Assembly: GCF_000340215.1 (NCBI RefSeq)
Contig: NW_006921532.1
Span: forward strand, 10,949,764-11,013,763
DNA length: 64,000 nucleotides
Direction of reading: 5' to 3'
Origin: Pseudocercospora fijiensis CIRAD86
Lineage: Eukaryota; Ascomycota; Dothideomycetes; Mycosphaerellales; Mycosphaerellaceae
Every line of letters begins with the position of its first letter. Positions within the stretch are counted from its first letter, which is position 1. A model generated the notes under the pieces. It had not been told where the DNA came from. It ran no database searches and saw nothing but the letters and a program-made list of their open reading frames with translations. This document shows, one piece after another, positions 1 to 64,000 of this stretch. The position numbers were made by a program, and so were the translations under genes.

Positions 1-1990
1 GCGAGCGGGAATGAATCGACCGATTCCCTGAGCCTCCTCCAGAGCCTGAGCTTCCGGTCATGGTGCTATTGCGAGAAGGAGTGCGGACTGAATAGGACTT
101 TCCTCGTCGAAGGGAACCCGAATTGCCTATGCCATGGCCTGTGCCTGTGCCTGTGCCTGTGGTTGTGGTTGTGGTTGTGGTCGCGCGAGATGGTGAACGT
201 AGCTGAAGCTGCACAGGAATTTCATCCACTTCTTCCGAGATTGTCGAAAATCGGGACACGACGTCCGAGCGCATTTGGTACTCCATTACCATTCCGTAGC
301 CGGTACCTGTGTGGTTGACTCGTTGCCAAGTGGGTGGAACGTGGTGCTCTGCCAAATATTCTACTAGAATGTCAAATTCTTGCATGTCTCGCTCTGTGAT
401 GGGTTCGTTTTCAAGATTCACGCCTCCGTAGAGCGTATCAATCAATGGCTTGTGTGCACTTCCATCTTCGTCTCGGGTTGCACAAGCCTGACTCAGGCGC
501 AGGACCTCCTGCAGGAAAGCCTTTAAAGATTTTGGGTCATCGGTGACAGGCATGGAAACGGTAGCCACATATGCAGCTGGCATTTTATCGACCGCAATGC
601 CTTTCGCGCTGAGGATTTCTGGATCTACTGAGTTCCAGCTGACTTTTGCGAACTGGCGCGCGTGAGCACTGAATACAGCAGAGAACGGCGCCATGGGAGC
701 TCCAGAGACTGCAAGAACTTCAGGCAATGGCGTCCAAGAAGGCATGGCGAGTTCAGCCCAGCTGTCACCTTTTGGTCGACTGGCGTGCTCAAGAATGTTC
801 AGATCATGGGCTTCAAGCATTGAATACCTTGCGGCGTCCGTGAGTATGGTGGCTAGTGGTCTGCTGTAATCCGGTCGGAGCAGAGGAGGTACTTCTCTCG
901 CAGAGGACAATCGTAGATATAGCCCAATGATTGCATAGACGTAGTCTTTCGGCTCACTGCATCGGAAATGCCATAGCGGCTCGATGAAGTCTGAGAATTG
1001 AAGCGCCCTGGAGATTCCGTTCGCACCTCCAGAAGCTTGCTTCTTATGCCAATCAAGGAATTCTCGCCTGCTTCCACCTTCGAATGCTTGCCGATTCCAG
1101 CCTCGATAGCGACCAAACTTGTCCACAAAATCGATAAGACTAGCAAGGCACTCGTAATTTCTTTTCGCAGGGCCAAGTCGCTTTGGTAGGAAGTTTTGCT
1201 TGTATACGATCCAGGTAAACACTCTTAGCAGCTTGGACAAGTCGAACTCGTATATACCGCAATAACATCGACTTTCTGCTGCAACGGCCGCTTCTTGCAC
1301 CACCCAGAGCCGACGAAACCAAGGCCTGGCGAAAAGGCTCAGTATTGGCGTTTCATCGAAAGGAAAAGAAAAGCCGTGGTTGTCTCTATTCTCTAAATAG
1401 AAATGCGGATGATATGCATCATGTCTGGCCAGATCGTACTTCATCTCTGCTTTCAGCTCCATGTAAGTGTGGAATGCCAGGCCAACCGTTCCGTCGTCTG
1501 GCCCAAGCCAAATTAGATTTCTTTCCGCGCGCTTGTAGATCTCGTGCATTCTCGACACCTGCTCGCTCCTCTCCGCTTGGTCCGCTTGGTTTATGCATAC
1601 CGAGTCGATCCAGAGGAACCGATAGTACTTCTTTTCTCGAAAGCGGCGCAGGACCTCTGCGGCACTGAGTGGTACATCGAATGATGAGCCATTCACCTCA
1701 ATTGTGAAGAGTGCTGTTGGATCGCCCCAGACATAGGATATCGTTTCATAGACTTCCTCCTCCGCTTTTGGCAGAGGGATCTGAAACAGGCGACATCTGA
1801 GCTCATCTTCCTCCGCACCGGGCTTGACTTCCAGCAGTCGGATCTCTTGTCGACGGACATCCAGAGGCCGGTACGGGCTCTTGATAATTTTCGAAGCTAC
1901 CTGACCGATCACATTCTTGACTTTTCTGCGAGGAATCTCAGGCTTCCCACCGCTTCCACCTTTCTTTCCTCGACCTTTGAAGAAGTCCAT
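1..1990 (-). CDS. HET-domain (heterokaryon incompatibility) protein, C-terminus cut by window edge
   Basis: A single uninterrupted reading frame runs from an ATG at 1990-1988 to the left edge of the window (663 codons, no stop), so the C-terminus lies outside. The first third contains the HET-domain signature blocks in order: YETISYVWGD near residue 80, then LWIDSVCINQAD followed by the conserved region ending IYKRAERNLIWLG, and FARPWFRRLWVVQEA about 70 residues later. HET proteins act in fungal allorecognition, where interaction of incompatible alleles triggers death of fused cells; the HET domain is the death effector. The N-terminus starts with a Lys/Gly-rich stretch (MDFFKGRGKKGGSGG) and has no signal peptide. 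Near the window edge the protein enters a Thr/Gly-rich repeat and then a Ser/Gly-rich stretch. No NACHT or WD40 partner domain is visible in the available part. The HET identification is firm; the specific allorecognition partner cannot be named. Confidence 0.9.
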   Translation of the reverse strand, partial: MDFFKGRGKKGGSGGKPEIPRRKVKNVIGQVASKIIKSPYRPLDVRRQEIRLLEVKPGAEEDELRCRLFQIPLPKAEEEVYETISYVWGDPTALFTIEVNGSSFDVPLSAAEVLRRFREKKYYRFLWIDSVCINQADQAERSEQVSRMHEIYKRAERNLIWLGPDDGTVGLAFHTYMELKAEMKYDLARHDAYHPHFYLENRDNHGFSFPFDETPILSLFARPWFRRLWVVQEAAVAAESRCYCGIYEFDLSKLLRVFTWIVYKQNFLPKRLGPAKRNYECLASLIDFVDKFGRYRGWNRQAFEGGSRREFLDWHKKQASGGANGISRALQFSDFIEPLWHFRCSEPKDYVYAIIGLYLRLSSAREVPPLLRPDYSRPLATILTDAARYSMLEAHDLNILEHASRPKGDSWAELAMPSWTPLPEVLAVSGAPMAPFSAVFSAHARQFAKVSWNSVDPEILSAKGIAVDKMPAAYVATVSMPVTDDPKSLKAFLQEVLRLSQACATRDEDGSAHKPLIDTLYGGVNLENEPITERDMQEFDILVEYLAEHHVPPTWQRVNHTGTGYGMVMEYQMRSDVVSRFSTISEEVDEIPVQLQLRSPSRATTTTTTTTGTGTGTGHGIGNSGSLRRGKSYSVRTPSRNSTMTGSSGSGGGSGNRSIHSRS
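137..181. repeat. coding hexanucleotide microsatellite in the HET gene
   Basis: GCCTGT is repeated about four times and is followed by GGTTGT repeated about three times. On the coding (minus) strand this reads as a Thr-Thr run followed by a Gly-Thr run. Because the unit is 6 bp, length changes keep the frame. Confidence 0.8.
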
Positions 1991-2203
1991 TGCGCCAGCT
2001 AAATCCAGCCCGAGCTAATATGGTCGGCCATGGTGCTCGTCAGGCACCAAGTTGAGTGCCACCGAACAGTAGGCAGTGAGCACACATTTTCGTTCTCCTG
2101 TGACCCCTTCCGCTAGCTAGCCCAATGCCTGTAGAATCTCCATATCAACCAAACCAACAACTTACAAGACCCCAGATCTGGCCTGGATGCTTGTCAAGGT
2201 TCA

Positions 2204-2690
2204 TTGAGACCGGATCCGGACCTGAACCTAGCCGCCGTAGAGGAAGGTACAAGCTACGAAGAGATCGCATTGTACCTACATTATTATCGTTCCGTCGTCG
2301 TCGTCGTGGCCACGGACTATTGGCGCTCTCGCTTTTACGTGCCGCAGGATCTGATATGCCAAATGTGGCGCATGGGAAGGGAAGGTCGCAGTCGCAAGAG
2401 GAAGAAAGCAACGCGTCGTCGACTCGAGCGCCAAGCCACGGGAAAACCTCGTTGCGAACCGAGATGAACGCTCCTCACGGACAACGACATCGCTGAGTGA
2501 CAGAGTCATCATTGATGAAGCGAAGATTGACTTCAGTACTATCCGGAGATGGTGGAATCCATTCTCACACGATGTGTACGTCGAGCAAGAGCATGGACGC
2601 AAATGGTTGGACAACTTGATCATGAAGAAGATCGCACCTCGGGAAGCGCGATGGCCTTGTCGATATCCTGAAGGCCGAGCAAGAGCGTGA
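2204..2690 (+). pseudogene. possible remnant or intron-containing hypothetical gene
   Basis: Two protein-like stretches lie in different frames. The first (2204-2467) has a central SYEEIALYLHYYRS block and a Lys/Arg-rich end. The second, in another frame and open from about 2400 to a TGA at 2690, reads IIDEAKIDFSTIRRWWNPF and continues with aromatic and charged residues typical of coding sequence. I could not find a GT-AG pair that clearly joins them, so a frameshifted pseudogene and a mis-modelled spliced gene remain equally possible. A 170-codon antisense frame over the same stretch is probably a shadow. I do not recognise the family. Confidence 0.3.
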
Positions 2691-3177
2691 ACAAGAACAT
2701 TGACGTTAACGTGCGTCGTGATAGGAGAACAATACCTACTGGAGCTGGATGGTATACACACACCTGCAATTATCTCGCCGAAGCCCATACTTCTAAAGCG
2801 AAGCTGTGTTCATACGTTGCGGCTGTATGAAACGCATGCACTGAGTACGGGCGCCCGCCGCCAGGCTACAGGCTGCTGGAAGGGAACAGTGAGCAATGTG
2901 CGTTGACATCGTTTGATGCAATGGAGCCAGTCAAGTGACATTTCACCCAGTGGTGCTAGAGCGCCTGAGAGAAGTATGCATGATATGATGATATCTTGAC
3001 ATTACGATCATGATTATCTCCGTCCAGCAGGACTATCCTATCCATCGAACTCAGCGCTCAGGTATCACTTATGCTTTCACGCTCAAAAAAAATGTATGTA
3101 CAAAAAAAACTGTGCTGTTGTGCCATGCTTCGCTGTCAAGCATCAAAAAAGCTGACCATTCCGCCTCAGTTCACAGG
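2691..3177. other. intergenic, no gene seen
   Basis: Spacer downstream of the membrane-protein gene, with two A-rich runs near 3090-3110. No convincing coding sequence, RNA gene or repeat was seen. Confidence 0.5.
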
Positions 3178-5130
3178 TCACAATGCCATCTCGTAGCTCC
3201 TGCTCGTGACCGGTCTCCAGCCATCACCACCGTCCTCGTCCCGGGCACTTCCCGCTGTTTGAGGTCTTTCTGCGAAATTGAACTCGCTGATCTCGCTCCA
3301 GGAAGGATAGTGCACACTCGGCTCAGCCAGGTATCGATTCTCTTCCGCAATTCTGTTCCGTAATAATGGACTGGGATTGCTCTTGCTGGGTGTCAAAGGA
3401 CTCACTCCGGGGACAGAATACACCGACGAGGAGGACTGGTTGAATTTCGCGAAATTCTCCCGGAATGGTGAGCCCTTGGCCGGCGATGGTCGATGGAAGG
3501 CCGGCGTAGGCGGTGAAGGTTTACATTCTGCAATGTGTCCATGTCGGCGCCAACGTGGAGAGAAGGGTATTGGTGATCCTCGCATGTTTCGCAAGCTGCC
3601 GGCGAGGAGTGCCGGAGGAATGTTGGCTGGTGTTCGATTGCTAGAAAAGCCATTTCCTGGCGCGGAAGGGTTGGCGTTTGCGTCTAATACTCTTTCTTGG
3701 TCTGAAAGTGGTAACGAGACCCAGTTCGGCGAGTCTGGTGGTGAGCCCGGTGGGCCAACAGGGCCTATGCTGTCAGGATCTGAGTCCAGAGATTCTCCTC
3801 GACCCAGAAGATCCGTTCTCTCCTCTGACGAGGTGATCGATGCAGTCTCAATCATCACAGCGGGATTGTCAGCGTAAGGAGGAAAGTTGCGACTGTTGTC
3901 TCGACTGTGTGTCGTGAAATGTGCAGCGTCTCGTTCTGCAACGGACGCCAATGGGAGTGCATCGTCGGCTTCTTGCTCAGCGACTACGAAAGGATTCGTC
4001 GTCCACGTTGACACTCTCCGCGACGGCGATTCAGTGTCCATTTCTGATATCGCAGCAAGGTCGTCACCAGGCAGCTCATGAGAGTTGCTGGGGCCCGGAA
4101 CCGGAAGCAATTCTGGAATTCCTCTTCTGATTGTAGAGTTTGACTTTTGAAGACGCGTTGGTCCTCTTCCGTACACTGGATGCACAGGATCCTCTTGTAT
4201 GACTTGATGCCGTACATAAGGCTTTTGGACCGGCTCTGGTAATTTCTCATCACTGTCGTCTGGTCCGAGCACACCGCCAGCTGCCGCAGCATCACCACCA
4301 CCTCTACCACTCGTCTTACGATTTAAGTAGTTGGTGGCAGCCATGTAGCTTCGGCTGGGCTCTGTTGCCTCCATCCTCCACGGCGTCACGCTCATGTTAC
4401 GAGACAGATTGGAAGTCAAAGGCTCGGTGGTGGCAGTCGTACAGACTGAACACCTCGCAGGTCTGAAGAACGATCCGCTCTTCTGTTTTCGGCGCCATAA
4501 GAGAAAAAATATTGCTGCCGCAATTCCGACGGCGACGAGGCTTACAAGAATTCCCAGAATTATAGCGATGCCTCTATCGCCAGCTTTGCTACCATGCTGT
4601 TTGAGCGGGCTTGCACTAGTGCTCATCGAAGGTTGTGCAGAAGTTGTTGCACTTGCAGACGACGACGTCGTCGCAGTTGAAGATGCCGAGGTTCGAGAAC
4701 TGGGCCTCTGCGTGGTGGAGATTAATGTTGTCGCAGACTTTGAATTGGTCGTCGCTTTGGGGAGGATCTCGGAATTTTGAGTTCGGGTAGGAGCCGCTGG
4801 ACTACTGGGGATGGATGTCAATGTCGTACCAAATATATCCAGGGTCTGTGGCCAAGTCAAGGCTTGCACGTCGATCGTCGAAGGCGTGTAGTATGGATAG
4901 TTGGCAGTGAGGATTTGAGAGAAAACCTCAAGAACGGAGTCGATATGGTTGTGCGTCGTTGTCGGTGCGGAAAATTGATGGTATTGCCCGTCGTCAAAGC
5001 CGCTGTTTTGTGCGCTTCCTCCTCCTCCAGTAACTGGTTCGCCTTCGAGCACGTCCAAAGCCGTTTGAGCCGCTGCAGCTGACACGAGTAGTGTGAAGAT
5101 CCAGCGTTCCGTGTGATAGACAGCTCCCAT
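3178..5130 (-). CDS. Ser/Thr-rich single-pass membrane protein (Mid2/WSC-like architecture, hypothetical)
   Basis: One exon of 650 codons. The frame stays open 24 nt further upstream only through a GTG, so the ATG at 5130-5128 is the start. Layout: a short N-terminal signal peptide (hydrophobic IFTLLVSAAAA ending near residue 22); an extracellular region with a Ser/Thr-rich stalk from about residue 100 to 180 (poly-S/T, O-mannosylation-type); one transmembrane helix around residues 185-212 (IILGILVSLVAVGIAAAIFF) followed by the stop-transfer WRRKQK; then a long cytoplasmic tail rich in Ser, Pro and acidic residues. This is the architecture of fungal wall-stress sensors of the Mid2/WSC type, but no WSC cysteine domain is present. 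Function is therefore inferred from architecture only. It may sense cell-surface stress, or be an unrelated S/T-rich membrane protein. Confidence 0.75.
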   Translation of the reverse strand: MGAVYHTERWIFTLLVSAAAAQTALDVLEGEPVTGGGGSAQNSGFDDGQYHQFSAPTTTHNHIDSVLEVFSQILTANYPYYTPSTIDVQALTWPQTLDIFGTTLTSIPSSPAAPTRTQNSEILPKATTNSKSATTLISTTQRPSSRTSASSTATTSSSASATTSAQPSMSTSASPLKQHGSKAGDRGIAIILGILVSLVAVGIAAAIFFLLWRRKQKSGSFFRPARCSVCTTATTEPLTSNLSRNMSVTPWRMEATEPSRSYMAATNYLNRKTSGRGGGDAAAAGGVLGPDDSDEKLPEPVQKPYVRHQVIQEDPVHPVYGRGPTRLQKSNSTIRRGIPELLPVPGPSNSHELPGDDLAAISEMDTESPSRRVSTWTTNPFVVAEQEADDALPLASVAERDAAHFTTHSRDNSRNFPPYADNPAVMIETASITSSEERTDLLGRGESLDSDPDSIGPVGPPGSPPDSPNWVSLPLSDQERVLDANANPSAPGNGFSSNRTPANIPPALLAGSLRNMRGSPIPFSPRWRRHGHIAECKPSPPTPAFHRPSPAKGSPFRENFAKFNQSSSSVYSVPGVSPLTPSKSNPSPLLRNRIAEENRYLAEPSVHYPSWSEISEFNFAERPQTAGSARDEDGGDGWRPVTSRSYEMAL

Positions 5131-6685
5131 CCTCGTACGGCTGCGAAAACGCACTCCCGCTATCAGCTTCCAACCCTAGCTCTTTCGTTCTCAAATGTAT
5201 CATCGAGTGGTATCGTCGGTCGTGGCCAAAAGTTCATCAGTAAAGCACCGAGGCGGATGGGCCGCCATTATAATCAGGTTCATCGAACAAGATTGCGGCT
5301 GTCTTGGATGTACGCTTGCAATTAGGCTCTGGCTCATTATCCTGGCTGACTTGCAGTCAGCGCGTGGGAAGGCTGGTGTGATTGCAGGCCAAGTTTAGAA
5401 AGATTGCACGTGCCCGAACATGTCCTTGCTGCTGCAAGATGAACGCATGGCTTCGACTTCCTTCGCTGTTCGGTCGCTTCAGGTCTTGAAACGAGTACTG
5501 GCCGTTTCTCAATCTGTTTTAACGTTGCCTCGATGCGGGTGCTGTTTGAAGCAAAGTCGAGTGAATCAGCTATTACCCTCTGCCCCGAAGTATCAGTACA
5601 ATGCGACTCGAGACATGCTGCATTACGCGATTGCTTCTTTCACTTGCAGTCGAGCAGCGGAAATTGAGCAGGCTTCCTGCAGTCGTCGTCTTCAATTAAG
5701 TGGTCCGGTCGCCATCGATTGGCTCTGGTGCCACGATGGGGGCTGATAGATGGTTGAGACGGCCATCGATGGTATCATACCTAGCGACTCTCCGAAGCCA
5801 CTTCTTCGCCATCATGAACACCAGCGCAGCACAGCAGTTTCAACCGATGTACTCGATGTGGCAGCCATGGCGCGATTTGTTCGTAATGCGCATACGAGCA
5901 GTCTTGAACACCCGACAGAGCTGGGTCCTGCTCGTCGGAAAGTTGCTGATCTCACCATGTCTTGCAGTCCTTTGACAGCAGTATGCTTGACGCACAGCCG
6001 TTTCTCTGTCCCGTCTAGAGTGTAGACCGGTCGTTGTCACTCACGTAGGCTCACACCTTGTGTGGCAAGGCCTCCAGGCTGTCCGGGCGCATTGACATGG
6101 CCGTGGTATGAGTGCTGCACGGGGAAATCAGTGCGCTTCGCAGTAGAGCGGCGACCAGCAGCACCACCGCACCGCACCGCACAGCAAAGCAGCACCCGCG
6201 TGCGCAGCCGCCTGGCTGTGGCATATGGCATGCATGGATAACATTAGAGGACGCTTGAGTCAGGTATTTGGCTGTGGTCTCATGCGTGTCAGTTGCCGAC
6301 GGTGCGGTTGTGGCTTTGGGCGCTTGGGAGTGGAAGATTGCAAGCTCTCCTGGCCGTTGGTCCTCTGTTGCTGAAGGGCTCAAGATGGCTGCGGCCGGTC
6401 TCAAAACGGACAACTCAGATCGACTTGATGACGCACACTCAGCTCCTCCTTTCTGTTCGTCGGGTAGTCGCCGTTGATGCTGGAGATAGCGAGGAAGGTG
6501 CAAAGGTGCGGTGCTTCGCTAGCTCGTTCCATGCCTGCCTGCAGATCTGCAAATTTAGATTTAGACTTTTTCACCAGCCACTGAGAGCGCCTGGCTTGGC
6601 TTGGCAGCGGCCGCGGCCGCGGCCTTTCTCCGAAAGCTACTCTGCCCTGCTCTGCTTCCGCGACACTACACTTAAGCACGTCGCC
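5131..6685. other. intergenic between two divergent genes
   Basis: A 1.55 kb spacer between the start of the membrane-protein gene (-) and SF3A2 (+). Several frames of 60-150 codons are open here, but none has recognisable sequence or supportive context. A short GC-rich palindromic GCGGCCGCGGCCGC run lies at about 6608-6624 just upstream of SF3A2. Confidence 0.5.
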
Positions 6686-7393
6686 ATGGACTATCAGAAC
6701 CGCGCCGGCTCAAAATTTGGTGGCGGCGGCGTCGCCTCACAGTCCGCAACAAATGCTGACCGTCGCGAACGTCTACGGAAACTGGCGCTGGAGACAATCG
6801 ACCTCGACAAGGATCCATACTTCTTCAAGAACCACGTCGGTAGTTTCGAGTGCAGACTGTGCTTGACCGTTCACCAAAACGATGGCTCGTACTTGGCGCA
6901 TACTCAAGGTCGCAAGCATCAGACAAACTTGGCGCGAAGAGCGGCCAAGGATGCGCAATTAGGCAAGAAGCACGAGGGCGAATACACAGGCGCAAATGCG
7001 GTGCACATCAAGCGCAATGTCGTCAAGATCGGAAGGCCCGGTTACAGCATCACAAAGACCAGGGATCCGATCACGAGACAAGAGGGTCTGCTCTTTTCGC
7101 TCCAATATCCAGAGATCTCGCAAGGCATCGAGCCGCGAGTGCGATTCATGTCAGCATACGAGCAGAAAGTGGAAGATCCTCCTGACAAGGCATTTCAGTA
7201 TCTGCTTGTTGCCGCAGAGCCCTACGAGACTTGCGGCTTCAAGATCCAGGCGCGAGAGGTGGATCGGCGTGAGGACAAGTACTGGACCTGGTGGGACCAG
7301 GACAGCAAGCAGTTCTGGATTCAGATCAACTTCAAGACCGAGCGTGACGAGCGTTTCAGCGGTGTACCTGGTCTTGCACCGACTCGCAGATGA
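6686..7393 (+). CDS. PRP11: splicing factor 3A subunit 2 (SF3A2 / Prp11)
   Basis: 235 residues, one exon. It is the SF3a subunit of the U2 snRNP that helps engage the branch-point region during prespliceosome assembly in the nucleus. The start MDYQNRAGSKFGGGG is the highly conserved N-terminus of this family. It is followed by the conserved LALETIDLDKDPYFFKNH block and a U1-type C2H2 zinc finger (Cys56, Cys59, His72, His78: FECRLCLTVHQNDGSYLAH). The C-terminal half has the conserved RPGY, LLFSLQYPEI and KYWTWWDQD-type blocks. The frame is open 393 nt further upstream, but the upstream codons do not resemble the family, and the ATG in the context GCCATGG at 6686 matches the conserved start. 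The protein ends soon after the conserved core, like Prp11 and unlike animal SF3A2 with its long proline-rich tail. Identification is very secure. Confidence 0.97.
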   Translation: MDYQNRAGSKFGGGGVASQSATNADRRERLRKLALETIDLDKDPYFFKNHVGSFECRLCLTVHQNDGSYLAHTQGRKHQTNLARRAAKDAQLGKKHEGEYTGANAVHIKRNVVKIGRPGYSITKTRDPITRQEGLLFSLQYPEISQGIEPRVRFMSAYEQKVEDPPDKAFQYLLVAAEPYETCGFKIQAREVDRREDKYWTWWDQDSKQFWIQINFKTERDERFSGVPGLAPTRR

Positions 7394-8310
7394 TCACGCG
7401 AGCACGTGGAGTCAATGAATGAGCACGCTGCCGCAAGCAGTGTCAAGGCGTCCGGTGCCAAACGCAGTACCCGCCATGGCTGCCACTAGCTCGGCGGTAG
7501 CGAAAGGAATACTGGCAAAGATGAGTGGATGTTGATGACCTCCTCCAAAGCTGCATTGAAAATCTTGCCGTACCTCCATTCGGGCTTGTCGAGGTCAGCG
7601 TGATTTCCTGTCATGATGGAGAGACAGGAACGTGCCATAACGCTGCAATCCTGCAACGCTGCGATTTGCAAAACCAGGCAGGATCACTCGAAAAGCGCAT
7701 TAGCCACAGAAGGCAGTCAAGTAAGGCAGTTCACTTGTTACGAGCAAGAACATAGCTGATCACTTTGAGGTTTCAAATGATGGCTGCGGGATTGTGACGG
7801 CCTAGAGGGCGATCAGTGTTATGTGGTACGTAAGCTCGAAAATCATGTTTCCCTCAGTTTGCGTCCGGCAGGACATTGACTCGGGCATCTCTCATATGCA
7901 AGACCGCTTCTGGCTTCGAGGATCTCGCTCTCGATCGGGCAACTTGAACGGCAACATGAACGCCTAGATATTGTTCACCTGCACCGGGACGTCGTTCTGC
8001 TCCAGAGCATCATTGTCATGGCTCTTGAGACTGCACGCCGACCGCTCCCTCAATAGGATTCGCAGGTGCAGCCTATTGTCCAGGAACCCAGACCTCACGC
8101 GATTGTCGACAGTGCGATCATAGTAGACTCTCAATTGTCGCGAGAACAATAGAAGTTACAGGTACAAATTCTTCCATCTCGCCCTTCGTCCTCTTCTTTG
8201 TTCACTTTTCATACCAACATCCCGCATTCGGACCGCTTTGTCTACATCATCGCGACTATCAACACACATCTACGCACAACACCGCATTTCTCAAATTGCG
8301 TGCGAACAGC
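7394..8310. other. intergenic, no gene seen
   Basis: Spacer between SF3A2 and the next plus-strand gene. Short open frames (60-76 codons) are unsupported. The last 150 nt before 8311 are pyrimidine-rich (CCTCTTCTTTG and CACTTTTC runs), as is common upstream of fungal transcription starts. Confidence 0.5.
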
Positions 8311-9195
8311 ATGACGAAGCGCAAAGCGGAAGAGGTCGAGGCTGGCTCCTCTGACCAACTTAGCAAAGTCGCAAAGCTCTCTCAAAAAGAGTCTCAACCC
8401 GACAGCATCAACGAGGCCGACGCTCTCAACACCAGCACCACCAGCAACGCCGGCCCAAACGGCGACACCACCAACACCGAGAGCCCACCCGACGAAACCA
8501 CTCCAAACTCACCTCAAGCCGACTCCACAACCCTCACCACCGCCGAGGCCACAGACACAGACCCCATCCCACCAAAACCGAAAGGCAAGAAGAAAGCCAC
8601 CCCAGTAAAAACAAAACCCAAACCCACCCGTAAAACCACCCGCTCCAAAACCGAAACCCCTCCCTCTCCACCACCCCCATCAAAACCAAAACGCATCAAC
8701 AAAACCCTAAAATCCAAAATCAAGACCCTCCTCACCTACCTCGAAACAAACCCACCCCCTCCCCTCTCCCGCACCACCCTCGAAATCCCCAAACCCCACC
8801 TCCTCGCCGCCCTCATGACAATGCGCCAAGACTACGAAATCGGAGATCCGAAATGGGCGGATCTCCAAACCGATGTTGGAGAAGCTGTTATCGAAGAGTT
8901 TGAGGCACCGACTGGAACGCTGGGGTTTATGACTGAGTGGGTGGTGCTGGATTTGAGGGTTAAGACGGAGATTGAGAAGATGGTTGAGGGTAAGGTTGAA
9001 GGGTGGGGACTTGAGGATGTTAGGTTTTTGGAGGTTGAGGTGGAGATGGTGGGGAGGAGGAGGGAGGGGGAGGCGGCGTGGAGGTTTTTTGAGAGTGTGG
9101 AGGATGTGCGGAGTGAGGATGAGGATGAGGATGAGGATGAGGGGGAGGGAAGGAGGTTTGGGGTTTGTCCTATGCCTGCTGCTGAGGTTTTTTGA
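8311..9195 (+). CDS. basic low-complexity hypothetical protein
   Basis: 294 residues from ATG 8311 (the frame extends upstream only to a TTG). The N-terminus MTKRKAEEVEAG contains a KRK basic patch. Residues 20-140 are Thr/Pro/Ser/Lys-rich and disordered, with runs such as KPKGKKKATPVKTKPKPTRK. The C-terminal half, from about residue 150, is probably folded (RQDYEIGDPKWADLQTDVGE, then alternating charged and hydrophobic residues) and ends in an acidic run (EDEDEDEDEGEG) and a short hydrophobic tail. A nuclear, nucleic-acid-associated role would fit the basic disordered N-terminus, but this is inference and I do not recognise the family. Base composition is odd: the first half is almost free of G in runs of C and A, while the last 300 nt are almost free of C. 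Confidence 0.7.
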   Translation: MTKRKAEEVEAGSSDQLSKVAKLSQKESQPDSINEADALNTSTTSNAGPNGDTTNTESPPDETTPNSPQADSTTLTTAEATDTDPIPPKPKGKKKATPVKTKPKPTRKTTRSKTETPPSPPPPSKPKRINKTLKSKIKTLLTYLETNPPPPLSRTTLEIPKPHLLAALMTMRQDYEIGDPKWADLQTDVGEAVIEEFEAPTGTLGFMTEWVVLDLRVKTEIEKMVEGKVEGWGLEDVRFLEVEVEMVGRRREGEAAWRFFESVEDVRSEDEDEDEDEGEGRRFGVCPMPAAEVF

Positions 9196-9274
9196 AGCAT
9201 CCATCCTCTTTCCTCCTCACGTCCTCAACATATCATACTTCAGTTCCTCCTGCGGCAAATCACGATACTTAATA

Positions 9275-10518
9275 CTAGTCGGATGCATGCTCCTTCCTCA
9301 CAGGCAAAATTCGCCTAACGTAAAGCTCCCCAACATTATAAGGTTCTGGCTTCGTCTCTCCATCCTCGAGACAAGTTTCGATCACATCGATGTTCGCACC
9401 AGGATCCTGACTGAAGAAGACCGGTAACGAGAAGCGTTCGGCACCAGTCTTGTTTCGTACGCGATGGACTGTAGCGACGAATTTCGAGTTGAATTGGCGT
9501 TCGAGGTACTAAAGAAAAGAAAGAAAGAAGGTGTTAGTCAGTCACGACAGAGACTGTCACTGATAATGGGGTAAAAAAAACACACCTGTCCGACATTAAT
9601 AACCATAGTCCCGGGCTTCAGTGGAGCTTCGATCCAAAGACCTTCTCTATTCAGAACTTCCAAACCTGCCACTTCATCTTGCAGGAGTAGTGTGAACCAA
9701 GTAAAATCTTAATGCGCTCCAAGTCTAGCATCCTCAGGTCCGCAGTTCATAACACAATCTTCGGGTGTGGCAGGATAGTGCAAAGCTCGGATACTCCATA
9801 TCGGGTATTGAAAATCTTGGTCGAAAGCATGTTCTTCGAGACCAAAAGCTAAAGCAAAGAGACGGACGAGTTTCATAGCAAGTGGAAGGATTTGGTCGTG
9901 ATAGGCGTACATATCTTCGCGAAATTTGGAATCTCGGTCTCGGAAGGCCAGATGTTTTGGGCTTTGATGTGCTTAGGTATTTGGCCTTGAAAGTTTTGCT
10001 CCGTGTCGATTATGTAGTCGCCGAAGCTGGAAGCTTCTTTCATGTCGCGGCCTGAGGCTGGCGGAGGCAGAGGTTCGTAGCTTCGCATTGACACGGTCTT
10101 GAAGGCGTGAGTCGCTTCTTTGGCTTCCTCGGGCGCGGCGACGAAGCACTTCATGGCGTCAAAGACGGCTTTCTGTTGGGCATCAGAGATGTTGTGACCG
10201 GAGATGTAGAATAAGCCGCTGGTTGTGCATGCTTCGTAGATCTGCGCGGCAATGGCCTTGCGGTCTGAGAGTTCTGGTGAGTCGATGTTGGAAATGTCGA
10301 TCGTTGGGATCGAGGTGAAGTTTCCTTTGGCTGCAGCATCTTTATTAATTGTACGATATGAAGCTTCTATGTTACCACCGTAGTAGTAGAAAACCTATAC
10401 ATCAGATTAGTACCTTACCTTACACGCACTTGGTGTGGCTCAATCCGATACATACGCCATCCTTTGCTGCCGGAACTGACTCCGGAGCTTTTTGCTGCTG
10501 TTCGGTAATAGTAGCCAT
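9275..10518 (-). pseudogene. 2-oxoglutarate/Fe(II)-dependent oxygenase (isopenicillin-N-synthase-like), disrupted
   Basis: Three exons can be modelled: 10518-10456, 10394-9586 and 9508-9275, with GT-AG introns of 61 nt and 77 nt. The N-terminal domain of the non-haem dioxygenase family is clear (IPTIDISNIDSPELSDRKAI, later TSGLFYISGHNI). The catalytic domain has GPEDARLGAH, then DFTWFTLLLQDE, the KPGTMVINVGQ block, and after the second intron ATVHRVRNKTG with a downstream Arg-X-Ser (RFSLP), as expected for the iron- and 2-oxoglutarate-binding residues. Two lesions break it. A single-base loss near 9920-9925 shifts the frame between EIPNF and MYAYHDQ. A TAA codon (complement of 9709-9711) sits exactly between the His and Asp of the HxD iron motif. 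Both flanking stretches are otherwise well conserved, so decay is recent or the lesions are sequencing errors. The substrate is unknown; relatives act in secondary metabolism. Confidence 0.85.
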
Positions 10519-11263
10519 TGAGCAAATCGGAAACTTCCAACCAAAGACAGTATGTCTCGTACTTGCTCGCCTGCTCTAGTATTCGTCTATATTAGACAAT
10601 CACTTTTATAAACAATCCTTCAACGAATGTTGTGCGGACACGCCGGACAGTCATGTCTTAGCAGGGTTCAAGTGGTTTTCTTCGGAATCCGAACACCTTT
10701 ATACCAAGCCTCGATCACCAGAAGGCAGGTATAGAGGGCGAGATTTCTCTTTCTGATCCTGTTACTGCGCCAAAATTAGTATTGACTGTGAACTTGTTGG
10801 TTTGCTTATTGTCGGACGGTCGGGCATATCAGTGGTCACCAAGACGAGGTCCTGTGCTCTACCTGTCGACAAGACATTTCTGACAGGTCTTGCAACCATT
10901 TTGGCAGCTATTTTGTCTCTGGGCTCATGACTGAATTGCAACCGACCCTGAAGCAACGGTCGCATAATACCCAATCGTGTGGCAGAGCCGGTAATGCGGA
11001 GCTGGTGGCACTGATGCTTTCGAAATCAGGTACAGCTTTGCCATTGGCCGTCCATGTGGTCATTCATCATAATCCACCCCCTTCTTTCGTTGAACATAGT
11101 GTAAGAGGCATTGAAAGAGATTCGAACAGTACGACTGTATTGCAGCTCGATCGGTTTCAACTAGCCCACTTCGAGTACCTTTCCCGACTCTTCACAAAAC
11201 CTCGTACAATGTGTCGGTGAGCTCATCAAAAATACTGCGACCGGGCTGAAAATGCGACGCAGC
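10519..11263. other. intergenic, no gene seen
   Basis: Promoter side of the oxygenase pseudogene and 3' side of the small Cys-rich gene. The short frames here have no recognisable content. Confidence 0.5.
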
Positions 11264-11545
11264 TCACTTCGCCTCCTTGCCTTCCTTCCCACTGCCAGAT
11301 GCCTTCTGCAAGATTTTCTTGCTACCAAAATATACTGCTTGCAAAGGACCAATTCCATTGTTCGAGGATCCACAACCGTGACACCGATTACATCTTCCAC
11401 AGACGCTGGAGCCAAATCCATATTTGTCGTTGTTGGCGCAAACTCCACAGCCTCTGTAATCGGAAGCAACGCCTTGTCCGGTGCCGTTCCCAATCGGGTC
11501 GCTGCAGGCTCGACGTGAACGATGCTGATGAGTTTCTGTAGCCAT
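11264..11545 (-). CDS. small cysteine-rich protein, putative zinc-binding
   Basis: 93 residues in one exon, ATG at 11545 in good context. Cysteines are clustered: Cys14, then Cys33-X2-Cys36, then Cys49-X2-Cys52-X2-Cys55-X2-Cys58 in the run VCGRCNRCHGCGSS. Gly and Asn fill the spaces, and the C-terminus is Lys/Gly-rich (GSGKEGKEAK). There is no signal peptide, so this is not a typical secreted Cys-rich effector; intracellular metal binding is more likely. The regular CxxC spacing argues that the frame is real, but there is no family match I can name. Overlapping frames on both strands are shorter on recognisable pattern. Confidence 0.55.
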   Translation of the reverse strand: MATETHQHRSRRACSDPIGNGTGQGVASDYRGCGVCANNDKYGFGSSVCGRCNRCHGCGSSNNGIGPLQAVYFGSKKILQKASGSGKEGKEAK

Positions 11546-13820
11546 GGTGTGACGAGCTGGAGCCGGTTGAGCTGGTCGTGTTGTGCGTTATAGCTTGATG
11601 GTAGAGTTGATGTCTTGCTACTTGCAGACCGTACTTATGAAGGATGGAATTGGGATGCCTGTATCTATGCATAAAGCCGACCAGCCATTCCTCTCGCGTT
11701 AACACTGCACGGCACTATGTCATTAGAGCTGGGCAATGCTGGGCTGGATCGACGATTCGACATTGAAGGATTCGATTCTGCCTGCCCACAGCCGCAGCCT
11801 TGGCACAATCAATCAGAGACCGAATTGTTGAGTCGGCTTGCAGAGGCGAGGAGTAGTCCATGTGATACTACTGTCTGCGCGCACGCGTCCTGGAAGACGA
11901 CTCCTGGGAGACCCATGCTGGGAAGGTACTTATCCTGGAGAAACATAGGCGTGTCCGGGGTATCGCGATCTGTTGCGTCCAGTGTCGTGGGAAGGAGAGG
12001 CTAGAGACATTTCGTCTGCACAGCGCGATATCGAAGAAGTAGCGGCACCTATTGACTGGTATCCAAAGATGATGTTTCGGATTCGTAGAGTACAGCGTCT
12101 GAGCACATCGGAGTGAAAGTGGACACCAGCGGCCCGTAGTGCTTTCGCTCTGATGTGCTCGGGATGCCCTCGGAGGAAGTGGGCCGCCGAGCCGAAAGCC
12201 ACACCGACTTCACCTCACTCACCTCAGCCCTGCGAATCTTGCCCAAGCGAGGCAGAATTGAGTCACAAATTGAATAACTTCACAATGAATGCAATGACTG
12301 AGAAGCAAAAGAGAGAGGCACGATTTGATGGGTTTGAATGAAGATCATTTTTGACTTATTGAAGTACCAAAGGCCACCTGCGAGAGCACCAAGCTAAAAG
12401 TTACAAAGAACCTGAATGAATACCACCAAGATCACCAATGAACACCACCAAGCCAGCGAGCAGCGAGAGCATGAAATCATACCAAAGTCGAATCAAAGTC
12501 GTGAATGGATTGATTGAGATGCCGAAGTCGTGAAATGTCGAAGTTGTTGTTGAAAGTCGTGATGTGATTTGATGAATGCTGAAGTCGTTTGAATCGCCCT
12601 GCCCTTTGCATTCTCTTTGCCCAGTGAGGCCAGACGAAAGACCGAAGGAGTACGTGGGTATATACCCACGCTCAAATCGGGCCGCTCTTATGATATATCA
12701 CAAGAGCCAGAACACAACAAGTTCGCTACTGCCTTGACCTGACCCAAAAAGGGCGCCAGCAGCTGTATATCAGCGACCCTGTCACCGTGAGGCCGGGCGT
12801 TACGACTGCAGCCAATCGCTAAAACAAGTGTGTCTGAACGTTCTGTTTGGTATGCCATCCCTCCTATTTGAACGACCCCAGGCCGCGCCACCCAATGGCT
12901 CTTGCCCGCCACCACTGATCTCCGTCACGCTGTCATGCCTGTGCTCGCTGCTCGCTGGATATCTCGTCTCTCTTGCCACCACGAATCTGTGCCTCTCGCT
13001 GCCTGTACACCTGCTGTTGTGGTTCGGAAGTCGTTGAAGTCGTTGGGAGTCGGATTTGCTGGTTTCGAGTTGAGTGTTGAAGTGTGTGCTGTTGAAGGTT
13101 TCGGCGATGTGGTGGCGAATTTCGTGGTCGGTTAAGTTGTCGCATTTGGTGGGAACGCGCGACGAGTGGTGATGACGGAAGAGTGAGGAGGTTGCTGCCT
13201 AAGTCAGAATCGTCGCGACAAAGTGAGGGAAGCAAGCAAACCAATGATGTTGGTACCGCCACCTAGATCTGTCGACTGTGAAGTGTCAGCAAGAAGATCG
13301 CGCAATGAGGAAGATGTCTCACCTGATGAGGCGCTGATGCGGCGCATAATGGTGAGGTGTTGGTGAGGCGCTATTGATGCGCGTGCTGGTGTGCTTGATG
13401 CTGCAACAGGTCAGTGAGAAGGTGGGCAAGATGAAGATGGTGAGCGACATACGTTGGACATTGATGTTGTTGGTGAAGAAGGTTGATGATGCTTAGTGAT
13501 GAAGGAAGAACCTTGCTGATGTGTGGTGAAGAAGATTGATGAAGGTTGATGTAAGAAGAGAGTGTGAGGATGAGAGTTGGTTGTTGGTTGGTTGTTGGTG
13601 ATGGAAGTGGAAAGAAAAAGTTCAGGTTTGGAGGCGGAAATGGAAAATACTTATACTCCAATCTGCGGGATGTGCCGCTCTGCAATCAATCTCACCTGGA
13701 TGACGTACGGCCGTGCTGGAAAATATCAACGACGTGTGATCCAGCCACTTAGAGGCGAGGATCAGTAAACTCCTGAGCACGGCAACAACGGTGACGACAC
13801 AGTGATGCCTTGTGTTTGCC

Positions 13821-13920
13821 TGAGAGAGGCAGAGAGGGGAGAGGAGAGGAGAGGAGGGGAGGGGAGGGGAGAGGAGAGAAGCAGGAGAGGGCGGGCGGAG
13901 GAGAGGAGGAGCGCGAGGGA
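13821..13920. repeat. polypurine (GA/GGGGA) tract
   Basis: About 100 nt almost free of pyrimidines on the plus strand, built of GAGAGG, GGGGA and GAGGA units. Such mirror-like purine runs can form triplex DNA. Confidence 0.85.
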
Positions 13921-14374
13921 GCGATAGAGGTCGCGGCGACATTAGAAGGGCGAGCCATTCCCTATGACAGTAAGTCAGTAGTACATAGACAGCATTGCTG
14001 AGCATTCCGTGAGCCATTAGCAAGGCCTCTACGTGGTCGTCGATTGTAGCGAGCTGCCGTGGCATTCTTGAAGCCAGCACCACAGACTCTCACGTGTGAG
14101 GCCTCACCTGATATGAGCTCTTGCCACCGTGAACCGTACGGCAAGGACACGGCTGCCCACATCACACTGTACAACTCTGACGCAGTGTGAGAGGCAGCAA
14201 AGCAAAGCCACGGTATCATCGCTCGCTCCATCGTTTTCTTGTCCCTTGACATACTGCGTACGGGCAAGCACAGCGCGCTTCGAGTTCGCACCAGCAAAGA
14301 TCGAGATAGACCTGCTCCTAACACAATGCTCTCGATTTGAAATGGTATCTCACCTCTGCAGTCTTTCCATCAAG

Positions 14375-14506
14375 CCTGGTCGGCCTCGACTTCAGTAATT
14401 CAGTCCTGAATCTCGTCTACTCTTCACCAGTTTTCTCAAACCTGGTCGGCCTCGACTTCAGTAATCCTCGTCCTGAATCTCGTCTACTCTTCACCAGTTT
14501 TCTCAA
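14375..14506. repeat. 66/67-bp tandem duplication
   Basis: The stretch starting CCTGGTCGGCCTCGACTTCA at 14375 recurs at 14441. The two copies differ by only a few bases (AATTCAGTCC against AATCCTCGTCC). Confidence 0.9.
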
Positions 14507-15394
14507 GCACGGCGTAGGGCGCCTCAAGCATCTCTGCCACCGCGAGCGGTATCATTACGCTTTGTATCACGAGCAGAGCTGGATCGCTTCGCGTCCTACC
14601 ACGATCCGCCCGGCGACATGGCATTGGTTCAGTCGCATTCGAGAACAACAGCGCGACTCGCAGTCGGATCAGGCGTGGGGATTTTCGCGGTCGATGGGTG
14701 GGATTCATAGCTGGTATCATCGGAGAGCGACTGATGGAAGAGGCTCGCCGTACGACAGTATCAAGAGCAATACAGAGAGCATCTACAGCGGTATCTATCG
14801 ATGAGGTGAAGTCAAAGACAAGCATGTGGGTCTGAGTTCTATATATGGCTGCCATCCGTCAGTTGCCGATACCACGTCTCGGGGTCTCGAGCCTTTCTTG
14901 GAAGGCTGGAACTGAGACCGCGCCTACTACATACGAATCACAAGCGACCGCTCACCATGTCGCGTCCCGTGAGGCACTTGGACCTCAGGTAATGATGTGC
15001 ACAGCTGCAATCGCGATCGTTCGCTGTACAGCAAATGTGCTCCCTCTCACAAATACTACGCGAAGGTCCAAAGCCAAAGAAGATTCAACATGGAATCGAG
15101 AGAGTCAGCGCTCAGAATTCGTCCAGAGCCATTGTGAACTGAAATGCCCTGCCTACCATTTGTGCAACACGCCGATGACGAGAACGGGAGAACGCATGAT
15201 GATGCAGGCTAGGCAATACTGATCGTACGCGATCTGGTGATGTTACAGAAACACCTGATTGGGTCTAGATTCAGTTCTGGTTTGGACTCACGTCACTGAG
15301 CACTGAAGCTTTGTCAACTTTGTTGGCGAGAATGCCTTACCATTCTATGATTCACGCTTCCGTCTGTTGTTACATAGAATAATCCTTCCAGCTG

Positions 15395-16905
15395 CTAATC
15401 CTTGTCGAAAGTATATCTCAACCACTCTCCCACTGCTCTGAGGGCTTCCCATCGAACCGTTTCATTCTCGTCCTGCATGAGTCCCATGACTCTAGCTTTT
15501 AGACCGGCCTTTTCCAGCTGCGTTCGCTTATCCGGGCAGTTCTTGACGAGATTCGCAACATCATTGCATCCAATGGCGAGGACTTGCTTGTCGTTCTGCC
15601 AATCTTTGCCGAGAATCTCTGCAAGTTTCTTGCACAGTGCTCCCTTTCCCTCCTCGATGATGCGTTGGGCATTTTCTCGCCAAAAAGCTTCGTTCTTGTG
15701 AGGCGGAGACCAGCGGAGGTGACCTGAATTGATCTCTGCAGCGTATTCGTCGAAAGTCGTTTGCGATTTAGTGTACTCGTCCAGCATACTTGTGAGGCTT
15801 TCCAGGTCCTCAAGAAGATCGGGGTCTGTAAGATGTCGGGATTTAAGGTTGGCGAGGATTGTAGGCAGTTTCGCGGGGAGGGCTGCAGGCATGAGTGTCG
15901 ATCGGTTGTAGGATAGGAGGTTGTTCAGAGTGCCGAGCATCAAGCGTGTCGTCTTTTCCTTTGGCGAAACTCGCAGTAATTGGGTGTAAAGTGGAACTAT
16001 ATCGTGCTCCTCGTCCAAACCTTTGCCCACCAGTTGGCCCTCGAATGAAAGCTGCCAGAGCACCATCAGGATATGGTACAGCAGTTGCAAACCAACTCCG
16101 GATATCTTGATGTTGGCCTCGTTCAAGGTCCGTATGCTGGAAGCGCTAGAGGCTCCGTTGTATTGGGTGCTGTCGCTATCCTTGCCGCCCGTCGCGTTTC
16201 TCAACACGTCCATCAGCGGACCAAGCGTCTCTTTTCGCTGTTTCCAGAACTGCTGTCTTGATTTGCTTGTTCGTAGCAGGGCGCTGTATTCTTGCACTGC
16301 AATGTCTTGTAGATTCGAGTCGGATGTCTTGGCAAGTTCGGCAATGTACGAGTAGAGCTTGGGTAGAGCTTCGTCAATCTCAGGCGTTGATTTGGACTGA
16401 GCGATCAGCGCATGCGAAAAAAGCGAGGATAGCACGGAAGAAGTGAGTAGTGGAATGGGGTCCTCCGGGTTGTTCGACTGCTTGAGCAAGGGTAGTAGAG
16501 GCTTGAATGGCTGAGTGTGCTTGATCAGCGATTCGGTCAACGCGGGAATGTCTAAGCAAGATGTCAGTATGGTATCTTTCGCCTGGCATCAAGGTGTAAA
16601 AGCTTGCCATCGATTAGGTCGCCAGTCAGGACAAGCATGTACTGCAGGATATCTGTCCGTTTCGCGGCGCTCTCGAATATGCTCCGTGCTTGCCCATTGT
16701 CGCCAAGCAGCAGTGTGGTATATGTGTGGACATCGTCCTCGATGGTCTGCTTCCGCTGCTCTTTTCGCACTTTGTCTATCGCCTTGATCTTCTTGAGATC
16801 TTCATCTGTGATCGTCTTCGCTCGAACTGCTCCCTCCCACGAGATCGGCCGCGCGCGAATGTTGTTCTGCAGCGACACGATATATGCTGGCGCGTCGATT
16901 GACAT
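15395..16905 (-). CDS. VMA13: V-type proton ATPase subunit H (Vma13)
   Basis: Two exons, 16905-16608 and 16551-15395, total 484 residues (yeast Vma13 is 478). Subunit H is part of the cytoplasmic V1 sector of the vacuolar proton pump; it activates the intact enzyme and inhibits free V1. Diagnostic stretches are the N-terminal SLQNNIRARPISWEG, the HEAT/ARM-type helical middle (GVGLQLLYHILMVLWQLSF), and the C-terminal domain with FWRENAQRI, LAEILGKDWQND and VRWEALRAVGEWLRYTFDKD. The intron is unusual: it begins GCAAGC and ends TTAG (56 nt), a GC-AG intron, and joining the exons there gives the family-consistent GDLIDDIPALTESL. Upstream in-frame codons exist before ATG 16905, but MSIDAPAYIVSL is the conserved start. 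The gene diverges from SCAP with 466 bp between the starts. Confidence 0.96.
16552..16607 (-). other. GC-AG spliceosomal intron in VMA13
   Basis: The 56-nt intron starts GCAAGC instead of GT. No GT nearby restores the frame, while this GC donor together with the TTGCTTAG acceptor reads through the conserved GDLIDD-IPAL block. Confidence 0.85.
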
Positions 16906-17371
16906 GGTGTCTGCGGAGGCAGAGTTTGGAGTGTATCTTTGGCTGTGTTGTTTGGAGTGTAAGCGGCGGTATTGAGACCTGGAGCTCTCACTGCCTTGTT
17001 GACGTCGTTCTCCAAGCGAAGCGAAGCTCCGTGCATGGGCCCAAGTCAAAAGCCGCGCCTCACCTCACAGCAAGGGAGTGGGAGTTCATCTGCAACCTCT
17101 TCGGCATCAATTGCTGTCTGTTTCCTATGCGACGGCGAGATATGACTTCAATAGCGCCACAAGACTTCCCATATGGTATGTTGTCCTCCAGGACCGCTCC
17201 GACCGCTCCTCGATCTACTCTCCTTTCTGCAGCTTGACTTGAGCTCAACGTACTTTTGGCTTATGCATTCGCTACATGTACTCTCATGGCCTATTCCTCT
17301 ATCATCCCCTCGACATGTCTTGAAGTCTGCACTCGCTCATGCCGTGCAGAACCCGTGGAGCAGCAGTCCTT
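16906..17371. promoter_or_regulatory. shared divergent promoter of VMA13 and SCAP
   Basis: 466 bp separate the two start codons, so both genes probably use this interval as promoter. I see no confident sterol-response or other named element. Confidence 0.5.
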
Positions 17372-20300
17372 ATGCTGTGGTACTTATTGAGCCCGATCAG
17401 AGGCACAACACAGCCGCCTAGACTGTCTGCCAACCACCCAATCCGCAAAGCCTTCTATCGACATGGCAAGACTACAGCCACCCACTGGCTCCTTACCATG
17501 CTGGTGTCGGTCGCCATTGCCATGGGCTTTGCATATCCGAGCATCGCACTCTCAGACAACCCGACTGCGGGCATAGCGGCAATCCCGCATACCGTTTGGA
17601 CGATTGCCAAGCCCATCGACGACGCGACTGCTCAAGTGGACATCGAATTGCGCCAGATCTGGATCCATGGCTCGTTCATGAATGCGCTTGATAAGGATGT
17701 TTTGAAGCGCGCTTTGACTATTCAGCAAAGCTTGGTCGGAGACGACAGCTCCAGCAACACCATCCCGCGCCTCGATGACAAGCTGCGCTCTGGCACCTTG
17801 CAGTGGGGCTATCACTCTCCATTGATGTACTGGAACAATTCACACCATGCCATCGATGCTGATACAGATCTGCTCGAGACCATCAACTCCCGCACGCGGA
17901 CCTCTTCCTCTCTCAACGTGGGCATGAGACCAGCCTCTGTATTCGCCGGAAAGAAATTCGAGGGCAAGAAGCTCATCTCTGCTGATGCCTTGGTGATCAC
18001 GCTCATGAACAAGGCTTCCGACAGCATTGGACAGCACTGGGAATCGCGGATGCAAGACCTCGGCCACTTAACCTGTGATACATGTACTCTCTTCCCGGCG
18101 AACGGCCGGGTCACCAGACAGCGTGTCTATGAATTCAGCTTCACGCCCCTCAGCTTGCCTGAACATACTGCCCTTACGCTTGCGTATTCTGCAATGGCAC
18201 TCTATGTAATTTTCAGCTTCCGGAGGATGAGAGCGTTCCACAGCCGCTTCGGCTTAATGTCTGCAGCTATCTTTATGATGACTTGCTCCATCCTGGCCAG
18301 TCTTACAATATGCGGAATACTCAAGATCAACCTGTCCACCATCCCTCAAAACGCATACCCGTTTGGTAAGTGCATTCCGTGACACCATGCACCTTTGATG
18401 AAGCACCTGCTGATCTGTCAACGACTGCCATCAGTTGTGCTCGTTCTTGGAGTAGAGAACATGTTCAGGTTGATCAATGCAGTGCTCGCCTACCCTCCGA
18501 CAATGGCGACTGAGCTGCGGATTGCCAATGCCTTGGGAGATGTCGGGCCGCTTTCCATCGTAGCCGCAGCGCAGAACCTCACAATTCTCTCGCTTCTCAG
18601 TATGGTGGTGTCACCAGGAGTGGCGGCGTTCTGTGTGTTTGCCGCAATTGCTAGCATCTTCGATGCCTTTTACCTTCTTACTTTCTTTGTCGCTGTGCTC
18701 AACGTCGACATTCGGCGTCTGGAGCTTCAAGATGCTCTAGCTGCTAGACACAACAAGCCGCGCCATAGAAGAAAAGGATTGCCTGCACAGCATACCTGGC
18801 TCGATGCACTGATCCAAGGTCGACTTCCTCTTAGGTAAGCGAGGTGCTTCGTGACCACCACGTTCCCGCTGGCTAACGCCCTCAGCACGCGGATGGCAGG
18901 TACAGCTGTCACTACAACATTTATTCTATCCTTGAATTACCACTTTTTCGAACAAAGAGCCGGTGCCACCAATTTGCGTGATCTCCTCGGACTGGTACGT
19001 GGTGGGCCGCTAGCAGCTGACGATTTCGACTCGTTCACGCCACCGCCAATGAATGCCACACTGACTCCCGCAGAGTGGATGCGGATGCAAGACTTTGATA
19101 CAGCGAAGGAAGTCCTGAAACTTGCAAAGCCCGGTGCAGACAAGTTCATCATGCGGCTTTTCGCGCCACTCGTTGTTGTTCTGGGAGGATCAGATCGGGC
19201 TGGTGTGCATAGCACGCGTGAACTCTGGACCCAGGCTTTACGCAGCTTCGCAGTGCATCACTTTTACCCAGTCGCTGTTGCTATTGTCTTTGCAGTCGCA
19301 TTTGTTGCTGTGCTCATGAATTTCCTGCTCTACAGCGAAGCTGGAGACGAAGATAACGAGATGACATTGGAAGATCTAGAAGACAACCTCACCGCGACCT
19401 CGATCAATCTGCCCCACCGGCTGGATATCGTCAAGATGGCGAGCAATGACAATGGGCACTTTGTCACTATTGGTCTCGATCGGACAATTGCTATATCGGT
19501 GTACGATGCTATCTCGCAAGCTCATCATGCCACCGGCGTGCCACAGAACATTCTCAAGGCAATTGAGTGGCCAATACATCACATTGCCGTCGATGACAGC
19601 GGTGATTGGATCGCTTGCCACTGTAGCGACGATCGCATCCTCGCGTACAACCACGTCAAAGGTATCGCGATCTCTCGACTAGTGCAATACCCAGATGACC
19701 ACCCAGCAACAATTTTTGACTTCGCCTTCCTACCCTCAACAACTGGCCCTAGGCCATCCTTTCTGGTTCTCACGTCTGGCAGCCGACTTGCTATGAGCTG
19801 CATGGACGATGGACTCTCTTCTGGAGCAGATCTGTCGCCTTTTCCACTCATGGGTGCAGCGCTTCTAGACTCCGCCCAAGCCGGCAAGCAGATAGTGATC
19901 GTCACCATGGAGGCCAAGCTGATATCGTATACCTGGAGTGGTGAAAGCTGGCTTCTGGCGAACGCTACTACGCTTCAGCTCGAGACCGAAAATGGCAGCT
20001 TGGTAGAACAAGTAAGCTTGCAGAGATATTGGGATTTAGATACTGAGCTGCTAATCGTCACGACATCCTCGCGAGCATTGTTTTTGGATAGTGCCACTTT
20101 GGGACATCTTGCCAACTTCGACCTTAGCTCGGCAGGCACATCGATCGAAAGTATCCTCATCGGCCCTTCTAGGAAATGCCCGGCCTGCTCAACCCTCGCA
20201 CTAAGAAGGGCGGCTGCCGTTGGCGCAGGAACCCCAAAAGACTCCTGCAGCCTTACCACCTGGTTTGTCAGTCAGGAATCAGAAGCTTGTATCTGCTTGG

Positions 20301-20782
20301 CTCAGCAGAGTGCATTGTGCACGTCTTTCCGCAACGCAAGCCAAGCCACAATCGTGATCGACTCGCCAGGTGCCTGGACACTCGTGAAGAGCGAAGCCAT
20401 CATGGGGCTACGAAGGCGATCAGCGCAGCAAGATGTGGCGACGTTGGAAAAGAAGAGACTTACCACTGCACAATTGCGCCAAAGACGACGTGCGCAGCAG
20501 AAAACGCAAGCAGAGGAGCAGTGGGAGGCATATAAGCTTTCTATCGATGGAGACCTACAAACGTTTGATCTGCCTGCGGGAGAAGTCGACAATCTGTTCG
20601 TGAACAACCCTGGACCAATCGCCGCTCTCGATGGGCACTCTATCGCTGTAGCTCTGGGCAACAGCATCAAAGTGATTCGAAGTTCCCGACGGGGAGGAAA
20701 CGCATCTCGAAGGTCACGCATGAATTCGATAGACCGGTCAGGCAGTATCTCGAAACGTCCCAATGGCAGGAAGACGAGGTGA
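17372..20782 (+). CDS. SREBP cleavage-activating protein (SCAP/Scp1 homologue)
   Basis: Three exons, 17372-18365, 18435-18834 and 18886-20782, with GTAAGT/GTAAGC donors and a GCTAAC branch point; 1,096 residues. SCAP escorts the transcription factor SREBP and, through its sterol-sensing domain, couples sterol level or oxygen to SREBP activation. The start MLWYLLSPIRGTTQPPRL is the typical fungal N-terminus; an ATG 33 nt upstream adds atypical residues. Transmembrane helix 1 lies around residues 38-60 (HWLLTMLVSVAIAMGFAYP), followed by a long luminal loop. The sterol-sensing domain spans about residues 275-500 and includes PFVVLVLGVENMFRLINAVL across the first splice junction and FDAFYLLTFFVAVLNVDIRR. 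A last membrane segment (VAVAIVFAVAFVAVLMNFLL) precedes a cytosolic WD-repeat-like region that ends in a Ser/Arg-rich tail. Introns keep phase exactly, so the model is solid. Confidence 0.92.
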
Positions 20783-20897
20783 AACGTTATCATTTAGCAA
20801 AAAGAATTTACAAACCCATCCCATCCATCTATTGTAACCGAGTTTTGGTTGGTATCATCCCTTCTAAAAAAAACGCCTCAACTCCACTCCCTTGGTC
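20783..20897. terminator. short convergent 3' spacer
   Basis: 115 bp separate the stop codons of SCAP (+) and the multicopper oxidase (-), so both 3' ends must lie here or overlap. An A-rich run (AAAAAAAACG) lies at 20866-20875. Confidence 0.4.
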
Positions 20898-23211
20898 TCA
20901 AGATCCCGCATCAATCTGATCCACAACATTCCGTCTCGAATACGCATCCCAAGCATCACAAGTCTTCCCCCTTTCCCCCTCCGGGATTTTCGGAATCTCT
21001 TCTTTCCTCGTAAGGAAATTCACAGCCAAACCTCCACTCAAATGCCAAGCGACATGACAATGGAAAGGCCAGATCTAATCAACAAACGAGGGCGGTCAGC
21101 AGCAGTCAAAAAGCAGAGTGAATCGGCGGTCTTACCCCCGGATTTTCCCCCGCCCAAAACCCAACAACCAAAAACCCCCCAGCAGGAATCATCTCCGTAT
21201 CCCTCCTCATGGGATTTTCCATCCCCACCACGCTCCCATCCCAAACCCCACCCCCCGGTCGTCCCTGTGCCAAAATCTGAAGATGAAACCCATGCATATG
21301 AAAAGGATGAGAAATCGGGGTGTCATTCGTAAGATTGAGAACCACATATTTTGTTTCTTCCTCATCACCCAAATCATAAGCATTCGAAAACGGATTTTCC
21401 GAAAATCGGGAAATGTTGTAAAGAGCGGGTTCGTTGAAATTTGCTTTGGAGGTTTGGTTGTTGATGCGCCATTCGAAGGAGCCGGTGGAGTTGAGGGCGA
21501 GGGTGAGGAGGAGGTTGAGGTGTGTGGTGGTGGAGGAATTTTCTTGTGTCGGGTTGGTGGTGATGGGGGCCGGGAGGAAAAATTCGGGGGTTGTGGGGAG
21601 GAGCGGGGTGCAGTTTGTGTCGGTGGTGAAGGGGAGGGATGCTTGGGTTTTTGGGGGGAGGGAGGGGTTGGAGCCGGAGTAGTAGAGGGCGGCGTGGACT
21701 TCTCCTGCGGCGGAACCGCCGCATTCGGGGCCCGAGAGGGTGCGGGTGCGGATCCAGAATTTGTCGGTGGAGGTGTTGTCGGCTGTTACGAGGACGTCGG
21801 CGCGTTGGCCGACGGCGAGGGTGATGGTGTCGGTTGTGTAGGGGGTGACTGGGACGTAGTCGTAGGCAATGACTTGCATTTCGTGGCCGTCGATGGTGAA
21901 TTTTTGGACGCCGTCAGCTCCGGTGTTCATTAGTCGGAGTCTGTGGATCTTGCCTGGTTGGAATTCGAATTTGGATAGTTCGGCATTGTCTGTGCAGGAC
22001 CATGTTGTTTGAGAGCTTACGCCGCTGGCTAGCCATTCAGCGTCGTCTCCGTATGATGGATTTGAGCAATTGAAACGTCCTCGTCCGTTGATGAGCAGAC
22101 TGTCGGCAGCAGGTGGGATTTGGGATAGATCGGTGCCGACCGCATCGCTGACGATGCTGAAGTATGGGACATGATACCAGTCGGAAAGCATGATAGGGCC
22201 GATGTCGATGTCGTAGTCCAGTTGAGATGGGCCATAGACAATGATTGGGCCGAGGACGCCTGCGGTATACTGAGCAGAGTAGTGTGCGTGATACCAGGAA
22301 CTCCCATATAGTTGTGCGGGAATGGTATAAGTGTAGCTAGAACCTGGAGCAATAGGACATTGGCTGATGCCAGGCACTCCATCCATCCAATTCGAGCCTC
22401 TTTGGAGGAATCCGTGCCAATGAATTGCGGTACCTTCCGATGGAGAGTTGATGTTGTTGTGAACGGTGATCTCGATAGAGTCACCCCAGTTTGCTTCTAT
22501 GGCTGGACCCGGGAACTGGTCGTTTACTAAGATGACATCGCGCTTCACGCCATCTGCTGAGATGACACCCCGTGAAACCGTGAATTCGTACTTTCTCGTG
22601 ACATTCGTCACCGGAATGTGATCGTTAATTGTGGCATCGAAGAGCTTTGGTGTTCTGTCTCCCCATGGAGCAGTCTTGTACTCCGTGCCGTCGGGCTGTG
22701 GTAGCCACTTTGGAAATGTAGGCTGGCATAGAGTGCCCCATGTGGAGTTTCCAACTTGCTGTGCATTCGGTAGAGGATTTTGGGGAAGCTGACACCAGGA
22801 TTGAGGTCCATGTTTTGTAGGATGTGCGGGCCAGGCTGTTGATGCGGACGTCGTGCTCCGCGAATGTGTTGGCGACAATGTGGGCTTCGGAGCTTGACAT
22901 GGTGGAGAGGTTGTGACTGTTACGTCGACAGTCGCCTGGACAATCTCGGTTTTGGTGTAGATAGGCGCTGCAGCCTCTGTAGCATTCGCCGTTGAGGTGG
23001 TGAGTGCTTGCTCAATGTACTGAGCGATTCCTTTCGTCGATGATGTCTGGTCCAGGTCCGACTGCGAAGATGATGCTTTTGGTGAACGACCAGAAGCGAT
23101 CGATAAAGCCCGCTCAACCCTGGCATTGCGAGGAGCTCTTCCCAAAGCCCTCTCCTCCCAAGCGAGGACCGACGAAGCTACGAAACCTGCTGTTAGTATA
23201 GAAGTGTACAT
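20898..23211 (-). CDS. secreted multicopper oxidase (laccase-type)
   Basis: Two exons, 23211-21136 and 21074-20898, joined by a 61-nt GTAAGA...TTAG intron; 750 residues. It oxidises phenolic or similar substrates and reduces oxygen to water at a four-copper site. All four copper motifs are visible: HWHG in IHWHGFLQRG, WYHAHYSAQ, HPFHMHG, and after the splice FHCHVAWHLSGGL. Leu lies ten residues after the type-1 Cys, the laccase class with a non-Met axial position. The N-terminus MYTSILTAGFVASSVLAW is a signal peptide. About 150 Ser/Thr-rich residues precede the first cupredoxin domain, which is long for the family and suggests a processed or wall-associated prepropeptide. Without splicing the frame ends just before the last copper motif, so the intron is needed. 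Roles could be pigment formation, detoxification or lignin/phenol attack; the subgroup is not resolved. Confidence 0.93.
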
Positions 23212-24356
23212 CTTCCCTGGCCGACGATGGTGAAAGAAGAAGTGCCACGAGACAGCATACAAGAGGTATAATATAGGGAGGTCGAGAATAGGCCAGCACG
23301 GTCTGTACAGAAGGACCAGAGAATTGCTACCGGCCCCAGACACCTCCCACTTACCTGCCTGGCCAGCATATTAGACATTGTAGCAACACAACCAGAAAAG
23401 CCCCGAGCTCCCTATAGTGTAGATGGCAAGGCTGAATGTCGTGAAACCTAGAGACAGCCACATCTATTCAGACCTGAGCCACGCGAGTTCTGTAGTCGGT
23501 AACTTAGGGGTAATGATGCGTAGACTCGGGTGACGGGGCTGGCAGTGTGGACAGATGTTTGGCGCTGTGAGCACATGGGAAATGGGCTCTGCATCGGCCG
23601 TCGGTATTGCGATATTCTTGCTTCTGACTCCATCTCCTTGCTATGCCGAGACGATTCGATTTTAGCTGTATCGCCCTGGAAACGCGATGCGATGCCATAT
23701 GGCATGCAACAGATAGATTGATGCGAGAGGATCGAGTGCGAGTGAGCGAGGAAGGGGTGAGATGAGGAGCTTTCTGTGATCTCCACCTGGCGCAGCTCAA
23801 CGGCTTGTACCACGAACACCAAAAACACATGGCAATTCGATTTGCGTCAGCGCAAATTGATGGCAATGGCAATGCTCCTCGGGAACAGCATGTCATCGCA
23901 TTTCACTTACTGGAAAGCCGCCATGTCATTTAGATCCAGAGGACATAGCATTTCGTCCCGAACAGCATCAAGACTATACCCGTTGCATCATGAATTCGGT
24001 TGTCATAACAGGTAACGTACCAGAGATGGTCTACCGTCTACGTCGGAAATTTTTAAGAGGTCGGCAGACTGGGACTCCACGTTGATGCTCGTGGCTGGGA
24101 GATGCGCGGGCACACAACTGAGCGTTTACTCCCACCATCTTCATCAACGGTGGAGATTTCTGACTCTACTGACTGCATCTCCTGATCTATCCTTCGCACT
24201 GTCGCACAGCGCGGCGAAGCTTGCTGCAAGCTCCATAAATATAACACAGGGTATCTTTCCAAGAATCAATGTTCAATGCCATCCCAAACGCCGCGCTAAT
24301 TCGTAATGTCCGCTCTTTCGTTGCGTTGCATCCTGTACAACTCGCCCATCATCTGC
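23212..24356. other. intergenic, no gene seen
   Basis: Upstream region of the multicopper oxidase and 3' side of the rhodopsin-domain gene. Several frames of 60-130 codons overlap antisense to each other and lack recognisable sequence. Confidence 0.5.
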
Positions 24357-25650
24357 CTACACGAAGGACTTCGCGGACCAACTTCCTGCCACGGACGGTA
24401 TCGTCGACGCCGGCGCTGAGCTGTTGTGGGGGGCTTCGGGGTCGGATTCTCGACGTATCGTGTCTTGCGGAGGCGTGTTGTTGAGGGTCGCCTTGCGCGT
24501 GGTGGTGCTTCCGGTGCTTTGCTCTAAAGCTTTCTTTTCCTCATTCCGACTGCTGAGCGCATCCATGTTAAGGATGCGATCGTCTCGCATGAACTCTTCG
24601 AGCGTCATTCCGCGAGATGCGGTGCCCTTCATGCGAAGGCCTCTCTCGATGTCCAACCCTTCCTTCCCGCTCGAAAGCCAGTGCGGAATAAAGTCATGCT
24701 CTGTGCCTCGTCTACTTCTGTCGTTTCCAGATATGCTCAAGCTTGTTTTCGTTGCCGTATGAGAGGCACAAACAGATGTCTTGATGCCACACATCTCCAA
24801 GAAGAAAGATATCAATTTCCAGACGAAAGGGAGATTCGCAACCAGGATGGCTGTTGAGCTTTCCCTCACGTACCAATAAGTCCATAAGGAGCCAAAAGGA
24901 TCAGAGAAGGAGTAGACTTTGTTCAGGATAGCTGCAAGGACAACAAAGATACCGAGGGAGAAGACGCCGACCACGGGTATCTTCTTTCGCCAGGGTAGGT
25001 GCATCCTCAAGAAAATGGGAAGAGCAACAGCCAACATTATGAGGTCTGAACTCAGGTTGAAGGTCGCGTTGGTGATCAGATGGTTCGTGGCAGCATTGCA
25101 TTGACTACTGTCAGTCGGGACGGCCCAATATTCGTGGAAAGGTCGGCACCAGACTCCCAGGTAAAGGATCTCCATAACCACAAAGGCTATGCCGACGTAT
25201 GCTGCGAGGACCTGGATGGCGATATGCTGCCATCGGAGTGTGGTCAGCCTCAGATAGAGAATCAGGAGACATGCCTTAGCTCCCCAGATTGAGACGATTT
25301 GACATTCCTCCACTACCAGGATCAATTTGCTGCCGTATTCCCGTGTGGCTTTGTCGGCTGCCGTAAGCGTAGAGATATCGAAGCCCGGCGGAAACAGGTT
25401 CGACGAGGTATTTGCGACGATGTTGATGGTAACCAGGAATGTTGTGTAGAAGCATAGGACCAAGATCATGACATAGTCGTCGGCCTGATACCTGCGAACG
25501 GACCGCAGAGTCATCCATCGTGAAACACTGAGCATTTGTCAGCGAAGTGATGCATCAAGTTGATCAATGTGCCACTCCTTACAATCTTGCTGTTGCCACT
25601 GCCATCACAACCGAGAACCAAACCCAAGATTCAATCCTGAGCGGTGTCAT
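24357..25650 (-). CDS. seven-helix fungal rhodopsin-domain (Pth11-like) membrane protein
   Basis: Two exons, 25650-25583 and 25527-24357, with a 55-nt GTAAGG...TCAG intron; 412 residues. The splice reconstitutes the family N-terminus ATARFVSRWM followed by RRYQADDYVM, the conserved 'R-x-R-x-DD' entry after helix 1. Helices follow at about residues 45-65 (MILVLCFYTTFLVTINIV), a segment with VEECQIVSIWGAKACLLILY, then VLAAYVGIAFVVMEILYLGVWCRPFHEYW (with the conserved Cys), LSSDLIMLAVALPIFL, GVFSLGIFVVLAAILNKVYS and a last one near AILVANLPFVWKLISFFL. The 130-residue cytosolic tail is Ser/Thr-rich and ends in small residues. Proteins of this family are plasma-membrane sensors or GPCR-like proteins, some needed for surface recognition in pathogens. 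There is no CFEM domain at the N-terminus. The ligand is unknown. Confidence 0.88.
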
Positions 25651-26084
25651 GGTCGTGCGAAGCGAATGCAAAGCTTTCACTCACGTCACAGGGATCTTGC
25701 AATGGAAAGCCGTTTTTTGTGAGCGCCGGGGCATGATTGTCTCTCCCAGCCTCCAGCAGCCAGAAGGCAGCGACGCCGCGAGGTTCAAAAGCTGTCAGCG
25801 TACTGTCCTCCGTATCTCGAGCGTACTGTTGAGAAGATAACAAGGAATTGGAGGGGTCTAGTAGATGTGCTGCAGGAGCTGAATCCACATGATTGTGGCG
25901 GCGCCCATTTCCCTGTTAGAACTCGCGGCCGAAAAGGCGCCTGTACTACCCTGGGTACCCATAAGGGGATCGGTCAAGCCTTGGTCACACCAGGTCCCTT
26001 TCCAGCCGAGCGGGCAACCCGAGAAGGGTCGCGGCGGGCTATCAAGGGGCGCGACTATTTTACTTATATTCTCTACCGCTAGAC
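25651..26084. other. flank of the transposon island
   Basis: GC-rich DNA (25,900-26,050) that changes over a few dozen bases into the AT-rich island at about 26,085. No gene seen. The GC-rich stretch could be an un-mutated transposon end, but I found no matching inverted copy on the other side. Confidence 0.45.
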
Positions 26085-27530
26085 CTCACCGTCGCCGCTA
26101 TTTTAACCGCTATTTTAACCTTACTATTGCTATGCCTTTTCGTCGCTCTATAGTAGCTATATTATTACGCCCTTCTACGTAGTTATAAGCCGAGTATAAT
26201 ATAGCTATTACCGCCGCTACGCCTATTTAATTAGAAAGTAATATATATAATTTGTAGCGCTTCTAGTTATAAAGAATATATAGTAAGAGGCTATAGTAAG
26301 AGCGAGAGCTATAGCTAGGCAAGCTTAGAGGCCTTAAATTATAGATTAAGTAGATATATAGACCGAAGGACTAGCTAGCGTACTAATAGTAGGAGTGTAT
26401 CGACCGTTAGTATTTAAAGTAATTCCTTTTAGACCTCTAGCGCTACTAGTACTACGAGAACGTTTACGTAAGGGCTATATATATAAAACGGGTTACGGCT
26501 TATAGGAGGTATAAGTACGTTAAAGATAACGTAGACTACTATTCTAACTATTATAAGTATAGGTAGTATAATAGAGTACCTATATAGGAGCCTTCGGTAT
26601 CTCCGAGAACTCTACTAGTATCTACGGCGCTAGCGGATATACTAGATTTTACTAAGATTATATAGTAGGAGCTATACGTTAATACGAGGATTATAGAACC
26701 TTATTTACTAGGTAGGTAGTATATCTAGGGCAGTTAGGACTAGCTATAGTATCGAATTCTATATCTATTATTTACTTAGTTCTTTCTTCCTATATTATAA
26801 TTCTACTAAGTAGCTAGTATAGGCATTAGAAGTCTCTATGCGATATAATACTATATAGATTGCTACTAATATTATAGTCTTACCGAGACCGGAGCGGCCC
26901 TAGGTCCGTAGATTCTCGAATAGCTAGAGTAGACTCTCGAATAGTCTCGCCCGCTATTAGGGTAGCGGACATGCGAGAACGATCGTACGTAAAGGATAAT
27001 CGGCTAGCGACGTACACGTAGTTAGGGCAATGCTTCGAAGGCAGCGACATTATCCTACTACGTTACCGCCTATATATAAATAACATTTATATAGGAAGAT
27101 ATATTAACGATATATTAACACCTTGCATCTATATCTTTAGCTTATAAACGAGTAGATAGAAGGCATCGGAATGCAGTGCTAGCTTTAGCGCTAGGCATAG
27201 TACTATATATAGAGGCTAGCTACCCCCTCTACTACTAAGCGATTAACTTTAACTAGGTTTCTATAGATATAGGTATTCTTATATATTAGGAAATTTAGCG
27301 TACTACTATTTGTAATAGTAGTTTACTTCCGGAGGGCGTTATCTACTAAGTTAGTATAGTTTGCCTAGTAATCGACGGTGCTTTTCCTATTCTAGTACTA
27401 TAGTAACTTTGTCGGTTATACTTCTAGTTCTAACCTTACCCCTATAGCTCTTTCTTATATATAGATCTAGCTCTTTCTATAATAGCTTAAAGAGCACATC
27501 TATTATTATTGCTGTTATTATTGTCGTTAC
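26085..27530. other. unassigned degraded transposon DNA
   Basis: RIP-mutated. On the plus strand around 26,330-26,800 one frame reads as protein with only Gln-type stops (for example ENVYVRAIYIKRVTAYRRYK), but I cannot assign a family. It may be the 5' part of the adjacent Mutator-like element or a separate fragment. Confidence 0.4.
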
Positions 27531-28299
27531 TATGCCGCCTATCTTATCTAAACTAGTATCGCTATTTAGGCCTAATCGTGTGCTATATAATATAATCGAT
27601 ATCCGAGAGTAGCTATTTAATATACCGTAGGGGTTGACGTACGAGCCTAAGCGCTTCGAGGTACTTAAGGCTTATATTAGCAACGTATATACTAAGGAGT
27701 CTTAGTCGCCGAGAACGAAGAATAGCTTAGAGCAGCGGTCGCACTAGTATTGCTGTTATAGGCGCGATTAGTAGCAGAATAGGGTGCTCTCGGAGGGTAT
27801 TCGTAAGACTAAATATAATAAAGAGCCGTATAACGCTATAATCGTAGTTATATCGCATTTCCGAAGCAAGGAACAGTCTAATTCGTACTAGATTAGTGTC
27901 CGCCGTTACCGAGTCGACCCTTCTATAGAAGGGGATAATATATACTACTATAACCTAAAATATATAGATAGATAGATAGATATTTCATTTGCCTGTTATA
28001 GTGCCTTTCGGCCTATGTAGGTCTGTTTCTATATATTGTTTTAGGTAGGAAACTAACTTAGTTAGTAAAAACCTCCCTCCTATCCTATTTATAAGTGTTG
28101 ATCTTCCTCGTTTCCTTGTTTTTCTTCCTCTAGGGTATACTAGTGTTATAGTTATTACCCTCTAACTACCTTACCTACTGCCCTGCCCTTCTTTCCCCCT
28201 CTTCTTCCCTCCTTCTTATCTACTTCTTAGTTTCCCTTACTAGTGCGAATTGTTATACAAATCCCTGTTTAATAATCTACTTTACTATCCTCTTTAGGT

Positions 28300-31200
28300 C
28301 TTCTTTGCTCTAGATTAGCTTATCGTATTCCCTTTCTATTACTTTTAGTCTCTAATCACTTCTACCTTCTAACTATTAAGGGTAGACTAGTAGTATATAC
28401 TTAGGGTTCTGAGATTGGTAGCCGTATTAGCAAGCCCTGCTTTCAATTCCTAGGACGTTTCTTCTAAATAGGTAAGATCTGAATCCAATGTGTTTAGATC
28501 TAATTTAGATAGCTAGGCTTGCCTCGGCCCTATTTAGGTCCTTGTAGAGCTAGTAGTTATATTAACTAAATTTGATTAGTGCCTTTAGGGTTCCTAGTCT
28601 AACTTGTGTTTTGTTCTATTCCTGCTCCTATAGGTGTCTAGCTATTAATTCTGCTAGGCTTTGTTTCTCTCTCTTTAGTTTGTCTTCCTTTAGCCTTGTA
28701 TTTAGTCCCTAAAGCTCTTTCTCTAGTATTTCTCTTGTTAAGACTCTATAGTGCTCTAGGTCTTTGACTTTCTAGGGAGTTATTTATAGTCTGTCTCGCC
28801 TCCTAGTCCTAATGTACTAGGCTTTTATCTTATCTAGTGCCTTTTGGATAGTCTGTTAGGCTAGGTATTCTATTGTCTTTGCTATATATTAGTGTCTTAG
28901 TCCCTTAAAGTATTGTTTGACTAGTAGGATCCCTAATTCTATTTCTACTACCCTTATAGGTATAGTTTTGTATACTCCTAGGATTTTCTTTAGGCCTTAG
29001 GTTTAGGACCTGCTAACTAGTTACTCGATCCTCTTTAGTGTTTTCTCCTAGGCTGTCTATATCTATGCTCTATATAGCATTGCTAGCTTAACAATTGCTT
29101 TATATATAACTTTAGCTTTCTCGAATATAGCCCCCTATATAGAGGCTGTAAGCCTATTAATAGATTGTATGTTAGTATCTGCCCTCTGCTTTGCCTTCTT
29201 TACTTATAGTCCCTAATTTAGTTTTAGGTCTAGCTAGATCCCTAGTACCCTAAGCTCTACTAATAGTTGGGTTTCAAAGCCTTAGATAGTAATTGATTGC
29301 TTTATATTATAGGTTAATTTAGCCTTGCTAAAGTAGATAAGCTAGTATTTTTCTAGGGCGAATTTTGCTCTATGTCTCTTTACCTATTTTTTATACTCCT
29401 AGTACTTCTCTTCTAGGATCTTATAGTTGGTTTCTGTTGTCTTAGACTAGGCTAGGATGTTTGTGTTATCTATAAACCCTAATGCTAATGTATTTCTTGA
29501 TTCTAGGAGTAGGAGTAGGTCTACTATAAAGATAAGGAAGAGGATTAGGGAGAGTGTTAATCCTTAGGGGATTCCCTTTTTAGTTAGTATTAGGTCTAAT
29601 TTGAATTTGCCTAGAATAAGCTATATTAACCTTTCCTATAGGAAGGACTAGATGAATTAGACTATCTAGTTTAGTATAGCCTTCTATTTAAGTATATATA
29701 GGAGCCTTTTATAGGAGATATTGTTAAAGGCTCCTAAGATATTAAGGGAGAGGAGGGTTGCTACCTAGTTTTGACTATAGTGCTAGATATACTTGATCTG
29801 TTCTGTAATTAGTTCTATAGCTGTTAGTATTAACCTCTTCTTTCTTCCTCCTATCTAGCCTTTAGGAAGGATATTCCTTTCTTCGGTAAAGGTTGTTAGC
29901 CTTTTAGCGACAATTTTTTCTAGCACCTTGCCTATTGTATTAAGTAGGGCTATTAGTCTATAGGCCTTAAGCTACGTATAGTCTTCCTTCTAGGGCTTCC
30001 TTAGTACTACTGTTAGGGACTTCCTAAATAGTCTTAGGTAGTGTCCTAGTGCTAGGCTTTATAAAAAGATATTGGCTAGTGCTAGGGCTAGCCCCTTCCT
30101 GTATGCTTTTAGAAGTTTGTTATAGATCTTGTCTTCTCCTAGTACCTTATTGCCTAGAATTTTCTTTAGGATCCTTTTAATAGTTTCGGGTTTAACCTAG
30201 GTGTCTCTTAGTATGCCTAGTAGTAGAGTCTCTTATTCTTTCTCCTTTATATCTAATAGGTCTGCTTGTACTTTTCTATAGAAGAAGTGTTAGCCTAGGG
30301 CTCTTGCTTTCCCTTCTATTATAGTCTATATTTGTCCTTATTAGTCTATAATGTCCGGGAATTGTAGTAGCATATCTTTATCCTATTTAGGTCTCCTTGC
30401 CTATTTAGCTATCCTCTATATCTCCTCTAGTTTCTTTGTAATTATTCCTATTGTAGATCTCTATTCTTGTATCTTGTCCTTCTTAATCTAGATCTTCTTT
30501 TCCTAGTAGGCTTTGTTATAGTTGTCCTATGCTTCCTAGGTATAGGTTTGTATCTACTGCCTCCTAGCCTTCCTTGCTACTTTAACCTTCTTTATACACT
30601 TACTAGTCTAGTATAGTTGCTAGTATAGTGAATGTTTCTTTGCTAGGGTATGTTTTCTAGCTATCTGTTTTAGGATTCCTATTAGTTCTTCTACTGCCTT
30701 ATTAATATCCTCTAGCCTTAGGAGGTGCTTTGTTAAGAGTTCCTCTAGTTTTGGGTCCCTTTCTAGTTCCTCCCTAATCCTGTCCTATTAGGTACCTTTC
30801 TAGTTAAGCTTCTCCTCTAGTTCCCTTTCCTAATTAGCTTAGACATTTAGCTCAATCTATACCGGGAAGTAGTCTAATAATTCTTCTAGCTCCTAGTTGA
30901 CCCTATATCTTGTAATCCTATTCCTAATCTAATGTAATACAAAGTATAGGTCTAGTATACTACTGCTTCCTCTTGCCTCCTAAGTAATTAGTCCCTTTAG
31001 GGTAACAATTTCTATTCCTTCCCTCTCTAATATGTTAATTAGTCTTCCTACTAGGAAGTAGTAAGCTAAGGTAAAGTCTAAGCCCTAGAGGGGGTAGTAG
31101 AGGTTGAAATCCCTAAGTAGGATTTAGTAGGTGTTCCCCTAGATAACTCTAGGTAGTCTTTCTAGGGTTTTCAGTTAGGTACTACTTCTTGAGTCTAGTA

Positions 31201-31560
31201 GTAGGTTATATATATAGTGGACTTAGAGTATATCTTAGGATGTCTCTACTTGAACTAATATTAGGTCCCTATCCTCCTATAGTATAGCCTACTAGGTTTC
31301 TATATCTATCTCCTTACTAATGTAGATGCATATCCTTAAGGCTCCCTAGTTATAGATAATTGGGTAGTATCTTAGGTCTTTAACTATTGCTAGTCTCTTT
31401 GTATATAGGTTGAGCTAGGGCTCTTAGATTGCAATAATATAATGTTCTTTTAGGTTTAGTGCTTAAAGGAAGCTCCTCTATACCTTATCTTTGCTCTTAT
31501 TAACATTGTACTATATAATATTCAGTGATATTGTAATGTTTATTAGGTTTCATCTATATT
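28300..31560 (-). pseudogene. LINE ORF2 (endonuclease and reverse transcriptase)
   Basis: An endonuclease-like part (LLGDFNLYYPLQGLDF-type block near 31,090-31,150) is followed by the reverse transcriptase. The finger/palm blocks are IALLNTIGKVLEKIVAKRL, GGRKKRLILTAIELI, SLNILGAFNNI and GIPxGLTLSLILFL. The catalytic pair reads GFIDNTNILA near 29,470 where FIDD or FADD is expected. A Cys/His cluster (ACQYGY...PKYILLVYP) closes the ORF near 28,400, typical of fungal non-LTR elements. Multiple Gln-type stops. Confidence 0.85.
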
Positions 31561-32832
31561 ATTTCCCTATAAGTTTTCCTTTAGTCTTCCCTTACTTTAG
31601 ACCAATATTTAACTAAGCTTTGTCTGCCCTACTTCCTTTCCTGCAATATTAAGGTATCTTAGTCTCCCTAGTTGCTAGTAACTCTCTTATACTAGTAAGG
31701 CCCTGAATGTAAACCTATTATCTTGTCTAGACCTCTTTTGTAGCACTTAGCTAGGTTGCTTCTATACCTAGCTGCCCTAGCTTGTTATATATCTTTTTAG
31801 TATATTGATTCTAGCTTCCTTTACCTTCCTAGCTGCCTGTATTCTTACTAGGCATTCCTTCGCCTAAGAGGGGTGTCTTTTAGTGCAGTATATATATCTT
31901 GCCTCTCCCTTGTATACTTTGCATTCTTTGACCTAGTAATCCCCTATATAATAGGAGTAGGTGTTAGTTGTCTTTGTATACTTAGCTGCTAAGTGTCTAT
32001 AGTATTAACATTTGAAGCACTGCATTATCCTATAGTTGCTTCTATGTATCTCTATTTCCAATCTTTTAAAGTCCTAGAATAATCCCTAGTCTAGTACTAT
32101 ATTAGCTTACTCTATACTCCCTACCTAGATAATTAGGGAAGACTGCTTCTTAGTCTCTTCAATTTTCCTTTTAATCTATGCCACTTTTGTAATCTTTAGG
32201 CCTAGGCATATAGCTTGGTTTTGTCTCTATAGGCTCTTAACATCCTATTCTTCCTTAAAGCTTCTTATTATACTATAGGCTATAATTATAAATTGCTATT
32301 AGGAGACCTTTGCTGTTTTCCCTATCTTAGTTGTCTATTCTTTTTGTGTTTCTAGCTTCTTTTTGTCCTACTCTTATACTATAAACAGCTTAATTACCCC
32401 TTTACCTTCGTTCCTAGCCCTAATTACTTCTTTAACTGCAATTCTTTCTACAATCTCTTTCCCTATAAGTCCTTAGATTTCCTTTTGCTCCTATAGGTCC
32501 GTAATGTAGACTCTAACTACTGTCTTCGGGGGTTTTAGCGCCTCCTAACTAGCTACTGCTACCTAGGTGCGGTAGTTTAGGCTTGTCTCCTATTGTTTCT
32601 TCGTAATCTTTGCTACGACTATATTAGCTACCTTTATAATTACGTAGCTTGCCTAGCTATAGATTGCTTTTAGTCCTCTAAGGAGTTCTAAGATTATTAT
32701 CCTATATGCCCTCTTAGGGGTTCTTCTATCTTCCGCCTTTAGCACCTCCTCTGCCCTAGTATATAGTGCTTTCCATTCGTCCTCCCTTCCTTCTTAACTG
32801 TCTTCCCTTCGTCTCTAATTGTTCGCTGCCAT
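31560..32832 (-). pseudogene. LINE ORF1 (Gag-like, zinc-knuckle)
   Basis: Starts at ATG 32832 (MAANN, then a Gln-type stop). It reads with frequent TAG/TAA in place of Gln. Near 31,870-32,030 it has a Cys-rich nucleic-acid-binding region of the CCHC type (CFKCQHYRHLAAKY, then further Cys pairs CKVYKGEARYIYC), as in ORF1 of Tad1/I-clade LINEs. Charged, Lys/Glu-rich N-terminal half. The 3' limit is approximate. Confidence 0.75.
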
Positions 32833-35390
32833 TTTTTCCGTGCTACTATATAGTTAACAACCTAAAATATATAGATATTAGGTTAGCTAACAACGCGCTA
32901 AGGGTGCTCCTTAAGGAGTTAATAGAATAGCGCAAATTTAACGTCGCTAAGGTGCTAGACTTTGTTAAAAATAGCCTATTAAAGGACGAGTTTAGTAAGA
33001 TTAGTAGATAGTATATAAAGGTTAGTACTATCGCCTAGTCAAAGATTAGACCTAACATTAAGAGGGTGCGTAGTACTAAGCGTAGAAATGCGACTATTTA
33101 GCTAGACAACCTTCCTACCGCACTTAAAGGCCTTTGTAATAATATAGACGGCAAAGAGCTCTAATACCAGATAATTTCTAAGAAACTAAAGGGCTATATA
33201 GAGCGCGGTATTGTCTTCTAAACCTACTAGTAGCGAGAGTTATTAAATAGTAAGGCAGGAGATATAAGTATAGCCGTCGTTATCGTTATTATTGCTATTG
33301 CTATAGAAGGCAGGCGTATAACTAAGCTTACGAGCTTGCGTTCTATTGTTCGAATTACTAATTTTAAAAATTTAAAATATTACTAACTTATATGCTATAT
33401 AGTTGTTCTTGCTAGACGCAACTTATAAGACTACCGACCTAAGCTAGAACCTTTTTGTGATACACGTTCGTAATAGGTTAGAGTCCTAGTTGCTAGTAGG
33501 ATATATACTGCTCGAATCTTAGAAAGCTAAGCTAGTAGAAGCTAGACTTCGAGTTATTAAATCGTAGTTACCGCACTAGAAGGCTATTATAGCTATAGTC
33601 GACGACTCGGCCTTAGAATAGGCGGCTATTAATCTCTCCTTTAAAGAGCGACCTATACTTATTTATCTCTGCTAGCAGTACGTTAAGGAGACCTTCCTTC
33701 GCTCGTTTCTAGAAGCCTATTATCTAGAGATTGTAAGGCGATTCTACTATGCAATCTACTACGCCCGTAGTATAAGAGAGGTTACTATCGATATAAATTA
33801 GATATAGGGTTAGTTAGAAGAGAAGAAGCCGGTAGACTAGTAGAACAAGGCCTAATATATACGCTATAATTAGACTAGTAAGACGTTACGGAAATAGGCT
33901 ACTTAGGTACGGCTCTATAGTCTATTGCTGCTACAAATAAGGACAACTTTGCCTCTCGAGAGTTATTACTATACTATTAAGTATAACCGTAATAAGCGGA
34001 ACCTCGTATTCTATAACCTATATAGTATAGTTCTCGAGGTTCTTAAGGTAGACGATAGGCTAGCTTATAAGGCATAACTAGCTAGCTATAGGGTTAGCAA
34101 AGGCATATAATATTAGTACTAAAAGGGCCTTCTAAGCTTCGAGTCTCTACAACTACCGGCCGCTTAAGATCGCCTTCGAGAATAGGTAGATATTGCTATT
34201 AAATTAGAAGCTAAGGCGGCACCTATATATAAGGGCATACTGCGTAGTTATAACTATATAACTCCGGCTCGCTATAACTGCCTCGTATAGTTTTAAACCC
34301 GCCTACCTTGCTACTATACTCTACGAGACTATCTGTTTAATAGACTAGAAATTAGTAAGTTATAACAGCGACGATATATCGAGCTGTTTCTAGGCCTTAA
34401 CGTTATATTAGTTTACGAATACTAGCGCGTTCTCAACACTTAATAACTCGTAATCGAGGGTTACGAAGAAGACGCTGTTTCCTTAGTATAAACACCTTAA
34501 TTAAGAGACCTTCGAGGCTACTTTAAGGAAGCAGTAGAAACGCTAAATTTAAAGTATTAGCAAATAAAGGACGACCCTTCTATTAACCCTTCTATTAAGG
34601 ACTTATTCTATGCCTTCTACGTACGAAAGGTAAAGGACTTCTCGGACAGTTGCTATATACTAAATATTAACTAGTTTATCGCTAACCTATAAGAGGTCCT
34701 ATTTATAAGCGAGACCGAGCGATAGTAGACAAATTAGCTACCTTCTAAGCTAGCAATACTAACTCGCGCTCGACTGCGACCGATAACGCCGGAAACATAC
34801 TACCTCGTCTATTCTAATATAATACTACGGCCGTCGCCTTTAAAATAGCGTATTTAATTATTACCTATTTGCTAACCTATATTCTTATTACCTCCGCCTC
34901 CGCTAGGTAACCTTACTCTAAGGCTATTTCCGCGCCTTCTACCGCCCTCCTTTAATATACCGCGCCGCGAGACAATACTAGATATATAGTTCTTATAACC
35001 GCTCGATATAGCCGATATTAAAGAGGTAGATTTAATAGGAGATATAATAGTACGAGGTCTACCTACGCCGCTAGGTCTTCGCTACTTAACTAACTACTAG
35101 CATTAGAGTAAGCTATTATAGGTCTTTATATATAGTATTCGCGAGATTAACGGTATTACTATAGACGACCGTTACTTTACCGATTCTAGCCTCTCGTCCT
35201 TCGAGGAGCTTCTTATCTTCTATAACGTAGACTAGTATACTATAGACACGATAATAAGCTATATACGAGACGAGGATTACGAACGAGCGGCTAGGCGACT
35301 AACTAGTTAAATAATAGACGACTTAAAAAACGACGCTGCTAATAACCTACCTAGTAACAAGCGAGTTAGATAAGAAATAAGAGGTATAAG

Positions 35391-35964
35391 AACACATAGT
35401 AACCGCTAGTTAACTGCTAGTAAGTTAACCGCTAGTAAGTTAATAGCTCGTAGATAACGCACTAAATAATAACGAGGTCGAAGAGATAGTAATTAGCGTA
35501 GCTAGGCTTTCTAATATAGTCGTAGAAGGCGGTAATTATATAGTAACAACTCTTAGTATCTATAATAGTCTCTTCTACTATAAAATTGCTGCTTCTATAA
35601 TAGTTAAATAGTTAAATAGCCGCTTTACCGATAGGCTTAAGAGAGGCGCCCTTCTTAATCTAATTCGTTACTACGCCGAGCGGTTCTAAACGCTACTAAA
35701 CTAGAGGATTGCGGGTAGCTTATTGCCTAGTAATTACTAGTAAAAGACTGTGTTACTAACTCCGCTCTAGGTTTAGCTAAAACTTACTAAATTTCCTAAC
35801 ATACAGTAGTAACTACAGATACTAGGTATTAGGACTTCCGCCGCGTAGCTAGCACGAAGACAATAAGAGCTAGCGTAATAATACAATCCGCAAGCAAGCA
35901 GTAACTACGATCGAGTTTTGGGTTGTTCTCGGTCGAGAAGAGGCGCGCAGATTTTCATCGAACC
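35391..35964. other. degraded DNA between MULE-like element and Copia LTR
   Basis: RIP-mutated, with a three-fold direct repeat of about 15 bp (CCGCTAGTAAGTTAA-type) at 35,400-35,450. No coding assignment. From about 35,910 the composition becomes more balanced. Confidence 0.4.
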
Positions 35965-36083
35965 TAACTTAAAGTGTGTAGTGTATAGTATTACGTGCAT
36001 AATGCCTAAGGCTGAAACTGCGCACTTCATCTTTAGGCTTCCTATAGATTAGCCCTCTTCTAAATACACAATAGTTTACATTA
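35965..36083 (+). repeat. Copia left LTR
   Basis: Aligned without gaps to the right LTR. All differences (about 12) are G-to-A or C-to-T transitions, this copy being the mutated one. Confidence 0.9.
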
Positions 36084-36404
36084 AGTAGTTATAAGCCCCC
36101 TGCGTTTCCAACGCGTATAACACGTTTAATACGTATTCTAATAGTTACTCCGACTGCTACGTAGTTAGCGCTTATTACTAAAAATTGCGCCGACACTATT
36201 GTCGTCGCCGCTACCCTCGCCGCCCTCGAGTATTCTAGCAGGTGCTAGACTCGAGTCGGCTACTATTAGTGTTAGCTGTCCGCTATACCGGTTTCTAACA
36301 TTAGTGTTAGCTATCCGCTATACTAGAATATAGGCGCGCCTGTCGGCCGCCCTTCTTAACATCGCCGTCGCTGTCCGCAATAGCTCCCTCTACAACTACT
36401 AACG

Positions 36405-37580
36405 CTTATATAAGCAACATCCCTAAGCTAAAGAACAAGGAGAATTATCTAGTATAGGCCTACGCCGCTAAAGGCGCCCTTAAAGGTATATCGGTCTAGC
36501 GCTATATGTAAGGCACCCGCTAGCGACCCCTTACTAAGGCATCTAGTAAGACTTCTAAAGAGTTTAAAGACCGCTAAGATAAATGGGACTCTAAAGATTA
36601 AATAGCACGTACCTAGATCTTTGCCAATTGTATTAGTAACATTTAACAATTACTGCTTAGTCTGTCTACATCCTAGGAAGTATAGGACTTCCTTAAGAAG
36701 AAATACACTAGTAAAGGTAGGTCTACTAAATTCATGCTCTACTAGGAATATATTACCCTTCGGTATAATAGCAAGGACATTAAGAAGTTCTACAATGAAT
36801 ATAAGAAGAAGCTCGGTGCCTTAAAGGATACTAAATTGGCTATTAGTTAATACTAGGCTATCTATATGTTTATTATACAAATCGCACCGTTCTACGAGGC
36901 TTTCGTATAGATACGACGTAAGCAGATACGCGCCTTAGAATACACTATTAATAACAGCACCCTTAACAACATTATTAGCGCGTTGCTTAATAAGAATATA
37001 GCTTAACTAAACTAGGCCTAATATAGTAGCTTCTTCGGTCTTTAACGCTAACTATAATAGCAAGGTAGCAATAGCAATAATAACAACGGTCGAGGTAACT
37101 CGAACCGTAGCGGTCGTAGTAGCCGCGGAAACAGCAACAATAGTCGAGGCCGCGGTAGAAGCAACTAGAATTAGAATAGTTACTAGTCTAACCGTAAGAA
37201 GTGCGCCTATTATTAGGGGTCGCACCCTTCCGACCGCTGCTATACTAAATACCCTTATCTAAAGGAAGAAGACCGACTACGTCGTAAATAGTAGAAGGCT
37301 AAGAAGAAGGGGGTGTAGCAGCAATAGCAGCAGCGTAGACTAACTGCTTAGCAACAGTAGCAGCCGCTATCTAGTTAGAATAGTGCTTAGGGGCTATATG
37401 CGGCTAATGCTACCCCGGGGGTGTTATTAGACCTAAACAACAATTACGCCTTTACTGCAAGCACTATAGTTACCGTTAGCAACTAGGTTTCTACGGCTCT
37501 TACTGCTAGCACTCGTACTACTAATTAGGTTGTCGACTTAGGTACTAGCATACACATAGTTAACGACCCTTTATTGCTTA
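36405..37580 (+). pseudogene. Copia gag and start of protease
   Basis: Gag region (KLKNKENYLVQAYAAKGALK onward, UBN2-like), then an Asn/Arg/Gly-rich stretch and a zinc knuckle KKCAYY-GSHPSDRCY in which the second Cys has become Tyr. The protease block reads VVDLGTSIHIVND just before the Gypsy insertion. Numerous Gln-type stops. Confidence 0.85.
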
Positions 37581-37585
37581 TTAAA

Positions 37586-37781
37586 TGTGAGAAGGGTATG
37601 TTAGCAGGTAGATAGGGTGGTAGTAGGTATAGGTAGTATTCGATAAGGATCTAGGAGGAGAGGGAGGAAGGTAGGAGAGTTAGCCTAACGCTAAGCGCCA
37701 AGCCCGGCCTAAGGCACTAAGACCCTAGCTTTACTCGGCCTAATTATATACCAATCACGTGTAGCCTCTTTGGCTCTAATA
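37586..37781 (-). repeat. Gypsy 3' LTR
   Basis: Same length as its partner and nearly identical; end reads CTCTAATA where the partner has CTCTGACA, a pair of RIP-type transitions. Confidence 0.9.
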
Positions 37782-38989
37782 TACGCTTCCCTTCTAAAGG
37801 CCGCGCCCTCGTAGCCTGTCTATATTCTACGACCTCTATTGCCGCTAACTTAGCAAGTCTAATAAGCTGCTTAGCCCGCGCTAAATTAAACACTTAACTA
37901 CCTAATTATATAACTATATTAAACCTTACCTCCAAACAACACAATATACAACTCTAACTACGCTATCTCTATATATAATAAACTATAAAGTAATATATAT
38001 CTATAAGAATTGAGGGCCTTCGACTAATTACAATACGAGCGCGTCTTCCCTACTATAATAGGTAGACGTACGAGGTATTGCAGCACTGCCTCCGTTCTAA
38101 GTAATGTCGTATCGAGTTCTTTGCGTCTACTCTTAAAAGACCTAGCAATGTCCGCTTCCGAGGGTTTGTCCGGTTCCGAGGGTTATTGTTCTTATTGTTC
38201 GTAGTTTCGCTAGCCCTAATTAGCTAGGTTTGGCAGCCTTTAAGTGTTAATCTTATCTTATCTTTTTAAAAACACAGCTCGTCTAGTTTCTATAGGTAAA
38301 GGCTATTATAAGTGCAGTAGTAGAGGTTCGCCTCGCTTGAAGGGTTAGATAGATCGAGGAGTAACCTATTGTCCGTAAGATCGACCCTAGCTAGCTTAGC
38401 TCTATAGTTTTGCCCTTAGTTAGTCCATTAGTCGCTTAATCTTTTAACTTAGTTAAAGTTTTAACTTAGCCTTAAAGTTTTTTAATTAAACCTTTAACAG
38501 GCTTAAAGCTTTTAATTAAAGTTTTGATTAAAGGTGCCTTAGGCTCGTAGTGTAGGTAAGGTTGTGTCTGTAGGCGTAGCGACAATAGCAAGTAATGTTA
38601 ACAATAGCAGCGCTAGTCGCCTTAGCGCCAACTTTACCTTCTTCTAATTTCCTTCTTTAACTAACAATAACTTAGCAACACCGTTACTAATATAGCCGCG
38701 CCGGCCGCGCCGTCCTTGCCGATCGCCTAGGTCTCGAGGCCCCGATAGAATAAAGGAATAAGAGGGGGACCTGTAGGGCGCGTTAGTAAAGAGGTAGAGT
38801 CCTTAAAAGAGTATACGATTAATTGATTAACGCGTCGTAGCGCGCCTAGTATAGTCTTATTGTCCTTTGTTGCTAACACTTGCTTGTCTCTAATTAGTTA
38901 GCTTAATAGCACCCTAGGGGTAGCATTGTTCCTAGGCCTTTCTAGTAACATTATAGGCCCTTAGTCTTCTTCTTGTTCTTTACGCTAGT
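37782..38989 (-). other. Gypsy 3' untranslated region
   Basis: 1.2 kb between the chromodomain and the LTR. It contains an AT-rich low-complexity zone at 38,440-38,545 made of AACTTT/TTAATTAAA units. No coding assignment. Confidence 0.5.
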
Positions 38990-41900
38990 CTAATACTTAT
39001 CTAACAACTCAGTTATGTCTTTAAAAGAGTCTTTAGCTTCCTACGAGTCCCATTTAGGTAAATAGCCTTGCTACCTTAGCAGGTACTCCTTCTTGCCTTG
39101 CCTAGTGCGATACTATAGGATACGTTCTATAGACTACAGCTCCTTACTATCCGCTAGTATGTCTTCGTGTTCTATAGGGGCTTTATCCCCTTCGCGTAGG
39201 TAGTACGGCTTAAGGAGGGATATATAGAAGGTATTATAGATAGTGTAATAAGGTAGGAGCTATAACTAATAGGCCTATACGGAGGAGCCTTTAACTTCTC
39301 GAATGCGGAATGGGCTAATGTATCTTAGTACGAGCTTGGGCCTTGTTTTGCCGTTAGGTAATAGGTGCTTGCGGATGCGGAGGTTCTTAGTACTTAGTAT
39401 AACTATATCGCCTTGTTTAAAGGTTATCGGCGTATAGTGCTTGTCGTAGTAGGTCTTTTAGTACTCTTAAGCCTTTGTTAACTTCTCGGCTATCTTAGTA
39501 TAGATTTCTCGCATCTTCTAGACACGTTCTATTGCCGCTAGTGTCTCTAGTACTTGACGCGCTTCCCTTTCCTTACGCTCGGCCTCGAGCGAGGTAAATA
39601 GATCTTATAGTAACGCGGCGTTTTGACCCATTATAGCTATATATAGTGAAACCTTAGTTAATAAGTGTACACTGTTGTTGTATACGAATTCTATAGGCTG
39701 TAGGAGATTAACCCAATCCCTAGGATTCTCGTTAATGTAACTGCGTAGGTACTGCTATAGGGTAGCATTCTGCCTCTCTGTTTGACCGTTAGTCTATAGA
39801 TAGAAGGCTATTAATAGCCGATGCTTTAGTCTTAGCTATAGGCATATTTCGCTCTAATAGTGCGATGTGAATGTCGTGCCCCTATCGGAGACTATCCCCT
39901 TAGGGGTTCCCTAATAGGTATAGAAGATGTTAGTCTATAGCGCCTCTACTATATTAATAGCAGTCCAATCCTTCCGCGCCGGGATATATCGAGCGCCTTT
40001 AGTAAATCGATCTACTATAATAAGGATAGCATTATACATATCCTTGCTACCCCTACGCTTAGTAGGAGGAAGGCCTATAATAAAGTCCATTATAAGCTTA
40101 GTAAATAGCTTCTTTAGAACAGGGAGTAAAGACAACTCGCTAAATAGTAAGTGCTTTAGTGCTTTAACTCGCTAGCATACTATATAGGTCTACATATACT
40201 CCTTTATATGCCGCTTACTATTTGGCTAGTAGTATGTACGCGATAGTAACTCGTGCGACCTCTCTATGCTATAGTAACTAGCGAGCTTACTATTATAGTG
40301 CCTCTTTAAAAGCTCTTATCTAATCGATTGTTTAGCGGGGATATAGTATCTGCCCTTGAACTTTAAGTAACCTTTATCGTCGATCGACTAATTGTTGTTA
40401 CTCTTACCGGATCGAGTCGCCCGCCTACTTACAAGCTTATTAATGCGCTCGATAGCAAAGGCGTCCCTCTACTAAGCACGTAACAGCTCATCTATAAACG
40501 ATTAACTATCCCCGTTTGCAAGGTTATTTAATAGCACCTATACTATCGAACGAGGTATGCATTATATATATCTAATAGCACTAGCAGCCGGATTAACTGC
40601 AACCTCTTCTATAGTGCTATCGCTATAGATAGCAATATCTTTAATCGAGTCGTTATAGCTCGAGCGATCTACGTCCTTTTTAACGTATACTAGAAGAACG
40701 ACAACTCCGCTATAGTATTTATTGCCGCCGCGGGGTCCGGAAGTCCGCTTATCCTACGCCTGCTTTATAGCAAGGTCTATAGCAATCTTATACTGCAGGG
40801 TTAGAAACAGAGAATTAATATATTAGGTTTCGCTATCGTAATTAGGTCGCCTCGATAGGCTATTAGTAGGGTTACTTACGCCTAGCCGATGTAATATATT
40901 AAAATCGAACCCAGCGAGGTAGACGGCCTATCTAGCCTATCGACCTATAACCCTAGTAACCTTCGTAATTCTACGGAGGTTGTTATAGTCCGTATAGACC
41001 TAAACAGGGTACTAAGCACTATCGAGATAATAGCGCTAGTGCTTAAAGGCTTCTACGATTGCTAGGAGCTCTTGCTTATAGGTCTCGTACCGACGTTCTA
41101 CGTCGATTATCTTCCGTAAAAAGAAGGCAATCGGGTGCTAATAGGTATTATTAGCCTACTGTGACATAATAGCTAATACAGCGAACTGTGAAGCGTCAGT
41201 TTCAATTCGGATCTGCTTACTTAGCACGAAATAGTGCAACAAGGGGACATTAGTAAAGCGTTGCTTTAGGCCGTTAAAAGCGGCTTGTGCTCTGTTAGTC
41301 TATTTAAACTCTCTAGTTAGGTTGGCCTTAGTTTTAGTAAGCTCAGTTAGGGGCATTATATGCTGTAAATAGCCCTTAATAAACCGACGGTAGAAGTTAG
41401 CAAAACCTAGGAATAATTGAAGCTCTTTAATAGACGTAGGAACGGGCTATTTAGTAATTGTTTTAATCCGGTTAGGATTAGCCTTAACACCCTCGGTTGA
41501 AATAAGAAAGCCAAGGAATAACACCTCCTTAGTAGCAAAGGTGCATTTAGAAGGCTTGCAATACAAGCTATAGGCCCTTAGGCGATCGAGTACCTTACGG
41601 ACTATAGCCTAGTATTCCGCAATATTAGGAGAGTATGTATAAACTAGGATGTTATCTAGGTAAACTATACAGAGGTGATCTAATAGGCCTAATAGGGCCC
41701 GATTAATATAGGACTAGAATGTAGTAGGGGCATTAGCTAGCCTAAATAGTATAACTAAGTACTTAAAATAGCTATAGCGAGTACGAAAGGCTGTCTTCTA
41801 TTTATCGCCCTTGCGAATACGGATGCGGTAATAGGCGTCCTTAATGTCTAATATAGTATAGTAGTAGGCACTAGAAAGGCGATCGAGGGTCTTATTAATA

Positions 41901-42648
41901 AGAGGAAGTAGACAACGATCTTTAATAGTAACAGCATTAAGTCTACGGTAATCGACGTATAACCGTAGGCTACTATCCTTCTTTAGAACAAATAGGATTA
42001 GTGCACTAGCAGGGCTGTTACTATACCGAATGCGACCGTTAGCTAGATTTTCCTCTAGGTACTTACGCAATATAGCGAGCTCTCGTTTACTAAGGTTGTA
42101 GAGGGGACTAAAAGGAACCTCTTTGCCCTCTATAATGTTAATCTTATAATCTGTCTCCTTAAATATAGGCAATGTCGATGCTAAGTAGTGTTTAAATATA
42201 TTAATGTAGGTCTCTCGAATAGGCTCTAGTATACGTTCGAGCTAATTAGAGTCTATGCCGTTAGGGGGCATAGGTTCTTCGTTATCCCTACCGAGCAGGT
42301 CGGCAGTCGGATTAGCTAGGGTTAGGTTGCTAATAAATAGGACCCTAATATCGTTAGGGCACTCGCTAATATTAATGTGTTTAATATCCTCTTTCCTAGC
42401 GATTCTAAATCGCTACTATTAGCTGCCTAGGTCTATAACTATAGCGTAGTACTTAAGAACAGGGTTGCTAATAACAATATCGGATAGGAGGCTGTCTATG
42501 TCTACCGCGTAGGCAGTAAAGTTTAGTAGGCGTTCATTTCCGAGGTCGTCTTTTAGAACTATAGGAACATAGTAGGCTCTATAGGTCAAGTGCCGAGCGT
42601 TATTAAACTAAGCAAGAGTTAGCAGGTCAGTCTTCGGCAGTTATCGAA
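38990..42648 (-). pseudogene. Gypsy pol: reverse transcriptase, RNase H, integrase, chromodomain
   Basis: Reverse transcriptase at about 41,600-42,180 with SPASALILFVLKKDSSLRLY, VDYRRLNAVTIKD and the catalytic box VYLDNILVY instead of YLDD. RNase H follows to about 40,900. Integrase at about 40,300-39,650 has SKRHIKEYM..C, then MDFIIGLPPTKRRG and VSDRGTTF. The chromodomain at about 39,020-39,150 reads KKEYLLR-QGYLPKWDS-EA. Stops are Gln- and Trp-type. The reading frame at the right end is cut by the hAT insertion. Confidence 0.9.
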
Positions 42649-42656
42649 GGTCTAAT

Positions 42657-42730
42657 TAGACCCCGCAGTGGTTCGGGTTGGTTTGGTTTGGTTTGCTAAG
42701 CCGAAACTCTGGTTTGGTTTGGGTTGGTTT
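42657..42730 (+). repeat. hAT left terminal inverted repeat and subterminal GGTTTG repeats
   Basis: The 20-bp TIR is followed by several GGTTTG/GGGTTGGTTTG units. The CA and TG in the TIR have not been mutated. Confidence 0.9.
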
Positions 42731-43294
42731 GCTAAGCAACTACATAAGTAGCTGGTTCGAACCATATAATTTATCGGTTTTTAAGAAGTGTACGAATGTA
42801 TACGTAGCTTCAAGCAAGCCCTTTGTAAGACTCAGCAGTGTGGCCGGCAGCGTAGCCGGCATTTTTAGTCCTTAGTACTTATAGAATTTTCGAATCCTAC
42901 TCAGGCTACGTAGTTGTATAAAGGTACTTATATGACCTCAAATCCATAGACAATTAGCTAAGGGCACTAACCAATCAAAAGCATACACACATATAAGGCA
43001 TTATAGTTTAGTTCGGAAACTGCACTCCTTAGGTATGAACTTCATCCTTTCGTTTACGGTTCAATTCCCTAACTGCTTAGCAGAATGTCTTTATCCAGAT
43101 CTAGGTAGAACTCATCGATTTCCCTAGAAGTCCTCCTCCTTAAGAAGTTTATACACTTTCCTACCGAACTATTCGACAATATCAAGTACTAGGATAGCTC
43201 CTCCCTCGGTATCGGTATAGTATATAAAAGAGCTATAAGGCAGCTCTGCAGAACGTTCCACTAGTCACTCGCTATACTAAGGCCGAATGCTAGT
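42731..43294. other. hAT left spacer
   Basis: Contains the first GCCGGC cluster (42,841-42,861). Less strongly RIP-mutated than the rest of the island. No coding assignment. Confidence 0.4.
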
Positions 43295-43585
43295 TCGTTC
43301 CTTAGAACTCTTAGTTATTTGGGAGATATAAAGGGTAGGGCAGGTAGTAACTTCGTGTTGTATAAGGAGGTAGAGGCTGCTATAGAAGAGGCCTTCAACC
43401 TATAGAAGATAGTAAAAGATATAGAGGCAGCTATAGGTCTAGGTACCTAGTTGAATTTCTAGTAGGTAGAGTATAAGGATATTTAGAGGGAGTATTAGGT
43501 AGAGTTACGAAGGCAGGTGTATAATATGCTCTAGAAAACAGGGATAGTGCCTATAACTATGACTATTAGGCTCTTCAACCTTCCT
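43295..43585 (+). pseudogene. unknown cargo exon of the hAT element
   Basis: A plus-strand frame reads as protein with only Gln-type stops: FLRTLSYLGDIKGRAGSNF, then YKEVEAAIEEAFNL, IVKDIEAAIGLGT and ELRRQVYNML. It is helical and charged, with no family I recognise. It is followed at 43,671 by a GCCGGC cluster in the same orientation, which in the other genes marks introns or spacers. Confidence 0.4.
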
Positions 43586-43948
43586 TATTTTTCCCTGTTT
43601 TCTTTTTATAAAAATCTAAACTAATACAAATCAACCGGAATGTCTATCTTCTTTTAGTTCTTTGAAAAACCTAGCAGCGTAGCTAGCAGCGTAGCCGGCA
43701 GCGTGGCCGGCAGCGTAGCCGGCCTTTTTACTCCTTAGTACTAACGGGATTTTAGGAGACTTCTATTCCGTACGGCCAATAAAGCATACTGTACTATGTA
43801 TATATACTTAGAGAGTATTTAGAGCGCGGTATGCAGCGCCGTATAATAGCGGCTCATTTCGTATATAGAAAAGCTTATAGACGACACTACGAATATCCTT
43901 CCTACTAGTATATCTATCCTATCTAGCACTATCTCGAATATAGATATT

Positions 43949-44636
43949 CTAGCCTTTTAGAATCTAATCGAGTGCTTTAAAATCCTTGTCTATAATCGTT
44001 ATACGCTTCGCGTAGATAGCTATAAGGTTGACCGCTAAAATAGTATTAGTATAGTCCGAAAAGAGGTAGAAGAGAAATATACATTCGAAGATACGAACCA
44101 GGTAGGCTTCTATAGCCTCTTAAAGGGCGCCTATCGCGGAGGCTTAGAAGCGAAGGTCTATTCTATAATCCTAGGCAATTTCGCGAATAAGTCGTTAGAA
44201 AGGAGTTTTGCGGATTAGGAGCTTAGAACTCTTCTAATACTGCCGAATCTCACGGAGGGCTACGGCTAAAGAAGGATTAGTAAAAAGACAGTAAGAATGC
44301 CGGCTACGCTGCCGGCTACGCTACCGGCTATAAATAGGACTTACTTCCTAGGCGCTATCGACGCTTCGCACGATTGCTACTAGTAGCAGAAGCGCTAGTT
44401 GTCGTCTTGCGTAGAGCCTTGCCCGCCGTTGTCTTGCGCGGAGCCTTGCCCGCCGTTGTCTTACGCGGAGCCTTGCTCGCGACGCCCTTTCTAGCACCGG
44501 AGCTAGCGGCAGTAGTAGCAGCTATCTTACGTTGATGTACTATACTCGTTCTATTATTTCCGATCTTATTGCGACCCGCAGAAGTACTAGGTCCCTTCTT
44601 ACGAGGCGTCGTAACTTAGTTAAGTGGACTCGCTAT
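43949..44636 (-). pseudogene. histone H3-like protein A carried by the hAT element
   Basis: Three exons fit exactly (44636-44345, 44265-44083, 44034-43949; 186 codons plus stop) with GTAAGT/GTATAT donors, a TACTAAT branch point in each intron and TTTAG acceptors. The first splice restores LGTVALREIR, the H3 alpha-N entry. The fold continues TPFQRLIREIA, DYRIDLRFQASAIGAL (canonical DFKTDLRFQSSAI), EAYLVRIFE and, after the second splice, AIYAKRITIIDKD (canonical AIHAKRVTIMPKD). The N-terminal tail is about 97 residues, far longer than the usual 38, and holds three 27-bp repeats coding for GKAPRKTTA, resembling the K14-K18 region of the H3 tail. The presumed start is ATA, an ATG changed by RIP; internal stops are all former Gln codons. 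The histone call is very strong. Whether it once acted as a core H3, a variant or an inhibitor cannot be told. Confidence 0.85.
44401..44481 (-). repeat. three 27-bp repeats in the histone tail
   Basis: Three consecutive 27-bp units, each coding for a near-identical AGKAPRKTT-type nonapeptide. Confidence 0.85.
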
Positions 44637-46294
44637 TATAAAAGTCGTCGAATTAAGGAAAAAAGTGCGTTACGAAGGTGTACGAAGGCGCGCGCGGAGC
44701 GAGGGTATTACGGAGGTAGTAGATATAGAGCGTAGAGGTATAGGTATCGATGCGAAGGTTGAATATAGCGGTAGTGTCGCGGTATCGCTAGGCAATAGAG
44801 TAAGCTTCGCGCAAGCCTACATTATAGTAACGTTAGAGCAAGGAAAGAAGGCAGGCACGGCTAAAAAAGGTAGGCACGGCTAAAAAAGGCAGGTACGGCA
44901 GACTTTGAAATATAGCCGGCATATATAGCCGGCATAGTAATAGGCGAAAGCCTCCTTTTAATAAATAGCCGGCGTAATAATAGTATCCTACTATAGTATA
45001 GATATTCTTTAGTAATGCCTTTACTAGCTATAGTAATCTTATAAGTAACCTAGGCCTATTGCTAGTAAATATAAGAAATATTAGGTAGGCTATACTAAAC
45101 AAGCTAGTCATTTAGTAGGAAAAGGCCTACTACCGTCTCTATATGCCGGCTACGAGTGCCGGCTACGAGTGCCGGCTATCGCTCTAAATTCAACTCCGCC
45201 CTATCTCGGAGGCTGAGGTACCGAGCGGAAACCCTATAGCTTATATTCACTCGGTTGTCGCGGAGCGCTTATAGGTGAGGTATTAGAAAAGAGTATAAAA
45301 AGTACGAGAAGAGTATCCTAGGATATAGGTCGTAAGTGAATAAGAGTAGCACGCCTAGTTATTTATATAGTACGTTACTCTATACGACTAAGAGCCTATA
45401 TTATCTCGTGCTTCGCTTATAAGACCTCGACTCTACTAATATACTGTTATTCTCCTGCTCGGTCGCTGTCTTAAATCTTCTTCGAGTTGCCGGACTTAGT
45501 GCGCATCTGTAGCTATGCAATAGCGCTACGTATTATAGAGAATCAACTCCGCCGTATCTCGAAGGCTAAGGTACCGAGCGGAAATCCTATAGCTTATATT
45601 CACTCGGTTGTCGCGGAGCGATTATAGGTAAGGTATTAGAAAAGAGTATAAAAAGTACGATAAGAGCATCCTAGGATATAGGTCGTAAGTGAATAAGAGT
45701 AGCACGCCTAGTTATTTATATAGTACGTTACTCTATACGACTAAGAGCCTATATTATCTTATGCTTCGCTTATAAGACCTCGACTCTACTAGTATACTAT
45801 CGATCTCCTCCTCGGTCGCTAATACGCTATCTTAATTCTTCTTCGAGTTGCCGGACTTAGTGCGTATCTATAGCTATGCAATAGCGCTACGCATTATAGA
45901 GAATTTCTCGTTGAAGTTTCTCTCTCGTAGGCTTGCTATCTGCCTCGTAGTACAGAGGATTAAAGTGCTGATACTAAAGAATCTCCTTATAGTTAGGATA
46001 CTAGGGCTCCTTAGGACCTTTGTGTTTTAGGTCTAAATAGAGACGTATTATAAACGTTCTATCGCCCTTTCGCTTACTACCCGCTAGGTCGCGATATGCG
46101 AAGAAACTAATCTAAATGTAGCTCGTCTCTGTAAGAGCCGGGTGAATATAGAGCGCTAGGTTTCTACTTCGTACCTTAGATTTAGGGACGGCGCGGAGAT
46201 AAAATTAGAAATGTAGCCGGTACCTATAGCCGGCAAAAGGATGCGAAAATGGGCCTCCTCCTAGGTTAATCTAACGACTAAATACAATTTCCAA
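44637..46294. other. hAT spacer between the two histone genes
   Basis: Holds a 353-bp tandem duplication (45,188-45,903) and GCCGGC clusters at 44,911-44,973, 45,143-45,179 and 46,213-46,236. No gene identified; short protein-like stretches with Gln-type stops occur inside the duplicated unit on the minus strand. Confidence 0.5.
45188..45903. repeat. 353-bp tandem duplication
   Basis: The unit beginning CAACTCCGCC at 45,191 recurs at 45,544 with a small number of differences, mostly transitions. Both copies contain the same long stretches (for example TCACTCGGTTGTCGCGGAGC). Confidence 0.9.
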
Positions 46295-46955
46295 CTAATC
46301 CGCTATAAACCGACGCCGAATTTTAGCTAGAAGCTGCATATCTTTATTTTGAAGAGTAATCCGCTTCGTATAGATAGCAAGGAGGTTTGAAAGCTTAAGC
46401 TCGGTTACGAGAAATGCCTCCGTAGCTTCCTAAAGAGCACTAATCGCCTTAGTTTGAAAGCTTAAGCTCGGTTACGAGAAATGCCTCCGTAGCTTCCTAA
46501 AGAGCACTAATCGCCTTAGCCGTAAATCGCATACTAGACCGAAAATCTAATGTAATTTCTCGGACGAGTCGCTAGAAGGGAGTCTTAGGGATTAAAAGCT
46601 CGGTCCCTCTTTTGTTTTAGAAAAGCCGGATCTAGCGAAGGGCAATAGTACCTAGTTTAAAGCGCCGCTTCTTTATCGTCGAGTCCTGCCTTGTTCCCTT
46701 TCTTTTAATAGAAAGATAACTTTTCTTTACGATAGTCTTCGTCCGCCTACTCTTTTTAGCCTTCTCCTATCTACCTATAGCCTTCTTGTTTTTCGGTACT
46801 GTTTTCCGAGGAACCCCCTTCCTTCGTATATACTGCGGAGAGCCTTGCTCTTCCGATATCTCGTTCTCGCTACGGTCTCCCTATACTTAGCTTGCTTTAC
46901 CCTTGCCCTTTAGCCTCTAAAGATATTTATCTACGCGTTTAGGCGACGAGGGCAT
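46295..46955 (-). pseudogene. histone H3-like protein B (CENP-A/Cse4-like C-terminus) carried by the hAT element
   Basis: Intact ATG at 46955 (MPSSPKRVDKYL), a 115-residue Lys/Arg-rich tail, then KRRFKLGTIALR-IRLF (H3: RFKPGTVALREIRRY), ELLIPKTPF-RLVREI, DFRSSMRFTAKAISAL, EATEAFLVTELKLSNLLAIY and TKRITLQNKDMQLLAKIR. The last helix, with NLLAxxxKRIT..KDMQL, is closer to yeast Cse4 than to canonical H3 (NLCAIHAKRVTI.PKDIQLARRIR). The CENP-A two-residue insertion in loop 1 is absent. No intron is needed. An exact 67-bp tandem duplication (46,386-46,519) within helix 2 shifts the frame; removing one copy leaves 198 in-frame codons. Other stops are former Gln codons. The gene lies 3' of the transposase on the same strand. 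Confidence 0.85.
46386..46519. repeat. exact 67-bp tandem duplication inside histone gene B
   Basis: Two identical 67-bp units, 46,386-46,452 and 46,453-46,519. Length is not a multiple of three. Confidence 0.95.
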
Positions 46956-47449
46956 ATCGGTAGGATCTAGAAAATTAATAAGCATATAATCGTAAGGAGA
47001 CATTAATGCTTCTTACCTTCTAGAACAAATAGTCTTCTATTAAACCGCCTTATTGGGTTATCGTTAGATTCGAATAAAGGATGGTAGCTTAAGGAAGGGG
47101 AGGCAGCCGGCTTAGGAAGGCCCGAAGAGCCGAATCCTTAAGGCATGTTTGTCTTTAAGAATATAGGGAAAGGGAAGAAGGAGAGGAAGAGCGAACAGAG
47201 AATTAGAAATAGTCCGTAGGTAAGCGGGGTCGGTTGCTATAGCAACTAGTCTGTTTAGGTCCTAGGAATTCGAAACACATTTCGGACATATACCGGCTAT
47301 ATACGCCGGCTATATTACCTTATACGTAAACGCTTCGTCTCCTTAAAGCTGCTCTAAGCCTGTATACGTTTCCGCTTCTCGACCCGGTATCGCCTTCTGC
47401 CTCCGCCCTCCTCCTCTTCGTTATCGCTAATTAGGGTTTCGCTTAGACT
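46956..47449. other. hAT spacer between histone B and transposase
   Basis: No coding assignment. GCCGGC cluster at 47,290-47,313. Confidence 0.45.
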
Positions 47450-50050
47450 AAATTTCGTATTCTCTTCGCGCTCCTAGGTTTCTTCGATCTTAAGGTTTTC
47501 CAATTCCTCGATCAACTCCTTTAGTATAATCTTTAGTAACCTACCTTAGCGATTCTAGTAGAGGAGATAGTATCGGAATACTATAATAGATTCGAAGGTA
47601 GTAGGCGAGTATGTTCGATTAAAGCGGCCCTAGTAACGAGCGATACTAAAAGACCTCTTATAGCCTATACCTACGCTCGGGATAGCGAGGACGTCCCGAG
47701 CGACCGACGCTATCGTTAGAAACTTAGGCTCTAACCGCTACTATATAGCGAGAATATCGTCTCCGAATTCGTCTAGAAGACCGGTAAGATCTAGAGATTA
47801 TTAGCCCTCTTTCCGAGCCTACGGGTTTGTACTTACTCGCGCGCCGATAGAGATCGAACTCTTCTTTATTTACTTTAGTAGTTGCTTCCTCTTCTGCTTC
47901 TACTTCCTACCTACGAAACAGATATAATATCGGAGCCTTCTAAACCTTCTTTTTCTTTGTAGGAGCTGCATTTAGACTAGTTTCTTTCCGACGCTCGTAG
48001 AACATCTTTTCTAGAATAGTCTAGTAATGCTTCGGCTACACCTCGTCCGCCTTCTATTCCGGCCTCTACTAGTATATATCCTTTTCTACCGGGTTAAGCA
48101 AGCACGCAACGCTATAGATATCCCCGAACGAGTCAAAGGTAGTACTATAATATTTATACAACTTAGCATAGGAGGTATCTATAGCTTTCGTTATAGCTAC
48201 TTTCTAGGGAACGCTCTTCCTAGCTAGCTTAGCTACGGTTTCCTCGAGCTCGTTAAAGAGCTAGTTGTAGTACGCAAAGACAAGGTAGATCGTCGGTCCT
48301 CGGGTTCTTCTAATCGTAGTAGTAACCTTCGCGTAATGCTTACTAATATCGACGAGATACTCTGCTTAGCGCTATTCGGCGGCGGTAAGGCCGAGCTACT
48401 CAATACCCTCGGAACTCTAATAGATCTCGAGAGCGGTACGTAAAGTACATCCCCTCGTAACTATATAGAAAGTCGAATCGAACCGGGTCTTAACGTCTTA
48501 GGTAAAACGGAGTAGGCGCTAAGGAGGCCGCTTTTGCTATCGCTTATTCTATACGATATTCTAGGTATCGGTTTTAGGGCGCTCGATTAGGTTCTTTTAA
48601 ATAGCCTCGAATCGGTTATATCTCTATAAGCTCGAGTTCGTATATATTGCTAGACGACGAAGCTAGAGAAAAAGAGTTAGAACTATACTAGGTTGCCGGC
48701 TATAGGTGCCGGCTACGGACAAAAGTTATACCTTATACAAAACGAGAGCGAGGCTCTCTGCCTTATCCCGTCTTATTACTATAATAAGTTTCTCGACTTT
48801 CGACTTTGCTTTATCCTTATCTAGGATCTTCTATTAGTCGTCGTTTAATAGTGCAATTTTAAGCGTCTTAAAGAGGGCTCGGATCGCGATTTGAACTATA
48901 TAAGCGAGGTAGGGAAACTTCTATAGGGATGCAACTAGCAACGACGTCGGCTCCGATTCAATAGGGCTAGGGCTATCAATAGGCTCCTCTTTATCGTTAT
49001 TATCGTGCGTATTGTCGTACGTATCCGGAATCGTAGCGAGCTTAATATTCGGAAGATTAAGCTAGATTATAGACCTTATAATCTCCTCTACGCACTCGAC
49101 CCTATCGATACAATTAGTGATTTTAAAGACATATGCGAGTGAATTATATATACAACGCCTTATGTAATGTTCGATTATTACTAGCGTTGTCCGTAGTAAT
49201 CGAGATCAGTTTCGTTGTTACGCTAACCCTATCTATTACCGCATAGATAAGCTTCGCTATATCCTTACTAGTATAGGAACCTAGAATTTCAGGGAATCCG
49301 ATCATTAGTTCCTAGAGTTTCTAATCCGAATTGATAAAGTATAGTATAATCGAGAGGAAGGAGGCTCTTATAGTCCGGCTTAACTAGCTATCGATAGTAA
49401 TAGCTACTCGGCGAGTATTACGGAGGATCTCCCGAATGTCGTCTAACGTAGCCTCTTTGTTCTTTTCGAATATAACACGCTAGGTTGTCGCGCCGAGAAA
49501 TAGGGGAGGGTAGTTTGTAAGATATAGGTATATCTTCTATATAGACTCCCTTTCGTAGAAGTCTTCCGGAAGACCGTTTGTAGCTAGCATTTCGTTTGCT
49601 AGTTGCTTGAAGTCTTCGGGGGAGAAATCGATAGCCTTCAATCCTAGAGCTTCCTTAAGCGTAGCCTATAATAATTAGCTAGATCTCTACGGTTGATTTA
49701 GGTAGCCGGAATCTATAGCCGGCAGCTATAGCCGGCAGCTGTAGCCGGCATTTTAGAAGATATACCTCTTTCTAGAACGCTATATCTATATTAACTCTCC
49801 TCTCTCCTTAAGATTCCCGATACCGTTTAGAATAGAGATAGTTCGTAGGCGATGAGTTCCTATCCCCTAGTTTCGGGTGTTTTAAGATTAAACCGTAGAA
49901 GTTGTAGACAATTACTAGTTAACCTTTAAGTCGAGAAGTCGTATAACGGTGCAATACCCCCTCTATAAAGAACTTCTAGAATATATCCGTTCGCTCCTTA
50001 CTCCCCTATCGCATCGAGTACTTCCGGAGTTTACACTCCTTCGAACGTAA
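47450..50050 (-). pseudogene. hAT transposase
   Basis: Catalytic core reads RVAITIDS (first Asp, near 49,390), then ELMIGFPEILGSYTSKDIAK and KLISITTDNASNNRTLHKAL (second block near 49,180), the standard hAT RNase-H-fold arrangement. The C-terminal dimerisation domain is LDEFGDDILAIQ, ASVARDVLAIPSVGIGYKRS and TTFESIMVFRYYL at about 47,560-47,820. Introns at 49,765-49,687 (79 nt) and 48,731-48,663 (69 nt) each contain a GCCGGC cluster and read out cleanly. Stops are former Gln or Trp codons. The N-terminus with a BED-type finger was not resolved; coding sequence probably continues upstream of 50,050. Confidence 0.8.
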
Positions 50051-50693
50051 GTATAAAGGGAACTATATCTTATAGACCTATTAATTGAACTGCTCTATAT
50101 ACTCGGGTTTCTAAAGATACGCCTAGCTAGCCTTTTCGAAGATTTCCGGGTTGATACTCGATGTTCTTATATCTCCGAACAACCTTCTACTTAGACTCCG
50201 TAAAGGTAAGGACTAGGTAGTAGTACCCTATAATGAATTCCTACTACTAGGATTCGGAGAGGATAAATCTAGCCCTAATCGTGATCTAGGACTCGATAGG
50301 CTCGAAGGTAAGTATACGACCTCCTCTCGACGTTGTCGCAATCTCGCTCGTATACTAGACTGTTTCGACTGTCGTCTCGTTGTTACCCTTCCTAGTATAG
50401 CGCCTAGTATATATACAATATCGGTCGGTATGTTTTAAGGTTTCGTACGGTAAGGTAAGGACTTAGGAGTAGTAGATATATACTAGTAGCTGTAGAGAAA
50501 CACCCTTTCTTTTATAGCATCGTATCGTTAGGAACAGCTAGGCAGTAAATAGCTAGCTACCTTTTTTTTTTGTTTCCTAGCCACCTAACTACTAGATTTT
50601 TTTTCCTAGCTACCCTAGCTAGCCTAACTACTAGAATTTCTTTCCTAGCTACCCTAACTACCTGAATTTTGCCTTCTATACGGCGGCTCTCTC
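50051..50693. other. hAT internal region, probably transposase 5' part
   Basis: Protein-like minus-strand stretches with Gln-type stops continue to about 50,400. From 50,540 to 50,670 the DNA is low-complexity (CCTAGCTACCCTAACTA repeats and a T run). Confidence 0.4.
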
Positions 50694-52075
50694 CTACTGA
50701 CGGAACCGAGCTACTGTACCTAACGAATCTAAGCTCGTTTTTAGTCTTAATCTATCCTCTTTCGGTATAAGACACTCGACAAGCAAATGCTTAGGCCGAG
50801 TCTAACTACGAAACCTAAGACTAACTAATAGCTCTATCAACCAATCCTGATCCTCGAACTCCTTCCGCTTCTTAGTAAAGACCTTAAAGAGCGCTCGAGC
50901 TTCTTCGGGTACCTACGGAGTAGTCGAGATAAAGCCGTATCGCTGAAATAGGTAATCCTTCGGAGGCTTATATAGAGATTTAGAGAATTCTAACGCCAAC
51001 CTATCCTACTAGCAGCTTAGATTCCGGATACAAGCCCTCTCTGCCTTAGTAAAGATTTTATATAGCAGTAGCACTCTACCTTCGAGAAACGCTTTCTGTT
51101 TAACTGTTAGTATCTGCCGGCTACGAACGCCGGCTACATATGCCGAGCATAGAATAATTACCTATACCCCTTCCTCCTATAGTAACACTTCTACCGTCCC
51201 TAGATACCTAGCCCCGATCGCATTAATCGCAAGCTACTTTGCCTTTATAGACGTAAAGGCTTCGCTCTAATACTAATAAAGAAACTTCTACTCTATATCG
51301 AGGATATAAAGACGACTAGTCTCGATTCCAATCCTTACTAGCTTTTCGTAGTAGCTTTGACTATAATTTTCTAGATTGATAGGACTTATACCTTAGCCCT
51401 TTACTAGTATCTCGTCTCTTTAACTGTGCTCGATCCACTTCTAGCGCTTATCGTCTATAGCGTTAGGCCCTAAGACTGCACCTGTTACTAGATCGACGTA
51501 TAGTATCTCCTCGCTTTTTTCAGTTCCTTTATTCGTAGCATTAAGCTCTATCGCGGCATCCTAAACTCTAGTATTATTGTTCTCGGCTATCTAAACATCT
51601 CCGTTACTATCGGTCGTATCGATAGAGGTAGCGACTATAGGTCTAAATGCTATTAGTTAACGTGTTAAAGAAAAATATGCCGGCTATAGCTACCGGCTAC
51701 GGCTGCCGGCTATAGCTGCTAGCTACGGCCGCTAGCTAGATTAACTTACGCTGCTAGAACTTTACGCTCGAAAACTAGCCGCAATTCTTTCCTCCTCTTA
51801 GCCTTCTCTTAGGTTGTCTTCTTATTCTAACCTTCACTTTTTTCTATAGGCGCTAGCTATCGATAGAATGCCTCATTCCGCGCCTTTCTTCTCTTATCCT
51901 TAGCTCTTTTATCCTTATCTATCTTGTCCTTTCTCTCGCGGTCTCGTACGGAATTCTTCTTCGTAGAGTACTCCTCTTTAGTCTTACGCTTTTTAGTTAG
52001 ACGCTTAGGCAAAACAAACTCGCGGTCTTTAGTTCTATCTTCTGTTTAGCGCGCGGCGCGCTTCTCTCTTGCTAT
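50694..52075 (-). pseudogene. unknown cargo gene of the hAT element (basic, charged N-terminus)
   Basis: Starts at an ATA (former ATG) at 52075 followed by AREKRAAR. Exon 1 (52075-51750) encodes a highly charged region, for example KRLTKKRKTKEEYSTKK and DRERKDKIDKDKRAKDKRRK. A 107-nt intron (51,749-51,643) and a 66-nt intron (51,161-51,096; GTAATT donor, TACTAACAG branch point) each carry GCCGGC clusters. The later exons read smoothly with only Gln-type stops (SPINLENYS, YYEKLVRIGIETSRLYILDI, LAINAIGARYLGTVEVLL, LYKPPKDYLFQRYGFISTTP) to a TAG at 50,694. I do not recognise the family. Nuclear localisation is likely from the basic region; function unknown. Confidence 0.55.
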
Positions 52076-52544
52076 TATAAGGGAAAGGGGCGGGGGCGCA
52101 GCGTATAGTAGTTGTTATCGGTATAGGTATAGAGGAAGAAGTTGAAAGTATAAGAATATCGCGAAGCCCTAATTGTTACCGCCTACGTGACGTTATATAG
52201 GTAAGCTTTCGCAACTACGGCAACTACGCCCCGGCAATAGCAACTACGCCCTAGCAACGGCAACTACGCCCTAGCAACGGCAACTACGCCCTAGCAACGG
52301 TAATAAAGCGTAGTAAATACAACCTAGTAACTATTATAGCCGGCAATCGTAGCCGGCAGTCGAATAAGAGTGTCCTTATAGCAAAACCACGCCCTAGTAA
52401 CGGCAACCACGCCCTAGCAACGGCAACCACGCCTAGTAAATGTAACAGAGTTACTATTATAGCCGGCAATCGTAGCCGGCAGTCGAATAAGAGTGTCCTT
52501 ATAGTAAAACCAATACAGTCTCTAGTTCAAACTAGGAATCTATA
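52076..52544. repeat. minisatellite and duplicated block at the hAT right end
   Basis: A 20-bp unit GCAACTACGCCCTAGCAACG repeats about four times at 52,215-52,300, with relatives at 52,385-52,435. A 55-bp block containing TTATAGCCGGCAATCG and AATAAGAGTGTCCTTATAG occurs twice (52,330-52,390 and 52,452-52,510). Confidence 0.85.
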
Positions 52545-52645
52545 TGGTTCGAAAAAACCAAACCGGAACTAGGGAGCTAGTTCGCCGCTAAGAAACCAAA
52601 CCATATACGTTTGGTGGTTCGGAAACCGAACCACTGCGGGGTCTA
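52545..52645 (-). repeat. hAT right terminal inverted repeat and subterminal repeats
   Basis: Exact inverted copy of the left 20 bp, preceded by CCAAACC units. An additional internal palindrome, GGTTCGG-AAA-CCGAACC, sits next to the TIR (52,615-52,632). Confidence 0.9.
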
Positions 52646-52653
52646 GGTCTAAT

Positions 52654-54233
52654 TGCTTAGCTAGGTAATAGCTAATAAGGGCGCTAACTGAATTTCCGGG
52701 GTCTAGTATAACCTTTGCCTTATAGTTAGTATCGGGCCTAGATATAAGACAGGTACGTATAATAGCTAGCACAATGTCGATAGTCTTACGCCGTATAAGG
52801 CTAACAGTTAGTACGGCGCTTACTCTTTTTTCGACTAATTGAAAGAGCCGACTAGGGTAGCATTAGCGGCTAAAAGATGTTTCCTATACTCGGCGGAAGT
52901 ACGGTCAATTCGGGCCTAGTCCTTAGGTTTGTCGCATTAGCCTAGTAGATAGCTAGTACTATTACAATTAAAGCACTTCAATCCGGTTAGTAGACTGCCG
53001 TAGCTATTATTGCTATTGTTAGCCGAGCGGTTAGTATTATAGGGATACGAGCCCCTTCTACGGCCCCTATCGCGGCCTCCTCTATATAGCCGGCGGCTAC
53101 GGCCTCTTCTACGGTCGTTGTTACTGTTCCTACTGTTAGCGTTGTTGTCCTAGTAGGAACCTTAGTTTCCTCCGCGGCTACGGTTGCTACGGTTAGTACT
53201 AGTTAGTCGGATCCTTGATTCTAGTCGTTGTTAGAGCTAAACAGCCCGTTCGGCTGTTTCTACTTCGACTATGAATTAAATACGTATTAGATTAGCTTGT
53301 TCGAACATACGGCGACGGTCTAATTCGAGGATAAGCTCCTATCGCAATTTAGGGCGTATTTCGGAAATCTAGATAGAGTCGGTCTTAGCTAGCAAATCAT
53401 CCTCGAGGGTCTTTAAATAGGCCTTAAATAAGCGAGCCGATTGATTAGTCTTTTGTTTAGCTCGAAGGTATTAGTCCTAAGCGTATTGTTGCCTTAGTAT
53501 AGGGTTTCTAAGGGTGTCTAGTATAATAGTCTTATAGTCTTGCTACTAAATAGCGGTCTAATTAGTAAGGGAATCGAAATAGTTATCCTAGGTGCGCTTT
53601 AGGTCGCTATTAATATACTACATCGCGTAGACAACTAGTAAATAGTTATCTAGAAGAGCCCTCGGCGCATTTCGTTAGTTAAGCTTACAATCGCGTATAT
53701 AATTATTGTATTGTTTGCGACTGGATCCGTTAAATACGGTACAGTCCTTAAGCTTAGCATCCTTCTTTTAGACAGGGACGGGTAGTAAGGAAGGCCCTAC
53801 TATCGGCTTAGTAGTAGTTGTTAGGGCTTCCTATAGACGGCGAATCTCGAGGAGATTATCCTTTAGCTGTTGTTCTTAACGCAAGGCAGTGAGCCTATTT
53901 TAGGTAGCTTCCTAAAGTCTCGCTACTAGTTAGGGACTAAAGGCTAGCTAGCTATATCGACGGTTAACAATATTGTTAAGAATGTCGTCGACAGGCAATT
54001 CTAGGTCGTTACCTAGAACTGCAGGTTCTTCTTTAGTAGGTCCTATAGCAGGCTCTTCGGTAGGAGGCACTTTAGCAGGTACTCTAGTAGGCACTTTAGT
54101 AGGCACTATACTACTAGTATTGTCGTTGCTAGCGCTGCTAGCGGCAGCACGGTTGTTGTTTCGTAATAAGCCGGCTATTATAATAGGGGGTAATACTAAT
54201 AATATATTATTAGCCCCTAAGATACGGATGTAG
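52654..54233 (-). pseudogene. Gypsy gag and protease start
   Basis: Gag reads from about 54,230 with the KVPTRVPAKVPPTEEPA repeat region, LPVDDILNNIVNRRY and a coiled middle. An Arg/Gly-rich stretch (RRRGRSRRLYRGGRDRGRRR) precedes a zinc knuckle CFNCNSTSYLLG-C near 52,960-53,000, where His has become Tyr. The protease-like block VILDPGNSVSALIS lies at about 52,670-52,730, next to the hAT insertion. Confidence 0.8.
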
Positions 54234-54453
54234 CGGAATTAGTAGGTATTAGTCTAGTGCGATTAACTTAGTGTAATAGGCCGTATAGAAGGCCTTGCTT
54301 GATAATTAGTACGGTTGTTTCGATAGAATAGTACGTGTAGGTCCCGTTCTTAGGGCGCAATATAGTTAGATTAGTCTTATTCGTATCTATACCGCTAAAA
54401 GCTTGAAATAAGGACTATCTAGCTGCTACCCTTAAAGGGTAGATCGAATACTA

Positions 54454-54649
54454 TATAAGAAGGGTATGTTAGCAGGTAGATAGGGTAGTAGTAGGTATAG
54501 GTAGTATTCGATAAGGATCTAGGAGGAGAGGGAGGAAGGTAGGAGAGTTAGCCTAACGCTAAGCGCCAAGCCCGGCCTGAGGCACTAAGACCCTAGCTTT
54601 ACTCGGCCTAATTACATGCCAATTACATATAGCCTCTTTGGCTCTGACA
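54454..54649 (-). repeat. Gypsy 5' LTR
   Basis: Partner of the LTR at 37,586. Its outer start is mutated (TATAAG for TGTGAG) while its other end is intact (CTCTGACA). Confidence 0.9.
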
Positions 54650-54654
54650 TTAAA

Positions 54655-57600
54655 TATAAAGGCTATTATATTCCTGTCCGGTTTAGTAGCAATACGAAGC
54701 ACGCTACGATAGTCGGAATAGCTTGGACTAAGGTAGTCAATAAGCGTAGTATAAGCAGTATAAAGTTGTCTAATACGCTATATATGCTAGGTCTAGCAGC
54801 TAACCTCCTATCTACTAAGAAGCTTACCGACAAGGGCTGTTTCTATCGGAACGATAAGCGCGTACTATTTACTATTGTTAACGGCTCGGAGGTTACTATT
54901 ACTCAAACATACCGAAAGAATAGTCTCCCCTATCTGTATACACTAACCTCTAGTCCGGATAGCTAGGTTGTTGCGCTTCTATCGAAGAAGGGGGTACCGA
55001 CAGGTACGATAGAAGAGTAGCATCTACGATATAGCTATATCTATTATCGCAAGCTGTTACGAATAGAAGCTAAGGGTTAGATTGTTATTACTAGCACTAG
55101 TAATAAGAACGACTTCCGTAACTGCATTGCCTATCGAATGGCTATGTTATATAAGGAATACAATCGGCTGCTACGCGTACGACTATCTACAATCTATTAT
55201 ATTGTTTATGTAGATATAGTCACTATTACTAATCCTAGTCTATTATAGGAGCGCTATTTCACACTGTTCATATACGCTAAGTTAGGTTATCGACACGAAT
55301 ATGCTAGCTTACTAAAGTTAGGGGCTATAGTAGCAATTAAGGATCACCGTATATACGTCCGTATACAAACTAGCTATTCGATCCCGATCTACCGCCTCGA
55401 TAGAGAGGGTAAGTACGGCGGAAATTAGCTATTAAGCTAGGCTCGTAATTAGGGCATTGTACTACAGGTTACAGCTCCTTATTCTTCTACTTAGAATAGT
55501 CTAGCTAAGGTTAGCAATTATATCGTATATACGACCGCTCGGAAGATAATACTTTATACCAATTTGCTAAAGGCCCTATAGCCGTATATAGTCACTACTG
55601 CTATATAGGTTCTTAATATCACTCCTAGAAACTTGGAAGGTCTTAGCCCCTATACTATTGTAGCTAGGGAGCTTAATTAGTCTCGGAAGCAGCTACGCCT
55701 TCAACACCTTCGAGCCTATAGCTATACTACTGTTACATATAATTACGGAGTTGCTCGTAGAAAGAAGATAGATAGTAGAGGCCTTGTTAGCAAGCTAGTC
55801 GGCTATGCTAAGGACTTAGTAGACTTAGGGAAATATATAATTTACCTCCCTAACTAGTATAAGGTTATTATATTAAAGGACGTCTAATTCATTAAGACGG
55901 CTAGTAAGCTATTGCTTCTAGAGGGTATAAATCTATACGCTAATCCTAACGACCTAGCTAAGAGCGAGTTTGTTATACTCGAGTCTATTATACCGGCTCT
56001 ATTTAATTCTATAAGCAACGAGGCACCGTCGCTATAGGAAGCAGCTAGTATAGTCTAGCAGCTTCTAGCCTAGCAAGAAGAGCCTCTAGACGAGACTGCT
56101 TAGGACATAGAGGTAACTAACGAGGTCGCTAGTCCGTTGCTACTCGACGATAACCTGCTAGCTATTTAACCGCCTTTAAGTAATAAAGATAGCTTTTAGT
56201 TAGCCGAGGAAGAACTAGCGTACGATCCTTACGCTAAGAAGGGCGAGCCTAGCTAGTTACCGGAGTTTGAGCGACTAAATGCTATATACGCTCGTTTAAT
56301 ACGTACTACTCGAAGCAACAAGTTAGTACGAGAGCTATTGCGTAGATACCTAGCCGATGCTAGTGTTAATCGATCGACTCGCCGTAGCCTAGCTAATATG
56401 CTAATAGCCTATATAAAGGGCTTTATAGCCTCCTATTACATTACTAAGCAGTCCGACAAGCCTAAAGAAACTATCCCTATTCCGAAGAGTTACAAGGAAG
56501 CAACTCGGTCGCTATATTAGCTATAGTAGAAGGAAGCTTGCGAGGCTAAATACAAGTTACTAATTAATAACTATATATAGGTTTATATATCTCGGTTAGA
56601 GGTGCTAGAAGGTAGGAAGGTTGTTCGTAGTCGTTAGGTCTTTACTATTAAGCGAGACGCTAATAGAAATGTAAGCCGGTTTAAGGCTCGTTAGGTTGTC
56701 CGTAGCTTTACGCAGGTTGAAGGCTAGGATTACGACGAGACCTATACGGCTGTCGCTAAGCCGTCTATACTACGAGCGCTGTTTGTACTAATCGCTTATT
56801 ACGACCTAGAGGCTAAGCAGTACGATATTCTAACGGCCTTCCTTAACGCACTTATCGGGGATAAGCATAAGATCTACGTCGAGCAACTACATAGCTTTAA
56901 AGACCGTAGCGGCAAGGGCATAGTTTGCCTATTGCTAAAGGCACTGTATAGTCTAAAGCAGTTACTAATGCTATAGTATAAAGAGCTTCGGAAGTACTTA
57001 AGGAGCCTAGACTTTATTCTAATAATGTCCGACGTCTGTGTCTTTAAACACGTTGTTAGTAGCTCGATTATCGTTATCTACGTCGATAATATAATTATTA
57101 TCGCCTATAGCCTATTAGCACTAGAAGCCGTTACTTAGTTGCTAAAGGACCGTTTTAATATACGAGAACTAGGCGACCTATACTACTATCTCGGCATGCG
57201 GATCATTCGTAACTGCAATTAGCGCACTATTTACGTCGTTTAAGATGCCTATTTGAATAGGCTTAGTAAGAAGTATAGGATGCAGGGCCGTATAGTACCG
57301 GCTACGCTAATAGCGCCTCGATACGTTAAGATATCGATTTAGCGTATACCTAAGGGCTACACTACTAGCGCTGCCTTTAAGACTTAGTATTAGGAAGGTA
57401 TAGGTAAGGCACTATAGCTAGCAATAATTACTCGACCTAATGCTTGCTATACTATAGGCCTATTATTACGATACATTTCTAACCCGACTAAGGAACACTA
57501 TACCGCGCTTCTTTAGCTTATTAAGTACCTAGTTAGCACTCTAAGCCGTAGTCTGTGTTTCCGAGGCATATAGAACAATAAGCTCAACTTTGCTAGATAC

Positions 57601-58240
57601 TATAACGCTTCCTAGGCTAATAATCCGGTTACTCGTCGCTCTATAGGAGGCTTCTATTTCACGCTCGCTAGTAGACTACTGCTATATAAGTTAGGCCGCT
57701 AAACCTTAGTTACTCTATCGTCTATAGAGGCTAAGTATGTTTAGTTAATAACTAGCGCTAAGGAGGCCGTTACTTTAGCTCGGTTGCTATAAGAGATTAG
57801 TTATAAGGGTACTACTAAGCCTATTACGCTATACGAGGACAATTAGTCCGCTATCGCTATTACTAAATCTACTGTTAATAGCCGTACAAAGCATATAGAT
57901 GCTCGTATCTACTATATTTAAGAGAAGATTGCTAATAGTACTATTATCGTTTAATAGGTTAGTATATATAATTAGATAGCCGATAGCTTTACTAAGCCGC
58001 TTAACAAGATTAAGCACGGCCGCTTTGTTAAATAGTTAAACTTAGTAGATTGTAAGGCTGCTATTAAGAGCGCCGCTTAGCCTGCTACTAAATACTAAAT
58101 AGATAGAAGACATAGGTTTATTGTCTAGTTTAACTGCGTATGTTTGTTTAGTTGCTCTATTATAATAGCCTGAAAGTGGTCTAGAGTTGTTTCTATACCT
58201 AATACCCCTTTGTTTGCTTCGCTAGTTTGTTTGTTTGGCT
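54655..58240 (+). pseudogene. Copia pol: integrase, reverse transcriptase, RNase H
   Basis: Resumes directly after the Gypsy target duplication. It has the GAG-pre-integrase block (NTLYMLGLAANLLSTKKL), an integrase core to about 55,860, the reverse transcriptase (YDETYTAVAKPSILRALFVL near 56,740; catalytic YVDNIIII near 57,080 instead of YVDD) and RNase H (SIEAKYVQLITSAKEAV, YEDNQSAIAI, HIDARIYYI near 57,730-57,920). Stops are Gln-type. Confidence 0.9.
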
Positions 58241-58260
58241 GTATGCACGCGATAAGGGGG

Positions 58261-58379
58261 TGACTTGAAGTGTGTAGTGTGTGGTATCACGTGCATGATG
58301 CCTGAGGCTGAAACTGCGCACTTCATCTTTGGGCTTCCTGTAGATTAGCCCTCTTCTGAATACACAACAGTTTACATCA
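58261..58379 (+). repeat. Copia right LTR
   Basis: Starts TGACTTGAAG and ends TTTACATCA. It keeps almost all its CA and TG dinucleotides, unlike the rest of the element. Confidence 0.9.
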
Positions 58380-59105
58380 AGTACCTAGAATTGCGAACAG
58401 TGCTGCTCCCACGGTACGAGTAAGTCACGACTACTACTGGAAACAAAATGCGGGCACAAATCCACGGTCGGGAGAGCTGGAGCAAGGTCTGGCCACGCCG
58501 CCACGGCAACGGCAGGGCAGTGAAGTTGACTTTGGCTATCAGAAAGTCTCGGATCTCAGGAACGAGTGAGACATTCATTATTCACGTGGCGATTTGGCAG
58601 ACTTCCTAGGATATGTCTTGGCCCCTCTTGGCGTGGTGTTGATGATGCTGACATGTCCCACTCGTTGCCTCGGAGCGTTCGTCGGCAAAACTAGGATTGT
58701 CGTAGATTCTTTGGTCTTCATGCAAAATACGTCTGTGCCAAGCAATGCAAAGCGTACAGTAGAATATTCGACCAATCAGATCACTTGGATTTTATCTTAC
58801 ATATACAGCAGTTCGTCGGACTTGACCTCGGAATTCGTCAAGAAAGCAAAGTCGTACGGAGTCAATGCCTGCCGTGACTTGACCTCATCTTTCAGGGTTA
58901 GGTCTATACCATACCTACCGTTCATAGAAGACAGTGCCGTTTCCCGTCCGAACCAATTGCAGTCTCGGCTTGAGCGTAGACGCTGTACATACAGCACAGT
59001 AACAGCACTGAACAGAGCAGGAAAGAAATGATGATGCGAATCTTCCATTCATATCGCATACAGATGCACCTACACAAGCGCATGAGACCATGTATTCTAA
59101 ACTAG
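58380..59105. other. intergenic, right flank of the island
   Basis: Composition is back to normal immediately after the Copia LTR. A 145-codon frame on the plus strand (58,594-59,031) has a hydrophobic start but no other support. Confidence 0.45.
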
Positions 59106-61361
59106 TCAGGAACAACCATTGCGCCGCTCATGTACATGCTCCGAATCCAAAGCCACCCGTCCCCGCACATCTCGAACAATCTCACACGACCACGCAACAG
59201 AAGCACATCTACTACTCGCCTGTGACGGGGCGTGATGGCATTTCCGCGGCAAATCGAGCTTTTTGTAACCTTGCAGGACATCCCCAGGGCCTTCGACTTC
59301 GATTTCTTCATCCTCGTGCTTCAAAAGTTTTCTGCCGTCGCTGCGAGACTTCGACACACTATTAGTTCTAGTTCTACTGTGACTGGTTAAGGTTGTTGGT
59401 GGACTTGCATCTTGACCATTATTACCAGAAGCCGAGCGACTGCTGGATTTGGAGTTTTGGTTGCCGGTACGATTAGATGGTCGCGTAGAAATTTCGTGGT
59501 CTGTGGATGATGGGGAGGAAGTTCGTGTGACGACGCCCTTCGTATCTTGCAATCGATTTGAAGATGTACTAGGATTTTGCGCCACTGCTGCAGACGTCCA
59601 TGCCTTTGCGAAGCTGCACTCGGAATGTTCAAGTACGTTCGATGTCTTTTGTTCTGCCTGCAAAACCCTGCAGCCGCTGCTTTTCGAAGAGTGTCTGCTC
59701 GTAGACCTTGAGGAGTGTGCGACAACCTCGCTTGACACTTCTGCTCTCAGCGAGCTGCTCTTAGAGGTCCTCGAATGCTGTGATGAAATCGATGCTACTT
59801 TAGCTTCTCGATCTTCTTGTGGAAGTTCCCTCTCCGTCACCCCGGCTACTGCAGATGCTCTTTCCGATTGCTTTGGGCCTGAGGCTCTTGAAGTCTGGGC
59901 GTGTCTGGGAGCGGTCTCCTCTTCCTCCGTCTTCAGATTCATGGCATTCACAGCATCTGTGACGAGATGGTCAGCTGCCTCGCGTGAAGCTTTTTTCTTT
60001 GAAGGAGTAGAAGTTGCTATTGTGCCTTTGAAGCTCGGTCTCGAAGACAGCGTGCTCCTAGAAGCAGCGGCAATCTCGACACGCTCTGCAGCGGCCTCAG
60101 CAAAGCTGCCTGACGTCCTCCGCCTCGAGGGAGTAGAAGCCGCTGTCGTACGCCTGGAACTTGCTTTTGAAGACCGCGTAGCAACCTCATGTTCAAACTT
60201 TGCGTCAGCCGCTGCGACTACTTTCGCTGGTTCTGCTTTGATAGTAGACAGAGCTTTTGGAGAAACTTGTCCATCACCAACAGGGGTAGCTACCTTCTCC
60301 AACCCTCCAAAATCGGGTTGAGAAAATGCTATGTTGTCCCTGCCCGATCGCTTTGAACTAGCTCTTGAGCATTTCTCGCTGCTAGATTTCAAAGCTGCAG
60401 TATCGTTGTCAGCAACCCGACTGCTTTTCCTCGAAGCAACCCTCCCACTTCCGAAACGTCTTCTGTTTGCCCCGGCCAGTTCAGGTTCGTCAGGAGCCAC
60501 TTGGCGACTCCGCCTCGACCTCACGATACTCATGCTTCTAGAACTTGCCACAGTAGGAGCTCGCGTGACTCGAGTGTAACTGCTCGCACTTCCGATCGCA
60601 CCAGCTTCGCACACCGAAGGATTTCTTGACGAAAGCCCATATATGTCTGAGAGTGCATCCTTCTCCTTCTCCTTCTCCTTCTCTGGTACCTTGGCACTAC
60701 TCTTTCGACTCCGCCGGCTCGGATGCCTGGCAGTATATTCGTCCTTGTCCTTCAGAAAGTCTTTTGAGATTTCATCCTTCGCTGTAGCCGCATCAGTCAT
60801 GTTCGCAGCGACCTCCCCATCAAGCGGCGTCACAAGCACACCCCCATTCTCCTCAACAAACCGCTCTTCACTTTCACCTTCCACCACATCCCCCTCCCTC
60901 CTCCTGTTCTTCCCCTCCAACCTCCCAACCTCCCTCTCACCCCTCAAAACCTCCCTCTCCAACCCCTCCACCAACCCCCTAATCAACCTCACCCTCTCCT
61001 TTTCATCCCCATTATTTCCCAAAACCTGTCTCCAAAACGCAAAACTTCTCATCAAACTACTCCCATCCAAACCCCTCACATCCTCATCCTCTTCAGAAAT
61101 CTCAAGTTCTTGCCTCGCTCTTTCAAGAAATTTCCGAGTTTCGGAAATAGATTGACGTAAAAGGTTTAAATACTTCTGATGGTTGGAGTCGTGGAGAAGG
61201 GATTGGGAGATGAGGGAGAGAATTTTGAGGAGTGAGGGTGATGGGGTGGTGGTGGTGATGGGAGGTTGTTGTTTTCTCATGGATGGTTGAGATCGCCGTT
61301 GCACTGCGGATTGGGGTTTGTGATCGGAAGTGATGCGCGCTGAGGTCGCCGCCGTTGCCAT
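59106..61361 (-). CDS. Ser/Arg/Ala-rich hypothetical protein
   Basis: 751 residues from ATG 61361; the frame extends 48 nt upstream only to a GTG. An N-terminal helical region (residues 40-180: SLLKILSLISQSLLHDS, then RKFLERARQELEISEEDED and GLVEGLEREVLRGEREVGRLEG) is probably a coiled coil. From about residue 200 on the protein is low complexity: Ser/Arg/Lys-rich repeats of the type SSRKSS, an EKEKEKEK run (the CTTCTC microsatellite at 60,660), and TPSRRRTSG-like motifs recurring around residues 430-480. A short, more ordered C-terminus follows (EEIEVEGPGDVLQGYKKLDL, RKCHHAP). It probably lacks enzymatic function and looks like a phosphorylated scaffold or nuclear protein. I do not recognise a family. 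Long plus-strand frames over it mirror its codon bias and are shadows. Confidence 0.65.
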   Translation of the reverse strand: MATAATSARITSDHKPQSAVQRRSQPSMRKQQPPITTTTPSPSLLKILSLISQSLLHDSNHQKYLNLLRQSISETRKFLERARQELEISEEDEDVRGLDGSSLMRSFAFWRQVLGNNGDEKERVRLIRGLVEGLEREVLRGEREVGRLEGKNRRREGDVVEGESEERFVEENGGVLVTPLDGEVAANMTDAATAKDEISKDFLKDKDEYTARHPSRRSRKSSAKVPEKEKEKEKDALSDIYGLSSRNPSVCEAGAIGSASSYTRVTRAPTVASSRSMSIVRSRRSRQVAPDEPELAGANRRRFGSGRVASRKSSRVADNDTAALKSSSEKCSRASSKRSGRDNIAFSQPDFGGLEKVATPVGDGQVSPKALSTIKAEPAKVVAAADAKFEHEVATRSSKASSRRTTAASTPSRRRTSGSFAEAAAERVEIAAASRSTLSSRPSFKGTIATSTPSKKKASREAADHLVTDAVNAMNLKTEEEETAPRHAQTSRASGPKQSERASAVAGVTERELPQEDREAKVASISSQHSRTSKSSSLRAEVSSEVVAHSSRSTSRHSSKSSGCRVLQAEQKTSNVLEHSECSFAKAWTSAAVAQNPSTSSNRLQDTKGVVTRTSSPSSTDHEISTRPSNRTGNQNSKSSSRSASGNNGQDASPPTTLTSHSRTRTNSVSKSRSDGRKLLKHEDEEIEVEGPGDVLQGYKKLDLPRKCHHAPSQASSRCASVAWSCEIVRDVRGRVALDSEHVHERRNGCS

Positions 61362-61682
61362 GGTTGTACAGGTGCAGATCAGTAGAACAAAGAGTTGAAG
61401 GTTGGACACGATGCGGGTATGGCTTGCTTGGGAACGTGATACTTAGCTTCTTCTCTTTCTTCTTCTATCATGTGAGCCTTGGAAATAGACGATTCTCGCA
61501 TCATTCATGACTGTGCCTGTGATCTGGTGCATGTGAACACGACTGACTGACTGTCCGACGTTCTTGCCAACTGTTGAGCGGCGATGCTTGCTGCATCTAT
61601 CCTTTTCCGAGCGCCACGCTATGCCTTCACCAATCTCTATCCATGAATAATCACCTCCCGAAACATTCCTTCTTTTGATCGA
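61362..61682. other. intergenic, no gene seen
   Basis: Promoter of the Ser-rich gene and 3' end of the PFK-2/FBPase-2 gene. Pyrimidine-rich at 61,445-61,470. Confidence 0.5.
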
Positions 61683-63264
61683 TCAAGCCTTCGTCTCTCC
61701 CTTGAGCATTGGCGAACCCTTCTGGCTATCGGGATGGTCCTGATGAGCGGCGGCACTGCCCTTGCCTCTCCACGTACTGACCGCCGGGATATCAGCGAAG
61801 AAACGTTGCTCTTCCGTCTTGTACGCTCGCGGGGTAAGTTGTATCAGAGTATGGAGGGGGACTTCCATCCAAGGGCTTTGTTCTTGGCTCGAGCCCATGA
61901 AATATGCGTAGATGCACCTCAGCACAGCTTGATGCGTCACGATGAGGATATTTTCAGATCGCTCCAACTCCATGATGATTGGTTCGAGGCGAATGACGAC
62001 GTCACGGTACGACTCGCCACCGAGGTAGCGGTAGTTGTACTTATCGTCGTCGCGTGCTTTGAAGTCTTCTGGGTATCTCTCCTCAATTTCCTTATATGTG
62101 AGGCCATCGCAGACACCTGAGTCCAACTCGTCGAGCGCTTTCCAACTCAGCTTTTCATAAGGAAGGAAGCGAGCTGTTTGTGCTGTGCGTTTCAGAGTCG
62201 ACGTCCAGACGGTGAGAGGGCGGTCTCCGGCGGAGTTCTTGACGAGCTCTGGAAGCTTCTTGGCATACAGTTCTCCTCTAGGTGACAGATCCGCATCGCC
62301 TCCGATTTGACCACCGAGATTGTACATGGATTCTCCGTGCTATACACATGCAATTATCAGCAAATTCACTCGACATGGCAGACCGACGGCTTGAACTCAC
62401 CCGACTTATCCAAATTGACCTCGGCTTGATATGCAAGTTCATCAAGTAATAGACTACCCGCGACTGTAGATAGTCCTGGATCCTGTTGATAATGACTTGC
62501 GAACCAACATCGATGATTTTGCAGTAAGTCAAATCTGCCTCATCTTCGTCAAGTGTCTGGTATACGCGCTCATACATCTTGATGCGCTCGCGGAAGTCCT
62601 TCGCCGCCTCTTCTGGGTCCTGTCCGATGTAGTCTGGGCTCGTGGTCTTGACTTCAAGTATATTGCTCATAATAATATCCTCGCTGTCACACTTGCTCTC
62701 GACGAAGAGTGTTTCAATGCCCTCCGCGTCACAGCGCTCTTTGATCCACCGCCGTCTAGCCTTGGTACTATTCGTGGCATCGAGGATGGCGATGAGGTTG
62801 TCCGGCTGCTTGAACCATTTACACATATCCGCAACAGCTGCCTCGGCCGCGGCTTTTCGCAATCGCTCGCCCTCCTTGTTCGAAGTGTCGAAGAATGAGG
62901 CATTCGGCTGAGGAGTCGCGGAGCGGCGGTAGTTGCCCACATTGAAGCATTTGGCTGTGATGCTGAGCCAGCCAAGGTAGCGAACAACTAAGGTCCGAAT
63001 CAGTATTTCAGCACAATCTCGGGCTAGATGTTATGTCCTACCTTTCTGAGCAATGAGACTCTTTCCCCTCGCGGGCAGCCCAACCATAACCACACATATT
63101 CTTGTATCCTCTACCTGGACCCCGACTCCGTTAGTATTGGTTGAGCTGCCTCGTGTCCGCATAGCAGGTCTCATGAAATCTCCAGCACTAGTCTTGGTCA
63201 ACTCCGGTCGGTACTGGCCCTCTACGCCATTGGTAGCGGGCGAAGAGGTAGGAGCTGGAGCCAT
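61683..63264 (-). CDS. 6-phosphofructo-2-kinase / fructose-2,6-bisphosphatase
   Basis: Three exons, 63264-63042, 62987-62401 and 62339-61683, with 54-nt and 61-nt GT-AG introns; 488 residues. The bifunctional enzyme makes and degrades fructose-2,6-bisphosphate, the activator of phosphofructokinase-1, in the cytosol. The kinase domain has the P-loop GLPARGKS (residues 62-69) and VVRYLGWLSI directly after the first splice. The bisphosphatase domain starts with the catalytic SRHGES, whose R and H come from exons 2 and 3 (His271). It continues WTSTLKRTAQTA, ELDSGVCDGLTYKEI (catalytic Glu near 341) and THQAVLRC (His406). Both active sites look complete, so it may be bifunctional, although the balance of activities cannot be read from sequence. 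The N-terminal 50 residues are Thr/Asn/Gly-rich and possibly regulatory. Confidence 0.96.
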
Positions 63265-64000
63265 AGTGACGGATCTTCTGGGGGAATTCGAGGAATGGAA
63301 GCTGTCCTAAAAATACAGCGAGAGTCTCCAGAGCCGGCTGGAAAGTGCCTCGAGTGCCCCGCAGTGGCAGTTTAGCGATGGAGAGGTGTGGAGTGCGTTT
63401 CTGTGCTTGGAGCTGGTATGCGCGCGATGTCGTGTGCTCTTCGACGTTCTCTCATCAAATGACGCATCAATTCGCAGCCTCGAGCAACGGGCCGAGGAGA
63501 AGAAGTGGTGCTCCTCGATCCCAAGGCCACAGTCTGTCTGTCTGTCGGATACGTATCGGCGAATATCGGAAGTGAGGCCATTGCCGTTGCCGTGCGTGGT
63601 GGAGATGTTGTTGACCTCGCCGTCGACACACTTACGCAGACATCACGTAAAGGACAGGGAGAAATGGCTCTCACTTACCCGCGAGTAAATGTATGTGTTG
63701 CGCTGACTCGTGCCGCCAGCAGATGACGACCGATGGTGCTCGAAAGCATGGCTATGGCCTAGAACTATCTTGTTCCTGTGCAGCCCGTGCATCACGCCAA
63801 ACGAAAGACAACGAGCGTCTCACAGCATCGCTATGAAGAGACAGGCCTGAGATGTATCAGATGGAAACAGTCAGCTCTGCCGTTGACGGAACTCCGTTAC
63901 ACCGCCTACGTGCGCCTATAAGATTGTGTTCACCTGCACGTTTATCTCTTGCTCCCGACCAGCTTGCCTTGCTTCTTGCTCCTCGGACGTCCACAAAGCA
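63265..64000. other. upstream region of the PFK-2 gene, no gene seen
   Basis: Overlapping frames of 73-100 codons on both strands have no recognisable content. The window may end before the next gene. Confidence 0.5.

What the first reader, a model, noticed from the sequence alone, without database searches (positions are those of the whole stretch)
43949..44636. A histone H3 gene with a long repeated tail inside a DNA transposon
Seen: a three-exon gene within the hAT boundaries whose splices rebuild the H3 fold (LGTVALREIR, TPFQRLIREIA, EAYLVRIFE, AIYAKRITI). The tail is about 97 residues and contains three GKAPRKTTA repeats. Established: core histone genes are single- or low-copy host genes and are not standard transposon cargo. 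Inference: the element captured and diversified an H3 gene, possibly to influence chromatin at its own copies (for example to escape silencing) or at the target. The gene is RIP-dead in this copy, but other genomic copies may be intact.
Basis: partly seen in the sequence, partly recalled or inferred. Interest (0 to 1): 0.95.

Follow-up and report, generated by a model that had tools for sequence, protein, structure and literature searches.

The report
Dead histone-carrying transposon, already published
This is a mutation-killed copy of a known fungal jumping gene that carries histone H3 genes; the new detail is that it carries two different histone genes, one of which was conserved about as well as the jumping enzyme itself.

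Summary
Window 42657-52645 is a hAT transposon (23-nt inverted ends, exact 8-bp target duplication) whose minus strand holds a three-exon H3 gene ("A", 44636-43950) with a 97-codon first exon and three GKAPRKTTA-type repeats. It is not new: Dhillon et al. 2019 (PMC6710886) describe this family in Pseudocercospora fijiensis, 784 H3-like copies in 471 hAT elements, all killed by RIP. Among the 150 best-scored candidates no transposon copy was free of stops.

New here: (1) the element carries two long-diverged H3 paralogues, A and B. (2) A has two introns; the published "16-residue insertion" fits a 48-nt intron, against the published intronless-transcript capture. (3) B is an H3 fold with a long N-terminal extension. 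(4) In a RIP-blind comparison of element subfamilies B's fold is about as conserved as the transposase (3.8% v 4.3%) and well below intergenic DNA (16.2%); A changes three times faster but its indels stay in frame. So the histones look like genes of the element rather than dead freight. What they did to chromatin is inference. Known finding, moderately interesting refinement.

The parts
42657..52645 (.). hAT element, 9,989 bp, with inverted ends 42657-42679 and 52623-52645 and target duplications 42649-42656 and 52646-52653 (GGTCTAAT)
44345..44636 (-). gene A exon 1, 97 codons, long tail; first codon ATA in 39 of 39 copies (ATG lost to RIP is presumed)
44397..44477 (-). three 27-nt repeats (SKAPRKTTA, GKAPRKTTA, GKALRKTTT)
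44266..44344 (-). gene A intron 1 (79 nt here); one codon from host H3 intron 2, same phase
44083..44265 (-). gene A exon 2, first part of the H3 fold
44035..44082 (-). gene A intron 2, 48 nt; the 16-residue 'insertion' of the 2019 paper
43950..44034 (-). gene A exon 3, end of the H3 fold; the true 3' end of the gene is not certain
46295..47130 (-). gene B, second H3 gene: fold about 46295-46651, N-terminal extension beyond it (outer limit approximate)
46385..46518 (.). 67-nt tandem duplication that breaks the frame of gene B in this copy only (1 of 16 copies aligned)
47816..49644 (-). hAT transposase remains, in pieces of two frames; one database relative with the DUF659 domain

Best explanation
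The window holds a RIP-dead copy of the published H3-carrying hAT family of P. fijiensis. Shown: the element carries two H3-derived genes, A (long repeated tail, two introns) and B (N-terminally extended), side by side in each subfamily looked at; B's fold was held about as conserved as the transposase, and A's indels between subfamilies stay in frame. Inferred: while the element was active both made variant H3 proteins that pair with host H4 and enter host chromatin, most likely helping the element to be expressed or to move in spite of heterochromatin, with A as the fast-changing one. I put about 0.35 on that chromatin role; the confidence given here is for the family identity and for two real genes. 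In this genome RIP appears to have ended it.
For: Family: 772 and 780 first-look candidates against 784 in print, host H3 on contig 6, same anatomy, exact 8-bp duplications in the window and 7 of 8 others. Genes: GTAAGT, branch-like motif and TAG in 39 of 39 copies for intron 1; 48 nt, branch-like motif and TAG in 39 of 39 for intron 2, with GT in 20 and AT in 19. RIP-blind (purine/pyrimidine) differences between the window group and the most distant subfamily: B fold 11/290, transposase 74/1719, A fold 31/268, intergenic 159/983; control: transposase positions 1+2 38/1147 against position 3 36/572, p 0.004. In-frame indels in A and B 5 of 5 and 6 of 7, against 6 of 16 and 8 of 23 in the DNA between them, p 0.02-0.03, the window-only duplication set aside. 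A against B: positions 1+2 0.17, four-fold sites 0.33. A and B each form one clade.
Against: Between subfamilies codon positions 1+2 of A and B are not significantly below position 3 or four-fold sites; A against B has a median p of only 0.065, and host H3 comparisons include change on the host side. In the nearer comparison (L047, L048) the unassigned right part is as conserved as B (15/970 against 6/290). Intergenic rates may be raised by misalignment. Several exon 1 indels are changes in repeat number; with the window duplication counted p is 0.06-0.07. In B, one codon is TAG in 8 and GAG in 7 of 15 copies, which RIP alone does not give. No transcript or protein data; p values are not corrected for the number of tests. 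The species is inferred, not named by a tool.
Confidence: 0.75

Rival explanations
1. Passive cargo (the published reading): a host H3 transcript was captured once, rode along in the hAT element and was destroyed by RIP; it never worked for the element.
For: Every transposon copy scored has stops; A's rate between subfamilies is near that of non-coding DNA (31/268 against 159/983 intergenic and 86/937 on the right); subfamily codon tests do not show selection on A or B.
Against: Introns in A; B's fold as conserved as the transposase; in-frame indels; two paralogues kept in 9 of 9 ten-kb loci.
Confidence: 0.3
2. The H3 proteins served transposition directly, for instance as a targeting or packaging partner of the transposase, rather than silencing.
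For: B's constraint matches that of the transposase; B has a long extension without known relatives.
Against: No direct evidence of any kind; the extension of B is shifted in frame in the window group and in L047/L048 relative to L041 and kin.
Confidence: 0.1
3. The genes come from the centromeric histone CENP-A and aimed the element at centromeres.
For: Many of the named best hits of B are CENP-A/CSE4 proteins.
Against: Loop 1 has H3 length in A and B, unlike host CENP-A; CENP-A forms a separate starred group in the tree, away from A and B; host CENP-A shares fewer residues with A and B than host H3 does with A (40 and 36 against 43 of 66 sites; for B, H3 gives 37 and 35 of 66, about the same).
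Confidence: 0.05

Closest known systems
H3-carrying hAT family of Pseudocercospora fijiensis and relatives (Dhillon et al. 2019, PMC6710886)
   Same: Same kind of genome (about 74 Mb), copy number, hAT ends and 8-bp duplication, one or two H3-like stretches per element, RIP, host H3 on the sixth contig or scaffold. I take it to be the same family.
   Different: The paper reports truncated, intronless copies from a captured transcript and a 16-residue insertion; here gene A has two introns and a 97-codon first exon, B has a long extension, and A and B are separate old paralogues. The window element is 9,989 bp against 9.5-9.9 kb in print.
H3L genes in a hAT element of Pyrenophora tritici-repentis (Manning et al. 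2013, PMC3538342; passages only)
   Same: A hAT element with an H3-like gene between its inverted ends; ESTs reported there for H3L.
   Different: 5.6-kb and 2.3-kb elements, 26 nearly identical genes, mostly intact; [quoted passage not shown]
Histone-like protein of Manila clam xenomavirus (P0146)
   Same: An H3 fold annotated in a virus record.
   Different: A separate branch in the tree; no shared element known. Other viral histones are recalled, not searched.

Membership tests
hAT DNA transposons | short terminal inverted repeats | tested here: met
   23 nt, 96%
hAT DNA transposons | 8-bp target duplication | tested here: met
   window exact; 7 of 8 others exact
hAT DNA transposons | hAT transposase | tested here: inconclusive
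   Pfam found no transposase in six frames with X at stops; one database relative at E 1.7e-4, 26% identity over 19% of the query, whose precomputed domains include PF04937 and PF05699 (the names DUF659 and hAT dimerisation domain for these accessions are recalled). The paper reports DUF659 in the family.
P. fijiensis H3-hAT family (PMC6710886) | copy number, H3-like stretches and RIP as published | tested here: met
   772 and 780 first-look candidates, 150 scored each time; RIP indices
P. fijiensis H3-hAT family (PMC6710886) | identity of TIR letters with the published figure | not testable with these tools
   figures are not held
P. fijiensis H3-hAT family (PMC6710886) | no introns in the H3-like stretches (published claim) | tested here: not met
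   gene A, two introns in 39 of 39 copies aligned. I read this as an error in the description rather than a different family.
Histone H3 | H3 histone fold | tested here: met
   Pfam Histone A 1.7e-27, B 1.4e-25 with X at stops
CENP-A | longer loop 1 and place in the CENP-A clade | tested here: not met
Working variant histone | expression and entry into nucleosomes | not testable with these tools
   no transcript or protein data here

The most novel reading that the evidence does not exclude
A hAT transposon lineage kept two of its own variant H3 genes as working parts: a conserved, N-terminally extended H3 (B) and a fast-changing H3 with a long repeated tail (A), used to alter host chromatin in the element's favour during a long contest with heterochromatin and RIP.
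Probability: 0.35. Interest if true: 0.8.

Novelty: already known. Interest (0 to 1): 0.4.

Why it matters
The family itself is published. If the constraint on gene B and the splicing of gene A hold up, the published story of a housekeeping gene caught by accident and destroyed becomes one of transposon-encoded histones kept by selection, which would make it testable whether a mobile element counters silencing with nucleosomes of its own.

Tried and rejected
Intact transposon copies: none among the 150 best-scored of 772 or of 780 candidates; the rest were not scored. CENP-A origin: not supported. Processed pseudogene of host H3: does not fit A (introns). The 48 nt as coding: less likely, since removal restores exact H3 length and the stretch has a branch-like motif and TAG end in 39 of 39 copies; but it shows 0 of 48 purine/pyrimidine changes between subfamilies, and A's introns together change less than its exons (1/126 against 56/530, p 4.6e-5), which I cannot fully explain. 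Diversifying selection on A: not shown, as its rate is not above intergenic DNA. Pfam on six-frame readings found Histone in two minus-strand frames and nothing above a cut-off on the plus strand; transposase pieces gave no credible Pfam match. The first RIP-blind codon tests had little power; the transposase control and the rate comparison were added later.

Rows dropped: L009 (the window again) and short A rows of L003 and L005, and L045 from the B alignment by a length filter; L047 from the A rows (motif search failed); the window from the B rows (duplication); L003, the same place as L041, from one B group. The tree used 23 of 159 listed database proteins, chosen by me. The B list used for pairing was 38 places that I pasted from 150 rows.

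Full report
What is there. The window lies in a 73.9-Mb, 30-contig genome that I take for a fungus from its content and RIP. The finding sits inside a 9,989-bp unit, 42657-52645, with 23-nt inverted ends and GGTCTAAT on both sides. Eight further elements, taken from the ten best gene A matches after the window, were checked at their ends: 7 of 8 have both ends and an exact 8-bp duplication; in one the right end was not found in the stretch fetched. The unit is strongly RIP-mutated (TpA/ApT 1.76 against 0.55 in window 1-25000).

Gene A. On the minus strand, 44636 to 43950, three exons (292, 183, 85 nt) and two introns (79 and 48 nt) rebuild H3 without a gap in the fold. With X at stops Pfam Histone matches at 1.7e-27, and host H3 is 60% identical over 121 residues. 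Stops in the fold lie mostly at codons where host H3 has Gln or where other copies show CAG or CAA, as RIP predicts; some do not (for example 4 of 38 copies at a host Lys codon, 5 at a host Asn codon and 6 at a host Ser codon), and may be RIP on replaced codons. The tail repeats resemble H3 GKAPRKQLA; their number differs between elements. Before them the tail reads ARKG where H3 has ARKS around Lys 9; that this matters for methylation is inference from recalled biochemistry.

Gene B. A second H3 gene lies at about 46295-47130. It has no intron in the fold, two extra residues early in the fold and, in the locus held as L003 and L041, about 158 residues before the fold, against 44 in host H3, in a frame interrupted only by TAG or TAA. 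In the window group and in L047/L048 a one-base difference shifts the outer part of that extension. The window copy also has a 67-nt duplication. No relative or domain was found for the extension. A and B occur together in 9 of 9 ten-kb loci; 35 of 40 A places have a B 1.5-3 kb away among 38 B places that I pasted from the 150 rows, and the window, one of the five misses, has one by direct reading.

It is published. Dhillon et al. 2019 (PMC6710886; I read parts 1-5 of 7, and passages) describe 784 H3-like copies in 471 hAT elements of P. fijiensis, 20-bp TIR, 8-bp TSD, full-length elements of 9.5-9.9 kb, one or two H3 stretches each, all dead by RIP, with the original H3 on scaffold 6. Here the first look gives 772 and 780 candidates and the host H3 lies on contig 6. 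I take the species to be P. fijiensis; no tool names it. The Pyrenophora case (PMC3538342, passages only) is the earlier and, by the 2019 paper, independent example, with mostly intact H3L genes and ESTs. Searches for further papers listed none that revisits the gene structure (a 2021 review, PMC8616336, was seen in the listing only); the library holds open-licence papers only.

What the paper did not report. It calls most copies truncated, finds no intron sequence, infers capture of a transcript, and treats a 16-residue difference between the two copies of an element as an insertion mutation. The 48 nt are exactly 16 codons. They begin GT in 20 copies and AT, a RIP-type change, in 19, contain a branch-like motif and end in TAG in 39 of 39 copies aligned, and their removal gives exact H3 length. 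Intron 1 has GTAAGT, a branch-like motif and TAG in 39 of 39 and lies one codon, in the same phase, from host H3 intron 2. So gene A is better explained by capture of genomic DNA, or by intron gain in a live gene, than by a transcript. The copies are relatives, so 39 of 39 is not 39 independent cases; the signals do survive among subfamilies that differ at about 10% of exon sites by transversion.

Age and constraint. A tree of 39 rows (7 A, 7 B, host H3, host CENP-A, 23 chosen database proteins) puts A in one clade and B in another, joined to each other at 92/89, not a starred branch, with CENP-A proteins as a separate starred group. Both share changed residues at H3 positions 110 and 113 (Ile or Leu, and Tyr, for Cys and His; numbering recalled). 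To be blind to RIP I compared purine/pyrimidine states only. Window group against the most distant subfamily (L041, L042, L043, L045, L046): transposase 74/1719, with positions 1+2 at 38/1147 and position 3 at 36/572 (p 0.004), so the test sees selection where it should; B fold 11/290; A fold 31/268; A exon 1 26/262; A introns 1/126; A-B intergenic 159/983; unassigned right part 86/937. Against L047 and L048: transposase 25/1722 (10/1149 and 15/573, p 0.005), B fold 6/290, A fold 17/268, A exon 1 15/232, A introns 2/114, intergenic 100/1058, right part 15/970. Thus B is held about like the transposase, though in the nearer comparison so is the unassigned right part. A changes about three times faster than B, yet A and B together have 5 of 5 and 6 of 7 indels in frame against 6 of 16 and 8 of 23 between the genes (p 0.023 and 0.025; window duplication set aside; with it 0.074 and 0.060). 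Several of A's are changes in repeat number. Between A and B, positions 1+2 differ at 0.17 and four-fold sites at 0.33 (median p 0.065); host H3 against A 0.15 and 0.33 (median 0.015), against B 0.17 and 0.36 (median 0.038); with all third positions the single-pair tests give p 0.055 (H3-A), 0.17 and 0.042 (H3-B), 0.027 and 0.020 (A-B). Host comparisons mix in change on the host side. Between subfamilies the codon positions of A and B do not differ significantly. No p value is corrected for the number of tests.

Reading. The most economical account is a hAT lineage that took up an H3 gene, duplicated it early, and kept both copies as genes: B under transposase-like constraint, A changing quickly in frame. 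That they acted as variant H3 in host chromatin is inference from the fold; that this served to blunt silencing is a guess, with some support from the altered tails and from recurrence of H3 capture in another hAT family. All copies scored here are dead.

Noticed in passing
44035-44082: Intron 2 of gene A has no purine/pyrimidine change in 48 sites between three subfamilies while the exons beside it differ at about 10%; the cause is not clear.
   Followed up: partly
50000-51700: Further minus-strand stretches with protein-like readings lie upstream of the transposase; no Pfam match in frames with X at stops. Possibly a third gene or the start of the transposase.
   Followed up: no
42680-52622: GCCGGC-rich 12-nt satellite units sit in intron 1 of A and at many other places of the element, in both orientations and varying numbers.
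   Followed up: no
41798-42607: The element's left flank reads on the minus strand like a reverse transcriptase of an LTR retrotransposon (motif recalled), so the hAT element seems to have jumped into one.
   Followed up: no
L039 (G000:C5:605000-608200): Host CENP-A gene with one intron inside the fold; used as a control.
   Followed up: yes
P0147: A 279-residue H3-fold protein of Pestalotiopsis sp. 9143b with a long charged C-terminal tail and a very long branch in the tree; worth checking for a mobile context.
   Followed up: no
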